Part shown: piece after piece, positions 1-64,000 of the stretch
Layout: each line of letters opens with the position of its first letter
Position numbering within the stretch: the first letter of the stretch is position 1
Assembly (NCBI GenBank): GCA_947452295.1
Contig: CANGCK010000007.1
Span: 20,419 to 84,418, forward strand
Direction of reading: 5' to 3'
Length of the DNA: 64,000 nucleotides
Source of the DNA: Sphingobacteriia bacterium
Lineage (GTDB): Bacteria > Bacteroidota > Bacteroidia > Chitinophagales > Chitinophagaceae
Program-made: the position numbers and the translations under genes
Notes under the pieces: generated by a model
Told to the model about the DNA's origin: nothing
What the model saw: only the letters and a program-made list of their open reading frames with translations
Database searches by the model: none

Positions 1-1359
1 AATAAAAAGGCGAAAGATTTCTTTCAAAATGAATTTGCCGACGAAGTACCCGATTCAACTATAAAACCTATTCAGCCCATAGAAAATAAGCAAGCTGTGG
101 TAAATGCATTGAATAATAGCAAGTTGTTTCTTTACAAGAAAAAATTTAGTGCCGACAATGTAACTTCCGGATTATCTGGTAATGTTTTGATTAATCGCTA
201 CCAGGCTTATAATGGAGGCACTGGACCTATAAAATTAAACAACGGAAACGACCTTAATTTAGATTTCAAAGTAGGTGTGAATGAGTTATTTGAGGATATA
301 AAATTTATTGCTGGATTTAGATTAGGTACTAATCTGTCCAATAAAGATGTATTAATGTCTTTTCAAAATCAACGTAGAAAAATAGACTGGGGTGTAACCT
401 ATTTTAGAAGTAATATTGACAACTTTTTTAATTGGCGAATTACCAATAAATTGATCACCAATTTATTTCAAGTTAATGCCAAGTACGCAATAGATGAAGT
501 AAGAAGCTTCAGGGCTACAGTAGGATTAAGAATCGATAGGGGAATAGCCAAATCATTTGACAATGCTTACCAGGCACCAAATCCTTATGCATTGGAAATA
601 CCAGATACAGTCTCTAAATTTTTATTAACCAGATTCGAATATGTACATGATAATACCATTAACCCTACTCAAAATATATGGAATGGGTTAAGGTATAAAG
701 CATATATGGATGTAAATATACCCTCCACTAAAACAGCATTGAATAATGGAAAACCTACAATGAACTTTGGTGTAGATGCGAGATATTACCATAAAATATA
801 TCGCAATTTTATTTGGGCGGGAAGGGCATCGGCAGACTTTTCATGGGGTGCTCAAAAAATAATCTATTATTTAGGTGGCGTTGATGGATGGATAGGGCCT
901 AAGTTTAATAATAACAATACGCCTGCGAATGATCAAACTTATGCTTTTCAGAGCCTAGCTGTAAATATGCGTGGGTATCAGCAAAATGCGTCTAATGGAA
1001 ACAATGCAGTTGTCTTGAACAGTGAATTCCGGTTACCCGTTTTTACTACATTTTTCGATAAGCCAGTTAACAACGCTTTCCTTAGAAATCTGCAATTGGT
1101 TCAGTTTGTAGATTTAGGAACAGCATGGAATGGTAAATACAATGGCATTAAACGTCCTGGTATGGTTGTCTCTGACCCTAATTCCTCTGTAATTGTTAGA
1201 ATTGATGCTGGTGGTTTAGGCCCCTTTGCAGGTGGATATGGATTTGGCGCAAGAAGTATATTAATGGGATACTTCTTAAAGTTTGATGCGGCATGGCCAA
1301 TGAAAGGCATTTTTGCCGGTAAACCATTGTATTATTTCTCTCTTGGATTTGATTTTTAA
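1..1359 (+). CDS. Outer-membrane beta-barrel-like protein, C-terminal part (5' truncated by window edge)
   Basis: Frame 1 is open from base 1 (NKKAKDFFQNEFADEV...) through the listed ORF at 97; aromatic-rich alternating beta-strand pattern ending in ...YYFSLGFDF, typical of an OM barrel C-terminus. Confidence 0.7.
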   Translation, partial: NKKAKDFFQNEFADEVPDSTIKPIQPIENKQAVVNALNNSKLFLYKKKFSADNVTSGLSGNVLINRYQAYNGGTGPIKLNNGNDLNLDFKVGVNELFEDIKFIAGFRLGTNLSNKDVLMSFQNQRRKIDWGVTYFRSNIDNFFNWRITNKLITNLFQVNAKYAIDEVRSFRATVGLRIDRGIAKSFDNAYQAPNPYALEIPDTVSKFLLTRFEYVHDNTINPTQNIWNGLRYKAYMDVNIPSTKTALNNGKPTMNFGVDARYYHKIYRNFIWAGRASADFSWGAQKIIYYLGGVDGWIGPKFNNNNTPANDQTYAFQSLAVNMRGYQQNASNGNNAVVLNSEFRLPVFTTFFDKPVNNAFLRNLQLVQFVDLGTAWNGKYNGIKRPGMVVSDPNSSVIVRIDAGGLGPFAGGYGFGARSILMGYFLKFDAAWPMKGIFAGKPLYYFSLGFDF

Positions 1360-1390
1360 ATACATCCTTAGCTGCTAAATTTTCGTAACC

Positions 1391-1434
1391 TTATATCAAT
1401 TGCTAGTTCAACTTTGAACTAGCAATTGATATAA
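1391..1434. repeat. Perfect 20-bp inverted repeat (stem-loop) TTATATCAATTGCTAGTTCA-actt-TGAACTAGCAATTGATATAA
   Basis: Direct reading; intergenic, downstream of the first CDS, no T-tract directly following. Confidence 0.9.
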
Positions 1435-1507
1435 ATATAGTAATATATACAGCTGCTTAGATGCTATTACAACAGTACTATAGTGCCTTTTGATTTTTAA
1501 TTTTTCG

Positions 1508-4000
1508 ATGATGAATTGTGTGTTTAAGTATATCTTATTTCTCGTTTCCTCGATTATTTTAGTAAACAATTGTAAAAGCCAGCCAATTAAATTTTCTGGT
1601 TGGATTAAAGATAAAAAAACGGACGAGCAAATTCCATTTGCCTCTGTAGTATTTAAAAAGTCTGGTAGGGGTCAATTAACAGATTCACTCGGTAAATTTG
1701 AATTCTCGCTTCCCAGTTGTTCTATATATGATACAATTGAAGTTTATAGTGTTGGATATCAGAAGGTCGCTATACCAATAAACGAAATTAAAGACGCCCC
1801 TTTTTTAACTATTTCATTAGAGGTATTAGCTCCTGTTTTTGAAGCTGTTGTTAAAGTGAAGTATAACAGAGCACTGTGGTTTTGGAAAAAAATCATGAAT
1901 AATAAATTTCGCAGCGATAAAAAATACTGGGATAACTATTCCTATGAAATTTATAATAAGTTGGAGATGGATTTAGATAATGTTCATCCAGAAAAACTTG
2001 GTAAAAACAGATTTGTAAAACCATTAAATTTTATTTTTAATTATATCGATTCAAGTTCAGAAACTAAACCCTTTTTGCCGGTCTATTTAACTGAAACACT
2101 CTCCGATTATTATTATCAAAAAGATCCCGAAAAAATTTATGAACAAATCAAAGCAACTAAAACAAACGGAATTGAAAATGAAAGTTTTATTAAAGAATTA
2201 GGCGGTGCTTTTCAAAACATTAATGTCATGAACGGGTTTATTCCTGTATTTAATCTTCAATTTATTAGCCCCTTCCATACAAATGCCGACTTTTATTATA
2301 AATTTAAATTAGCAGACACCGCTTATCTTAATGGAAAACGATTGGTGCATTTATTTTTCTCCGGACGCCGTAAAGGAGAAAACACATTCGTTGGAGATTG
2401 CTGGGTACATGATTCTAGTTTTGCTTTGCATAGAATTACTTTACGTCCATCAAGTGATGCAAACATAAATTTTGTTGAAGATTTTACATTATTGCAAGAA
2501 TTTAGGTTGATTAATGATACAACTTGGTTTTTGTACAAAGATAAATTTGTTGCAAATATTGCTCCGCTAGGTAGTGGAAAATTAGGCTTTAAAGGAAGAA
2601 AAACCACAACGTATAATAATGTATTAGTAAATAATGACCTAATTTTAAATAAGCTTCAGCTGAATAAGAAAAACATTCAGGTTGATTTGTTGGCCGGTAG
2701 CAATAATTTTACAGATTCATTTTGGTTGCAGAAAAGACACGAGCCCTTAAATAAATCAGAAAAAATAGTGTATAATGTATTAGATACACTCAATAAAAAC
2801 GCTACTTATCTTTTTTATAAAGATGCTATAGAAATTTTGGCAAAGGGCACAAAAGATATTGGTAATGTTCGGTTTGGATCTTGGTATTATTGGGTAAGTG
2901 GGAACAAATGGGAAGGACCTCGCTTTAGATTTGATTTGGCTACCAATAAAGGGTTTAGTGACCGATGGAATTTTTCTGGATATGCAGCGTATGGCCTCGA
3001 CGACGAAAAAATGAAAGGGAAAATACAAGCAAAATTTTTGTTGGATAAAGAGTTCTGGAGTTATATATCACTTAGTTATAAAAGTGATATAGACAACAGA
3101 CAATCTTATTATGATCAAATGGGAAATGACAATCTTTTTGCGACAATATTTAGAAGACCTGATATTCCCATTAAATTTCAATTTATTAAAGAAACCAAAA
3201 TAGAATATTTCAGGGAAACCAATTCTGGAATGAGCCTCGAAATTACAGCATCTGATAAAAATTATACTGCTCTTTTAAACTTACCTAGTGTATCAAATTT
3301 TTCATCCTTCAATAAAAATGCATTCCACTCGGTAGAGACATCCATTAAATTCAGGTATGCCTTTCAGGAAAGATTTGTAGAAGATAATTTCAATAGAGTA
3401 AGTTTGGGAAGCAAATACCCTATCGCTGAATTTAAATATTCAAAATCAATTCAAGGGATATTAAATAGCCAGAACGATTACCATAAAATCGACTTTTCTG
3501 TAAAACATAATTTAGGCCTTGCACCTTATGGAAATATATACTGGAATGTGTTTGCTGGCAAAACATTTGGCACAACAACCTATCCTTTTTTAAATATATT
3601 GCCTGGAAATGAATTGTACTATTACAATAAATTTGCTTTTAATTTGATGAATCAATTTGAATATATTGCCGATGGTTATTCAGGATTCAATGTTGAGCAC
3701 ACTGTTGGAAATGGGCTATTTCGCTATATAGGGATTACACGAAAACTAAAGTTTCGACAATTTTGGAATATAAAAGGTATTGTAGCCGGGTTATCAGACA
3801 AAAACAAACAAGTGAATTTTGTAGGCAATTATTTGTATAAGTCATTAAATAATAAAATGTATATAGAGCTTGGTACAGGAGTTGATAACATTCTAAAGTT
3901 TTTTAGAATAGATTTTGTTTGGCGCGTAGCTCCTCAACCGCTTGCATCAGAAAAAATCAAAAATTTCGGAATTTTTGGTAGTTATCGGTTTACTTTTTAA
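1508..4000 (+). CDS. Carboxypeptidase-like regulatory domain plus DUF5686-type outer-membrane protein
   Basis: ORF 1490..4000 (TTG start listed; ATG at 1508 followed by signal-peptide-like sequence); N-terminal CarboxypepD_reg-like GWIKDKKTDEQIPFASVVFKKSGRGQLTDSLGKFEF; large beta-barrel C-terminus. Confidence 0.8.
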   Translation: MMNCVFKYILFLVSSIILVNNCKSQPIKFSGWIKDKKTDEQIPFASVVFKKSGRGQLTDSLGKFEFSLPSCSIYDTIEVYSVGYQKVAIPINEIKDAPFLTISLEVLAPVFEAVVKVKYNRALWFWKKIMNNKFRSDKKYWDNYSYEIYNKLEMDLDNVHPEKLGKNRFVKPLNFIFNYIDSSSETKPFLPVYLTETLSDYYYQKDPEKIYEQIKATKTNGIENESFIKELGGAFQNINVMNGFIPVFNLQFISPFHTNADFYYKFKLADTAYLNGKRLVHLFFSGRRKGENTFVGDCWVHDSSFALHRITLRPSSDANINFVEDFTLLQEFRLINDTTWFLYKDKFVANIAPLGSGKLGFKGRKTTTYNNVLVNNDLILNKLQLNKKNIQVDLLAGSNNFTDSFWLQKRHEPLNKSEKIVYNVLDTLNKNATYLFYKDAIEILAKGTKDIGNVRFGSWYYWVSGNKWEGPRFRFDLATNKGFSDRWNFSGYAAYGLDDEKMKGKIQAKFLLDKEFWSYISLSYKSDIDNRQSYYDQMGNDNLFATIFRRPDIPIKFQFIKETKIEYFRETNSGMSLEITASDKNYTALLNLPSVSNFSSFNKNAFHSVETSIKFRYAFQERFVEDNFNRVSLGSKYPIAEFKYSKSIQGILNSQNDYHKIDFSVKHNLGLAPYGNIYWNVFAGKTFGTTTYPFLNILPGNELYYYNKFAFNLMNQFEYIADGYSGFNVEHTVGNGLFRYIGITRKLKFRQFWNIKGIVAGLSDKNKQVNFVGNYLYKSLNNKMYIELGTGVDNILKFFRIDFVWRVAPQPLASEKIKNFGIFGSYRFTF

Positions 4001-4003
4001 TAT

Positions 4004-4801
4004 TTATTTAGCCATGTCAGAATATTCTTGATTAAGATCTTCTAAAACGGGCTCTCTTAATTCTACAGGCTTGGTATATTTCTTTCTTAATCGCATATTC
4101 AATAGTTCTACACTAAATGAAAATGCCATCGCAAAATATACATAATTCTTTAGATGTAGTTCATGAGATCCTTCCGCATTCCAGCCTTCTACCAATAAGA
4201 CCAAACCAATCATTACTAAAAAAGACAAAGCCAACATTTTTAGTGTTGGGTGTTTGTGTATAAATGATGAAATAGAAGGACTGAACAAAAACATTACAAT
4301 CATGGCAACTACCACAGCACTGATCATCACTTCTAAATGTTTGGCAGTACCACCAGCAGTGATAATACTATCAAAGCTAAACACCATATCAATCAGAATA
4401 ATTTGTGTTACAGCATTTCCAAAGTTTATTTTTTTTGCAGCTGAACCTGATGCTACTTCTTCTTCTCCCTCTAATTTATGATGTATTTCTTTTACAGTTT
4501 TATAAATTAAAAATAATCCACCACCTAGCATTACCAAGCTGGCTAAATCAAAATCTTTTCCCCATAAACTAAATACCGCAATCCCTTTCTGCGATAAAAG
4601 CCAACTTAAACAGAATAATAATATTGTTCTGGTTATCATTCCTGTAATCATCCACGTAAACCTTGCTTTCGGTTGTAAGGGTTCGGGTAATCTATTCAAA
4701 ATAATACTCACAAAAATCACATTATCAATACCTAAAACAATTTCAAGTAGGGTAAGTACTAAAAAACTAATTAAACTTTCGGTGGTAAAAAGTTGCTCCA
4801 T
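4004..4801 (-). CDS. TerC family integral membrane protein
   Basis: ORF 265 aa; LEIVLGIDNVIFVSIILNRLP and LIDMVFSFDSIITAGG motifs typical of TerC. Confidence 0.92.
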   Translation of the reverse strand: MEQLFTTESLISFLVLTLLEIVLGIDNVIFVSIILNRLPEPLQPKARFTWMITGMITRTILLFCLSWLLSQKGIAVFSLWGKDFDLASLVMLGGGLFLIYKTVKEIHHKLEGEEEVASGSAAKKINFGNAVTQIILIDMVFSFDSIITAGGTAKHLEVMISAVVVAMIVMFLFSPSISSFIHKHPTLKMLALSFLVMIGLVLLVEGWNAEGSHELHLKNYVYFAMAFSFSVELLNMRLRKKYTKPVELREPVLEDLNQEYSDMAK

Positions 4802-4840
4802 GTAAATTTGGTTATACTAAAAAATTATGTTTAAAAATAG

Positions 4841-5896
4841 TTACTGATTGCTTAAATAGTTACAAATATTTTTTACAATAGAAGGCCCTTCATAAACAAA
4901 TCCAGTCCATACTTGTACCAACGCTGCCCCATTATTCAATCTATCTGCTGCATCTTCGCCTGTAAAAATCCCACCGCTAGATATAATAGCGAGATTATTT
5001 TCTATTTGCCTAGTCAGATAAGCTAATACCTGCGATGAGCGATTAAATAGCGGTTTGCCACTTAAGCCACCCAAGCCAATAGCTTCACTTTTTTTTGAAG
5101 ATACGCTGCTTAAATTAGAACGGTCAATAGTTGTATTCGTAACAACCAATCCGCTTAAATTGATTTCAAATGCCAATGAAATAATATCGTCTAATTGTTC
5201 ATTCGAAAGATCAGGCGCAATTTTTAAAAGTAAGGGTTTGGGGTTAGATTTTCCTATATTGTCGTTCTGAAGTTCGCTAAATATTTTTCTCAAAGCATCT
5301 TTTTCTTGTAAAGCTCTTAACCCCGGCGTATTGGGAGAACTAACATTTACTACAAAATAATCAACTTCGTCAAAAAGCTCATTGAAGCAAATTTTATAAT
5401 CTTGCCAAGCATCTTCGTTGGGGGTTATTTTATTCTTGCCAATATTTCCTCCAACAATCATTTTGCTGAGAGAGATATTTGTATTTGAATCATTCCAGCG
5501 AGCTAAATTTTCTTTAGCAGCATTCACTCCATTGTTATTAAATCCCATCCTATTAATGAGGGCTTTATCATGGGGCAAACGAAATAAACGCGGTTTTTCA
5601 TTGCCATTTTGCGCTTTTGGAGTAACAGTTCCAATCTCTATAAAACCAAAACCTAATGCATCTAGTTCGTTGAGGTATTGGGCATTTTTGTCGAATCCTG
5701 CTCCTAGTCCTATGGGATTGGTAAAATTCAACCCGAATACCTTTTTTTCTAATTGATTAGATTGAAATTGAAATGCATTTCTAATCAGTTGTTGTGAAAA
5801 GGGTATAGAATTAGCCATTTTAAGGCAGTGCATTGAAAAATGATGCACTTTTTCGGGATCAAAATAAAATAGAGCATCTCTTATTAACTGGTACAA
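4841..5896 (-). CDS. pyrD: Quinone-dependent dihydroorotate dehydrogenase
   Basis: ORF 351 aa; FTNPIGLGAGFDKNA, NVSSPNTPGLRALQ, GLSGKPLFNRS, ISSGGI; listed start is TTG. Confidence 0.95.
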   Translation of the reverse strand: MYQLIRDALFYFDPEKVHHFSMHCLKMANSIPFSQQLIRNAFQFQSNQLEKKVFGLNFTNPIGLGAGFDKNAQYLNELDALGFGFIEIGTVTPKAQNGNEKPRLFRLPHDKALINRMGFNNNGVNAAKENLARWNDSNTNISLSKMIVGGNIGKNKITPNEDAWQDYKICFNELFDEVDYFVVNVSSPNTPGLRALQEKDALRKIFSELQNDNIGKSNPKPLLLKIAPDLSNEQLDDIISLAFEINLSGLVVTNTTIDRSNLSSVSSKKSEAIGLGGLSGKPLFNRSSQVLAYLTRQIENNLAIISSGGIFTGEDAADRLNNGAALVQVWTGFVYEGPSIVKNICNYLSNQ

Positions 5897-5910
5897 GGGT
5901 ACATTTTTTG

Positions 5911-5918
5911 CAAATTTA
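5911..5918 (-). promoter_or_regulatory. TAnnTTTG (-7-like) element upstream of pyrD (TAAATTTG on minus strand)
   Basis: Exact match to the Bacteroidota -7 consensus 15 bp from the pyrD start; -33 element not clear. Confidence 0.45.
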
Positions 5919-5931
5919 CTCCGATTTTTTC

Positions 5932-5965
5932 ACATACCCGTCAGACCATGGTCTGACGGGTATGT
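5932..5965. repeat. 34-bp perfect palindrome ACATACCCGTCAGACCATGGTCTGACGGGTATGT
   Basis: Self-reverse-complementary by direct reading; core shared with 45937-45971. Confidence 0.95.
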
Positions 5966-6015
5966 TGTTTTAATTAAAAAATTTGGTTGCATAAACAACT
6001 TTTAATCATTTTTAC

Positions 6016-6023
6016 TACATTTG
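6016..6023 (+). promoter_or_regulatory. TACATTTG (-7-like) element upstream of thiolase
   Basis: TAnnTTTG match 17 bp before ATG 6041. Confidence 0.45.
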
Positions 6024-6040
6024 ATTATAAATTAAATGTT

Positions 6041-7216
6041 ATGCAAGAAGCTTTTATAGTTGCCGGATATAGAACTGCTGTTGCTAAAAGTAAAAGAGGG
6101 GGGTTTAGGTTCTTTAGACCAGACGATTTAGCTGTCGAAGTAATTAAGGGTTTAGTAGCTGCTATTCCCCAGTTAGATGTTAAGCGTATAGATGATGTAA
6201 TTGTTGGAAATGCTGTACCCGAAGCAGAACAAGGTTTGCAATTCGGAAGAATTATTGCAGCAAAAGCATTGGGCATTGAAGTGCCCGGTATTACAATTAA
6301 TAGATATTGTGCAAGTGGTTTAGAAAGTATTGCCATGGCTACCGCCAAAATACGAACTGGTATGGCCGAATGTATTATAGCCGGTGGAACAGAAAGCATG
6401 AGCTTAGTGCCAACAGCCGGATGGAAAACAGTACCTTCTTATGCCATCGCCAAAGATGAACCTGATTATTATCTAAGCATGGGTTTAACAGCAGAAGCCG
6501 TGGCACAAGAGTACAATGTTTCTCGAGAAGACCAGGATATTTTTGCGTTTAACTCGCATCAAAAAGCTAAAGTAGCCATTGAAAACGGATACTTTAAAAG
6601 CGGCATCCTTCCAATAACAGTAGAAGAAACCTATGTAAATGAAAAAGGTAAGAAGGCCGTTAAAAATTATATAGTAGATACCGACGAAGGTTTGCGCGCC
6701 GATACTACAGTAGAAGGATTAAGCAAATTAAAACCTGCTTTTTCTGTAACCGGCTCTGTAACCGCTGGTAACTCATCGCAAACCAGTGATGGCGCCTCTT
6801 TTGTATTAGTTATGAGTGAAAGAATGGTGGTAGAATTAGGCATTAAACCAATAGGACGTTTGGTTAACTGCGCATCTGCAGGAGTGCATCCGCGCATTAT
6901 GGGAATTGGCCCGGTTGCTGCAATTCCAAAAGTATTGAAGCAAGCAAATATGAATTTGTCCGATATTGATTTAATTGAATTAAATGAAGCATTTGCTTCC
7001 CAATCATTGGCTGTTATTAGAACACTTGAACTTAATCCCGCAATTGTAAATATAAATGGAGGGGCAATCGCATTGGGGCATCCCCTCGGATGTACAGGAA
7101 GTAAACTAACAGTTCAGTTATTAAATGATATGAAGCGCCTTAATAAAAAATACGGAATGGTGTCTGCTTGTGTAGGTGGCGGACAAGGCATTGCCGGCAT
7201 AATTGAAAATTTGTAA
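6041..7216 (+). CDS. Acetyl-CoA acetyltransferase / thiolase family protein
   Basis: ORF 5987..7216; ATG at 6041 gives MQEAFIVAGYRTAV; NRYCASGLESIAMA, NINGGAIALGHPLGCTG, CVGGGQGIAGI thiolase motifs. Confidence 0.95.
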   Translation: MQEAFIVAGYRTAVAKSKRGGFRFFRPDDLAVEVIKGLVAAIPQLDVKRIDDVIVGNAVPEAEQGLQFGRIIAAKALGIEVPGITINRYCASGLESIAMATAKIRTGMAECIIAGGTESMSLVPTAGWKTVPSYAIAKDEPDYYLSMGLTAEAVAQEYNVSREDQDIFAFNSHQKAKVAIENGYFKSGILPITVEETYVNEKGKKAVKNYIVDTDEGLRADTTVEGLSKLKPAFSVTGSVTAGNSSQTSDGASFVLVMSERMVVELGIKPIGRLVNCASAGVHPRIMGIGPVAAIPKVLKQANMNLSDIDLIELNEAFASQSLAVIRTLELNPAIVNINGGAIALGHPLGCTGSKLTVQLLNDMKRLNKKYGMVSACVGGGQGIAGIIENL

Positions 7217-7235
7217 AACGTAATTAATAGATTTT

Positions 7236-7267
7236 TAAAAAACTCCGCTTTTAGCGGAGTTTTTTAT
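7236..7267 (+). terminator. Intrinsic terminator after thiolase
   Basis: AAAACTCCGCT-TTT-AGCGGAGTTTTTT. Confidence 0.9.
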
Positions 7268-7349
7268 TTTAGTAACCTTTCTTTTTAGATGACTTATGTC
7301 ATATTTTTTTTCCTTTAATCAAAAGAACTTTGTTGTAACATATTATATT

Positions 7350-8204
7350 ATGAACACCATCATTATCCCAACTGATTTTTCTACTACCGCTGCTAATGCT
7401 GCTGAGTTTGCATTGCATTTTGCACAACAGGTTAAAGCTAAAAGAATTTTATTGTTTCATGCATATGAGTTACCTATTGCATTAGATCCTTTAATGCCGG
7501 GTGTACAAATGTTAGAGTTAGATTCATATAAAAACACTGCGCAAGATAATATTATACATTTCCAAGAAAATTTAGCTGCAAAATTCCCTAATACCAATTT
7601 GTTAATCGACACTGTTGTTGAATATGGCTCAATCTCTAACGGATTAGAACAAATTGAAAAAAGAGAAAAAATAGAATTTATCATCATGGGTATCACCGGT
7701 GGTGGCGCTATCGAAGAAACATTAATTGGCAGTAATACAATTTCGGTAGCAAGTTCGTTTGATGTGCCGGTACTTATAATACCTCCAATGGCACATTTTG
7801 TTAAAGTAGAAAATATTATGTTGGCTTGCGATTTTGATCATGCCGATAAATATATACCGGTAGATATCATCCAACAAATGATAGATGATACCAAAGCCAA
7901 ACTGTTGGTGTTTAATCTAGAGGTAGATATGGAAGAATCTAAAAATAATTACCCGGCAAAAGTAATGGGAGAAGGATTTGCAGTGCATAGTGTTTTGCAA
8001 GATTTTAAACCAGAATATTTCTTTTCTAAAAGTGATGAATATGTAGATGGCGTCAATGATTTTGCAGATACGCATAACGTGCAAATGATTATCTCTATGC
8101 CCAAGCGTCATTCTTTTTTTGAAAAACTATTCATTAAAAGCAGAACAAAGAAATTAGCATTCCATACGCATATTCCTTTGTTGGTAATTCATAAGAAAGA
8201 ATAA
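7350..8204 (+). CDS. Universal stress protein family (tandem UspA-like)
   Basis: ORF 7296..8204; ATG at 7350 gives MNTIIIPTDFSTTAANAAEFAL...; IMGITGGGAIEETLIGSNTISVASSFDVPVLIIP. Confidence 0.9.
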   Translation: MNTIIIPTDFSTTAANAAEFALHFAQQVKAKRILLFHAYELPIALDPLMPGVQMLELDSYKNTAQDNIIHFQENLAAKFPNTNLLIDTVVEYGSISNGLEQIEKREKIEFIIMGITGGGAIEETLIGSNTISVASSFDVPVLIIPPMAHFVKVENIMLACDFDHADKYIPVDIIQQMIDDTKAKLLVFNLEVDMEESKNNYPAKVMGEGFAVHSVLQDFKPEYFFSKSDEYVDGVNDFADTHNVQMIISMPKRHSFFEKLFIKSRTKKLAFHTHIPLLVIHKKE

Positions 8205-8207
8205 GTG

Positions 8208-8258
8208 TGGGTATTCAGAAAGTTATTATAGCTTAAAAAGATAATACCCATATTTTTT
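8208..8258 (+). terminator. Probable terminator of usp gene
   Basis: TGGGTATT ... AATACCCA followed by T-tract; long loop. Confidence 0.5.
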
Positions 8259-8273
8259 TAAAGTTCTTTTTCT

Positions 8274-8612
8274 TTATACGCTGCTTTTTTGTTCATTTAA
8301 TATCGATTGACAAGAAGTATACAATACTTCATGATGCGCTGCAATATTTTTATGAAAACTTTCGGGTAGCATTGCCCAATCTCTTAATTCAACTAAAATT
8401 GGGATTTGGCTGTCTCTAATTTTCTCGCATAAGTCTATATAAGTTTCCATGGGAATTTTGCTTAAATCGGCACTTCTTACCACTAAATCTAAATCACTTC
8501 CGTCATGTGCACCGCCCTTAACTCGACTTCCATAAGCCCATACTTCAATAGGGATATCGGCAGTATTAAAAATAGCAATTAATCGCTCTTTATCTTTTTC
8601 CCTTAACAACAT
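8274..8612 (-). CDS. MNT-type nucleotidyltransferase (antitoxin of MNT/HEPN module)
   Basis: ORF 112 aa; AYGSRVKGGAHDGSDLDLVV nucleotidyltransferase motif; abuts the HEPN ORF with zero gap. Confidence 0.85.
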   Translation of the reverse strand: MLLREKDKERLIAIFNTADIPIEVWAYGSRVKGGAHDGSDLDLVVRSADLSKIPMETYIDLCEKIRDSQIPILVELRDWAMLPESFHKNIAAHHEVLYTSCQSILNEQKSSV

Positions 8613-9038
8613 TTATTCAATATTTTGAGAATTTATAATTTCGGCCAATTCGGTAGCATCTGTAATAAACTTAGGTAATAGTAAAAGTGTTTCTTCCGAA
8701 AAATTTACGCCGTAATCATGTGCTGTATTATTTCTATTATCTCTATACAATAGCCATCTTTCACATGATTCATCAGTGATCAAACTACGTAAAACTGCCT
8801 GACGGAAAACATCCTTAAAATAAAGTTTATCAACTTCGCTGGAGGAATGGAAATAAGGCTTTAATACTTTTCTTAACAACTTGCCAGATTGTTCTATTAT
8901 AATTTCATATTCTTTAATACAAGCAGAACGGTATAAGTCATATTCAATATCTTCAATATTCGTTTTATTTAGCAAGAGGTAAGCTTTGCTTAATGTTGCT
9001 ATACAACGTGCCAAATAGGTAGTATCAATTATGCTCAT
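8613..9038 (-). CDS. HEPN-like nucleotidyltransferase-substrate protein (HI0074 family; probable toxin)
   Basis: ORF 141 aa; helical protein with RNNTAHDYG (Rx4HxY HEPN signature); upstream of and abutting MNT. Confidence 0.85.
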   Translation of the reverse strand: MSIIDTTYLARCIATLSKAYLLLNKTNIEDIEYDLYRSACIKEYEIIIEQSGKLLRKVLKPYFHSSSEVDKLYFKDVFRQAVLRSLITDESCERWLLYRDNRNNTAHDYGVNFSEETLLLLPKFITDATELAEIINSQNIE

Positions 9039-9154
9039 ATTGCATTTCCTTTAATGTAATGTATTGCTCGATGAATGTTAAATGTAAAGTTCCTTGATTT
9101 TTTGTTATTGAAATAATTTGTTTCCAAAGAGTTGTTGCGTAAAAACAAATCAGC

Positions 9155-10837
9155 TTAACTCAAATACTTCCCTACAATGGGCATCCTTCTTCCTACTCCA
9201 AAAGCCTTTGGCGAAACGCGTATGATAGGACAAAATTGATTGCGCTTGTATTCATTGTTGTTCACCATTTTTAAGGTTCTGTCTACCAGGACAGCATCAA
9301 ACCCTTGTGCCTTAATATCTGCAGGACTCTTTCGCTTTTCAATGTATTGAAACAAAATCTTGTCAAGCACCGAATAGTCAGGTAAGCTGTCGCTGTCTTT
9401 TTGATTAGGACGTAATTCTGCACTAGGTGCTTTGATAATTATATTGCTTGGTATGATTTCTTGATTACGATTGATGTATCGCGCCAACGCATATACTTGT
9501 ACTTTATAGCAATCACCTAATATGCCCAAACCGCCTGCCATATCACCATATAAAGTGCCATAGCCAGTGGCTAATTCACTTTTGTTGGAAGTATTCAATA
9601 AAATATATCCGAACTTATTGGCAATGGCCATCAACAAATTACCCCTGCTTCGGCTCTGAATATTTTCTTCCGCTAATGAAAAAGGCAATCCGTTAAACAA
9701 GGGCGATAAAGTGTGAAGGAAGCTTTCGTACACATCGTTAATTTTAATGATTTCGTATGGATTATTCAAATTCTTACTTAATTGAACTGCATCATCAACA
9801 GAATGCTCAGTAGAGTAGGGTGATGGCATTAAAATAGCTCGTACATTTTCTGCTCCTAATGCATCACAAGCCAATGCAACGGTTACTGCCGAATCTATTC
9901 CGCCCGATGATCCAAGAATGGCTTTTTTGAATCCCATTTTGTTAAAATAATCTTTAATGCCCAATATGAGTGCATCGTATATCTGTGCAATGTTTAATTC
10001 TTCTTCTAAGCCAGATGGGTTTAATTCTTTATCGGGCATTCTACTGGCGGTCTCAATAATTGCTCCATTTATAGTGCCATTATCATTTAATTCAACATAT
10101 TCAAGTGCTTCAACAAACATGGGCAACGCTTTGCATAAATTGGCATCTTTATCAAATACCAAAGACGCACCATCAAATACTATTTCTGTTTGACTACCCA
10201 CTGCATTGCAATAAAATAAAGGAATCTTGTATTTAAGTACGTTGGCTTTTATCACTGCCTTTCTATCTTCATCATGTGTGTAATCAAAAGGAGAAGCACT
10301 TAAATTGAGCATTAAATCTGGTTGCTGCAGCATCAATTGATCCATCGGGCAAATTCGGTAAAGCGGGTTGTCGCCAAGGTTCCAAATATCTTCACAAATA
10401 GTTACCGCTATTTTTTTTCCTTTAAACTCCACCACCTTCCATTCAAAAGCGGGCTCAAAGTATCGATATTCATCAAATACATCGTAAGTAGGTAGCAGCG
10501 TTTTATGTATCTCTGCCTTTATTTCCTGTTCATATAAAAAATAGGCAACATTAAATAGATTCTTGCCTTTTTGTAGGGTATTTCTTGCCGGACCACCTAT
10601 TAATACCCCAATCGTATCAGCATGTTGTTTGATTTTTTCAACAGCAGCTTGGCATTGGTCAATAAAATCATCAAATTCCACAAAATCTCTGGCAGGATAG
10701 CCACAAACACTCATTTCACTGAATAGAATCAGGTCGCCGCCGGCCGATTTGGCTTTTTCAACAGCCTCAATGATCTTATTGGTATTATATTCGAAGTTGC
10801 CAATGTGATAGTTTTGTTGAGCTATAAAAATTTTCAT
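9155..10837 (-). CDS. nadE: NAD+ synthase (N-terminal nitrilase domain plus synthetase)
   Basis: ORF 560 aa; FSEMSVCGYPARD nitrilase-like, GSSGGIDSAVT PP-loop, TSNKSELATGYGTLYGDMAGG. Confidence 0.96.
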   Translation of the reverse strand: MKIFIAQQNYHIGNFEYNTNKIIEAVEKAKSAGGDLILFSEMSVCGYPARDFVEFDDFIDQCQAAVEKIKQHADTIGVLIGGPARNTLQKGKNLFNVAYFLYEQEIKAEIHKTLLPTYDVFDEYRYFEPAFEWKVVEFKGKKIAVTICEDIWNLGDNPLYRICPMDQLMLQQPDLMLNLSASPFDYTHDEDRKAVIKANVLKYKIPLFYCNAVGSQTEIVFDGASLVFDKDANLCKALPMFVEALEYVELNDNGTINGAIIETASRMPDKELNPSGLEEELNIAQIYDALILGIKDYFNKMGFKKAILGSSGGIDSAVTVALACDALGAENVRAILMPSPYSTEHSVDDAVQLSKNLNNPYEIIKINDVYESFLHTLSPLFNGLPFSLAEENIQSRSRGNLLMAIANKFGYILLNTSNKSELATGYGTLYGDMAGGLGILGDCYKVQVYALARYINRNQEIIPSNIIIKAPSAELRPNQKDSDSLPDYSVLDKILFQYIEKRKSPADIKAQGFDAVLVDRTLKMVNNNEYKRNQFCPIIRVSPKAFGVGRRMPIVGKYLS

Positions 10838-10893
10838 TGTACAAATTTCTGCATTTTAACAACATCATAAGTAACCTTTCCGTTTATTCGCAT

Positions 10894-11895
10894 ATGAAAA
10901 GTTTTATTTTTTCCATTTTTACCGTTATGGTGTTGTTTTCTTGTACCGAAAGCAGAAAATTACCTGATGTTTCAGGTATTACCATCAATCTCACTACCCA
11001 GCGATTTGAAAAAGATTTTTTTAATGTTGATACTTTACAAATCGATCATTCGATGGAGCTGCTGCATCAAAAATTTCCCGGATTTACATCCGATTTTGTA
11101 TTTAATATTTTAGGATCTACGCCTCAAACAGCCGATGCAGATATTCGATCTTTTATCCATTCTTATCAGTTAATTTATAATAACACCAATAAAACTTTTG
11201 CAGATATAAAATGGATTGAAAATGATGTGAAAAAAGGATTTCAATACATTCAATATTATTTCCCTGAATATAAATTGCCTAAAAAGCTAATTACTTATAT
11301 AGGCCCTATCAATAGTTTTGGATGTATTCTTACGCAAGATGCGGTAGCTGTTGGTTTACAGTTGTTTCTTGGAAAAGAACATCCTATTTATCAAAGCGAA
11401 CAGGGACAAGCTTTGTATCCAGCTTTTGTTTCAAGAAGATTTGAGCCAAATTATATTTCGGTAAGTATAATGAAAAATATAATCGATGATATGTATCCGG
11501 CAGCCAAACCCGGCAAGCCAATGGTAGAGCAGATGGTAGAATTGGGAAAGCGATTGTTTTTACTCGACCAATTTCTGCCACATATTGCAGACAGCTTAAA
11601 AACAGGCTATACACAAGCTCAATTAGAGGGCTGTATAAAAAATGAAAAAAATATTTGGAGCATGTTTATTCAAAACGATTTACTATACAAATCTGATCCA
11701 CAAATTACCCGCGATTATTTAAACGATGCACCACATACTCAAGAATTAGGGGAGGGCTCTCCTGGAAATATTGGTCAGTTTATTGGTTGGCAAATCGTAA
11801 AAAAGTGGATGAAGAAAAATAATACAAAAAGTTTAAAAGAATTGATGGAAAAGAATCCAGTTAGTCTGTTTAATGAAGCTAAATATAAGCCATAG
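10894..11895 (+). CDS. gldB: Gliding motility lipoprotein GldB-like
   Basis: ORF 10837..11895; ATG 10894 gives lipoprotein signal MKSFIFSIFTVMVLFSC; RFEKDFFNVD, FPGFTSDFVFNILG. Confidence 0.8.
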   Translation: MKSFIFSIFTVMVLFSCTESRKLPDVSGITINLTTQRFEKDFFNVDTLQIDHSMELLHQKFPGFTSDFVFNILGSTPQTADADIRSFIHSYQLIYNNTNKTFADIKWIENDVKKGFQYIQYYFPEYKLPKKLITYIGPINSFGCILTQDAVAVGLQLFLGKEHPIYQSEQGQALYPAFVSRRFEPNYISVSIMKNIIDDMYPAAKPGKPMVEQMVELGKRLFLLDQFLPHIADSLKTGYTQAQLEGCIKNEKNIWSMFIQNDLLYKSDPQITRDYLNDAPHTQELGEGSPGNIGQFIGWQIVKKWMKKNNTKSLKELMEKNPVSLFNEAKYKP

Positions 11896-11905
11896 AATTA
11901 ATAGC

Positions 11906-12292
11906 TTAATTTAGTTTACTAGGCGCCAATAATTCAAAAGCAGGAATTTTTACAGTAAACAACTCTTTATTGTTTAAATTTTCCATTTGATAACTGCCCC
12001 ACATTTTACCCATTTCGGTTTTAAGACTGCAACCACTAACATATTGGTAGTTTTCACCTGCTTGTAATACTGGTTGAACGCCCACAACTCCTTCTCCTTC
12101 AACTTCTCTTTTCTCTCCATTACTGTCGAAAATAAACCATTGTCTCCTTAATAATTTTACAGCAAATTTGTTGTGATTTTCAATAGTAATTCTATAGGCA
12201 AACATAAATTCACCCTTTATTGGATTACTATAATCCGATTGAAAAAATGTTTCAACGGTTACTTCTATGCCTGCAGAAATTTTTGAAATCAT
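11906..12292 (-). CDS. apaG: ApaG (Co2+/Mg2+ efflux-associated) protein
   Basis: ORF 128 aa; FAYRITIENHNKFAVKLLRRQWFIFDSNG...EGEGVVGVQPVLQAGENYQYVSG. Confidence 0.95.
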   Translation of the reverse strand: MISKISAGIEVTVETFFQSDYSNPIKGEFMFAYRITIENHNKFAVKLLRRQWFIFDSNGEKREVEGEGVVGVQPVLQAGENYQYVSGCSLKTEMGKMWGSYQMENLNNKELFTVKIPAFELLAPSKLN

Positions 12293-12398
12293 AACTTATG
12301 AGGTTAATGCTAGTAAAATTAGGGAAATAATCTGCTATTTTTTGTTCAATTAATTGATTAATTCACAATGTGAATAAACAAATACTAACAACGGTTCG

Positions 12399-12406
12399 TA
12401 CATTTG
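12399..12406 (+). promoter_or_regulatory. TACATTTG (-7-like) element upstream of icd
   Basis: TAnnTTTG match 19 bp before ATG 12426. Confidence 0.4.
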
Positions 12407-12425
12407 CGCCATATAAATCTTGTAT

Positions 12426-13880
12426 ATGACAAAAATTGCTGTTGCCAAAGGTGATGGAATAGGCCCGGAAATAATGGATGCCGTTTTATCTATTTTTAAT
12501 GCTGCTAAAGTGCCGTTAGAATATGAATTTGTTGATATGGGTAAGTGGGTGTTTGACAAAGGGTATAGCAATGGAATGACTCCAGACGCACAATCTACAA
12601 TTGAATCATTGGGGATTTTGTTTAAAGGTCCCATGGAAACACCTAAAGGTAAAGGGGTGAAAAGTGTAAATGTAACTGCACGTAAAACATGGAATACGTA
12701 TGCCAATAAAAGAACTTTTCAAACCCTCCATGGTGTAGATACTGTTTTTAGTAAAGCGGGTATTCCTATTGACATAACAATTGTTCGTGAAAATATTGAA
12801 GATACTTATGGGGGCATAGAGCACATGTTAACACAGGATGTAGCGTTAAGTCGCAGATTTATTACAAGACCTGGTAGCTTACAAGTGATCAAGTATGCTT
12901 TTGAAATGGCTAAGAAAAAAGGGGCAAAAAGAATTACCTGTGGTCATAAGGCTAACATCATGAAAATCACCGATGGGCTCTTTTTAGAAGTATTTAATGA
13001 AGTGGCTAAAGAATACCCCGAATTAAAAGCCGATGATGTAATTGTAGATGATTTATGTATGAAATTGGCTAGCCGCCCCGATTTATTTGATGTAGTGGTT
13101 CTTACTAATTTGCAAGGTGATATTGTAAGTGATTTATGTGCTGGTTTAGTTGGTGGACTGGGCTTTGCCCCATCAGCTAATATTGGTGATCATATTTCCA
13201 TTTTTGAAGCAGTGCATGGCACAGCACCCGATATAGCTGGAAAAAATATTGCCAATCCAACTGCATTGTTGTTGAGCGGGTTTGGAATGTTACGCCATTT
13301 AGGATTAATGGAAACATCAGCCATGATTGAAAATGCATTATTATTTACTTTAGAAAGTGGCCTACATACCGGTGATTTTGGTGATAAATCAACAAAATCC
13401 CTCAACACTCCCGAATTTGCTCAAGCCATCATCAGCAATTTTGGAAAACAGCCTATTCATCATCCTCGCCCAATATTAAGTAATCATTATGTTACTCCCA
13501 CTCATTTTAAATTGGAAAAAAATCCAATGTTAGAAACTGCCGGTAAAGATGAACAGTATATAATTGGCGTAGATATGTTTATTGAAAGCAATGAGCAACC
13601 CAACCAAATTGCCGAAAAATGCTTGAAACATACAATGGGCTTATTTAAATTAGTAACCATATCAAACAGAGGCACACAAGTATGGCCTACCGGATCTGTA
13701 TTCACAAATCTTGTAAATCAGTTCCGTTGTAGGTTCGAAAGTGTTGGAGAAGTACCTGTTACTCAAACCGATTTATTAGAATTGTATAAGTTAATGATTA
13801 CAGATTTTAAAGTTGCCTCAACCGAAGTATTAAACGTTTGGGGAGGGAAAAAAGCCTATAGTTTAGCACAAGGCCAATAA
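12426..13880 (+). CDS. icd: NADP-dependent isocitrate dehydrogenase (long form with C-terminal extension)
   Basis: ORF 12420..13880; MTKIAVAKGDGIGPEIMDAV, IVRENIEDTYGGIEH, AVHGTAPDIAGKNIANPTALLLS. Confidence 0.93.
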   Translation: MTKIAVAKGDGIGPEIMDAVLSIFNAAKVPLEYEFVDMGKWVFDKGYSNGMTPDAQSTIESLGILFKGPMETPKGKGVKSVNVTARKTWNTYANKRTFQTLHGVDTVFSKAGIPIDITIVRENIEDTYGGIEHMLTQDVALSRRFITRPGSLQVIKYAFEMAKKKGAKRITCGHKANIMKITDGLFLEVFNEVAKEYPELKADDVIVDDLCMKLASRPDLFDVVVLTNLQGDIVSDLCAGLVGGLGFAPSANIGDHISIFEAVHGTAPDIAGKNIANPTALLLSGFGMLRHLGLMETSAMIENALLFTLESGLHTGDFGDKSTKSLNTPEFAQAIISNFGKQPIHHPRPILSNHYVTPTHFKLEKNPMLETAGKDEQYIIGVDMFIESNEQPNQIAEKCLKHTMGLFKLVTISNRGTQVWPTGSVFTNLVNQFRCRFESVGEVPVTQTDLLELYKLMITDFKVASTEVLNVWGGKKAYSLAQGQ

Positions 13881-13899
13881 TTTTTTTAGCGATTATATA

Positions 13900-13945
13900 A
13901 AAAAAAGGTTGGATTTTGACTATTTGTCAAAATCCAACCTTTTTT
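13900..13945. terminator. Terminator with long perfect stem
   Basis: AAAAAAGGTTGGATTTTGAC-TATTT-GTCAAAATCCAACCTTTTTT. Confidence 0.93.
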
Positions 13946-14013
13946 CATAGGATTATGCTACCAATAAGTTGATTTTTACCGTAATTTCACGGCTCATAAA
14001 AGTATACATAGAG

Positions 14014-15660
14014 ATGGCTGAAGTGATATTAATGCCCCGTTTAAGTGATACCATGACAGAAGGTGTAATTGCTGCATGGCATAAAAAGGTAGGAGACCAA
14101 GTAAAAAAGGGTGAATTATTGGCTGAAGTAGAAACCGATAAAGCTACCATGGAACTTGAAAGTTATAAAGATGGTGTTTTGTTGCACATCGGTACTCCTG
14201 TTGGCGGAAAGCTACAAGTGAATGATTTGTTGGCCATTTTTGGAAATGCAGGTGAAGACGTAACTGCATTAATTAATCAACATGCTAATGGTGTTGCCAC
14301 CGCAGCTGTTGAAACTTCTACTCCTCCTACAACTACTGAAGTTTCACCTACTTCAAGCACTGTTTCTACTGCTAACGTAGCAGCAATGGAAGAAGTGGTA
14401 TTAATGCCTCGCTTAAGTGATACTATGACAGAAGGTGTTATTGCAGCTTGGAATAAGAAAGTGGGGGAAGTGGTGAAAAAAGGCGATGTGTTGGCCGATA
14501 TTGAAACTGATAAAGCTACCATGGAGCTGGAAAGTTATAAGGATGGTGTTTTATTATACCAAGGTGCTAAAGCCGGAGAGAAAATATTAGTGAATGATTT
14601 GCTTTGCATTATTGGTAAGCCAGGTTTAGATGTAAATAGCATTGTTGCTGCGGTTAAAGCAAGTGGCGGAAATACTCCTGCTGCAGCTCCTGCGCAAACA
14701 GCAACCGCGCCTCAACAAATTGCTCAACCTGCTTTGCAGCCTGCTGCTGAAGAAGTAGTAAACGAAGGTAGAATATTAGCTTCTCCATTGGCTAAAAAGT
14801 TAGCTGCTGAAAAAGGCATTGATTTAAAATATGTAAAAGGTTCTGGCGATAACGGAAGAATTACTAAAACCGATGTGGACAGTCATTCTCCAGCTGCCAA
14901 TGCTGCCGCGGCTCCTGTAGCAGCAAAAACTGAAGCAAAAGCAGCAGCTCCTGTTATTCCTGCCGCTCCTTTGGGTACGGTAAGTTATACCGATGTGCCG
15001 GTTTCTCAAATGCGTAAAGTAATTGCCAAACGATTAAGCGAAAGCTTATTTACTGCACCTCATTTTTTCCTTACCATGAGTATCGACATGGATGCGGCTA
15101 TTGCTGCACGCGCTAAAATGAATGAGCTTGCTCCGGTAAAAATTAGCTTTAACGACATGGTGTTAAAAGCAACAGCAATGGCGTTGAAGCAACACCCTAA
15201 AGTAAACAGTAGCTGGATGGGCGATTTTATTCGCTATAACAACCACGTTAATATTGGAGTTGCAGTTGCGGTGGATGAAGGTTTATTAGTGCCAGTGGTG
15301 CGTTTTGCTGATGGGAAATCACTGAGCCAAATTGGTGCCGAAGTAAAAGATTACGCGCAAAAAGCTAAAGACAAAAAATTACAACCTGCCGATTGGGAAG
15401 GAAGTACTTTCACCATTTCTAATTTAGGCATGTTTGGCATAGATCAGTTCACAGCAATTATTAACCCACCCGATTCTTGTATTTTAGCCGTAGGAGGTAT
15501 TGCTCAAGAACCTGTAGTGAAAAAAGGTCAAGTGGTTGCAGGTAATGTTATGAAAGTTACCTTGAGTTGCGATCATAGAGTAGTAGATGGTGCAACAGGT
15601 GCCGCTTTCCTTCAAACATTAAAACAATTATTAGAAGAGCCGGTAAGAATGTTGGTATAA
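14014..15660 (+). CDS. Pyruvate dehydrogenase complex dihydrolipoamide acetyltransferase (E2), two lipoyl domains
   Basis: ORF 13969..15660; ATG 14014; two lipoyl domains (ETDKATMELESYKDG twice), E3-binding domain (ILASPLAKKLAAEKGIDL), catalytic DHRVVDG. Confidence 0.95.
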   Translation: MAEVILMPRLSDTMTEGVIAAWHKKVGDQVKKGELLAEVETDKATMELESYKDGVLLHIGTPVGGKLQVNDLLAIFGNAGEDVTALINQHANGVATAAVETSTPPTTTEVSPTSSTVSTANVAAMEEVVLMPRLSDTMTEGVIAAWNKKVGEVVKKGDVLADIETDKATMELESYKDGVLLYQGAKAGEKILVNDLLCIIGKPGLDVNSIVAAVKASGGNTPAAAPAQTATAPQQIAQPALQPAAEEVVNEGRILASPLAKKLAAEKGIDLKYVKGSGDNGRITKTDVDSHSPAANAAAAPVAAKTEAKAAAPVIPAAPLGTVSYTDVPVSQMRKVIAKRLSESLFTAPHFFLTMSIDMDAAIAARAKMNELAPVKISFNDMVLKATAMALKQHPKVNSSWMGDFIRYNNHVNIGVAVAVDEGLLVPVVRFADGKSLSQIGAEVKDYAQKAKDKKLQPADWEGSTFTISNLGMFGIDQFTAIINPPDSCILAVGGIAQEPVVKKGQVVAGNVMKVTLSCDHRVVDGATGAAFLQTLKQLLEEPVRMLV

Positions 15661-15685
15661 CAACTTATTGCAACTTCTTTACAAT

Positions 15686-15723
15686 AAAAAAATCCCCGAT
15701 AACAAATATTATCGGGGATTTTT
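15686..15723. terminator. Bidirectional terminator between E2 gene and metalloprotease
   Basis: AAAAAATCCCCGATAA-caaata-TTATCGGGGATTTTT. Confidence 0.92.
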
Positions 15724-15726
15724 AAT

Positions 15727-18132
15727 TTATTCTAAGTCACATCCAATGGGCGCACCCGGTGGTATTTCTTTGTGAATTGGCAAACTTATGTCTTTTGGTT
15801 TTTCAATTCGTTCAATGGTATATATATAATGTGATCTATTATTAGCAGTTTTACTCATTTGTTCTGCATACTTTTTAAGTGATTGTAAACGATCAAAGCA
15901 AATACTTTTTACTGTGTAATTACTTTGATCACTTTGGCTCATCCCTAATAACCAGGTTAAAACCATTTGTTGGGTTTGTTGTTGTACCAATCCCTTTAAA
16001 CCCTTTTCGGGTACAGCTTTCCAAATAGTATTAATGGTTTCATCCAGCACATCATCCCAACCAATGTTATTGGATCTACCTTTTAATTGTACCAACCTGT
16101 TGGCTCTTTCTGCATTAAATAAAAAACTTAATTGAAAATTAGTAAGCGCTTCTGCAGCTGCCAATGCATCAAAACTCATCCCGGTTCTTTTTGAAAATAA
16201 TTCACCAACACCATAGTACATAGGCGGTCGAGGGGGAATAAGCCCAATAATTGTTTCAGGTAAAGTAAGTACATCCGGCGAAAAGCAATGCAATACAGCC
16301 TTTAATGCTTTTTCCTGAATAGGCTTGGCCAATATTTCTGGGTTGCTTTGTAAATCGCCACGCACATTATAGTTGTAGTTAATACCGCCAATTAATTTTG
16401 TGGCAGCTTCTAACTGATAGCGGTGATAGTTATACAAAGGCACTAACACATCTTCTAGCTTGCTCATCGGTGTGTTGCTAGGGATATTATTCTCAGAAAA
16501 TTGTTGAAGTGCTTTTTCTCTTACTGCTAAAACATTATTTAATTCTGTAACAACATCTTTCCCATTGTCCCATAAATGTGCATTGGGATGAAATCCGCTG
16601 GCAGCGCGTGCATCGGCATCAGCTATAAACAACAACCCTCTTTTTCTGTTCTCTTCCAAAATATTGTTCAATGCAGTATTTTCATCAGTTCCTACACCAA
16701 AATCACTATAGCCATATACAATGGCTCTTTTGTCCCACTCCCCAATTTCGTTGGTATATATTTTTGAAAAATCAATAACGCCTTTTTCATTCACAAATAC
16801 ATTTGGATGTGGGTAATCCATTACTGATGCACGGTTATTTACACTAGAAGCATAGTTGTGCTGTAATCCAAGTGTATGACCTACTTCATGGGCTGCCAAT
16901 TGTCTCAAACGCTGCAATGCCGCTTCCTTCATGGTTTCGGGAACAGGTTTGCCGTTTTCAAAAGGAGAAAGTAACCCGGTAAAAATCAAGTAATCTTGTC
17001 TAACCCTTAATGAACCCAGTGTTACCTGTCCTTTTATAATTTCGCCTGTTCTAGGGTCAGTAATCGATGCGCCATAACTCCATCCTCTGGTAGACCTGTG
17101 CACCCAGTTAATCATGTTAAACCGAACATCCATAGGGTCGGCCGAATCGGGCAATACTTTTACTATAAATGCATTTTTATAGCCTGCTGCTTCATAGGCT
17201 TGATTCCACCACCTTGCCCCATCTAATAATGCAGAACGAATGGGTTCAGGTGTGCCATTGTCTAAATAGTAAACAATAGGCTCAACTGCCTCACTTAATG
17301 CAGCTGATGGATCTTTCTTATTTAAACGATGGCGTGAAATGAATATTTTTTCGATGGGTTCTGTAAATCGACTACTATAATCAAAGTAGCTAATACCGAA
17401 ATAGCCGCTTCTTATATCGTATTTACGTGGCTTATATTGATTGTTGGGAAGTTCAATTAATGAGTGATGCATACGGAGGGTAATTGCTTCTGAAGAAGGT
17501 GTTACCGTAGTAACATATTTCCCCGCATCGGCCCCGCCGGTAAAAGTAATACTAGCTTCTAGTTCAGTATTCTTTGGAAAATTTTTTGTGTTTTTGATGT
17601 ATATGGCAGAGCGCGCTTCATTAAGGGCGTAACTGCCTTGTTTCATACTTCTGATTTTGTCGGCTACACCATGGGCATCTCTTAATAAAAATGAAGTAAA
17701 ATCAATTAAAATTTGATTGTTTTCTTCTTCATCAATCGTAAATCCAGCAAGGGTAGATTGAGCAAATGATTCTCTCACCGCTTTTTGCTCGTTAAAATCA
17801 GTAGATGTTGCACGGTAATCGTAGTTAGGTTGTATCATCAATAATTTCTTGCCCACTTTATGAAAATACACTATACGGGTATCTCCAATCTGACCTCTAT
17901 CTAATCCTATGTCATTCGATCCAAGTCCAGCTGGTAAAGCATTAACATATAAAAATTCTTGGTCGAGCTTGTTCACCAACAACCATATTTTGCCGGAAGA
18001 CTCATCCCACCAAAAAGGGAAATAGCCTTCAAAGCGTTTCATATTTTTGGTTTTGTCAGCAATTTTGCCAGCTGGTTGTGCTGAAAGGGCTAAACAGGAT
18101 AAGCAAATAAAAAACAAAAAAAAATAGCGCAT
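15727..18132 (-). CDS. Zinc-dependent metalloprotease (DUF5117/DUF4953-type)
   Basis: ORF 801 aa; signal peptide; HEVGHTLGLQHNY zinc motif. Confidence 0.9.
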   Translation of the reverse strand: MRYFFLFFICLSCLALSAQPAGKIADKTKNMKRFEGYFPFWWDESSGKIWLLVNKLDQEFLYVNALPAGLGSNDIGLDRGQIGDTRIVYFHKVGKKLLMIQPNYDYRATSTDFNEQKAVRESFAQSTLAGFTIDEEENNQILIDFTSFLLRDAHGVADKIRSMKQGSYALNEARSAIYIKNTKNFPKNTELEASITFTGGADAGKYVTTVTPSSEAITLRMHHSLIELPNNQYKPRKYDIRSGYFGISYFDYSSRFTEPIEKIFISRHRLNKKDPSAALSEAVEPIVYYLDNGTPEPIRSALLDGARWWNQAYEAAGYKNAFIVKVLPDSADPMDVRFNMINWVHRSTRGWSYGASITDPRTGEIIKGQVTLGSLRVRQDYLIFTGLLSPFENGKPVPETMKEAALQRLRQLAAHEVGHTLGLQHNYASSVNNRASVMDYPHPNVFVNEKGVIDFSKIYTNEIGEWDKRAIVYGYSDFGVGTDENTALNNILEENRKRGLLFIADADARAASGFHPNAHLWDNGKDVVTELNNVLAVREKALQQFSENNIPSNTPMSKLEDVLVPLYNYHRYQLEAATKLIGGINYNYNVRGDLQSNPEILAKPIQEKALKAVLHCFSPDVLTLPETIIGLIPPRPPMYYGVGELFSKRTGMSFDALAAAEALTNFQLSFLFNAERANRLVQLKGRSNNIGWDDVLDETINTIWKAVPEKGLKGLVQQQTQQMVLTWLLGMSQSDQSNYTVKSICFDRLQSLKKYAEQMSKTANNRSHYIYTIERIEKPKDISLPIHKEIPPGAPIGCDLE

Positions 18133-18240
18133 GGCGAATATTTTAAATGAAGATTAAACGTAAAAAATCTACTTAAAGATATTTTTTTATTGGGAGAGAG
18201 GAAAGAAAAATTAATATAGAATGAAGAAGGTATTATCATA

Positions 18241-18277
18241 AAAAAAGGTAGCAATTTTTGCACTTGCTACCTTTTTT
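18241..18277. terminator. Terminator downstream of the Lys/Ala-rich gene
   Basis: AAAAAAGGTAGCAA-tttttgcac-TTGCTACCTTTTTT. Confidence 0.88.
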
Positions 18278-18301
18278 AAATATCAATTTTGAGCACACTA
18301 A

Positions 18302-18757
18302 TTAATTGTTGTTTGAAGAAGAAGAATCTTCACCAAACAATGTAGGTGCAACTACTGGTGTGGTTTCAACAACAACTGGCGCCACAACTACTTTTTTAAC
18401 AGAACGTTTCTTTTTTGCAGCAACTTTTTTCTTAGCTACTGGTTTTGCAACTACCGCTGCTTTCTTAGGAGCGGCCTTTTTTGCTGCTTTCTTAGGTGCT
18501 GCTTTTTTTGCAACTTTTTTAGGAGCAACTTTTTTCGCTACCTTTTTAGGAGCTGCTTTTTTCGCTGCCTTTTTAGGAGCTGCTTTCTTTGCTGCTTTTT
18601 TAGGCGCTGCCTTCTTTGCAACTGCTTTTTTCGCTACCTTTTTAGGTGCTACTTTCTTAGCTGCTTTTTTAGGCGCTGCTTTTTTTACCGCTTTTTTAGG
18701 CGCTGCTTTTTTTGCAACAACTTTTTTCGCTACCTTTTTTTTACTTGCTTTTGCCAT
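18302..18757 (-). CDS. Lys/Ala/Pro-rich histone H1-like repeat protein
   Basis: ORF 151 aa; (KKAAPKKAAKKVAPKKV)n low-complexity repeats, basic DNA-binding type. Confidence 0.85.
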   Translation of the reverse strand: MAKASKKKVAKKVVAKKAAPKKAVKKAAPKKAAKKVAPKKVAKKAVAKKAAPKKAAKKAAPKKAAKKAAPKKVAKKVAPKKVAKKAAPKKAAKKAAPKKAAVVAKPVAKKKVAAKKKRSVKKVVVAPVVVETTPVVAPTLFGEDSSSSNNN

Positions 18758-18867
18758 GATAGTATTTAATTTATGGGTTAGATTTATAGAGGAAAATTAA
18801 AATTATTTTTTTATAAAATTACTGATGTAATTGTTTAATTAAAAACATTTTATCAACTTATTATCGA

Positions 18868-19212
18868 TTATTTTTTCTTGGTTTTTGTGTATCCATTTTT
18901 TGTTAACCAAAGCAACACTTTATCTCGTTGATCTCCTTGTATAATTGCTTCACCTTCTTTTGCACTTCCACCTGTACCGCAAAAATTTTTCAGGTTTTTA
19001 GCAAGGGTTATTAAATCATCTTCCAGCCCAATAAATCCCGAAACCAGGGTTACCGTTTTTCCGCCTCGCTGTTTTTTATCTAAACTAATAACCAACAATT
19101 GTTTTGCGGGAGATAGCGTTTCTACTGGGGTTTCATCGGTATCGTTAAACTGAAAATTAGGATCCGTACTATACACAAATCCTAATTGATCGGCTTTGCT
19201 TTTTTTACTCAT
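18868..19212 (-). CDS. SUI1/eIF1-family translation factor (YciH-like)
   Basis: ORF 114 aa; KKQRGGKTVTLVSGFIGLEDDLITLAKNLKNFCGTGGSAKEGEAIIQGDQRDKV. Confidence 0.93.
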   Translation of the reverse strand: MSKKSKADQLGFVYSTDPNFQFNDTDETPVETLSPAKQLLVISLDKKQRGGKTVTLVSGFIGLEDDLITLAKNLKNFCGTGGSAKEGEAIIQGDQRDKVLLWLTKNGYTKTKKK

Positions 19213-19351
19213 ATACCTTTTTTTACATCAATTGTTGTGTTGTTTTGCCATCAAATAGTCAAGCGAAACGCAACTTTCTTCTACAAAAATAATTCTTATT
19301 AACTAAAACAAACCAAATATTCAATATGGTTACAATCATAACGAATCAATA

Positions 19352-19389
19352 AAAAAATACCCTTCTCTTTTAGTTTGAGAGGGGTATTG
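19352..19389 (-). terminator. Terminator of DUF4783-like gene
   Basis: Minus strand AATACCCCTCTC...GAGAAGGGTATTTTTTT. Confidence 0.75.
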
Positions 19390-19420
19390 TTGCTGTTATT
19401 TCATTGTTACTTCATTAAAT

Positions 19421-19801
19421 TTAACTGATGCGGATCGTTATTATCTGTAAACCTGCGGGTTTTTGCTTCATTTGTATGGTGATGTTATAGCTCTTATTAC
19501 CTGTAAGTAATTTACCTATCAAATAAAACAAACTACCTCTACCTCCGTCCGATACTTTGTCGTATCCTCTTACTCCGTTATCTGAGAAAAACGATTTAAT
19601 AGCAATCGCCGCCTGATTTCTACTCATGTTTTTTACTTCATCTTTCTCTAGCAACTTTACATCCACAAAATCATCAAAATGGCGGGATATTAATTCTACA
19701 TCAGCTGTTTTTAATGATTGTACAACTGCATCTGTTTCAGATTGCGCAATTGCCGCAAATGATAAACCTATAAAGAGTATAGTTGAAATTAATTTTTGCA
19801 T
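19421..19801 (-). CDS. DUF4783-like secreted protein
   Basis: ORF 126 aa; signal peptide, lumazine-binding-like fold pattern GRGSLFYLIGKLLTGNKSYNITIQMKQ. Confidence 0.7.
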   Translation of the reverse strand: MQKLISTILFIGLSFAAIAQSETDAVVQSLKTADVELISRHFDDFVDVKLLEKDEVKNMSRNQAAIAIKSFFSDNGVRGYDKVSDGGRGSLFYLIGKLLTGNKSYNITIQMKQKPAGLQIITIRIS

Positions 19802-19913
19802 AAAATGGATTTTCTTTGAATACTTGCGAAAAACATGCCAAATTTGAAAAATCTTTTAATTTATTGATAAAAGTACGTTCTAATCCTTAATTTTAATAGT
19901 ATAGAGCAATTGT

Positions 19914-21440
19914 ATGAGTAAAAAAGTTATTTTAATAATTATGGATGGATGGGGTCTTGGTCAGGTTAAATCTGCAGATGCCATTCAGCACGCTAATGTT
20001 CCTTTTGTAAGTTCTCTTTACGGAAAATATCCGCAAACAACACTTGTTACTTGTGGCGAAGAAGTGGGTTTACCTGAAGGTCAAATGGGAAACAGTGAAG
20101 TAGGCCACCTTAACTTGGGTGCTGGAAGAATAGTTTACCAAGAGCTCCAACGCATTAATGTAGCTATAAAATCGGGCGAATTTGCTAAAAATGAACAACT
20201 CCTAAATGCTATTCAATTTGCTAAAAAGAACAATAAAAAACTGCATTTATTGGGTTTAGTAAGTGATGGCGGGGTTCATTCTCATACTAGCCATTTAAAA
20301 GCCATTTGTTCTATTTGTAAAGAACATGGGCTTACGGATGTGTTTTTACACGCTTTTACCGATGGAAGAGATACCGATCCTAAAAGTGGGTTAGCTTACA
20401 TTGAATCGGTAGAAAAACATATGCAACAAACCACAGGTGTAATTGCTACTGTTAATGGTAGATATTACGCTATGGATAGAGATAAACGCTGGGAAAGGGT
20501 TAAGCTGGCATACGATTGTATGGTTCACGCCAAAGGAAATACTGCCCATTCGGCGTTAGAAGCTATCCAGCAATCTTATGATGCCGGCAAAACCGATGAG
20601 TTTGTATTACCAACTGTAATTCTAAATGAAAATGGAAATCCTATTGCAACCATTGAAGATGGTGATGTAGCCATTTGCTTTAACTTTAGAACAGATCGTT
20701 GCCGAGAAATAACCGAAGTGCTTACACAGAAAGATTTTCCGGAATACGATATGCATGAGTTGGATTTGCATTATACCACCATGACGCTCTATGATCAAAA
20801 ATTTAAGTTTGTATCGGTAATTTTTCAAAACGATAACCTAAACAATACTTTGGGTGAAGTGATTGCAGCGCAAGGAAAAAAACAAATAAGAATAGCCGAA
20901 ACCGAAAAATATCCTCACGTTTCCTTCTTTTTCAGCGGTGGTCGCGAAGAACCTTTTACTGGCGAAAGCAGAATTATGGTACCCTCTCCTAAAGTTGCTA
21001 CGTACGACCTTCAGCCTGAAATGAGTGCCAATGAAATTACCGAAAAACTATTGCCTGAAATTAACCATGAAACTGCCGATTTTATTTGCCTGAATTTTGC
21101 CAATGCCGATATGGTTGGTCATACTGGAGATTTTTCTGCAGCCATAAAAGCTGTTGAAACAGTAGACAATTGCGTTCGTCAGTTGGTAACTGCTGCGTTA
21201 GCACACCATTACACCATCTTTCTTACAGCCGATCATGGCAATGCCGATTTTATGATAAACGAAGATGGAAGCCCTAACACTGCCCACACTTTGAATCCAG
21301 TTCCTTTATTTATTATCGACGAAAATTGGAATGGTACCATAAAAAGTGGTAAATTAGGAGATATTGCACCCACCATTTTATCAATGATGAATTTGCCAAT
21401 TCCAAAAGAAATGACCGGAAACATATTAGTAAACGCTTAA
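19914..21440 (+). CDS. gpmI: 2,3-bisphosphoglycerate-independent phosphoglycerate mutase
   Basis: ORF 508 aa; MDGWGLG, GNSEVGHLNLGAGRIVYQ, TADHGNADFM. Confidence 0.97.
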   Translation: MSKKVILIIMDGWGLGQVKSADAIQHANVPFVSSLYGKYPQTTLVTCGEEVGLPEGQMGNSEVGHLNLGAGRIVYQELQRINVAIKSGEFAKNEQLLNAIQFAKKNNKKLHLLGLVSDGGVHSHTSHLKAICSICKEHGLTDVFLHAFTDGRDTDPKSGLAYIESVEKHMQQTTGVIATVNGRYYAMDRDKRWERVKLAYDCMVHAKGNTAHSALEAIQQSYDAGKTDEFVLPTVILNENGNPIATIEDGDVAICFNFRTDRCREITEVLTQKDFPEYDMHELDLHYTTMTLYDQKFKFVSVIFQNDNLNNTLGEVIAAQGKKQIRIAETEKYPHVSFFFSGGREEPFTGESRIMVPSPKVATYDLQPEMSANEITEKLLPEINHETADFICLNFANADMVGHTGDFSAAIKAVETVDNCVRQLVTAALAHHYTIFLTADHGNADFMINEDGSPNTAHTLNPVPLFIIDENWNGTIKSGKLGDIAPTILSMMNLPIPKEMTGNILVNA

Positions 21441-21454
21441 ACTTCATTTCCCCA

Positions 21455-21946
21455 ATGAAAACAATAAAAAATACAAGTTTAGCTATCCTGATTCTGTTGA
21501 TTTTAGCACAATCCATACGACCATCAAAGAACACCAGCAATAACAAAGAAAAAGACATTGCAACGCTATATGCTGTTCCTGAAAATGTACAACAAATTTT
21601 AACAAAGGCTTGTTACGACTGCCACAGTAACAAAACACAATACCCATGGTATGCATCCATACAACCTTTGGCATGGTGGTTAAATGATCATGTAAAAGAT
21701 GGAAAAAGACACTTGAATTTCAATGAATTTTCCGGCTATAGAGTAGCAAAACAATACAAAAAACTAGAAGAGTGTATAGAAGAAGTCCGTGAGGGCGAAA
21801 TGCCTTTGGAATCATATACTTTTATGCACAAAAATGCGGTACTTACTGATGTAGAAAGAGCCGCTTTGTTTAACTGGTGTAATGCCGTGAGAGATTCTAT
21901 AAAAGCTCGTTTTCCGGCAGATAGTTTAGTATTTAAAAAGAAATAA
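21455..21946 (+). CDS. Haem-binding domain (Haem_bd) protein
   Basis: ORF 163 aa; CYDCHSNKTQYPWYASIQPLAWWLNDHVKDGKRHLNF. Confidence 0.88.
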   Translation: MKTIKNTSLAILILLILAQSIRPSKNTSNNKEKDIATLYAVPENVQQILTKACYDCHSNKTQYPWYASIQPLAWWLNDHVKDGKRHLNFNEFSGYRVAKQYKKLEECIEEVREGEMPLESYTFMHKNAVLTDVERAALFNWCNAVRDSIKARFPADSLVFKKK

Positions 21947-21954
21947 GCAACACT

Positions 21955-22467
21955 TTGATTCATTCAAAAAAAAAGGTTGCTGCTTTTTTGTTAGCTACGT
22001 ATATCTTCCCATTGATATGCTTTTTAACTGTACAATTTACTTTAACAGTAAACCGTTTTGTTATTAAAGAATCTCTCGAAAAATCAATTCTACAAAAAGT
22101 AGTAATTGCACCTACTCAAATTCATTGGGTAGAAGAGGGGCATGAATTAGTATTAAACGGAGAAATGTTCGACGTGCATTCTATTCATTCACTTAACAAT
22201 GGGCTAATTGAGATATGGGGCCTGTCTGACAAAAAAGAAGATCAATTGAATCAACAAGTTGATTATTTATTGAATCATCAAAAGGGTGTACAATCTATTG
22301 TAACTAAATTGATTCAATTACAGTCAATATGTGCAGCATTATCTATACCCTCTTTTCAGTTCCATGTTAATCTACCCCAACAAATTAATTACTTTACTTT
22401 AATTGCTATTGAATCATCATTTATTGAAGTGATTAAACCTCCACCACAACGATTACTTATTTGCTAA
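21955..22467 (+). CDS. Hypothetical membrane-anchored protein between haem-binding protein and TonB receptor
   Basis: ORF 170 aa, TTG start; one N-terminal TM; 8 bp after previous stop. Confidence 0.65.
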   Translation: MIHSKKKVAAFLLATYIFPLICFLTVQFTLTVNRFVIKESLEKSILQKVVIAPTQIHWVEEGHELVLNGEMFDVHSIHSLNNGLIEIWGLSDKKEDQLNQQVDYLLNHQKGVQSIVTKLIQLQSICAALSIPSFQFHVNLPQQINYFTLIAIESSFIEVIKPPPQRLLIC

Positions 22468-22540
22468 TGAATATTTTATTTGTTTAAAAAGTAATCGCAG
22501 GTGAATATTTTTTTGCCTGTGGATTCATAATATTGCTTCA

Positions 22541-24751
22541 ATGAGAAAAAAATATATAACCGTATTTTTTTGCTTGGTTGCTGCTAATTTGTTGCAAGCA
22601 CAAGAACAAAAAGATACTATGATAAATGCCGCCAATTCATTAAATGAAGTGGTAGTGTATGTAAACAAATTTGCTGAAAAATATAAACGAGTTTCTCAAA
22701 CGGTTGATGTTCTTCAAACTAAAGTACAATTAGTTAATCAACCCAATACAGCAGATGCTTTAATTAATTCCGGAAAAATATATGTACAGAAAAGTCAACA
22801 AGGTGGTGGAAGCCCAATAATTAGAGGGTTTGAAGCAAGTAGAGTGTTGTTGATGGTAGATGGTGTTCGATTAAATAATGCCATATATAGGGCAGGCCAT
22901 TTGCAAAATATTATTTCAGTTGATAATATGGTATTAGAAAAAGTAGAAGTTGCATATGGACCATCTTCTACTTTATATGGAAGTGACGCATTAGGCGGGG
23001 TGGTAAATATGTATACCATTAACCCTATTCTTTCCAACAATGGCAAAACCCAAACAACTGGTAATGTTACGCTTAGATATGCCAACGCAATTCATGAAAA
23101 TAGAGGAAATTTTCAATTAAATATTGGCGGTAAAAAATGGGCTGCTATTACTGCACTTACGTATGGTTCTTTTGGAGAAGTGATTCAAGGAAAAAACAGA
23201 ATGGATGCATATCCTGATTTCGGCAAAAAGGATTTCATTGTTCAACGTTCTGGGAATACTGATCTGGTATTGACTAATCCTGATCCGAATAGCCAATCTC
23301 CTACTGGATATCATCAAACCGACTTCTTACAAAAAGTCTTGTTCAAGCCCAATGAAAAAATCGAACACCTATTAAATATTCAATTGTCTTCCACCAATGA
23401 TATACCGCGTTACGATCGTTTAACGGAAAAAGATGCAAATGGGAAACCTGTTTATGCCGAATGGTATTATGGCCCTCAGAATAGAAGCATGGCTGCTTAT
23501 CATTTTACAGCGCAACAACAACAAGGATTTTTCCAAGACATTAAAGTTGTTGCCAATGTACAACAAGTAGAGGAAAGCAGAATAAGTCGAAAATTACAAA
23601 ATAATAACAAGGATTTTCGTTGGGAAAAAGTAAACATCTTTGGTATAAATGCCGATGCTAAGCATACTAGCGGAAATAACGATTTTCATATTGGATGGGA
23701 GAGTTATATTAATTTTGTTAGATCTACTGCCGAACGACTAAATATTGCTACCAATATTAATTCAAGAATTACTACCCGTTATGCAGATGGGCCAACCAGC
23801 ATGTCTTCTAATGCGTTATATGCACAACATGTATATAAAATCAACAATCACTGGACCCTCAATGAAGGTATCCGCTTTAATTTAGTTAAAATGGATGCCC
23901 GTTTTGTAGATACTGTTCTTACTAAATTTCCTTTTACAAAAGCTACGCAAAATAACTTTGCTGTAACAGGTAATTGGGGAATAGTTTATGCGACTCCATC
24001 TAATTTTAAAGCTGCTTTAATAATAAGTAGTGGATTTAGATCTCCTAATGTAGATGATTTGTCAAAAGTGTTCGATTCAAGAACTGGAATGGTAGTAGTG
24101 CCCAATACTACATTAAAACCCGAATACACTTATAATGCCGAATTTAACATCCAACAGTCTGGCGACGGTTTTAATTATGGGTGTACACTTTTTTATACAT
24201 TATTTAAAAATGCACTGGTTTTAGACAAATCTACATTTAATGGCCAAGACAGTATTAATTATAGTGGAGTGAAAAGTGCAGTTTATTCGATGCAAAACAA
24301 GGCAAAAGCGAATATTTTGGGCTTTAGTGTTAATGCAGCTTATCATTTCACCAAAACAATGTTTTTAGAGGGCGTAGTTACTTATACCAAAGGGAAATTT
24401 ACCGATCCATTAAATGGAAATATACCGCTAGATCATGTGCCGCCATTGTATGGAAAAGTTTCATTTAAGCAAAATGCCGGAAAATGGCATACCGAATTAT
24501 ACACTTTGTTTAATGGTTGGAAACGATTGGCTGATTATAATCCAAATGGAGAGGATAATTTGCCTTATGCAACTATAGATGGAATGCCATCTTGGATTAC
24601 ATTGAATGCAAGAATTGGATTTCAATTCAACAAAAAGGTAAGTGCACAAGTACTTCTAGAGAACATTTTCGATAAAAATTATCGCTATTTTGCCAGTGGA
24701 ATGTCGGCCTCTGGAAGAAATATTGCGATTACATTGCGAAGTTCTTTTTAA
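22541..24751 (+). CDS. TonB-dependent receptor, haemoglobin/haem-receptor-like
   Basis: ORF 736 aa; plug GGGSPIIRGFEASRVLLMVDGVRLNNAIYRAGHLQNIISVDNMVLEKVEVAYGPSSTLYGSDALGGVVN; C-terminal RNIAITLRSSF. Confidence 0.92.
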   Translation: MRKKYITVFFCLVAANLLQAQEQKDTMINAANSLNEVVVYVNKFAEKYKRVSQTVDVLQTKVQLVNQPNTADALINSGKIYVQKSQQGGGSPIIRGFEASRVLLMVDGVRLNNAIYRAGHLQNIISVDNMVLEKVEVAYGPSSTLYGSDALGGVVNMYTINPILSNNGKTQTTGNVTLRYANAIHENRGNFQLNIGGKKWAAITALTYGSFGEVIQGKNRMDAYPDFGKKDFIVQRSGNTDLVLTNPDPNSQSPTGYHQTDFLQKVLFKPNEKIEHLLNIQLSSTNDIPRYDRLTEKDANGKPVYAEWYYGPQNRSMAAYHFTAQQQQGFFQDIKVVANVQQVEESRISRKLQNNNKDFRWEKVNIFGINADAKHTSGNNDFHIGWESYINFVRSTAERLNIATNINSRITTRYADGPTSMSSNALYAQHVYKINNHWTLNEGIRFNLVKMDARFVDTVLTKFPFTKATQNNFAVTGNWGIVYATPSNFKAALIISSGFRSPNVDDLSKVFDSRTGMVVVPNTTLKPEYTYNAEFNIQQSGDGFNYGCTLFYTLFKNALVLDKSTFNGQDSINYSGVKSAVYSMQNKAKANILGFSVNAAYHFTKTMFLEGVVTYTKGKFTDPLNGNIPLDHVPPLYGKVSFKQNAGKWHTELYTLFNGWKRLADYNPNGEDNLPYATIDGMPSWITLNARIGFQFNKKVSAQVLLENIFDKNYRYFASGMSASGRNIAITLRSSF

Positions 24752-24775
24752 AAAAAATGATGGTTTTTTCTTTTA

Positions 24776-24809
24776 GCGCCCACAGGAAATTGCACCTGTG
24801 GGCGCTTTT
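24776..24809 (+). terminator. Terminator after TonB receptor
   Basis: GCGCCCACAGG-aaattgca-CCTGTGGGCGC + TTTTG. Confidence 0.85.
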
Positions 24810-24823
24810 GTTTACTTTGCAGT

Positions 24824-25453
24824 ATGGAAATCAAAAAAGCAGTATACCTGATTTCAAATGCCGACCAAGCCCAATGCCCAAAAGCAGATAGACCCGAGTT
24901 TGCATTTATTGGAAGAAGTAATGTAGGAAAGTCTTCGTTAATTAATATGATTTGCCGAAACAATAAGCTGGCTAAAACCTCTTCTGCGCCCGGTAAAACA
25001 CAATTAATTAACCATTTTGATATTGAAAGTACAGTCCCCAATAACAAAGGATTGGCTAAATGGTATTTGGTAGATTTGCCTGGATATGGCTTTGCAAAAG
25101 TATCGCAATCTAGTAGAAGGCGGTGGGAGCAAATGATTGAAAATTATCTCCGCAAAAGAGAGAATTTAATCAATGTATTTGTATTGATCGACAGCAGACA
25201 TAAGCCCCAAAAAATTGATATAGAGTTCATTAGTCAACTAGATCAATGGGAAATACCATTTTCTTTAGTGTTTACTAAAACAGACAAAGAAAAACCTGCA
25301 GTTGTTGATGCTAATATTAAAGCCTTTTTTGAGAAATTGCGTGAAACATGGCAGTTCTTGCCTCAACATTTTGTAACCAGTGCCGAAAAACAACAAGGCA
25401 GAGAGGAAATATTGCATTTTATTCAACAAAAAAACGAGTCTGTAGCTGGTTAA
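24824..25453 (+). CDS. ysxC: Ribosome biogenesis GTP-binding protein YsxC/YihA
   Basis: ORF 209 aa; GRSNVGKSSLIN, APGKTQLINHF, DLPGYGFAKVSQ. Confidence 0.95.
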   Translation: MEIKKAVYLISNADQAQCPKADRPEFAFIGRSNVGKSSLINMICRNNKLAKTSSAPGKTQLINHFDIESTVPNNKGLAKWYLVDLPGYGFAKVSQSSRRRWEQMIENYLRKRENLINVFVLIDSRHKPQKIDIEFISQLDQWEIPFSLVFTKTDKEKPAVVDANIKAFFEKLRETWQFLPQHFVTSAEKQQGREEILHFIQQKNESVAG

Positions 25454-25502
25454 TAACTTTTTTTTTGTTGATTAAAGTTTTTAGTAGGACACCGATCAAA
25501 AT

Positions 25503-25544
25503 AAAACAGCAGCAGTATTGTTAATGCAACACTGCTGCTGTTTT
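25503..25544. terminator. Bidirectional terminator between convergent genes
   Basis: AAAACAGCAGCAGT ... ACTGCTGCTGTTTT. Confidence 0.85.
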
Positions 25545-25599
25545 GGTAAATAATGTTGACTGGTTTTAATTCCAGGGGCGATGAAAACACATCAACAAT

Positions 25600-26028
25600 T
25601 TAAAAATCGTCGTCGTCATCGTCGTCAAATCCACCATCCTTATCATTGAAAAGATCGAATTCTTTAAAATCGTCATCAATTTTAAAATCATCTTCTTCTT
25701 TCTTCTTACCGCCAGTAGCAGCTTTTCCTTTACTCTTCGGAATATCAAATTCGTCAAAGTCTGGATCCCAGCTATCTTCATCATCGCCGGAAGCTTCCCA
25801 GTCGTCATCTACATCAACATCATCATCATCATCGTCGTCATCATCATCAGACTTTTTAGATGTTGCTTTACTACTACTTTTTTTAGATGGAGTTTCTTCA
25901 AACTCATCATCAAAATCGTCTTCCTCATCATCAAGCGACTTTTTGCTTTTAGATGAAGGCTTTACATCGGCATTCTTTGCCGGAACTTTTGGTGAGGATT
26001 TTTTATCCTTATCAGACTTCGCTGCCAT
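25600..26028 (-). CDS. Highly acidic Asp/Lys/Ser low-complexity protein
   Basis: ORF 142 aa; KSKKSLDDEEDDFDDEF...DDDDDDDDDDVDVDDDW. Confidence 0.75.
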   Translation of the reverse strand: MAAKSDKDKKSSPKVPAKNADVKPSSKSKKSLDDEEDDFDDEFEETPSKKSSSKATSKKSDDDDDDDDDDVDVDDDWEASGDDEDSWDPDFDEFDIPKSKGKAATGGKKKEEDDFKIDDDFKEFDLFNDKDGGFDDDDDDDF

Positions 26029-26114
26029 ATTTCTTAAAGGATTTGAGATGTAAAATTTGCACTCAAAATTGTATTAACCAAAAATATTTTTCTAAAATAA
26101 AAAATACACTAAAA

Positions 26115-27428
<1,314 letters not shown>

Positions 27429-29684
27429 CTAATTCTCAGTTTCAAATCGATCAACCGTTTGAATTCCTGACAAAGATTTTAATCGGTACACCAATTCTTC
27501 CAATTCTTCTTTATCGTGAACAAAAACCTTGATGGTTCCTTCAAATAAGCCCTCTTTAGAGTCGATACTTAAGCCTGCAATATTTATGCGTAAATCGCCA
27601 CTAATGATATTCGTAATTTTATTAATCACACCTACATCATCTATGCCAATAATACTTAAGCCCGTTAAGAAGGAAATTTCTTTATTTTTAGCCCACTTGG
27701 TTTTTACCACTCTATGCCCATAATTAGCCAATAATTGAGTAGCATTGGGGCAACTAGTGCGGTGAATAATTAATCCTTTGCCGGTACTTACAAATCCAAA
27801 TACATCATCTCCCGGAATCGGGTGACAGCATTTTGCTAGATTGTACATGATTTTGTCGCTGCTCTCCCCAAAAATAATCAGCTCCGACTCTTTTTTATCA
27901 AATTTTTGAACAGGCGGCTGGTCTGTAGGATGTTCAATAAATAAGGGTTTTGGCTTGGGTATTTCAATTTTATCACCTAAAACCTGAAATTCTTTTAATT
28001 CTTTTAAGTCGATGAATTTGGTGGCAATCCTATAATGTAGGTCTAAGGAAGAGGTTAATTTATAGTAATGCACCAGTTCTTCAATATTATGGTGACTGTA
28101 AGCAGCCCCCATGCCCTCTAAGCGACGTTGCAATATATATTTGCCGTCTTCTGCAATTTTTCTCTTTTCTTCTCTTAACGAATCTTTGATTTTATTTTTT
28201 GCCTTTGCGGTAACTACCAAATTCAACCAATCTTCAGTTGGCTTTTGCTTATTACTGGTAATAATCTCAATTTGATCGCCACTTTTTAATTTATGACCAA
28301 TTGGCACCAATTTATGGTGCACTTTAGCGCCAATGCATTTTGTGCCGATGGCAGAATGAATGGCAAAGGCAAAATCTAATGCAGTACTTCCAGTGGGCAG
28401 CATTTTTACCTCACCTTTAGGAGTGTACACATAAATCTCTTCTGCTAAAAAAGAAGTTTTAAAATCTTGTAAAAAATCTACCCCATCTGCATCAGGTGAG
28501 CCAAGAACCTCTCTTATTTGGCCAAACCACTTATCAAAACGGTCTTCACTATTGGTTTCTTCTTTATACTTATAATGTGCTGCTAAACCTTTTTCTGCAA
28601 TTTCATTCATTCTCTTGGTGCGAATTTGCACTTCTACCCACTTTCCCTGTGGCCCCATTACAGTGGTGTGCAAAGCTTCATAACCATTACTTTTTGGATT
28701 GCTAAGCCAATCACGTAAGCGCTCGGGAGAGGGGTTGTATTCATCAGTAACCATTGAGTATACTTTCCAGCAATCTTCTTTTTCTTTTTCAGGTGGCGAG
28801 ATTAAAATTACCCGAATAGCAAAGAGGTCATACACTTCTTCAAAAGCAACAGCTTTCTTTTTAATTTTATTCCAGATAGAGTGAATGCTCTTAGGGCGAC
28901 CATAAATTTCAAAATCAAAATTTCCTCCTAATAATTTTTCTTTTAAAGGTCTTATAAACTCATTAATGTAGCGAGTTCTCTCTCGCTTCGTTTCGGCCAG
29001 TTTTTTGGCAATGTCCTTATAAGCTTCCGGTTCCATGTATTTCATGGAAAGGTCTTCTAACTCTGTTTTAATATTATACAATCCCATTCTATGTGCTAGG
29101 GGAGCGTAAACCCAAACAGTTTCAGAAGCTATTTTTAACTGTTTCTCGCGCTTCATATGTTCTAATGTGCGCATATTGTGTAAACGATCGGCTAGTTTTA
29201 TTAGTATTACGCGCGGATCATCAGTGAGGGTAAGTAAAATTTTCTTGAAGTTTTCGGCTTGCTGGCTTGTATTGGTGTCTATCACCCCCGAAATTTTGGT
29301 AAGGCCGTCTACAATTTTGGCAATTTCAATGCCAAACTCCATTTCCACATCTTCTAATGTAATATCGGTATCTTCTACTGTATCGTGTAAAAGCGCACAA
29401 ATGGTACTTCTTACCCCTAAGCCAATTTCTTCAACACAAATCATAGCCACTGCAATAGGGTGTATAATATAAGGCTCGCCGCTTTTACGCCGCATGGTTT
29501 TATGGGCATTGGCAGCCATCTCAAATGCAGTTCTCATTAATTCTTTATCGCCCTTTTTTAGTTTAGGCCTGAGACTTTTTAAAAGGGCACGGTAATGCCT
29601 AATGATGTCTTTTTTCTCTTGTTCTTCATTCAGCATATATTTTGCCGCCGCCGGTTCCATATTCGATGCTTGCACTTCGTCCAT
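27429..29684 (-). CDS. Bifunctional (p)ppGpp synthetase/hydrolase RelA/SpoT
   Basis: ORF 27429..29756 (probable ATG 29684, MDEVQASN); HDTVEDTDIT HD domain, synthetase YEALHTTVMGPQGKWVEVQIRT, TGS and ACT domains. Confidence 0.96.
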   Translation of the reverse strand: MDEVQASNMEPAAAKYMLNEEQEKKDIIRHYRALLKSLRPKLKKGDKELMRTAFEMAANAHKTMRRKSGEPYIIHPIAVAMICVEEIGLGVRSTICALLHDTVEDTDITLEDVEMEFGIEIAKIVDGLTKISGVIDTNTSQQAENFKKILLTLTDDPRVILIKLADRLHNMRTLEHMKREKQLKIASETVWVYAPLAHRMGLYNIKTELEDLSMKYMEPEAYKDIAKKLAETKRERTRYINEFIRPLKEKLLGGNFDFEIYGRPKSIHSIWNKIKKKAVAFEEVYDLFAIRVILISPPEKEKEDCWKVYSMVTDEYNPSPERLRDWLSNPKSNGYEALHTTVMGPQGKWVEVQIRTKRMNEIAEKGLAAHYKYKEETNSEDRFDKWFGQIREVLGSPDADGVDFLQDFKTSFLAEEIYVYTPKGEVKMLPTGSTALDFAFAIHSAIGTKCIGAKVHHKLVPIGHKLKSGDQIEIITSNKQKPTEDWLNLVVTAKAKNKIKDSLREEKRKIAEDGKYILQRRLEGMGAAYSHHNIEELVHYYKLTSSLDLHYRIATKFIDLKELKEFQVLGDKIEIPKPKPLFIEHPTDQPPVQKFDKKESELIIFGESSDKIMYNLAKCCHPIPGDDVFGFVSTGKGLIIHRTSCPNATQLLANYGHRVVKTKWAKNKEISFLTGLSIIGIDDVGVINKITNIISGDLRINIAGLSIDSKEGLFEGTIKVFVHDKEELEELVYRLKSLSGIQTVDRFETEN

Positions 29685-29757
29685 ACAATACGAATATAAA
29701 TTAAAAAATTGTAGCGGATGGGAGAGAATTCGAATTTTTAATTCCTCATTACTCAAC

Positions 29758-29765
29758 TACCTTTG
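29758..29765 (+). promoter_or_regulatory. TACCTTTG (-7-like) element upstream of ABC transporter
   Basis: TAnnTTTG match 11 bp before the ATG at 29777. Confidence 0.4.
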
Positions 29766-29776
29766 TAATTATAATT

Positions 29777-31594
29777 ATGACAACAACTCCAAAAAAGAAA
29801 GTAGTTGACTTTAGGTTGCTAAAAAGAATATTTTACTTTGTTAATCCTTATAAAATCTATTTTTTTGTTAGCCTACTACTGGCCATCTTAATGGCAATGG
29901 CATCACCTGTAAGGCCCTATTTAATTCAGCTAACTGTAAATACGGCCATTGGTAAAAACAATTCGTTACCCAATTGGGTACAATGGGTATTATTTGGTAC
30001 AGACCTCTCTGATGTGAGTAAATTTATCATTGCCATCACCCTTTTTCAAATAGCTTTTTTAGTAATTGAAACCATTATCCGATTCCTCTTTTCTTTTATC
30101 ACCGCTTGGATGGGACAAAATGTAGTAAAAGATTTACGCGTAGCAGTCTATAAAAAAATATTGGGATTAAATCTCCGCCAGTTCGATCAAACACCTATTG
30201 GAACCCTTACTACTCGAACAATTAACGACATAGAAAGCATTAATGATATTTTCTCTGACGGGTTAATTCCAATAATTTCAGACTTACTTACCATAATTAT
30301 TACATTGGGTACCATGTTTTGGATGGATTGGCGCTTAACGTTTATTAGTTTAATTCCATTCCCCATCATGTTAATTGCTACTTACTACTTTAAAGAAAGC
30401 GTTAATAAAAGTTTCACACAAGTACGCAATGCAGTAGCCGCATTAAATGCTTTTGTGCAAGAACATATTACAGGAATGCAAGTGGTACAAGCATTTGCGG
30501 CAGAGGAAAAAGAAATGAATGCGTTCAAAAAAATCAATGAAAAGCACCGTGATGCCAACATAAATGCAATTTTTGCTTATTCAGTTTTCTTTCCTATTGT
30601 AGAAATAGTATTAGCAGTAAGTACCGGCTTATTGGTTTGGTGGATAGCCGATCGTTCTCTAAATGCAGGTATGTTGGTTGCATTTATTTTGTTTCTCAAT
30701 CAAATTTTTAGACCACTTAGAGTGATAGCCGACAAGTTTAATGTATTACAAATGGGTATGATAGCAGCCGAAAGGGTATTTAAGGTATTAGAAAATACCG
30801 ATGAATTACCCAAGAACACTGAAAACGCGTTTAGCCCTGCTCATTTAAAGGGCGAAGTAGTATTCAACAATGTATCATTTGCCTACCAAGCCAATAATTA
30901 TGTTTTAAAACACCTCAATTTCCATGTAAAAGCAGGAGAAACTGTTGCGCTTGTAGGACATACAGGCAGCGGAAAAACATCCATCATTAGTTTGTTGAAT
31001 CGCTTATATCAAATACAAGAAGGTATTATAAGTGTTGATGGTATTTCAATTGATCAATATGATATAAATAGGCTTCGCCGAGGTATTGGTGTGGTATTAC
31101 AAGATGTATTTCTTTTTTCAGGTTCCGTTTTCGATAATATAACCCTGCATGATCCCGAAATAACAATGCAACAAGTAGAAGAAGCAGCTAAAATGATTGG
31201 CGTGCACAACTTTATTATGCAATTACCCGGAGGCTATCAGTACAAAGTAATGGAGAGAGGAAGTACCCTTAGCCTAGGACAGCGGCAATTATTGTCATTT
31301 ATTAGAGCTTTACTGTTTAACCCTGCTATCTTAATTCTAGACGAAGCAACTTCATCTATCGATACCGAAAGTGAACAGTTAATTGAAAAAGCAATCGACA
31401 CATTAATTGCTGGCAGAACATCTATCATTATTGCACATCGATTAAGTACAATTCGTAAAGCAGATAAGATTATTGTATTAGATAAAGGTGAAATAAAAGA
31501 AATGGGTAATCATGAATCGCTCTTGCAATTAGGAGGCTTTTATGCTCAATTGCACGAAAAACAGTTTAGAGAAAAAAACGCTGCCAATCAATAA
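29777..31594 (+). CDS. ABC transporter, fused permease/ATP-binding (MsbA-like)
   Basis: ORF 605 aa; Walker A GHTGSGKTS, LSLGQRQLLSFIRALL, ILDEATSSID. Confidence 0.95.
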   Translation: MTTTPKKKVVDFRLLKRIFYFVNPYKIYFFVSLLLAILMAMASPVRPYLIQLTVNTAIGKNNSLPNWVQWVLFGTDLSDVSKFIIAITLFQIAFLVIETIIRFLFSFITAWMGQNVVKDLRVAVYKKILGLNLRQFDQTPIGTLTTRTINDIESINDIFSDGLIPIISDLLTIIITLGTMFWMDWRLTFISLIPFPIMLIATYYFKESVNKSFTQVRNAVAALNAFVQEHITGMQVVQAFAAEEKEMNAFKKINEKHRDANINAIFAYSVFFPIVEIVLAVSTGLLVWWIADRSLNAGMLVAFILFLNQIFRPLRVIADKFNVLQMGMIAAERVFKVLENTDELPKNTENAFSPAHLKGEVVFNNVSFAYQANNYVLKHLNFHVKAGETVALVGHTGSGKTSIISLLNRLYQIQEGIISVDGISIDQYDINRLRRGIGVVLQDVFLFSGSVFDNITLHDPEITMQQVEEAAKMIGVHNFIMQLPGGYQYKVMERGSTLSLGQRQLLSFIRALLFNPAILILDEATSSIDTESEQLIEKAIDTLIAGRTSIIIAHRLSTIRKADKIIVLDKGEIKEMGNHESLLQLGGFYAQLHEKQFREKNAANQ

Positions 31595-31603
31595 ATAAAT
31601 ACC

Positions 31604-32260
31604 ATGAACCCTAAAGTAGATGAACTATTAAGTAAAGCAAAAAACTGGCCCAATGAACTGGCATTGCTGAGAAAAATATTGCTTCAAAGTCAACTAACCG
31701 AAGAAATTAAATGGGGTAGTCCTTGTTATACATTTCAAGGTAATAACATCTTGATGTTACATGGTTTTAAAGCATTTTGTGCAGTAAGCTTTTTTAAAGG
31801 TGCATTATTAAAAGACAGTGAAAGCTTATTGGTTAAACCAGGTGAAAATACGCAATTGGGCAGGCAAATTCAATTTACCCAATTACAAGAAATAAAAAAA
31901 ATGTCAGCCGTTATACAAGCGTATATTAAAGAAGCCATTGAAGTTGAGCAAAAAGGAATAAAACAAGCACCAGCAAATAGTTCAGAAAACACTATACCAA
32001 TTGAATTTCAGGAAATATTAAATAAAAATACAATACTTAGAAAAGCTTTCGAAAAATTAACACCAGGTAGACAAAGGGCTTATTTGCTATATTTTTCTGC
32101 ACCCAAACAATCTGGAACAAAAATTACGCGAATTGAAAAATATACCCAGCAAATCATAAATGGCAAAGGCATTAATGATTGCACTTGTGGATTGTCTAAA
32201 AAAATGCCCGGTTGTGATGGATCACATAAACTACTCCACACAATTAAAACACCACATTGA
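31604..32260 (+). CDS. DUF1801/YdeI-like protein with C-terminal CDGSH signature
   Basis: ORF 218 aa; EIKWGSPCYTFQGNNILMLHGFKAFCAVSFFKGALL; RKAFEKLTPGRQRAYLLYFSAPKQSGTKITRIEKY; CTCGLSKKMPGCDGSH. Confidence 0.88.
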   Translation: MNPKVDELLSKAKNWPNELALLRKILLQSQLTEEIKWGSPCYTFQGNNILMLHGFKAFCAVSFFKGALLKDSESLLVKPGENTQLGRQIQFTQLQEIKKMSAVIQAYIKEAIEVEQKGIKQAPANSSENTIPIEFQEILNKNTILRKAFEKLTPGRQRAYLLYFSAPKQSGTKITRIEKYTQQIINGKGINDCTCGLSKKMPGCDGSHKLLHTIKTPH

Positions 32261-32355
32261 TATTTAACTTTATTTTAATGTTTTGTTAATTAAGCTAAAG
32301 TGGTAATAAACAACTAGTATTCTATAATACTTTCATTGCTGAAAAAATCTATTGA

Positions 32356-32814
32356 ATGATCAATAAAATTTGCATCCTAGTTGCCGTAGTAGTTTTAAGT
32401 ATGAACATGTTAAATGCTCAAACACTCCAACAAGTTCCATTTAAATTGGCCAAACATTATTTTGTAAAAAACAATGTAAAAACCGACCAACTGAAGCAAT
32501 ATAAAATTACTTCGCAAAAGGAGTTTGATAAATTATTTGGCGCTGCTGTGGTGATGGGTAAAGATGGCGCACCTACAAAGATTGATTTTAAGAAAGAGAT
32601 TGTAATAGCGGTTGTAGGGGCTGAAACTTCAATTGCAACTGAATTCATACCAGAAAACATATTAGCCAATTTTGTGGCAACAGGCAAATCAACCCTGGTA
32701 TTTCAATACAAAACGCAATTGGGTAAAACCAATAGTTTCACCGTGGTACCAAATGTTATTGTTGTGGTAGACAGAAAGTATATTGGTTATGCAGTAAAAT
32801 TAAAAGGGCAATAA
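32356..32814 (+). CDS. Hypothetical secreted protein
   Basis: ORF 152 aa; N-terminal signal peptide MINKICILVAVVVLSMNMLNAQ. Confidence 0.65.
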   Translation: MINKICILVAVVVLSMNMLNAQTLQQVPFKLAKHYFVKNNVKTDQLKQYKITSQKEFDKLFGAAVVMGKDGAPTKIDFKKEIVIAVVGAETSIATEFIPENILANFVATGKSTLVFQYKTQLGKTNSFTVVPNVIVVVDRKYIGYAVKLKGQ

Positions 32815-32893
32815 TTGAAGATATTAGCTAATAAATAATATCAGTAAAATTATTGATTTGACGTAAATTGTAATTTTAATCAAGATAAAGAGA

Positions 32894-33106
32894 ATGGGAA
32901 AGCAACAACATATTAATGATGGTAGAACTCAAATAGTATTGGAAGAGCGTAATCAGGCCCAATATGGATTTAGATTTCGTTCAGAAGATGAAAAACTTCT
33001 TGAGGATATTTTCAGGTCAGATAAAGAAAAATTATCACTTTTCACTGATATGTTGTGCCGGGAGAAGATGTTTAACGAAATAAGAGTTAATACTAGAACT
33101 TTTTAA
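32894..33106 (+). CDS. Small hypothetical protein, 70 aa
   Basis: ORF 8 bp upstream of the nucleotidyltransferase-like gene, same strand. Confidence 0.6.
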   Translation: MGKQQHINDGRTQIVLEERNQAQYGFRFRSEDEKLLEDIFRSDKEKLSLFTDMLCREKMFNEIRVNTRTF

Positions 33107-33114
33107 TAAGTATT

Positions 33115-33594
33115 ATGGATATTTTAAATAAAGATTTATTAAAATTTTGGGAGGAACTTCGTACACAAAATGTAAAATATATTATGATTGGTGGCTTTGC
33201 TACTCGTTTTCATGGTTATAATCGATCAACTGATGATTTAGATATTTGGTTAGAAGACACGCTGATTAATAGACAAAAATTACGAACAGCCTTTAAAAAT
33301 CTAGGATATGGCGATTATGCTTCAATAGAAACAATGCAGTTTGTTCCTGGATGGACTAGTTTTTATGCAGCAGGTATCGAATTAGATATTTTAACTTTTA
33401 TGAAGGGGTTAGAACACTTATCATTTGAGGATTGTTATCAGCATGCTTTTATTGCAACAATTGAAAATATTGATATTCCATTTTTGCATATTGACCATTT
33501 AATTTTAAATAAAAAAGCTGCAAACCGCCCAAAAGACCAATTGGATGTTATTTATTTAGAAAAAATCAAAGAAATCCGCGATAAAGGGCAATAA
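33115..33594 (+). CDS. Nucleotidyltransferase (DUF6036/AbiEii-like)
   Basis: ORF 159 aa; KYIMIGGFATRFHGYNRSTDDLDIWLED (GG...DxD) motif. Confidence 0.8.
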   Translation: MDILNKDLLKFWEELRTQNVKYIMIGGFATRFHGYNRSTDDLDIWLEDTLINRQKLRTAFKNLGYGDYASIETMQFVPGWTSFYAAGIELDILTFMKGLEHLSFEDCYQHAFIATIENIDIPFLHIDHLILNKKAANRPKDQLDVIYLEKIKEIRDKGQ

Positions 33595-33654
33595 ATTATC
33601 CAATAACTTTTCCTGTTTTTCATCAATTTGTATTCCTTTTTCCTGCCTTACCCT

Positions 33655-33662
33655 TATCTTTG
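33655..33662 (+). promoter_or_regulatory. TATCTTTG (-7-like) element upstream of atpB
   Basis: Exact TAnnTTTG match 20 bp before ATG 33683. Confidence 0.45.
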
Positions 33663-33682
33663 CCGCAAATTTCGAGAAGGGT

Positions 33683-35055
<1,373 letters not shown>

Positions 35056-35068
35056 TAGTACAACCTTT

Positions 35069-35113
35069 TTACTGCACCATGCGCAAAGGGCAAATGGTGC
35101 AGTAATATTTTTC
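35069..35113 (+). terminator. Terminator/attenuator-like hairpin between atpE and atpF
   Basis: TTACTGCACCAT-gcgcaaagggcaa-ATGGTGCAGTAA followed by TATTTTT. Confidence 0.65.
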
Positions 35114-35139
35114 TAATTTAGTAGATTTAAATATTTAAT

Positions 35140-35634
35140 ATGGAACTGTTATTACCCGGCTTAGGATTGTTGTTTTGGACTTTTGTTGCATTCCTAATTG
35201 TATTTTTTATTTTAAAAGCTTTTGCTTGGGGTACAATACTTACTTCATTAAAAGAAAGAGAAACTGGTATCGCTGATGCTATTGCTTCTGCCGATAAGGT
35301 AAAGGCTGAAATGGCTACATTGAAAAATGAGAACGAAGCAATGATGGCTAAAGCTCGTGAAGAAAGAGCAGTGATGATAAAGGAAGCCAAAGAAACAGCA
35401 GATAAAATGGTAGCAGACGCTAAAGAAAAAGCAAAGTCTGAATACGATAAAATTGTTGCTGATGCGCAAGTTGCTATTCTTCAACAAAAAAATGCTGCAC
35501 TTACCGATGTTAAAAATCAAGTGGGCGCCTTGGTAATTCAAGTTGCTGAAAAAGTGTTGAGCAGAGAATTATCTAATAAAGGAGAACAAGAAAACTATAT
35601 CAAACAATTAACCGAAGGTGTTAAATTGAATTAA
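35140..35634 (+). CDS. atpF: ATP synthase F0 subunit b
   Basis: ORF 164 aa; N-terminal TM, charged helical stalk; position in operon. Confidence 0.95.
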   Translation: MELLLPGLGLLFWTFVAFLIVFFILKAFAWGTILTSLKERETGIADAIASADKVKAEMATLKNENEAMMAKAREERAVMIKEAKETADKMVADAKEKAKSEYDKIVADAQVAILQQKNAALTDVKNQVGALVIQVAEKVLSRELSNKGEQENYIKQLTEGVKLN

Positions 35635-35637
35635 TCC

Positions 35638-36198
35638 ATGCCAAATCCAAGATTAGCAGACAGATACGCCAAAAGCTTGATTGACCTTGCATCTGAAAAA
35701 AATATTTTAGAGGCAGTTTGTGAAGATATGCGTTATATACAGGCCTTGTGTAAGCAAAGTCGCGATTTTTTAAACTTACTACGTAGCCCAATTATTAAAC
35801 CCGATCAAAAAGGAAAATTAATAGATGCGGTTACTAATGATAAAGTAAATGCGCTAACAGCTGCTTTTAATAATCTATTAGTGAAGAAGGGGAGAGAAAG
35901 TGATTTACCTGAAATTGCAACTGCATTTATTAGCCAGTTTAACACATTGAAAGGAATTCATCAGGTTAAATTAACCACTGCCGTAGCAGTTTCTGAAGAG
36001 TTGAAAAAATCAATTCAAAACAAAGTTCAATCTGCTAATAACTTTGGAACTGTTGAATTAGAAACTGTAACAGACGAATCATTAATTGGTGGTTTTGTTT
36101 TAGAGTTTAATAATAAATTGGTTGATGCAAGTGTGGCGCATGATTTACGTGAAATCAAAAAGCAATTCTCTCAAAATTTATATATAGCGGATTTATAA
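35638..36198 (+). CDS. atpH: ATP synthase F1 subunit delta
   Basis: ORF 186 aa; RLADRYAKSLIDLA...; VTDESLIGGFVLEFNNKLVDASVAHDLREIKKQF. Confidence 0.95.
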   Translation: MPNPRLADRYAKSLIDLASEKNILEAVCEDMRYIQALCKQSRDFLNLLRSPIIKPDQKGKLIDAVTNDKVNALTAAFNNLLVKKGRESDLPEIATAFISQFNTLKGIHQVKLTTAVAVSEELKKSIQNKVQSANNFGTVELETVTDESLIGGFVLEFNNKLVDASVAHDLREIKKQFSQNLYIADL

Positions 36199-36231
36199 TC
36201 ATTATTACAAAAATTACTTAAACAATACAAA

Positions 36232-37809
36232 ATGGTAGACATTAAACCAGATGAAATATCAGCGATACTGAGACAACAACTCAGTAATTTCAACGCTTCT
36301 GCAGAACTTGAGGAAGTAGGTACCGTATTGCAAGTGGGTGATGGTATTGCCCGTGTATATGGATTAAACGGTGTAAGAAGTGGTGAGTTGGTTGTTTTTG
36401 AAAATGGCGTAAAAGCTATTGCATTGAACCTTGAAGAAGATAATGTGGGTGTGGTAATGATGGGCGAAAGTGGTTCTATTAAAGAAGGTGCAAAAGTTAA
36501 AAGAACCGGTCAAATTGCCTCCATTAAAGTTGGTGAAGGAGTAGTTGGGCGTGTTATTAATACATTGGGAGAACCAATAGATGGTAAAGGCCCAATTACC
36601 GGCGAATTATATGAAATGCCTTTAGAGCGTAAAGCACCAGGGGTAATTTATCGTGAGCCAGTAAAAGAACCATTACAAACTGGGATTAAAGCAATTGATG
36701 CAATGATTCCTGTAGGTCGTGGACAACGTGAGTTGGTTATTGGCGACCGTCAAACTGGCAAAACAGCTATTTGTATTGATACCATCATCAATCAGAAAGA
36801 ATTCTATGATGAAGGTAAACCAGTATATTGTATTTATGTAGCTGTTGGCCAAAAAGCTTCTACAGTTGCAGGGGTAATGAAAACATTGGCCGACAATGGC
36901 GCGATGGCTTACACAACTATTGTTGCTGCTTCTGCTTCCGATCCTGCTCCATTACAATTCTACGCTCCATTTGCGGGTGCTGCAATTGGTGAATTCTTCC
37001 GTGATACAGGTCGCCCTGCCCTGATTATTTATGATGATTTATCTAAACAAGCAGTAGCTTATCGTGAAGTTTCTTTGTTGTTAAGAAGACCACCAGGACG
37101 TGAAGCATATCCAGGTGACGTATTCTATTTACATAGCCGTTTATTGGAAAGAGCTGCCAAAGTTATTGCCAATGATGATGTTGCTAAGAACATGAATGAT
37201 CTTCCAGCTTCTATTAAACATTTGGTAAAAGGTGGTGGTTCTTTAACTGCATTGCCAATTATTGAAACACAAGCGGGCGACGTATCTGCATACATTCCTA
37301 CCAACGTAATTTCTATTACCGACGGACAAATTTTCTTAGAAGGTAACTTGTTTAATGCGGGTATACGTCCGGCAATTAACGTAGGTATCTCTGTAAGTCG
37401 TGTGGGTGGTAATGCACAGATTAAATCCATGAAGAAAGTGGCAGGTACTTTAAAATTAGACCAGGCTTTATACCGTGAGTTAGAAGCGTTTTCTAAATTT
37501 GGTGGTGACCTAGATGCTGCAACTAAGTCTGTAATCGACAAAGGTGCCAGAAACGTAGAAATTCTTAAGCAAGCTCAATACACTCCATTCTCTGTTGAGA
37601 AACAAGTAGCGATCATATACTTAGGAACGCAAGGTTTATTGCGTGAAGTAGCTGTAAGAAAAGTTAAAGAATTTGAAGCACATTTCTTAATGGAAATGGA
37701 AAACAAATTACCTGATGTATTAGCTGAATTCAAGAAAGGTAATTTAACAGACGAAAGTTTAAAGAAAATGACCGATTTAGCTGCAACTTTGGTTCCGCAG
37801 TATAAATAG
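36232..37809 (+). CDS. atpA: ATP synthase F1 subunit alpha
   Basis: ORF 525 aa; [37 protein letters not shown]. Confidence 0.98.
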
Positions 37810-37830
37810 TAAGTTAATAATACATATTAT

Positions 37831-37868
37831 AATCCCGTAACAATTAATTTTGCTACGGGATTTTTTAA
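37831..37868 (+). terminator. Terminator after atpA
   Basis: AATCCCGTA ... TACGGGATTTTTT. Confidence 0.85.
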
Positions 37869-37956
37869 TTATTTCAACTCCTCTTTATAAATTCAAAATA
37901 ATTTAGCTTTAATAGCGTTTTATATTCTACCAATAATTTCCTAAAACCAAAACCCA

Positions 37957-38586
37957 ATGAAAAAAGCTTTCTTTTTCATCTCTCTCCTTTTTTTCGGAAT
38001 TGTAAATGCCCAAACTCCTTATGAAGACAGCATGGCTATTGGCTTGGAAAAATATAAGGCTGCAGGAACCGCAGATGATATGCTTGCCGCAGCTACCTTT
38101 TTTGAATCATTGGGTGATACTACAAAAGACAAGTGGTTGCCATATTATTATGCTGCACATGCAACGCTTTTAGCCTCTAAAATGACTAGTAAAACAAGTA
38201 AAGATAAAGTTGCAGAAAGAGTGAACGAATTAATAGCCAAAGCAGATGCTATTGAAGCAGATATTTCTGAACTGTTTTGTTTAAAACAGATGGTTGCAGT
38301 AATGCAAATTTTTGTTAATCCGATGAGTAGATTTCAAACTTATGGAGAAATTGCTGCTGAGGCATTTGCCAATGCTAAAACAACAGACCCTACAAATCCA
38401 AGGCCTTATTTGATAGAAGGAATGTATCTTATGAATATGCCAGAGGGTATTGGAGGGGGGAAAGTACCTGCAAAAAAACTATTGCAAAAAGCTATTGTGC
38501 TATTTGATTCTTTCGAGCCAGCTTCTCCATTACACCCAAATTGGGGGAAAGAACAAGCAGAAAAAGCACTTGCTGCTTGCCAATAA
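37957..38586 (+). CDS. Secreted hypothetical (TPR-like) protein
   Basis: ORF 209 aa; signal peptide; helical repeat-like content. Confidence 0.65.
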   Translation: MKKAFFFISLLFFGIVNAQTPYEDSMAIGLEKYKAAGTADDMLAAATFFESLGDTTKDKWLPYYYAAHATLLASKMTSKTSKDKVAERVNELIAKADAIEADISELFCLKQMVAVMQIFVNPMSRFQTYGEIAAEAFANAKTTDPTNPRPYLIEGMYLMNMPEGIGGGKVPAKKLLQKAIVLFDSFEPASPLHPNWGKEQAEKALAACQ

Positions 38587-38607
38587 AATATATTACTTTA
38601 TTCTTTT

Positions 38608-38636
38608 ACCCCGCCAATAATTGTCGGGGTTCTTTT
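38608..38636 (+). terminator. Probable terminator
   Basis: ACCCCGcCAATaATTGtCGGGGT + TCTTTT. Confidence 0.65.
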
Positions 38637-38683
38637 GCCATTAACCGAACATCTTTCCTTAATGCTTGTTAATAGAATTGATG

Positions 38684-39616
38684 CAGCATATTTTAAAAGT
38701 ATCGAATTTAACCAAATATTTTGGCAATCTTACAGCAGTGAACGATTTGTCGTTTAATGTAGGAGCAGGTGATGTTTATGGATTTTTAGGACAAAATGGA
38801 GCGGGAAAAAGTACTACCATTCGGATGCTGCTTACGCTAATCACTCCTACTGATGGAGATATTGAACTTTTTGGCTACTCCTTAAAAACACATAGAAAAG
38901 AGATACTTCGACAGGTTGGAGCAGTGATAGAAAAACCGGATGTATATAAATACCTTTCTGCTTACGAAAATCTTAAACTCTTTGCTAAACTGAGTGGTAT
39001 AAAACCCGACCACGCACTTTTAATGAATCAATTAGAAATGGTAGGGCTGGCAAACCGTGCAAATGATACTGTGAAAACCTTTTCACAAGGGATGAAACAA
39101 CGATTGGGCATTGCCATTGCCTTGGTTCACAATCCTCCATTAATTGTGTTGGATGAGCCTACCAATGGCCTCGATCCACAAGGTATTGCAGATATCAGAA
39201 ACCTTATTTTACAATTAAGTAGAGCACAAAAGAAAACCATCATCGTTTCTTCTCATTTATTAAATGAAATTGAACAAATTGCTACACGTATATTAATCAT
39301 CGACAAGGGAAAGAAGCTGGTAGAGGACAGTGCCGCTGCATTATTCGATAGCACTCAAACCATTCTACAGGTTCATACTACTAATAATGCAGAAGCCTTG
39401 GAAAAACTGAGCCAATCGACCTGGGCTAACCACCTTAAACCAATGCGCGATGGATTACTGATTTTTCAGTTATCACAAGAACAAATCCCTCAACTAAATA
39501 TAGATCTGGTAAAGCTGGGAATTGAATTGTTATCGCTTCAGCCAAGAAATAGCTTAGAAGATTATTTCTTACAAATAACAGCAGGAAAACAATATGTGGA
39601 CACATTTACAAATTGA
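38684..39616 (+). CDS. ABC transporter ATP-binding protein
   Basis: ORF 38666..39616 (second Met MQHILKVSNLTKYFG at 38684); GQNGAGKSTT, FSQGMKQRLGIA, IVLDEPTNGLDP. Confidence 0.95.
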   Translation, partial: QHILKVSNLTKYFGNLTAVNDLSFNVGAGDVYGFLGQNGAGKSTTIRMLLTLITPTDGDIELFGYSLKTHRKEILRQVGAVIEKPDVYKYLSAYENLKLFAKLSGIKPDHALLMNQLEMVGLANRANDTVKTFSQGMKQRLGIAIALVHNPPLIVLDEPTNGLDPQGIADIRNLILQLSRAQKKTIIVSSHLLNEIEQIATRILIIDKGKKLVEDSAAALFDSTQTILQVHTTNNAEALEKLSQSTWANHLKPMRDGLLIFQLSQEQIPQLNIDLVKLGIELLSLQPRNSLEDYFLQITAGKQYVDTFTN

Positions 39617-40469
39617 GTTGTATAAAATATTTAAGCGTCCCAGAACTTATCTGGCTTTTGCTGCAATTACTGCACTAATTGGTGTTATTCAATTAGGGTT
39701 GAAAGTGGATGGCAAAGAATACACTGAATTTGTTATGGCAGATTTTGCTACCTCTTTTTCAGTGGATGGCAATATCTTAAATGGATATTTTATTTGTTAT
39801 GTTATTCTTCAGCTATTATTGGTTCATGTGCCATTGCTAATTGCTTTAATTGCTGCCGATATGATATCGGGCGAAGCAAATATGGGTACACTGAGATTAT
39901 TATTAACTAAACCTCAGTCGAGAACTGCAATACTTCTTGCTAAATTTTTTGCAGCGGTGGTGTACACTTTGTTGCTGCTTATATGGATTGCTATTATGGG
40001 TTTATTATGTAGCATGCTTATTTTCGGTACAGATGATTTGTTTTTAATGAAGAGTAGCTATGTAGTGATTGTAAAGGAGTCGGATGTTTTTTGGAGATAT
40101 GCAGGTGCATTTTGTTTCGCAGCCCTAGCTATGGTTACTGTTGCAGCCCTTGGCTTTTTTTTGTCGTTCTTTGCCGAAAACTCTATTGGGCCTATTGTTG
40201 CAACAATGAGTGTTATTGTAGTTTGCACTATTTTAAGTACCATGAATATTCCTTTGTTTAATACCATCAAACCCTTTTTATTTACTTCTCACATGAATAA
40301 TTGGAAAGAATTTTTTGATTTTAAAGTAAACGATGCCAATGAAGCAATTATTGGATCCATTCAAAATCCACAAAAAATCATTCAATCTTCCTGTATACTA
40401 TTTGCACATATTATTGGGTTTGTTGGTTCAGCAATTATTTTATTTAGAAAGAAAGATATACTTAGTTAA
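39594..40469 (+). CDS. ABC transporter permease (ABC-2 type)
   Basis: ORF 291 aa; multiple TMs; ADMISGEANMGTLRLLLTKPQSR; overlaps ATPase gene by 23 bp. Confidence 0.9.
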   Translation: MWTHLQIELYKIFKRPRTYLAFAAITALIGVIQLGLKVDGKEYTEFVMADFATSFSVDGNILNGYFICYVILQLLLVHVPLLIALIAADMISGEANMGTLRLLLTKPQSRTAILLAKFFAAVVYTLLLLIWIAIMGLLCSMLIFGTDDLFLMKSSYVVIVKESDVFWRYAGAFCFAALAMVTVAALGFFLSFFAENSIGPIVATMSVIVVCTILSTMNIPLFNTIKPFLFTSHMNNWKEFFDFKVNDANEAIIGSIQNPQKIIQSSCILFAHIIGFVGSAIILFRKKDILS

Positions 40470-40506
40470 ATATTGGTAGGCGGGTGATTCGGAAAATAAA
40501 AAAAAC

Positions 40507-41205
40507 ATGAGCGGAATTAAATTGAAAGTATTGATTGGATTATTGTGGATCTTTGTTGTACAACATTCCAATGCGCAAGATGTAAATGAACTGGTAAGAA
40601 AGGTAAAAGCCAAATTAGATTTGGTGAACGACTATACTGCCGTGGGTAAAATGAAAACAGATGTGGCATTTATTAAAGCACCGGTAGGCGCTGTAAAAAT
40701 GTTTTTTAAAAAACCCGACCGGTTTAAGTTGCAACGTAATGGGGGCATTTCTGTACTTCCAAAGGGTGGGGTTAGTTTTAATATGGGAAATTTATTGGCT
40801 GCTTCCGGATTTACTGCCATTGATGCAGGTACTGGCGAAGTAGCTAAAACAAAAACCAGAATAGTGAAATTATTACCCAATGGAGATAACAACGATGTGA
40901 TATTATCTACTTTGTATATTGATGAAAGCAATTTGTTGATTATAAAGTCGGTGACTACCACTCGTGAAAATGGTACGTTTGAAATGGAAATGAGCTATGG
41001 CAAATATGCTACTTACGGATTGCCAGACAAGGTGTATTTTAGTTTCAATGCGAAAGATTATAAGCTCCCTAAAGGGATAACCTTGGAGTTTGATGACGCT
41101 GATAAAGCCATTAAAGAAAAGATGAAAGGAAAGAAGGGAAGAGTGGAGATCATTTATAGCGGGTATGAAATAAATAAAGGAATTGCCGACCAACTATTTA
41201 AATAA
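40507..41205 (+). CDS. LolA-like outer-membrane lipoprotein carrier family
   Basis: ORF 232 aa; signal peptide; NDYTAVGKMKTDVAFIKAPVGAVKMFFKKPDRFKLQ. Confidence 0.7.
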   Translation: MSGIKLKVLIGLLWIFVVQHSNAQDVNELVRKVKAKLDLVNDYTAVGKMKTDVAFIKAPVGAVKMFFKKPDRFKLQRNGGISVLPKGGVSFNMGNLLAASGFTAIDAGTGEVAKTKTRIVKLLPNGDNNDVILSTLYIDESNLLIIKSVTTTRENGTFEMEMSYGKYATYGLPDKVYFSFNAKDYKLPKGITLEFDDADKAIKEKMKGKKGRVEIIYSGYEINKGIADQLFK

Positions 41206-41206
41206 G

Positions 41207-42076
41207 TTAAAACAATTCTACACTCCAAGTTCGACTCATTAACTCGCCCGGCACCAATAAGTTGATGCCTTCTTTTTGCTTCAGGTCTCCGGTAGCATTT
41301 TCATTGTCGGCTATACCACACCAGGGTTCTATACAAACAAAGTCGGCATGCTTTGCACTCCAAATACCCATATATGGGAAATCGTTGTAATTGAATTTTA
41401 AACCATGTTTACTTTTATCCGTAACTAATGAAATATAATTCGATTGAAGATCTTTAAAAACAATTGCATCTCCATAGAAAAGTGATTTACTTAAATCAAT
41501 GCGGTTAGTTGTATCAAAGAAGGGTATGGGTGCCGATTTAATCAATCCATCAGGTGTTAATGGCCATTGTCCCGCTGTTTCATTTTTTTCGAAAAGCAAA
41601 TAATAGTCATCAAATGAGGTTCCTTCTACCAAGGGTACTTTAAAAGCCGGATGAGCACCCACTGAAAAAAACATCGGTTTAATATCTACATTGAAAATCT
41701 GATAATTACAATGCAAGTAATTTTTTTCGAGGGAATAAGTAATCGTGAAACTAAATAAAAACGGATATTGCTTTAGAGATGCTTCATTGGCTTTCAGCTG
41801 AAGGCTGATACGTTCATTACTTTGAGCTACAACTTTAAATTCCATGTCGCGTGCAAAACCATGTCGGCTCATGTGATAGCTGGTACCATTGTATTGGTAG
41901 GTATTGTCCTTCAATCCACCGACAATAGGAAACAGTACCGGGCTTTTTTTGCCCCAAAAAGTGGGGTCCGCACTCCATAAATATTCCAGCTCCAATTCTT
42001 TGTGGTAAATGCTTTGCAGTTCAGCACCTTTGGCACTAATTAATACGCGTAGGTATTGATTTTCAAGTGGTAACAT
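41207..42076 (-). CDS. Aldose 1-epimerase family protein
   Basis: ORF 41207..42112; Met at 42076 (MLPLENQYLRVLISAKGAELQSI) avoids overlap with pdxA; VGAHPAFKVP, CIEPWCGIADN. Confidence 0.9.
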   Translation of the reverse strand: MLPLENQYLRVLISAKGAELQSIYHKELELEYLWSADPTFWGKKSPVLFPIVGGLKDNTYQYNGTSYHMSRHGFARDMEFKVVAQSNERISLQLKANEASLKQYPFLFSFTITYSLEKNYLHCNYQIFNVDIKPMFFSVGAHPAFKVPLVEGTSFDDYYLLFEKNETAGQWPLTPDGLIKSAPIPFFDTTNRIDLSKSLFYGDAIVFKDLQSNYISLVTDKSKHGLKFNYNDFPYMGIWSAKHADFVCIEPWCGIADNENATGDLKQKEGINLLVPGELMSRTWSVELF

Positions 42077-42083
42077 GATGCAA

Positions 42084-43178
42084 TTATCCTTCGTTTTCTT
42101 CAATTCTTTCATCTACAGCATTGGCCAACATCCTTGCGCTCATTTTCTTAAGTGGATTTAAGCGCATATTAGCATATCCTAGTCTGTGTTGAATGATTTC
42201 CAAACAGCCAAAAGTTGCAGCTAAAAAGGAGGAATGGTCGGCTTTTCCTTTGCCGGCAATATCAAATGCGGTACCATGATCGGGGCTAGTTCTCACCACC
42301 GGTAGACCAGCGGTGTAGTTAACACCTTCACCAATCGCCATTGATTTAAAAGGAATTAAACCCTGATCGTGGTACATGGCCAATACAGCATCAAATTTTT
42401 CATGTTGTCCCCTTGCAAAAAAAGCATCGGCACTATATGGTCCAAAAGCCAGCATAGTATTTTTAGCTTCTTTAATAGCAGGCTTAATAATGTCTTCTTC
42501 CTGCTTTCCAATAAGTCCTTCATCACCTGCATGTGGATTTAAACCCAGCACAGCAATTTTAGGTTTATCAATGCCAAAATCTTTCTGCAAACTGTTGTGC
42601 ATGATTTTAAGTTTACTCAAGATATTGGCTTGTGTAATATGTTGCGCAATATCATTTACCGACACGTGTTCAGTAACCAAGCCAACCCGCATATTATCGG
42701 CCACTAAAAACATCAAAACATCTGAAACGTTGAAGTAATCCTTAAAATAAGGGGTATGTCCGCTATAATTGAATGCGGCTGATTGTATATTCTTTTTGTG
42801 AATGGGGGCAGTTACAAGACCCTGAATATGACCTTCTTTTAAAGCTTTGGTAGCTTCTTGTAAAGAAAGCAGGGCATATTTACCGCCGATTTCATTTAAT
42901 TGTCCGGGCGTAATCACCACTTCTTCTTCCCAAACGTTAAAAATATTTACTTGTTTAGGGTTAACGCGGGTAAAATCTTTGATGCTGGAATAATTAAAAT
43001 TTGCATCCGGCAAACTTTTTCTGTAAAAATTCATGGTCTTATTGCTTGCAAATACAATAGGGGTAATGAAATCCAGTAATCTTTGGTCGGAAAGCGTTTT
43101 TATGATCAGTTCTAATCCAATACCATTTAGGTCACCACAACTGAATCCGATTACCGGTTTTTGCATTTCATTGCTCAT
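42084..43178 (-). CDS. pdxA: 4-hydroxythreonine-4-phosphate dehydrogenase
   Basis: ORF 364 aa; GDLNGIGLELI, GLVTAPIHKKNI, GLNPHAGDEGLIGKQE, MYHDQGLIPFK, VRTSPDHGTAFDIAGKG. Confidence 0.97.
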   Translation of the reverse strand: MSNEMQKPVIGFSCGDLNGIGLELIIKTLSDQRLLDFITPIVFASNKTMNFYRKSLPDANFNYSSIKDFTRVNPKQVNIFNVWEEEVVITPGQLNEIGGKYALLSLQEATKALKEGHIQGLVTAPIHKKNIQSAAFNYSGHTPYFKDYFNVSDVLMFLVADNMRVGLVTEHVSVNDIAQHITQANILSKLKIMHNSLQKDFGIDKPKIAVLGLNPHAGDEGLIGKQEEDIIKPAIKEAKNTMLAFGPYSADAFFARGQHEKFDAVLAMYHDQGLIPFKSMAIGEGVNYTAGLPVVRTSPDHGTAFDIAGKGKADHSSFLAATFGCLEIIQHRLGYANMRLNPLKKMSARMLANAVDERIEENEG

Positions 43179-43205
43179 GGGGTATAATTTAGAATGCTAA
43201 AATAC

Positions 43206-43213
43206 TACTTTTG
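43206..43213 (+). promoter_or_regulatory. TACTTTTG (-7-like) element immediately upstream of rsmA ATG
   Basis: TAnnTTTG, 5 bp before ATG 43219; suggests a leaderless transcript. Confidence 0.4.
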
Positions 43214-43218
43214 CAGTG

Positions 43219-43974
43219 ATGCAATATACGCTCAAAAAATCGCTAGGTCAGCATTTCCTTACAGATGAATCAATTTGTAAGAAAATACTGACGTCTATAC
43301 AAGAAAATCCCTTCGAACAATTACTCGAAGTTGGTCCCGGTGGAGGTGCCCTTACCAAGTATTTATTGCCCTTAAAGGGAATAAAATTCAAAGCAGTGGA
43401 GTTAGACAACGAAAAAGTGTTGTATTTACAGCATACTTATCCAATACTGTACGATAAAATTATTGAGGGGAGTATTTTAGAAATACCTGTTCCATTTGAA
43501 GGGGATTTTGTGCTGGTGGGTAATTTCCCCTATAATATTTCCACACAAATTGTTTTTAGGGTGTTAGAGTGGAAAACCCAAGTGCCGGTTATGATTGGAA
43601 TGTTTCAAAAAGAAGTGGCAGAAAGAATTGTTTCTAAGCCGCATACAAAAGTGTATGGAATTTTAAGTGTGTTAGTACAGGCTTTCTATGAAGTTGAATA
43701 TTTATTTGATGTTCCGCCAGGTAGCTTTAATCCACCCCCAAAGGTAACCAGTGGTGTAATAAGGCTTCGGCGGAAAACAAACCCGGTTGTAATGAAAAGT
43801 GAGAAAGCTTTTTTTACATTGGTAAAAGCCGCATTCAACCAAAGAAGGAAAATGTTGCGCAACCCACTAAAACCATTTTTTGATGCTATTGTTTTGCAAG
43901 AAGAAATCTTCACTAAACGGCCAGAACAGTTGTCTGTAGAAGATTTTGCTGCACTAACATTTAGAATGGGATAA
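43219..43974 (+). CDS. rsmA: 16S rRNA (adenine1518/1519-N6)-dimethyltransferase
   Basis: ORF 43216..43974; KKSLGQHFLTDESICKKI, EVGPGGGALTKYLL, VGNFPYNISTQI. Confidence 0.97.
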   Translation: MQYTLKKSLGQHFLTDESICKKILTSIQENPFEQLLEVGPGGGALTKYLLPLKGIKFKAVELDNEKVLYLQHTYPILYDKIIEGSILEIPVPFEGDFVLVGNFPYNISTQIVFRVLEWKTQVPVMIGMFQKEVAERIVSKPHTKVYGILSVLVQAFYEVEYLFDVPPGSFNPPPKVTSGVIRLRRKTNPVVMKSEKAFFTLVKAAFNQRRKMLRNPLKPFFDAIVLQEEIFTKRPEQLSVEDFAALTFRMG

Positions 43975-44029
43975 GTGAATTGTTACTAAAAACATACAGT
44001 ATATTTTACAACAATCTGAATACTAAGTT

Positions 44030-44956
44030 ATGTTGGGAAAAGTGATCATTACAGCTAAAACACATACTTGGCTAAATGAATATTTATCGGATAAAGGGTA
44101 TGAAGTAGCCTATCTGCCAGATATTTCTTACCAAGAATTACATTCCGAAATTACCGATGCAGTTGGCTTAGTAGTTACTACTCGCTTAAGAATTGATGCG
44201 GCAATAATTGATGCAGCAAAAAAATTAAAATGGATTGGCAGGTTGGGCAGCGGAATGGAATTAATAGATGTACCGTATGCAATCTCAAAGAATATACAAT
44301 GTGAGAGTAGCCCTGAAGGAAATAGGAACGCAGTAGCAGAACATGCTTTAGGATTATTGTTGAATTTAATGAATCGAATATGTATTAGTTATGACGAAGT
44401 TCGGCATGCACAATGGTTAAGAGATCAAAATAGGGCAGATGAATTGAGTGGTAAAACGGTAGGTATAATAGGGTATGGTAATACAGGCAGTGCATTTGCG
44501 AAATTGTTGCGATCATTTGAAGTGAACATTTTCGTATATGATAAATACAAAACGGGATTTTCCAAGGGTAACATCATAGAAACAGGTTTAACTGAAATTT
44601 ACGAAAAGGCAGATGTGATTAGTTTACATCTGCCTTTAACAAAAGAAACACATCATTTCGCCGATGAAGTTTTTTTTAATTCTTTAATTAAACAGCCTTA
44701 TTTTATCAATACATGTAGGGGAAAAGTAGTATTTACGGAGGCATTGATTGGAGCGCTTCAAAATAAAAAAATTAAAGGAGCAGGTATTGATGTGCTGGAA
44801 AATGAAAAATTAAATTCCTATTCCGATGAAGATTGGCGGCAGTTGCATCGCTTAACTTCCTATCCGCAAGTAATTATAACGCCTCATATTGCAGGATATA
44901 GCCATGAAGCATTTTTGAGAATGGCAGAGGTAATGGTTAAAAAATTAGGAATTTAG
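44030..44956 (+). CDS. D-2-hydroxyacid dehydrogenase (phosphoglycerate dehydrogenase-like)
   Basis: ORF 308 aa; [42 protein letters not shown]. Confidence 0.9.
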
Positions 44957-44995
44957 CGGCGTTATTTCCTTAAATGTCTTAAATTTGTGTATATG

Positions 44996-45032
44996 CAACG
45001 CTGCAGTAAAATGTGGCGTTGTATTTTTTTTT
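44996..45032 (+). terminator. Terminator/attenuator-like hairpin upstream of greA
   Basis: CAACGC-tgcagtaaaatgtg-GCGTTG-TA-T9; 40 bp after the previous stop, 20 bp before greA ATG. Confidence 0.7.
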
Positions 45033-45051
45033 ACTATTATAAAGCCATTGT

Positions 45052-45528
45052 ATGAGTGAGAATACCATGTATGTAACCAAGGAAACATTTGAAAAAATGC
45101 GTGAAGATCTTCATCGTATGAAGTCGGTAGATAGGCCTTCTGCTTCCAGGGCTATTGCAGAAGCCAGAGAAAAAGGCGATCTCAAAGAAAATGCCGAATA
45201 TGATGCAGCTAAAGAGGCACAGGGTATGTTAGAGGCTAAAATTAAACAACTAGAAGGTGCCATCGCTAATGCAAAAATTGTAGATACCGCATCAATAGAT
45301 ACTAGTAAAGTAACTATCCTTACAAAGGTTACCATTACCAATATGGCATCTAAAAAAACAGTTACCTATCAAATTGTAGGAGAAAAAGAAGCCGATTTAA
45401 AAGCCGGAAAAATTTCTGCTGGATCACCAATCGGGAAAGGTTTAATGGGAAAAATTAAAGGTGATGTTGCTGAAGTGCAGGCGCCAACAGGTACGCTTAA
45501 ATTTAAAATTGAAGACATAACTGTGTAA
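45052..45528 (+). CDS. greA: Transcription elongation factor GreA
   Basis: ORF 158 aa; AREKGDLKENAEYDAAKEAQGMLEAKIKQLE, GSPIGKGLMGK. Confidence 0.97.
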   Translation: MSENTMYVTKETFEKMREDLHRMKSVDRPSASRAIAEAREKGDLKENAEYDAAKEAQGMLEAKIKQLEGAIANAKIVDTASIDTSKVTILTKVTITNMASKKTVTYQIVGEKEADLKAGKISAGSPIGKGLMGKIKGDVAEVQAPTGTLKFKIEDITV

Positions 45529-45532
45529 GCGT

Positions 45533-45925
45533 ATGACCATTTTTTCTAAGATAATTGCAGGGGAAATACCATCATATAAAATAGCTGAAAATGATTCTTT
45601 TTATGCGTTCCTAGATATTTACCCATTAGTGAAAGGACACGTATTGGTAGTCCCTAAAATCGAAACTGATTGCTTTTTTGATTTAGACAACAATTATTTA
45701 GCTCAAATATTGCTATTTGCCCAACCGATTGCCAAAGCTATTGAAAAAGCTTTTCAATGTAATCGATGTGGTATTAGTGTTATAGGATTGGAAGTGCCGC
45801 ATGCTCACATGCATTTGGTGCCAATTAATAGTGCGGATGATTTGAATTTTAATCGACCAAAATTAAACCTGTCAACTGAAGAATTAAAGCAGGTGCAGGC
45901 AGCTATTTTAGCTAAAATTGAATAA
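45533..45925 (+). CDS. HIT family protein
   Basis: ORF 130 aa; TIFSKIIAGEIPSYKI, VPHAHMHLVP. Confidence 0.95.
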   Translation: MTIFSKIIAGEIPSYKIAENDSFYAFLDIYPLVKGHVLVVPKIETDCFFDLDNNYLAQILLFAQPIAKAIEKAFQCNRCGISVIGLEVPHAHMHLVPINSADDLNFNRPKLNLSTEELKQVQAAILAKIE

Positions 45926-45936
45926 TACCCGTAACA

Positions 45937-45971
45937 CCCGTCAGACCATGGTCTGACGGTGGTCTGACGGG
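45937..45971. repeat. Palindromic repeat, modified second copy: CCCGTCAGACCATGGTCTGACGGTGGTCTGACGGG
   Basis: Core CCGTCAGACCATGGTCTGACGG shared with 5932-5965; right arm duplicated. Confidence 0.95.
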
Positions 45972-45978
45972 TTAAGCC

Positions 45979-46560
45979 TTATTTCTTAAGCCTTTCCGGG
46001 TTTTTTGCTAAAAAATCCCCCCATCCACTTGCTGATTTTTTCTTTATTGTACTTCCAGATGAAGGCTTGGTAGCCAGTATTTTTTGTTGATAAAAATGAC
46101 ACAGCGCAACCGAAAGGGCATCTGTAGCATCAAAATACTGAGGTTTCTCTTCAATATGTAAAATTATTTGTAACATTTTCCATACCTGATCCTTATCTGC
46201 ATTGCCATTTCCAGTAATTGATTGTTTAACTTTTTTGGGTGCATACTCTGTAACCAATAATTTCGACTGCATAGCAGCGGCAATAGCAACGCCTTGTGCC
46301 CTGCCTAGCTTCAACATACTCTGCACATTCTTTCCGAAAAAAGGAGCCTCAATGGCAAAAGTCGAAGGCTTGTATTGGGTAATTAAAGCGCAAATCTTTG
46401 TATGTATCATTTCTAACCGCGCATAAATATCTTTTTCTTTTGTAAGCTTTAATACATCCATCACCAATAATTGAGGGCTACCTTTTTGTATACCAATTAC
46501 TGCATACCCCATTAATTGACTGCCCGGATCAACACCCATAATAACACTATCGTATTTCAT
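45979..46560 (-). CDS. ruvC: Crossover junction endodeoxyribonuclease RuvC
   Basis: ORF 193 aa; IMGVDPGSQLMGYAVI, AIEAPFFGKNVQSMLKLGRAQGVAIAA. Confidence 0.95.
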   Translation of the reverse strand: MKYDSVIMGVDPGSQLMGYAVIGIQKGSPQLLVMDVLKLTKEKDIYARLEMIHTKICALITQYKPSTFAIEAPFFGKNVQSMLKLGRAQGVAIAAAMQSKLLVTEYAPKKVKQSITGNGNADKDQVWKMLQIILHIEEKPQYFDATDALSVALCHFYQQKILATKPSSGSTIKKKSASGWGDFLAKNPERLKK

Positions 46561-46740
46561 GTGCTTATCTATATTGTTTTTTAATGGTCACATGTTATTC
46601 GCTAAATATACATTTTTAGCTGTTTTGCATACTTTGATGATGGCTCATTTCATGTGCTTATTTATATTGTTTTTTAATGGTCATATGTAATTTGCAAAAT
46701 ATACATTTTCTACTGTTTTGTATACTTTATTGATGGTTCA
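46554..46740. repeat. Tandem direct duplication, period 93 bp, of ruvC start/upstream region
   Basis: ATTTCATGTGCTTATcTATATTGTTTTTTAATGGTCA... (46554 on) repeated at 46647 on with scattered substitutions. Confidence 0.93.
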
Positions 46741-46847
46741 TTGCATGTACGCATGTTTTAGTTTATCTTATTTGTTTTGTTGATCGATTTGTCGAAATTA
46801 AGTCATTATATATACAATGCTTAACAGTTATAGATTATTGTATACTG

Positions 46848-46855
46848 TATCTTTG
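46848..46855 (+). promoter_or_regulatory. TATCTTTG (-7-like) element
   Basis: TAnnTTTG match 15 bp upstream of the 46871 start. Confidence 0.45.
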
Positions 46856-46870
46856 TAAAAAGATACTTAC

Positions 46871-47860
46871 TTGACAAAACAGCAAAAAAACATTTTAAAT
46901 TACATCATCGGTCCTGTCCTTTTTGTTTGGTTATCGTATTCTATTTACGAACAAATTCAACATCAAAAAGATGTTCAGCAATCCTGGGGTATAATTAAAG
47001 ATGCATTACATCAATCTAATGCCTGGATTTTTGTTGCTGTAATTGGCTTGATGCTGGTAAACTGGGGAATAGAAGCCCGTAAATGGCAATTGCAAATACG
47101 GGGGGTAGAAAAAATATCGTTTATCAGCGCATTTAGGGCCATTTTAGCTGGTCAGGCATTGGGTTTCAATACAATTAATAGAGTAGGAGAATCAGCTGGC
47201 AGAGCAGCTTTTTTAGAAGATGGCAATCGAATGAGAGGGGTTGTACTTTCATTTGTAGGGAGTATGGCACAAATTATTGTAACGTTTGTGATGGGGGCTT
47301 TGTCACTACTTTATATGCGATTGTTTATTCTAGATATCCATCAACAATTAGATGTATTGTCTATATTTTGGCTAGATGGATTAATCTATGTAATTACTGT
47401 TGGCGTCATTTTATTTACACTGGCCTATTTTAAACTAGCCGGATTAATTGAGCTATTAGAAAAAATACCATTTGTAGCTAGGCATCGTTTTTTTGTAGAG
47501 AAGCTGGAAGATTTTCATTGGAAAGAATTAATTAGGATCCTTTCCCTTTCATTTGCACGATACTTTGTTTTTTTATTTCAATATTATTTGTTACTCAGTG
47601 TTTTTCATGTAAATGTATTTTGGCTCGATGGATTTGCTTTGGTTGGTGTGATGTTTTTGGTTTTGGCCATAGTGCCTACTATTGCATTAGCTGAATTAGG
47701 TTTTAGAGGAAAAGTGAGTTTATTATTATTTAGCATATTAAGCAGTAATAATATAGGCATTATTGCAACTGCAGCAGGAATTTGGATTATTAACTTAATA
47801 TTACCAGCAATTGCCGGCAGTTTATTTATATTAGGTCTACGGTTTTTCAGAAATAAATAA
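46871..47860 (+). CDS. Lysylphosphatidylglycerol synthase-TM-like (UPF0104) integral membrane protein
   Basis: ORF 329 aa (TTG start); multi-TM; NWGIEARKWQLQIRG, NRVGESAGRAAFLE. Confidence 0.8.
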   Translation: MTKQQKNILNYIIGPVLFVWLSYSIYEQIQHQKDVQQSWGIIKDALHQSNAWIFVAVIGLMLVNWGIEARKWQLQIRGVEKISFISAFRAILAGQALGFNTINRVGESAGRAAFLEDGNRMRGVVLSFVGSMAQIIVTFVMGALSLLYMRLFILDIHQQLDVLSIFWLDGLIYVITVGVILFTLAYFKLAGLIELLEKIPFVARHRFFVEKLEDFHWKELIRILSLSFARYFVFLFQYYLLLSVFHVNVFWLDGFALVGVMFLVLAIVPTIALAELGFRGKVSLLLFSILSSNNIGIIATAAGIWIINLILPAIAGSLFILGLRFFRNK

Positions 47861-47867
47861 TTGTACC

Positions 47868-48659
47868 ATGAAGCCTTTTTTAATATTACTGATATCGGTA
47901 ATACTTTTCTCCTCTTTTTTTGTAGGGGACGATTTTTGCAGTGCTAAAAACAGCGCTTTTCAGGCGGGTGAAAGTATCGACTTTAATATTTTTTACTCTG
48001 TTATTGGTTTGTATGTAAATGCAGGCACCGCTAACTTTTCGGTAGGGTTAGAAAAAATGGGGTCAAAACCTGTTTACCACGTCATAGGAAATGGCACTTC
48101 TAATTCTCGTTACGATTGGATTTTTAAAGTGCGCGATACTTACGAATCATATATAGATACTGCAACATTACAACCTTTAAAATTTTTGAGAAATGTTGAA
48201 GAAGGTGGCTATAAAATAAATGAAAACGTAACATTTAACAAAGTAGTAAATACTGCAATTTCTAATAAAGGTGTAGTGAAGATACCAGCTTGTATACAAG
48301 ATGTATTGAGTGCTATTTATTACGCCCGTAATATAGATTATTCTAAGTATCAAATAGACGATAAAATACCATTTAGTATGTTTTTAGACAATGAGGTATA
48401 CAATCTTTACATTAAATATTTAGGGAAAGAAGAAGTAAAAACTCGCTATGGAAAATTCCATGCAATTAAATTCAGTCCGTTACTTGTTAAAGGAACCATC
48501 TTTTCTGGTGGAGAAAAAATGACTGTTTGGGTATCCGATGATGCCAATCATATTCCATTACGAATTGAAAGTCCTATATCTGTGGGTAGTGTTAAAGTAG
48601 ATATGATGGGTTATCATAACTTGCGTTATCCACTTAGCTCAATGATTTCATTTCGTTAA
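47868..48659 (+). CDS. DUF3108 domain-containing protein
   Basis: ORF 263 aa; FQAGESIDFNIFYSVIGLYVNAGTANFSV; VWVSDDANHIPLRIESPISVGSVKVDM. Confidence 0.88.
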   Translation: MKPFLILLISVILFSSFFVGDDFCSAKNSAFQAGESIDFNIFYSVIGLYVNAGTANFSVGLEKMGSKPVYHVIGNGTSNSRYDWIFKVRDTYESYIDTATLQPLKFLRNVEEGGYKINENVTFNKVVNTAISNKGVVKIPACIQDVLSAIYYARNIDYSKYQIDDKIPFSMFLDNEVYNLYIKYLGKEEVKTRYGKFHAIKFSPLLVKGTIFSGGEKMTVWVSDDANHIPLRIESPISVGSVKVDMMGYHNLRYPLSSMISFR

Positions 48660-48675
48660 TATTTCCTGCCATCTA

Positions 48676-49545
48676 TTATAAGTTCGCTAACGAAAAGGTT
48701 TCTTTAACCCTAATTCCCTTGTTGGTGTGCTGTAATGTGCAACATTCATTAACAGGATCATGTTCAAAAAATAATATATAGTTATTATCTACGGCTTCTT
48801 GAAGAAAAGATTTTTTTTCTTTAAGTGTGGTTAAAGGAAACATGTCATACCCCATAATATATGGAAGAGGTATATGGGCAACCGATGGCAATAAATCTGC
48901 CATATACACGATGGTTTTTCCCTTATATTGAACTTGAGGGAGCATCATTGCGCGGGTATGACCGTTTACAAATCGCACTTGTACATCATGTATAAATGGG
49001 GAAGTACCTAATCGATTGTTTTCATCAAATTCAGCAATGGGTAACGCTACCATTTTTAATCGTCCTGTTGCTTCAATTGGCAATATATTTTCTTTTAAAA
49101 AGGAAGCTTTTTCTCTCTCGTTCGGCAATACTGCCCAATCCCAATGAGCAGTATTACTCCAATATGTAGCATTCGGAAAGGCATCGCTCAAAGTATTTTC
49201 ATTTTTCAGTATGCTGCCACCACAATGGTCAAAGTGTAAATGGGTATGAAATACGTCGGTAATATCATTTGTTGTAAAACCATATTGGGCTAATGATGTT
49301 TGTAATGAGTCATTGCCGTTTAAGTAATAGCGGCTAAAGAATTTTTCGTCTTGCTTATTGCCCATGCCTGTATCAACTAATATGAGTCGATTGTCGGTTT
49401 CAATCAATAAACTTCTGAGTGCCCAGTTGCACATATTATTTTCATCGGCAGGGTTAAGTGAATTCCATAAGCTCTTGGGTACCACACCAAACATTGCTCC
49501 ACCATCTAGCTTAAAAAATCCGGTATTAACACTATACAATTTCAT
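48676..49545 (-). CDS. MBL-fold metallohydrolase
   Basis: ORF 289 aa; DVFHTHLHFDHCGG, VNGHTRAMMLPQVQYKGKTIVYMADL. Confidence 0.93.
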   Translation of the reverse strand: MKLYSVNTGFFKLDGGAMFGVVPKSLWNSLNPADENNMCNWALRSLLIETDNRLILVDTGMGNKQDEKFFSRYYLNGNDSLQTSLAQYGFTTNDITDVFHTHLHFDHCGGSILKNENTLSDAFPNATYWSNTAHWDWAVLPNEREKASFLKENILPIEATGRLKMVALPIAEFDENNRLGTSPFIHDVQVRFVNGHTRAMMLPQVQYKGKTIVYMADLLPSVAHIPLPYIMGYDMFPLTTLKEKKSFLQEAVDNNYILFFEHDPVNECCTLQHTNKGIRVKETFSLANL

Positions 49546-50848
49546 TTTTTACTATTTTTTTTTGTGTAGCTGCAGCCGAAATAAGTACTATTAAACCAAT
49601 AATAAAAAATATGGCCAATACCAATACTGAATTTCTTTGTGAACCCGAAAATTCGCTGATATAGCCAAAGCTGAACATGCCGATAACTATCGATATTTTT
49701 TCTGTCACATCATAAAAGCTAAAGAAAGAAGTAGTGTCTTTGGTTTCGGGCATTAATTTGGCATATGTACTTCTGCTGAGCGACTGAATGCCCCCCATTA
49801 TAAAACCCACCATTATAGCTAAGCCATAAAATTCGTTAACGCCATTGCGGGGTAAATTGTATCCAACATAACAAAGTAAAACCCATAAAAATACTGTAAT
49901 TAACAAAGCATTGAAGTTGCCCAGTTTTTTGGATAAAAATGCAATACAATATGCACCAGGAATAGCTATTAATTGAATCATTAAAATAGCGATAATTAAT
50001 TTCTCTGTAGGTATATTTAATTCGCTTTTACCATATAATGTTGCCACCAACATCACTGTTTGCACTCCCATATTAAAAAAGAAAAAAGCCAGTAAGAATC
50101 GCTTTAAAACAGGCATTTGCTTAACTTGTTTCCATACTTTGCTAAGTTCATTGTAACCTTTGGTAAATACATGGTGTTTATCTGTTCCAATAGGAGTACT
50201 GTTGGGCAGTCTTCTAAGAGAAAACTGGCCAAATCCCCACCACCAAATCCCCACTAACAAAAAGGATACTTGCGATGCTTTACCTACTGTTATGCCAAAT
50301 GTGTTGGGAGAGAGTACAAATACAAAACAGATAACTTGTAATATCATACTGCCTATATAGCCCATAGAAAAGCCTTTAGCACTTACCCTGTCTTGATCTT
50401 CGGGCGCCGCAATTTCGGGTAAAAAAGAATTATAAAATACCAGACTGCTCCAAAAGCCTACACAGGCAAATACCAAGCAAAGCAAACCATATAAAAGGTT
50501 GGTTTTATCAAAAAAGAACATTAATGAGCATGCAATACTTCCCATTGTACAGAAAAAAAATAAAAATTTCTTTTTATTACCTCTATAATCTGCAATCGAC
50601 GATAGCAATGGCGATATGAGGGCTACAATAATAAAAGCTACTGAAAGGGCATAATTATACAAGGATGTATTTACATATTCTCTTCCTAAAAACTTAACGG
50701 TGTCTTGTGTTGTATTGGGATTACCATCTCCTGTAATGGCTTCGAAATAAGCCGGAAAAATGGTGGAGGTTATTACTAAATTATACACGCTATTGGCCCA
50801 GTCGTACATGGCCCAGCCGTTAATTACTTTTTTACTGGCACTTTTCAT
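49532..50848 (-). CDS. MFS transporter (UMF1/Atg22-like)
   Basis: ORF 438 aa; NGWAMYDWANSVYNLVITSTIFPAYF; YNSFLPEIAAPEDQDRVSAKGFSMGYIGS. Confidence 0.93.
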   Translation of the reverse strand: MKSASKKVINGWAMYDWANSVYNLVITSTIFPAYFEAITGDGNPNTTQDTVKFLGREYVNTSLYNYALSVAFIIVALISPLLSSIADYRGNKKKFLFFFCTMGSIACSLMFFFDKTNLLYGLLCLVFACVGFWSSLVFYNSFLPEIAAPEDQDRVSAKGFSMGYIGSMILQVICFVFVLSPNTFGITVGKASQVSFLLVGIWWWGFGQFSLRRLPNSTPIGTDKHHVFTKGYNELSKVWKQVKQMPVLKRFLLAFFFFNMGVQTVMLVATLYGKSELNIPTEKLIIAILMIQLIAIPGAYCIAFLSKKLGNFNALLITVFLWVLLCYVGYNLPRNGVNEFYGLAIMVGFIMGGIQSLSRSTYAKLMPETKDTTSFFSFYDVTEKISIVIGMFSFGYISEFSGSQRNSVLVLAIFFIIGLIVLISAAATQKKIVKNEIV

Positions 50849-50871
50849 AGGGGGAAGGTTTATTGAAGTAA

Positions 50872-51669
50872 TTATTTTAAATGACCGCTATATATTAATA
50901 CAATGAGTATAATTCCTACAATTATTCGGTACCATCCAAAATAGCGAAAGCCATATTTTTGTAAGAATCCAATAAAAAATTTAATAGCTAATAAAGCTAC
51001 TACAAATGCTACCAGGTTGCCAATTCCAAGAATCAACAAATTGCTTTTATTGGTAAGTAATTCAGGTGTTGTTTTAAATGCTTTCAGCAATTTATAACCT
51101 GTTGCAGCCGCCATGGTGGGCACTGCTAAGAAAAAAGAAAATTCGGCGGCTAAATTCCTGCTGAGTTTTTGTTGCATACCGCCAATAATACTTGCGGCAC
51201 TCCGGCTAACTCCCGGTATCATGGCAATACATTGCCATAAGCCAATGATTATTGCTTTACGGTAGCTGATGTTTTCTTCGCTTTCTATAGTAGGTGCAGC
51301 AAATAATTTATCTACAAATAACAAAATAATACCACCAACTAATAGGGTTATAGAAACGGTTAACGGACTTTCTAATAAGGCATCAATTTTGTCGTTCAAT
51401 AAGGCACCTAAAACCAGTGCCGGTACTACAGCAATCAATAGTTTTATATAAAATCCCCAACGGTTGAGCGGAAAAAATCTTTTTCTATACAATACCAATA
51501 CCGAAAGTATGGCACCCAACTGGATAGCTATTTCAAATAATTTGGTAAAATCGTCTTTCGCAATACCCATAAATGAGCTGGCAATAATCATGTGACCGGT
51601 AGAAGATATAGGTAAAAATTCAGTAACTCCTTCTATAACAGCAATTACAATAGATTCAACAATTGTCAT
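50872..51669 (-). CDS. uppP: Undecaprenyl-diphosphatase
   Basis: ORF 265 aa; [37 protein letters not shown]. Confidence 0.97.
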
Positions 51670-51736
51670 AAGGTTGGTTTATATTAATCTTTTCAATGAT
51701 TAAATATATAGTTTCTGGGCTGAATAGCGCATTAAA

Positions 51737-51758
51737 AAAGCGGTAATCCTACCGCTTT
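51737..51758 (-). terminator. Terminator downstream of DUF3098 gene
   Basis: AAAGCGGTA-atcc-TACCGCTTT with A-tract on plus strand (U-tract on minus transcript). Confidence 0.85.
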
Positions 51759-51786
51759 ATTTATTTATAGTTAATTTCTGTTGAAA

Positions 51787-52059
51787 TTATGCTTCTTTTG
51801 TGCTTTTTTTGAAAATCGCAAAAACTTCTACCAATAAACCAATTACCACCAAAATAGGTGCAATGGTAATTCTGGTGGTGCCATATACCTCATTGGTATT
51901 AAACTCATTAGGATCGGCACTTTTACCACCACTCATCAAAATCATTCCCAAGGCAATAATCACACCGCCAATGATCATCCATGTATAATTGTCTTTAGCA
52001 AATAAACTATAAGGTTTACCAAGCGCTTTATTTACTGTTTTAGTGGTTGCTTTACTCAT
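51787..52059 (-). CDS. DUF3098 family membrane protein
   Basis: ORF 90 aa; two TMs; LFAKDNYTWMIIGGVIIALGMILMSGGKSADPNEFN. Confidence 0.88.
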   Translation of the reverse strand: MSKATTKTVNKALGKPYSLFAKDNYTWMIIGGVIIALGMILMSGGKSADPNEFNTNEVYGTTRITIAPILVVIGLLVEVFAIFKKSTKEA

Positions 52060-52163
52060 GTTTGTTGTTTTGTATTAATAAATTTATCAATTATTTATGG
52101 AATTGTAGCACATTTTGGCTGATTGCTACCTTTTTTTCTGCATGCTACTTTTTACTTTTGAAT

Positions 52164-53039
52164 TTAATAAAGTTCATCTAATTTCATTTTCAAGTATTTC
52201 AGTACGCTTCTATAGGTGCTAACAACCGAAATGCCTACTCCTAATACAATTAATCCGCCAAACAAAAGCAGGGTATGTTGCATATCCCTAATGGCTTTTA
52301 ATTGCGGAAATTGACTTTCAGCCCATCCAATTAAAGTAAAAAGTAGCGTAATTGCAATTGCCGAGCTAATCAAGCCATTTATTAAAGCCCTTATATTCAG
52401 CGGCGTAGAAATAAAGCCCCTCGTTGCTCCCACCATTTGCATAGTTTTAATTAAAAAACGATTGCTAAACATAGCTAAACGTATAGTATTGTCAATACTA
52501 ACTATCACAATTAAACTCAAAAATATGGCTACTACTAAAAAAATAAGGCCAATTTTAGCGCTTCTCTCATTAAGGTTATTGACCAAAGTTTGCGGATATT
52601 GCAAATCGGTAATTTGTGTGCCATAAGCTTGCATCAGCTCATTGCCTATTTGAGCTAAACTGTCTTTATTTACATAGGCAGCTTTTGCATAAAAATCAAT
52701 GCTTTCAGGCAATGGATTTACATCTAAAATTTTAGCCCAGTCTTCATTGTTTTCTTTATTCCAAATTTCTTTTGCAGAATTTTTATCTACATAAAGCACA
52801 TCTTTTGCATAAGGTTTAGAAGCAATAAATTGTTGGATTTGATTGATTGTATCCTTATTAAGTGTTCGTAAATAAGCACTTAATCGGATATCTTCTTTAA
52901 AGGCATTACCTACCGAATGGAGGTTCAGGAAGAACCAGCCCATGATACCCATAATAAAAAGCACAATCGATACTCCAACGATAGTATATAAATAGTTGGG
53001 CTTACTTCTTTTTAATGATGATTTTGCGTTAACTGCCAT
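52164..53039 (-). CDS. ftsX: Cell division protein FtsX (permease-like)
   Basis: ORF 291 aa; N-terminal TM, extracellular ECD, three C-terminal TMs; MVGATRGFISTPLNIRALINGLISS. Confidence 0.92.
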   Translation of the reverse strand: MAVNAKSSLKRSKPNYLYTIVGVSIVLFIMGIMGWFFLNLHSVGNAFKEDIRLSAYLRTLNKDTINQIQQFIASKPYAKDVLYVDKNSAKEIWNKENNEDWAKILDVNPLPESIDFYAKAAYVNKDSLAQIGNELMQAYGTQITDLQYPQTLVNNLNERSAKIGLIFLVVAIFLSLIVIVSIDNTIRLAMFSNRFLIKTMQMVGATRGFISTPLNIRALINGLISSAIAITLLFTLIGWAESQFPQLKAIRDMQHTLLLFGGLIVLGVGISVVSTYRSVLKYLKMKLDELY

Positions 53040-53101
53040 GGATTTGTCTGCTATTTTTTTATTTGTGGGTTAATCAAACCATTGTAATAAACCAACAAGC
53101 A

Positions 53102-53109
53102 CAAATGTA
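53102..53109 (-). promoter_or_regulatory. TACATTTG (-7-like) element, ftsX side of divergent intergenic region
   Basis: CAAATGTA on plus strand. Confidence 0.4.
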
Positions 53110-53130
53110 CGGTTTTGATGGCTAATGACT

Positions 53131-53138
53131 TACATTTG
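53131..53138 (+). promoter_or_regulatory. TACATTTG (-7-like) element, leuS side of divergent intergenic region
   Basis: Direct match to TAnnTTTG. Confidence 0.4.
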
Positions 53139-53225
53139 CAGCCACTAAAACACTATTTTGTTAGATGAATTAAGCTGTTTTAGCATGGTATTACGTTAAA
53201 GAAATGTAAATAAACGAATCCCTTC

Positions 53226-55997
53226 ATGGAGTATCAATTTAGAGCCATAGAACAAAAATGGCAAGAAAGCTGGAAAAAAAGCAAGGCATATCAGGTAAAT
53301 AATAATAGTGATAAGCCAAAATTTTATGTATTAGATATGTTTCCTTATCCAAGTGGTGCAGGTTTACATGTAGGACATCCACTTGGGTATATCGCTTCTG
53401 ATATTTATAGTCGATTTAAACGACTTAAAGGTTTTAATGTGTTACATCCAATGGGTTATGATGCGTTTGGATTGCCGGCCGAACAATATGCAATTGAGCA
53501 TGGTGTTCATCCTGCTATTAGTACAGTTAACAATATCAATACGTTTAGAAAACAGTTAGATAATATTGGGTTTTCTTATGATTGGGATAGAGAAGTAAGA
53601 ACTTGTGATGCTGGCTATTACAAATGGACTCAATGGATTTTCTTGCAATTATTTGGGTCCTTTTTTAATCGTCTTACCCAAAAAGCAGAAAATATTGAAA
53701 GTGTTTTAGTTAAGTCGTTTGAAGAAGTAGGTAATACGCTGCATGTTTGTCCAGCAAATGATAAACTTACATTTACTGCATCCGAATGGAAAGCTTTTTC
53801 CCAAAAAGAGCAACAAGATATTTTAATGCATTACCGACTTGCTTTTTGCGGTCATGGAGAAGTAAATTGGTGCGAAGCATTGGGTACTGTATTAGCTAAT
53901 GATGAAGTAGTGAATGGTGTAAGCGAAAGAGGCGGACATCCTGTAATTAAGAAAAAACTGCGGCAATGGTATTTGCGTATTACCGAATATGCCGATAGAT
54001 TGGTAACCGGTCTCGAGCAGATAGAATTTAGTGATGCAATGAAAGAAATGCAAACCAACTGGATCGGCAAAAGCTATGGCGCCGAAATTGATTTTGCTAT
54101 TCAAACTACCGATGCGCAAATAGATATCCCATTAACTGTTTATACTACTAGGCCGGATACGATTTTCGGAGTTGACTTTATGGTAATCGCTCCAGAACAT
54201 TCATTGATTGAACAAATAACCTCAGCAGAGCAAAAATCTTCTGTGGAAGATTATATTGCGTATGTTAACAGCAGAAGCGACAGAGAGCGCCAAGCGGAGA
54301 AAAAAATAACAGGTTGCTTTACCGGTGCTTTTGCAATCAATCCATTTAATGGAGTAAAAATTCCTATTTGGATTTCGGAATATGTATTAGCTGGCTATGG
54401 TACAGGCGCAATTATGGCGGTACCTTGTGGTGATGAACGCGATTTTAAATTTGCGCAACACTTTAACATCCCAATCACCAATATTTTAGGCGATTTGTTT
54501 GATGGAAAGGAAGCTAATAACACGAAGGATGCCAAGCTTACTAATAGCGATTTTTTGAATGGTATAATTATGCGCGATGCGATAGAAATAGTTATCAATA
54601 AATTGGTGGAGAAGGGTATTGGGAAAAAGAAAACCAACTTTAAAATGCGAGATGCGGCTTTTAGCAGACAACGCTATTGGGGTGAACCTTTTCCTGTCAT
54701 TTGGAAAGATGGCATCGCTTTCCCACTATCAGAAAATCAACTCCCTCTACTATTACCAGAAGTAGATAGCTATAGTCCCGGACCTGAAGGCGAAGGTCCT
54801 CTAGCCAATATTGCAGAATGGACCAGTCAACAATTGGAAACCAACACCATGCCTGGTTATGCTGGTAGTAGTTGGTACTTTCTTCGTTATATGGATCCAC
54901 ACAATAACCAAACATTTTGCGATAGAAAAGTAAGCGATTATTGGAACCAGGTAGATTTATACATTGGCGGTACCGAGCACGCTGTTGGTCATTTGTTGTA
55001 CAGCAGAATGTGGACCAAAGCGCTGTTCGACTTAGGACATATAGGTTTTGACGAACCATTTAGGAAACTATTGAATCAGGGAATGATTCAGGGAAGTAGT
55101 CGATTTGTTTATCGCGATAAAAACAATACTAACCAGTTTATTTCTGCTGGGTTAATCGACAAATACGATACACATCCAATTCATGTAGATGTTAATATGG
55201 TAGACGGGATTGAGTTAGATGTTGACGCCTTTAAAAAATGGCGCAATGGAGAATATGCCAACGCTTCGTTTGTATTAGAAGCTGGTAAATACAACTGCGG
55301 CACAGAAGTAGAGAAAATGTCGAAATCTAAATTCAATACAGTAAACCCAGATGTGTTGGTAGAAAAATATGGTGCCGATACATTTAGGATGTATGAAATG
55401 TTTTTAGGACCAGTAGACCAAAGTAAACCTTGGGATACCAAAGGAATAGAGGGGGTTCATCGCTTCCTGAAAAAATGCTGGCGTTTATTTTTTGATGAGA
55501 TGAAAGGCAAAGTGTGGAATGATGAAAAAGCCACAGCCGATGAATTAAAAGTGTTGCATAAAACCATCAAAAAAATAGAAGATGATACAGAGCGCTATAG
55601 TTTTAATACTGCAGTAAGTACTTTTATGATTTGTGTGAATGAATTGAGCGACTTAAAATGTTTCAAAAAAGAAATCCTATCTCAATTACTCATTTTGCTT
55701 ACACCATATGCACCTCATATTAGCGAAGAATTGTGGTCTGCATTAGGCAATGAAGGATCTATATTAAACGCATCCTACCCTGTGTTCGATGCGCAATACG
55801 TTACCGAGTCTTCTAAAGAATATCCGGTTAGTATTAATGGAAGAGTAAGAACAAACATTAATATTGCATTAGATGCTACTCCAGCACAAGTAGAAGAAAT
55901 AGTAATGGCCAATGAATTGGTGCGGAAATGGATGGAAGGAAAGCCATCAAAGAAATTTATTTTTGTAAAAGGAAAGATGATCAATGTTGTTATTTAA
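53226..55997 (+). CDS. leuS: Leucyl-tRNA synthetase
   Basis: ORF 923 aa; MFPYPSGAGLHVGHPLGYIASD, GYDAFGLPAEQYA, KMSKSKFNTVNPD. Confidence 0.98.
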   Translation: MEYQFRAIEQKWQESWKKSKAYQVNNNSDKPKFYVLDMFPYPSGAGLHVGHPLGYIASDIYSRFKRLKGFNVLHPMGYDAFGLPAEQYAIEHGVHPAISTVNNINTFRKQLDNIGFSYDWDREVRTCDAGYYKWTQWIFLQLFGSFFNRLTQKAENIESVLVKSFEEVGNTLHVCPANDKLTFTASEWKAFSQKEQQDILMHYRLAFCGHGEVNWCEALGTVLANDEVVNGVSERGGHPVIKKKLRQWYLRITEYADRLVTGLEQIEFSDAMKEMQTNWIGKSYGAEIDFAIQTTDAQIDIPLTVYTTRPDTIFGVDFMVIAPEHSLIEQITSAEQKSSVEDYIAYVNSRSDRERQAEKKITGCFTGAFAINPFNGVKIPIWISEYVLAGYGTGAIMAVPCGDERDFKFAQHFNIPITNILGDLFDGKEANNTKDAKLTNSDFLNGIIMRDAIEIVINKLVEKGIGKKKTNFKMRDAAFSRQRYWGEPFPVIWKDGIAFPLSENQLPLLLPEVDSYSPGPEGEGPLANIAEWTSQQLETNTMPGYAGSSWYFLRYMDPHNNQTFCDRKVSDYWNQVDLYIGGTEHAVGHLLYSRMWTKALFDLGHIGFDEPFRKLLNQGMIQGSSRFVYRDKNNTNQFISAGLIDKYDTHPIHVDVNMVDGIELDVDAFKKWRNGEYANASFVLEAGKYNCGTEVEKMSKSKFNTVNPDVLVEKYGADTFRMYEMFLGPVDQSKPWDTKGIEGVHRFLKKCWRLFFDEMKGKVWNDEKATADELKVLHKTIKKIEDDTERYSFNTAVSTFMICVNELSDLKCFKKEILSQLLILLTPYAPHISEELWSALGNEGSILNASYPVFDAQYVTESSKEYPVSINGRVRTNINIALDATPAQVEEIVMANELVRKWMEGKPSKKFIFVKGKMINVVI

Positions 55998-57135
55998 ATC
56001 GCTTTTTAAATGCATGTTGGTTATACTGGCATGCTTTTTTATTTTACCCTTAACGGCTCAAGTGTTCGAGAAACCAGCACCACGCAAAACAATTCGTAAT
56101 TTCTTGAACCCCGATTCTTTGGTATTAATCAATTTAAAAATTGTTCCGGTTCCTATATTTACTTCTACACCCGAAACAGGCGTAAGAATTGGCGGCGCAC
56201 TTGAATATTTTTTTAATGCAAAAGAAAAAAAGTCAGAAGCAAGAGGTTCATATGTTCACGGCCAAATTACTTATAGTGCTCAAAAGCAATTAGACATTAG
56301 CAGCAGTTGGCAAATATTTGGTAGAGGCGAAAGGTATGTATTTAGAGGTTCTGCAGGGTATATAAATTACAATGAAAAATTATGGGGAATAGGTAATAAT
56401 ACTGTGGCTGAAGATGCATATAACAAGCAATTTTACAATAGAGTTTATATAGAAAGCAAAGTGTATAAACTACTTAAAAACCACCAATATTTGGGGCTAT
56501 CGTTTAATTTTAGCAATACGTATAATGTTAGCTACGAAAAACCCTTGAATGTAGCAGATGCTCTTATTAAAGGTGTAAATGGCAGTAAGGTTTTTGGCGT
56601 AGGTCCTGCTTTTCTTTATGATGGAAGAGATTATCCGTTTAGTGCGCACAATGGTGCTTTTGCAGAATTGTATTACCAATATTATCCGAGCTGGTTTAAT
56701 ACTGGATTTACTTTCAGTGAATGGGCTGTAGACTTACGAAAGTATTTTCCAATTACAGACAGAAGCACTTTGGCTTTGCAATTAATGAGTAAAAATACAA
56801 ATGGGGATGTTCCATTAAGAGAAATACCCAGGTTAGGCAGTTCTAATTTAATGCGTGGCTTTTTTACCGGTCGTTATAGAGATCTATCCTTCACTGCAGC
56901 ACAAGCAGAAGTTAGACTCCCTATTTGGCGGTTCATTTATGGGGCTGTTTTTGGTTCGGCAGGTATAGTAAATGAATCTATAGATAAATATCAATTTAGT
57001 GAAACCCGTTATGCTGGTGGCGCAGGACTGCGATTTTTGGTGAATAAAAAAAATCGAATGTTTTTACGGGTAGATTATGCCCGAAATTCATTAGAAGGTA
57101 GTGCCTTTTACATTCGTTTGCATGAGGCTTTTTAG
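55984..57135 (+). CDS. BamA/TamA-like outer-membrane surface-antigen protein
   Basis: ORF 383 aa; signal peptide; SNLMRGFFTGRYRDLSFTAAQAEVRLPIWRF; overlaps leuS by 14 bp. Confidence 0.85.
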   Translation: MLLFKSLFKCMLVILACFFILPLTAQVFEKPAPRKTIRNFLNPDSLVLINLKIVPVPIFTSTPETGVRIGGALEYFFNAKEKKSEARGSYVHGQITYSAQKQLDISSSWQIFGRGERYVFRGSAGYINYNEKLWGIGNNTVAEDAYNKQFYNRVYIESKVYKLLKNHQYLGLSFNFSNTYNVSYEKPLNVADALIKGVNGSKVFGVGPAFLYDGRDYPFSAHNGAFAELYYQYYPSWFNTGFTFSEWAVDLRKYFPITDRSTLALQLMSKNTNGDVPLREIPRLGSSNLMRGFFTGRYRDLSFTAAQAEVRLPIWRFIYGAVFGSAGIVNESIDKYQFSETRYAGGAGLRFLVNKKNRMFLRVDYARNSLEGSAFYIRLHEAF

Positions 57136-57222
57136 CATTCATCCATATTTTACAACCACTCATCTAAAAGACAGCAACTACTGTATTAGTTAGTGGGTAA
57201 TTTATTATATTCATACCTCAAA

Positions 57223-59400
57223 ATGTTGATTATGCATAAAATACTGTTTAGCTTTTCATTACTGTTAATAGCTGCTGGTTTGCAAGCGCAATTAAAGCAA
57301 ATTTCAATGGCAGATCTGCAGTCAAATAAACTACCCGCTTATTTTAAAAACTCATTGCCTACTGTTGCAAAGTGGCTAGATGACGACCGTGTGATACTCT
57401 TCCAAAAAGCACATCCCGACTCAGCTGCTAATTATTTTGTAATGGAAGTGAAATCAGGAAAACTAACATTGGCCACAGCAGATCAGTTAAAGGGAGCCGT
57501 TCCGCCTACAAAAACAGTTGCTGTAAAAAACAATGATTTGTTTTATAAAAATGGGGACCAAGAACGACAAATCACCTTCGATAAAGCCGAAGAAAAAAAT
57601 CCTATTTTTTCGCCCGATAGCATGTACATCGCCTATACCAAAAACAACGACTTGTATACCTACAATCTTACTACCAATAAAGAAAACAGACTCACTTCCG
57701 ACGGTACAAGCACTACATTAAATGGCTTTGCCAGTTGGGTTTATTGGGAAGAAATATTTGGTCGCCCTACCAAATACCGAGCATTTTGGTGGAGCCCCAA
57801 TAGCAAACAGTTGGCATATATGCATTTTGATGAAAGCATGATTCCCATGTTTCCAATATACAATAGCGATGGCCAACATGGATTTGTAGAAGAAACACGC
57901 TATCCAAAAGCTGGCGATAAAAACCCTGAAGTAAAAGTAGGCTTTGTATCACCAGATGGAGGAAATACAGTATGGGCAGATTTTAATGAAAAAGATGACC
58001 AATACTTTGGTTGGCCAATTTGGCGAGAAGATGGAAGTACCTTATTGGTTCAATGGATTAATAGAGGTCAAGATAATTTAAAAATATTTGATGTAAATCC
58101 ATCAAACGGCAATAAAAAAATAATGTACCAAGAACAGCAAAAAACTTGGGTTGATTTAGAAGACAATGCAGGTGGAAGAATTGTTTTCCTAAAATCAAAG
58201 CCGGCTTTTATCATTGAAAGCGATAAAACCGGATGGAAGCATTTGTATTTGCATAATAACGATGGAACCCTTATTAATGCTATCACTTCGGGTAATTTTA
58301 CTGTGTTAAGTACAGAGCTAATTGACGAGAAAAATGGATTGGTGTATTTTACTGCAAGAGGTAAAGAAAATACTGCTAGGATTGATTTATATAGTGTGAA
58401 ATTAAATGGTTCAGAATTAAAACGCTTAACTTTTGGTGACTATAATCACGCATCAGTTAGCTTATCGCCCAATGGCAAAAATTTCATCACTACATATAGT
58501 AATACAACTACACCTTACAAAGTCAGTTTATTGGATAACAAAGGAAAACTGATAAGAGAATTGGGTGATATGAGAGGAGCTAGTATGGCTGAATATGAAA
58601 TGGCTAAAACTGAATTGATTCATATAAAGAGTGCCGATGGATTATTTGAATTACCTGCTGTAGTTACATGGCCAACCAACATGGATCCTTCAAAAAAATA
58701 CCCAATATTGGTAAGTATTTACGGTGGCCCTAACGCAGGTACTGTAATGGATAGCTGGAATTGGAGCGCAAACAGACAAATTTATGCACAAGAAGGTCTG
58801 ATACAAGTCGCATTTGATCACAGAGCAAGCGGTCATTTCGGAAAAGCTGGCGTAAACTACATGCACCGTAATTTGGGTTATTGGGAAATGCAAGATTATA
58901 TGACTATGGCAAAATGGTTTATAGAGAAAGGCTATGCCGATCCTACTAAAATTGCTATTACTGGTTTTAGCTATGGGGGTTATATGACTTGTTATGCATT
59001 AACTTATGGCACATCGGTCTTTACACACGGAATGGCAGGTGGTAGTGTAGTAGATTGGCATTTATACGATAGTCATTATACTGAAAAATTCATGGATACA
59101 CCCGGCGAAAATCCTGATGGATATAAGTCTGGAAGTGTACTTACACATGTAAATAAATTAGCCGGAAAATTACAAATTGTACATGGCACCATGGACGACA
59201 ATGTTCACATGCAGAACAGCATTCAATTAATTGGTGCTTTAGAAGATGCCGGCAAAGACTTTGAGTTCATGTTATATCCTGGTGGCCGCCATGGATGGAG
59301 AAATTTGAAGGAAAGAAACAATCATTTCGAGAATTTAAAAACAAAATTCATCTATAAAAACTTATTGGAGAAGCAAGTGCCAAAAGGAATGTTGAGGTAG
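57223..59400 (+). CDS. S9 family peptidase (dipeptidyl-peptidase IV-like)
   Basis: ORF 57193..59400; DPPIV N-terminal propeller; GFSYGGYMTCYAL catalytic Ser; HGTMDDNVHMQNS; GGRHGW. Confidence 0.94.
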   Translation: MLIMHKILFSFSLLLIAAGLQAQLKQISMADLQSNKLPAYFKNSLPTVAKWLDDDRVILFQKAHPDSAANYFVMEVKSGKLTLATADQLKGAVPPTKTVAVKNNDLFYKNGDQERQITFDKAEEKNPIFSPDSMYIAYTKNNDLYTYNLTTNKENRLTSDGTSTTLNGFASWVYWEEIFGRPTKYRAFWWSPNSKQLAYMHFDESMIPMFPIYNSDGQHGFVEETRYPKAGDKNPEVKVGFVSPDGGNTVWADFNEKDDQYFGWPIWREDGSTLLVQWINRGQDNLKIFDVNPSNGNKKIMYQEQQKTWVDLEDNAGGRIVFLKSKPAFIIESDKTGWKHLYLHNNDGTLINAITSGNFTVLSTELIDEKNGLVYFTARGKENTARIDLYSVKLNGSELKRLTFGDYNHASVSLSPNGKNFITTYSNTTTPYKVSLLDNKGKLIRELGDMRGASMAEYEMAKTELIHIKSADGLFELPAVVTWPTNMDPSKKYPILVSIYGGPNAGTVMDSWNWSANRQIYAQEGLIQVAFDHRASGHFGKAGVNYMHRNLGYWEMQDYMTMAKWFIEKGYADPTKIAITGFSYGGYMTCYALTYGTSVFTHGMAGGSVVDWHLYDSHYTEKFMDTPGENPDGYKSGSVLTHVNKLAGKLQIVHGTMDDNVHMQNSIQLIGALEDAGKDFEFMLYPGGRHGWRNLKERNNHFENLKTKFIYKNLLEKQVPKGMLR

Positions 59401-59445
59401 AAGATATAGATTAATTCCCTTCATAAAATATAGATATTAACTTGT

Positions 59446-59474
59446 AGAGACGCCATACTGGCGTCTCTTTTTTG
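59446..59474 (+). terminator. Terminator after S9 peptidase
   Basis: AGAGACGCCA-tac-TGGCGTCTCT-TTTTT. Confidence 0.9.
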
Positions 59475-59549
59475 CACCATCTATTTTAGCCATCAAATGA
59501 TGTGAATTAGGTGAACTATACTGCTAAATGGTTTTTATTAGATCTCTTT

Positions 59550-60188
59550 TCATATCTCACCCGACAAAATCACTTGTACTCCTTTTGAATTTTCATTCGC
59601 ACGTTTTAACATGCCAGCAGCAATGGCACTTGCTTTGATCGCGCCATAATTTTTTAATGGCCCAATGAAAAAAGGATTGATCAACATAAAAATCCATTGT
59701 CCTATCTGCTCACCCAATCGCTTTACTTTGCGATTCCCTAATATAAGCGCGGGCCTAAATATGGTTAATGACGGATAGGGTAAGTTTTTTAACGCATCCT
59801 CCACCAATCCCTTTGTTCTATTATAAAAGATCGCAGAACGACTATCGGCGCCCATAGCGCTGATCACTAAAAAATGGGTGCTTCCTGCTAATAATTGAAG
59901 TTGTGCAATTTTTACCGGGTAATGTAAGTCAACCTCTTCAAATGCTTCTTTAGTCTTGGCAACTTTAATAGTTGTGCCCAAACAACAAAATACATCATCT
60001 GCCTCTACAGCAGTATTAATATTGTTATACTCTCCAATGATTTCAATTAGTTTCGGATGTTCAATAGTTAATGACTTTCTAACATAAACTGTAACCTGGC
60101 TGTAATCTTCAGATTCGAGCAGTAATCTCAATAAATATCCGCCCGTCAACCCGGTGGAGCCTAGTAATAATGCTTTTTTATTGGGCAT
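59550..60188 (-). CDS. NAD(P)H-binding / atypical SDR oxidoreductase
   Basis: ORF 212 aa; KKALLLGSTGLTGGYLLRLLLES Rossmann motif. Confidence 0.88.
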   Translation of the reverse strand: MPNKKALLLGSTGLTGGYLLRLLLESEDYSQVTVYVRKSLTIEHPKLIEIIGEYNNINTAVEADDVFCCLGTTIKVAKTKEAFEEVDLHYPVKIAQLQLLAGSTHFLVISAMGADSRSAIFYNRTKGLVEDALKNLPYPSLTIFRPALILGNRKVKRLGEQIGQWIFMLINPFFIGPLKNYGAIKASAIAAGMLKRANENSKGVQVILSGEI

Positions 60189-60240
60189 AGCAAAAATTTA
60201 TATAAAGATAGGCAAGCATTTTTTGTAATTTCGATGAGTT

Positions 60241-61272
60241 ATGCCAAACGAAATACCGAATAGTGAATTAAGCCACCTCAATCCTGCAGATAAGGAATTT
60301 GAGAATAGTATAAGGCCCAAAGAAATAGAGGATTTTTCCGGACAGCCTCAACTAATAGAAAACCTAACCATATTTATTAAAGCCGCTAAGTTAAGGGGAG
60401 AGCCACTTGATCATATCTTATTTCATGGACCACCCGGATTGGGTAAAACCACCTTAAGCAGAATTGTGGCCAATGAAATGGGTGTAAGTATCAAAGAAAC
60501 ATCTGGTCCAGTAATAGAAAAGCCGGGCGATCTCGCGGGGTTGTTAACCAATCTTCAACCCAATGATGTATTGTTTATTGATGAAATACATCGATTAAGC
60601 ACTGTTGTAGAAGAATATTTATATGCTGCAATGGAAGACTTTAAGATTGATATTATGATCGATAGTGGTCCGAATGCCCGAAGTATTCAAATCACTTTAA
60701 ATCCGTTTACCTTGGTGGGGGCTACCACACGCAGTGGATTGCTTACTGCACCATTGCTTTCTCGCTTTGGAATAAAATCTCGTTTAGAGTATTATAATGC
60801 AGCAGTACTAAAGAAAATCATTGAAAGAAGTGCCGCAATTCTACAAACCCATATTAACGAAGATGCCGCCAAAGAAATTGCAGGGAGAAGTAGAGGCACG
60901 CCAAGGATTGCCAATGGACTCTTGAGAAGGGTGCGTGATTTTGCACAGGTATTGAACGATGGAAAAATTGATATTGGCATTACGCAACATGCGCTAAAGG
61001 CATTGAATGTAGACGCTCATGGATTAGATGAAATGGATAATCGCATTTTATCGGCTATTATCAATAAATTTAAAGGAGGCCCTGTAGGTATCACTACCAT
61101 TGCAACTGCAGTAGGCGAAGAGCCAGGTACCATTGAAGAAGTCTATGAACCTTTTTTAATTCAAGAAGGCTTTTTACAGAGAACACCTAGAGGAAGAGAG
61201 GCAACTATGAAAGCCTACCAACATTTAGGAGTAGCTTTTAAAAGAGGCGGAACGGATGGAGTGCTTTTTTAA
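60241..61272 (+). CDS. ruvB: Holliday junction branch migration DNA helicase RuvB
   Basis: ORF 343 aa; [55 protein letters not shown]. Confidence 0.98.
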
Positions 61273-61302
61273 AAGTCAAAATTTAAAAGTCAAAAGTCAA
61301 AA
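61271..61302. repeat. Short direct repeats AAAAGTCAAA x3
   Basis: aaaagtcaaaatttaaaagtcaaaagtcaaaa between ruvB and the peroxidase gene. Confidence 0.8.
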
Positions 61303-61306
61303 TAGT

Positions 61307-62269
61307 ATGGGCAAAAAAAATATTTTTACAGCTACCATAGCCGGTCTGTTTTTTGCCTATTCTTTTACTATAACTCCACCAATTAAAACAAAGGCAGACC
61401 TAGGTAAACAATTGTTTAATGAAAAAATATTGTCGAAAGACTCTTCTGTGAGCTGTGCTAGTTGCCATATTCCGGCTTTGGGATTTTCCGATTCTGTTGC
61501 TTTTAGTAAGGGTATTTACGGTAGGCCTACTGTAAGAAATACCCCATCGGTATTGAACATGAAAAACCGGCCTTATTTTTTCTGGGATGGAAGAGCTGCA
61601 ACATTAGAAGCACAATCACTGATGCCAATTGCCCATAAAAATGAAATGGGATTGCCTATATCTGAAGCCCTAGAGCGGCTCCGTAATAATAAACTGTATA
61701 AATATTTATTCTTAAAAATATTTGGCTCATTACCCAATGCAAAAAATCTTTCAGCAGCTCTTGCAGAATTCGAAAAAACATTAGAAACAGAAAATAGCAA
61801 ATTCGATTTTTCTGTTGATGATGAAATCCCTTTAACTGCATCAGAAGAAAGAGGTCGACAATTATTTATTGGCAATAAAGGCAAATGCTTTGATTGCCAT
61901 ATGGGACCCGATTTTACGGGCGACGATTTTAAAAATATAGGCTTATTTGATGCCCGTACGCTCAACGATAGTGGCCGATTTATCATCACTAAAATCAATA
62001 ATGATTTGGGGAAGTTTAAAACACCCGGATTGCGAAATATTGCAATTACAGCCCCATATATGCACAATGGAATGTTTAAAACATTGGAAGAAGTAGTAGA
62101 TTATTACAATAATCCATATTCTGTCGTACAAAAACCAATAAACATAGACACTTTATTACAACAACCCCTTGGATTAACAATTGAAGAGAAAGCCGATTTG
62201 GTCCATTTTTTACAAACACTAACCGATAAACGCTTTTTAAAGTCGCCTTTTAAGGATTTTAACAAATAG
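61307..62269 (+). CDS. Di-haem cytochrome-c peroxidase (MauG family)
   Basis: ORF 61256..62269; probable ATG 61307 with signal peptide; CASCH and CFDCH haem motifs; TPGLRNIAITAPYMHNGMFKTLEEVVDYYN. Confidence 0.94.
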   Translation: MGKKNIFTATIAGLFFAYSFTITPPIKTKADLGKQLFNEKILSKDSSVSCASCHIPALGFSDSVAFSKGIYGRPTVRNTPSVLNMKNRPYFFWDGRAATLEAQSLMPIAHKNEMGLPISEALERLRNNKLYKYLFLKIFGSLPNAKNLSAALAEFEKTLETENSKFDFSVDDEIPLTASEERGRQLFIGNKGKCFDCHMGPDFTGDDFKNIGLFDARTLNDSGRFIITKINNDLGKFKTPGLRNIAITAPYMHNGMFKTLEEVVDYYNNPYSVVQKPINIDTLLQQPLGLTIEEKADLVHFLQTLTDKRFLKSPFKDFNK

Positions 62270-62330
62270 TTGGAAAGCCTTCTTCGTAAATTGTAATATG
62301 TTTATCTTTATATAACAAAACACTCAAATA

Positions 62331-63029
62331 ATGGAAGACAAAAAAAACTATAAAGTTTTGCTCTGCGAAGATGATACCAACCTTGGGATGGTATTAAAAA
62401 ACTATTTAGAGCTGAATGATTATGATATTACCCTCGAAAGAGATGGCAAATTGGGTTTGGCTGCTTTTCAACGAGAAAAGTTCGATATATGTTTGTTAGA
62501 TGTAATGATGCCCAATATGGACGGATTTACTTTGGCTGAAGAAATTAGAGACATAGACCCCGATGTGCCTTTGTTTTTTTTGAGTGCAAAAACCATGAAA
62601 GAAGACATCATTCAAGGGTATAAGTTAGGTGCCGATGATTATATTACCAAACCATTTGATAGTGAAGTTTTATTGCTTAAAATAAAAGCTATCCTTAAAA
62701 GGAATGAAGAGGAAAATAAAATCAACGAAAATATTGAGTTCGATTTAGGCACTTATCATTTCAATCCTAAATTACGTGAATTAAAAAATGCAGATACAAC
62801 ACAAACACTTTCTCCAAAAGAAAACGAATTGTTGAAAATGCTTGCCGAACATAAAAATGATTTATTGCCTCGTGAACGAGCTTTGAAGAAAATTTGGGGA
62901 AGCGACACTTATTTTAATGGAAGAAGTATGGATGTATATATTGCAAAACTCAGAAAATACCTTAAAGAAGACACTGCAATTGAAATTGTAAATATTCATG
63001 GCAATGGCTTTAGATTAGTAGCACCTTAG
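62331..63029 (+). CDS. Two-component response regulator, OmpR-type
   Basis: ORF 232 aa; receiver DVMMPNMDG, KPFDSEVLLLKIKAI; winged-helix SPKENELLKML...VYIAKLRKYL. Confidence 0.94.
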   Translation: MEDKKNYKVLLCEDDTNLGMVLKNYLELNDYDITLERDGKLGLAAFQREKFDICLLDVMMPNMDGFTLAEEIRDIDPDVPLFFLSAKTMKEDIIQGYKLGADDYITKPFDSEVLLLKIKAILKRNEEENKINENIEFDLGTYHFNPKLRELKNADTTQTLSPKENELLKMLAEHKNDLLPRERALKKIWGSDTYFNGRSMDVYIAKLRKYLKEDTAIEIVNIHGNGFRLVAP

Positions 63030-63049
63030 TAGCAATAAAACTTTTCTTT

Positions 63050-63090
63050 AAAAGGGGCAAATTGTTTCAAAAAACTGTTTGCCCCTTTTT
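63050..63090 (+). terminator. Terminator after response regulator
   Basis: AAAAGGGGCAAA ... TTTGCCCCTTTTT. Confidence 0.9.
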
Positions 63091-63183
63091 GATTTATTGA
63101 GCCAGTAATTTAGTTTCTCAAACTAGTTTTTCACCTCATCTCATAAATTATTTCCTATTTTGCATGCATTAAATGTTTAAATC

Positions 63184-64000
63184 ATGCCTACACTGCCTTC
63201 ATTTATAGATGCTGTAAAAAACGGATATACCTTTAAAGGAGAATACGCTAAAATTGGAGTAGGAATGCTCAATAGTGAAGTTGTTTCTGGCGCAGATGTT
63301 TTTCTACCACTGAAAACCATGAATAGACATGGATTAATTGCAGGCGCAACCGGTACAGGTAAAACAAAAACATTACAAATGTTGAGTGAAATCCTAAGCG
63401 ACAACAGTGTTCCTGTATTGTTGATGGATATTAAAGGTGATTTGAGTGGCATTGCTGCTGAAGGCACAGCAAATGATAAAATAAATGAACGCGCCAACAA
63501 GCTTGGTGTACAATGGAAAGCCGCCGCTTATCCTGTTGAGTTAATGACATTAAATGATGGTAATGGTGTAAAACTTAGAGCTACTGTTAGCGAATTTGGC
63601 CCCGTTTTGTTGAGTAAAATATTGGGACTAAATGATACACAAGGCGGACTTGTAGCAATGATATTTAAATATTGCGATGACAATACTATGCCTTTACTCG
63701 ATTTAAAAGATTTCATCAAAGTATTGCAATATATAGGCGATGAGGGTAAGGTAGAAATGGAGAAATCTTATGGTAAAATTTCAACTACATCAACCGGAAC
63801 AATTCTTCGAAAAGTTGTTGAATTGCAGCAACAAGGTGCTGATGTTTTTTTTGGAGAGAAGAGCTTTGAAATAGATGATTTGTTGCGTATTAGCGATGAT
63901 GGAAGAGGAATGATCAACATTTTGCGTGTTACTGATATGCAAGATAAACCAAAATTATTCTCCACTTTTATGTTACAACTTCTGGCTGAATTATATGCAA
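63184..64000 (+). CDS. HerA-like / DUF853 family ATPase (3' truncated by window edge)
   Basis: Open frame from ATG 63184 to window end, absent from the ORF list because it has no stop; MPTLPSFIDAVKNGYTFKGEYAKIGVGMLNSEVVSGADVFLPLKTMNRHGLIAGATGTGKTKTLQMLSEIL...LLMDIKGDLSG. Confidence 0.9.
   Translation, partial: MPTLPSFIDAVKNGYTFKGEYAKIGVGMLNSEVVSGADVFLPLKTMNRHGLIAGATGTGKTKTLQMLSEILSDNSVPVLLMDIKGDLSGIAAEGTANDKINERANKLGVQWKAAAYPVELMTLNDGNGVKLRATVSEFGPVLLSKILGLNDTQGGLVAMIFKYCDDNTMPLLDLKDFIKVLQYIGDEGKVEMEKSYGKISTTSTGTILRKVVELQQQGADVFFGEKSFEIDDLLRISDDGRGMINILRVTDMQDKPKLFSTFMLQLLAELYA

Follow-up and report, generated by a model that had tools for sequence, protein, structure and literature searches.

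The closest described systems are the repetitive extragenic palindromes (REPs), REPINs and RAYTs of E. coli, Pseudomonas and Stenotrophomonas, in which short dispersed palindromes change together and stay palindromic, a single RAYT gene lies between REPs, and the repeats have GTAG-type feet and common stems (PMC2817692, PMC3116915, PMC8266576). Nearer in taxonomy is subclass 2.6 of RAYT/TnpA-REP (RAYT group 5, mostly Bacteroidetes), for which PMC6006769 describes a RAYT-like gene, flanking "atypical" hairpins with copies elsewhere in the genome, and an absent GT[AG]G foot. CGTC-tagged REPs are also short extragenic palindromes, and their CGTC is an unpaired end tag with no associated transposase (PMC3733652). 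Finally, template-switch mutations at hairpins produce inverted copies of adjacent sequence and multi-base compensatory changes (PMC8794818). The palindromes described here resemble each of these systems. They differ from the REPs of E. coli, Pseudomonas and Stenotrophomonas, however, in having a different outer stem at each locus.

The window, a 64,000-nucleotide stretch of a Chitinophagaceae genome (the host genome, G000; 3.23 Mb, 109 contigs), holds two such palindromes, at 45937-45971 (CCCGTCAGACCATGGTCTGACGGTGGTCTGACGGG, by direct reading) and at 5932-5965. As an earlier note on this DNA had claimed, the two have the same core; it consists of 18 bases, GTCAGACCATGGTCTGAC, and lies at 5940-5957 in the second copy. 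No 18-mer match is expected by chance in 64 kb (0 in 100 shuffles). The unstranded palindrome at 45937-45971 is a REP copy with three half-sites, F-R-R (CCC-GTCAGACC-AT-GGTCTGAC-GGT-GGTCTGAC-GGG), and the two foldings proposed for it in that note, an inner 22-bp palindrome and a 12-bp stem with an 11-nt loop, both hold when the sequence is read directly. Folded as single-stranded DNA, the region has an energy of -16.5 kcal/mol (z -5.8), a stability equaled by 0/200 shuffles, and an Rfam search of the locus returned no known RNA element up to E 1. Pfam bears out the convergent neighbors that the note had named, a HIT-domain gene on the left (45533-45925, plus strand; PF01230, E 2e-17) and ruvC on the right (45979-46560, minus strand; PF02075, E 3e-44). 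The copy at 5932-5965, likewise unstranded, has two half-sites, F-R, within 5-bp locus-specific arms (ACATA/TATGT), and a decayed orthologous copy with compensatory changes is present in G013, the nearest relative found.

Genome-wide, the core occurs in 17 exact copies, a count in which imperfect copies may be missed, and the reversed control pattern in none. All 17 are identical over 18 bp and lie outside called ORFs, beside convergent, tandem, and divergent genes. The motif search that the earlier note had suggested thus did find additional copies, and its preference for a dispersed palindromic element was justified. This is the short palindromic repeat with many extragenic copies that defines a REP, although the number is below the >100 copies usual in PMC2817692. 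Among 60 relatives the core was found in one, G031, as a single copy, and 84,980 GTDB species genomes gave three matches outside the host, one of them in G031. Because three is close to the chance number that we estimate for an 18-mer in 257 Gb, the core is not a widespread sequence. An operator or other gene-specific site was rejected on the basis of the 17 dispersed copies and the species restriction, and a phage or viral origin was rejected since the core is absent from all IMG/VR viral contigs.

On contig C25, core copies at 32126 and 32750 bracket an ORF of 173 amino acids (32211-32729), the arrangement of a RAYT gene flanked by its own REPs. Its product matches Pfam PF01797 (Y1_Tnp) above the cut-off and NCBIfam REP_Tyr_transpos with E 6e-15 and 55.3 bits; because the latter does not reach the equivalog cut-off of 80, we claim membership of the wider RAYT kind and not of the equivalog. 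An alignment with nine relatives shows the PNHFH (HUH) and Y[IV]HxNP tyrosine motifs to be invariant. A PDB search with the sequence gave no match, whereas the fold search was clear: the AlphaFold model (pLDDT 93) has as its best PDB match (Foldseek rank 1, E 5e-8) 4ER8, the structure of a REP-associated tyrosine transposase in complex with its hairpin substrate, a REP. Together, the Pfam match, the invariant residues, and the rank of 4ER8 identify a predicted HUH/Y1 fold with catalytic HUH and Tyr residues.

No other such gene was found in the host genome. Orthologues with 53-54% identity are present in G031, G114, and G135, where they likewise precede an oxidoreductase-like gene at the corresponding position; each is followed on its 3' side by a palindrome, GTCAGAC[CG]ATGGTCTGAC, that is the same as the host's or one base different, and has GTCAGAC half-sites on its 5' side. 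Since REPs bracket the host RAYT and its orthologues adjoin near-identical palindromes, these are the REPs of that RAYT, and the palindrome in the window is a REP of a Bacteroidetes-type RAYT rather than an unidentified element. An IS200/IS605 insertion sequence, whose transposase gene would be mobile and multicopy, was rejected, as there is one gene and it lies in the same place in four species. The host RAYT has the motifs NHFH and YVHMNP, compared with NH[LIV]H and YIH[QN]NP in subclass 2.6, a comparison made by motifs only. The 5' GT[AG]G foot of most REP classes is not a constant feature beside the host core. Part of the host copies do contain CGTC (CCCGTCAGACC), but inside the stem and in a system linked to a RAYT, unlike the CGTC-tagged REPs. 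G013 lacks the entire REP-RAYT-REP unit at the corresponding position; its assembly is 82% complete, so a RAYT might still lie elsewhere in it. On either side of the host unit (L012, 1481-1490 and 2160-2180) stands an imperfect direct repeat, ATGGGATTTTTTTTATT / ATGGGATATTTTTATT, which is present in a single copy in G013 (L228); this repeat could mark insertion or deletion of the unit. A further RAYT group of the genus is represented by L175 and L176 (G088 and G085, respectively), and the flanks of the G088 gene carry another palindrome, CTTTTGGAAAGTT..AACTTTCCAAAAG.

Host copies fall into two classes, a two-half-site core that often carries CCC/GGG and a four-half-site form, GGTCAGACC-ACC-GTCAGACC-AT-GGTCTGAC-GGT-GGTCTGACC, found at five loci other than 45937. 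The half-sites are spaced by about one helical turn and are arranged as F-R, F-R-R, or F-F-R-R; three-half-site arrays, F-F-R and F-R-R, also occur in G023 and G163. Every host copy is a single palindrome, and none is a REPIN made of two inverted REPs and a spacer. The earlier note had explained the array at 45937 by duplication of the right arm, which is one possible reading, but a four-half-site form that lost a left half-site would fit equally well: F-R-R may be that form minus one 11-bp direct repeat or may have gained an arm, and we infer only that one half-site was lost or gained. Of the two origins that the note had suggested, slippage or a replication-associated mechanism, copying of a replication type does seem to shape the arms, whereas duplication by slippage would be only one possibility, the additional arm being one arrangement of half-sites among several. 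Nor did the comparison of HIT-ruvC intergenic regions that it proposed yield a simple empty site in the nearest relative, since G013 has a shorter, different hairpin there (ACTGGTCCGACCAGT); nothing alike was seen in G023, G082, and the other genus members examined. Any terminator or regulatory effect on the HIT-domain gene or ruvC would be a by-product.

Related hairpins of the form GGTCAGACC-N5-GGTCTGACC, some with an additional half-site, are present at L150 and L154-L159 in G023 and G163, and no RAYT was detected in either genome (G163 is listed as 100% complete). Six genomes were searched for the pattern GGTCNGACC, and its matches in G021 look like chance matches in coding sequence. At L127 of the host genome (2975-3060; C35:27392) a deletion-like variant has two direct half-sites between CATACT/AGTATG arms, with a full copy 1.5 kb away.

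The main feature of these REPs, which the earlier account had missed, is that most host copies form the center of extended, perfectly paired palindromes with outer arms that are different at each locus (e.g., CGCATAAATCCGCAAACCG/CGGTTTGCGGATTTATGCG). These locus-specific arms have a mean length of 8.59 bp and reach 20 bp, whereas right flanks swapped among loci gave a mean of 0.40 and at most 1.24 in 2000 shuffles. At three loci, L002 (window position 5932), L005, and L011, G013 has imperfect palindromes at the orthologous places. Across 58 arm pairs, taken from the G000/G013 alignments of these loci and typed by hand, there are six compensatory double changes where 1.7 are expected (P 0.0006), indicating that either selection or copying has kept these sequences palindromic. 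Among more distant genomes, G023 and G082 have no palindrome at L005, and G023 has none at L002. For L001, L007, and L128, empty sites were either not found or the loci not covered; the flank query did not include the RAYT-internal flanks and most of L128.

Within the genus, a second RAYT/REP family shows the same behavior. The RAYTs of G073, G156, and G033 (motifs NHFH and YIHQNP) have another REP on their flanks, GGTCGGGRCGCT..AGCGRCCTGAMC; its pattern is matched up to 24 times per genome, and some of these REPs form close inverted pairs. Here, too, the arms are locus-specific, extending on average 4.41 bp beyond the first pair compared with 0.57 for swapped flanks (n=46). Because the core of this family is asymmetric, its direction can be read: a gene stop codon falls within 80 bp on the 5' side in 26 cases and on the 3' side in 5, and a C stands at the 5' foot in 37/46. 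In two genomes a REP of this family lies in frame inside a MutS gene with the frame intact, at 1501-1527 of L259 (G073), where the gene was assigned by Pfam, and at L266 (G083), where it was assigned by its similar C terminus.

Where these REPs adjoin conserved genes, the origin of the arms can be traced. In four species a xerD-like gene (phage-integrase family) has a second-family REP at its 3' end. There the 5' arm consists of the codons for the conserved FHPA end, and the 3' arm repeats each genome's own FHPAF codons in inverted form, over 19 nt in G073, 10 in G161, 10 in G033, and 6 in G156. The 20 REP-less genomes have ordinary xerD tails after FHP, with chance inverted matches of 4-9 nt; in 19 of them no inverted copy downstream exceeds 8 nt, and in the remaining one it reaches 9. 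With a fixed coding window, G073 and G033 were separated from the REP-less genomes and G161 and G156 were not, their copied tracts (10 and 6 nt, respectively) being too short for separation by themselves. Arms derived from coding sequence also occur where a DUF2480 gene ends (14 nt) and, over 11 nt in both G073 and G156, at the gene that precedes the RAYT. This evidence comes mainly from the second family; the host genome contributes one locus, L127, where the outer 7 nt of the yidD-side arm lie inside the last codons of yidD. A 5' arm of conserved coding sequence facing an inverted copy of the same genome's codons suggests that fold-back copying of the 5' flank produces the arms, the flank being most plausibly the older sequence and the 3' arm its inverted copy.

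We therefore consider it probable that the host palindrome is a RAYT REP extended by fold-back copying of its 5' flank into a locus-specific palindrome. REPs of the host RAYT and of its sister family would settle between genes, and the 3' end of the REP hairpin would then fold back and be extended on the DNA just 5' of the insertion point. Involvement of the RAYT in this copying is our inference: the enzyme is proposed to leave a 3'-OH at the REP foot that primes synthesis, and repeated rounds might keep the arms perfect and the cores identical for as long as the RAYT is present. RAYTs are known to form a Tyr-5'P link and a free 3'-OH and to cleave the DNA to either side of the REP; in a strand-transfer assay, the attacking strand had to have C as its last 3' base (PMC8266576). 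If the REP were joined to a target end ...C, a 3'-OH would be left at the hairpin foot for synthesis on the 5' flank, and the C at the 5' foot of the second family is consistent with such a joining. We tentatively entertain a one-ended insertion, in which a target 3' end, frequently ...C and close to a stop codon, is joined to the hairpin by the RAYT and the 3'-OH primes fold-back synthesis before the far side is sealed, so that each insertion would make its own palindrome and repeated nick-and-copy rounds would keep the arms perfect. Our literature search found no description of this integration mode for HUH elements.

Ordinary replication template switching is a serious rival to copying primed by the RAYT. 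The elements would still be REPs of the RAYT, but their arms would be made and kept at any stable hairpin without it, and we give this account a substantial, though minority, chance. Such switching yields perfect stems and compensatory changes in a single event (PMC8794818) and has been studied in E. coli as quasipalindrome-associated mutation (PMC7202029); moreover, G013 has paired changes without a detected RAYT, some of which may date from the G000 branch. The arms of the second family are oriented, however, with a coding 5' flank, a copied 3' side, and the C at the 5' foot, a pattern expected from strand-specific cleavage, and the palindromes of G013 decay whereas the cores of the host are all identical. 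Unlike the template switches of PMC8794818, the events here also occur at many loci around mobile repeat families and have an orientation relative to the repeat.

The arms might instead be older than the REPs, being the stems of bidirectional terminators into whose loops the core was inserted. In the window, long and perfect stems resembling terminators are frequent; of the copies with the longest arms, three sit between convergent genes with T runs after them; and G013 has a plain terminator-like hairpin at the place of L127. Yet in every host copy that has arms, these join the core directly with no leftover loop bases, copies adjoin separate terminators (L008, L011, L012), and the 5' arm at xerD is coding sequence for which 19 of the 20 REP-less genomes have no inverted copy above 8 nt on the downstream side. 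The features of an intrinsic terminator (a stem and T run 3' of genes) hold for some long-armed copies but not for those between divergent genes or beside a separate terminator. We regard this origin as unlikely; pre-existing terminators account at best for some of the long-armed copies. More improbable still is a dispersed protein-binding site under selection, such as an operator or nucleoid-organizing site. The identity of the core at every locus and the helical spacing of the half-sites would suit one, but the core is missing from nearly all relatives, two copies bracket a transposase gene, and the locus-specific arms would be left unexplained.

While the REP itself is of a known kind, its locus-specific, flank-copied arms appear to be new as far as our literature searches reach; these found no description of locus-specific REP arms, with most subscription papers outside their reach. 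For subclass 2.6, the available part of PMC6006769 makes no mention of zero-spacer perfect palindromes with arms of this type. The mechanisms of REP dissemination have been called "poorly understood" (PMC8266576), and inverted flank copies at many insertion points may be the footprint of the joining step, giving a clue to REP insertion that is testable in vitro. The REPs that coexist with a RAYT in the host (G000) and those of the sister species in which the RAYT site is empty (G013) would provide a natural comparison.
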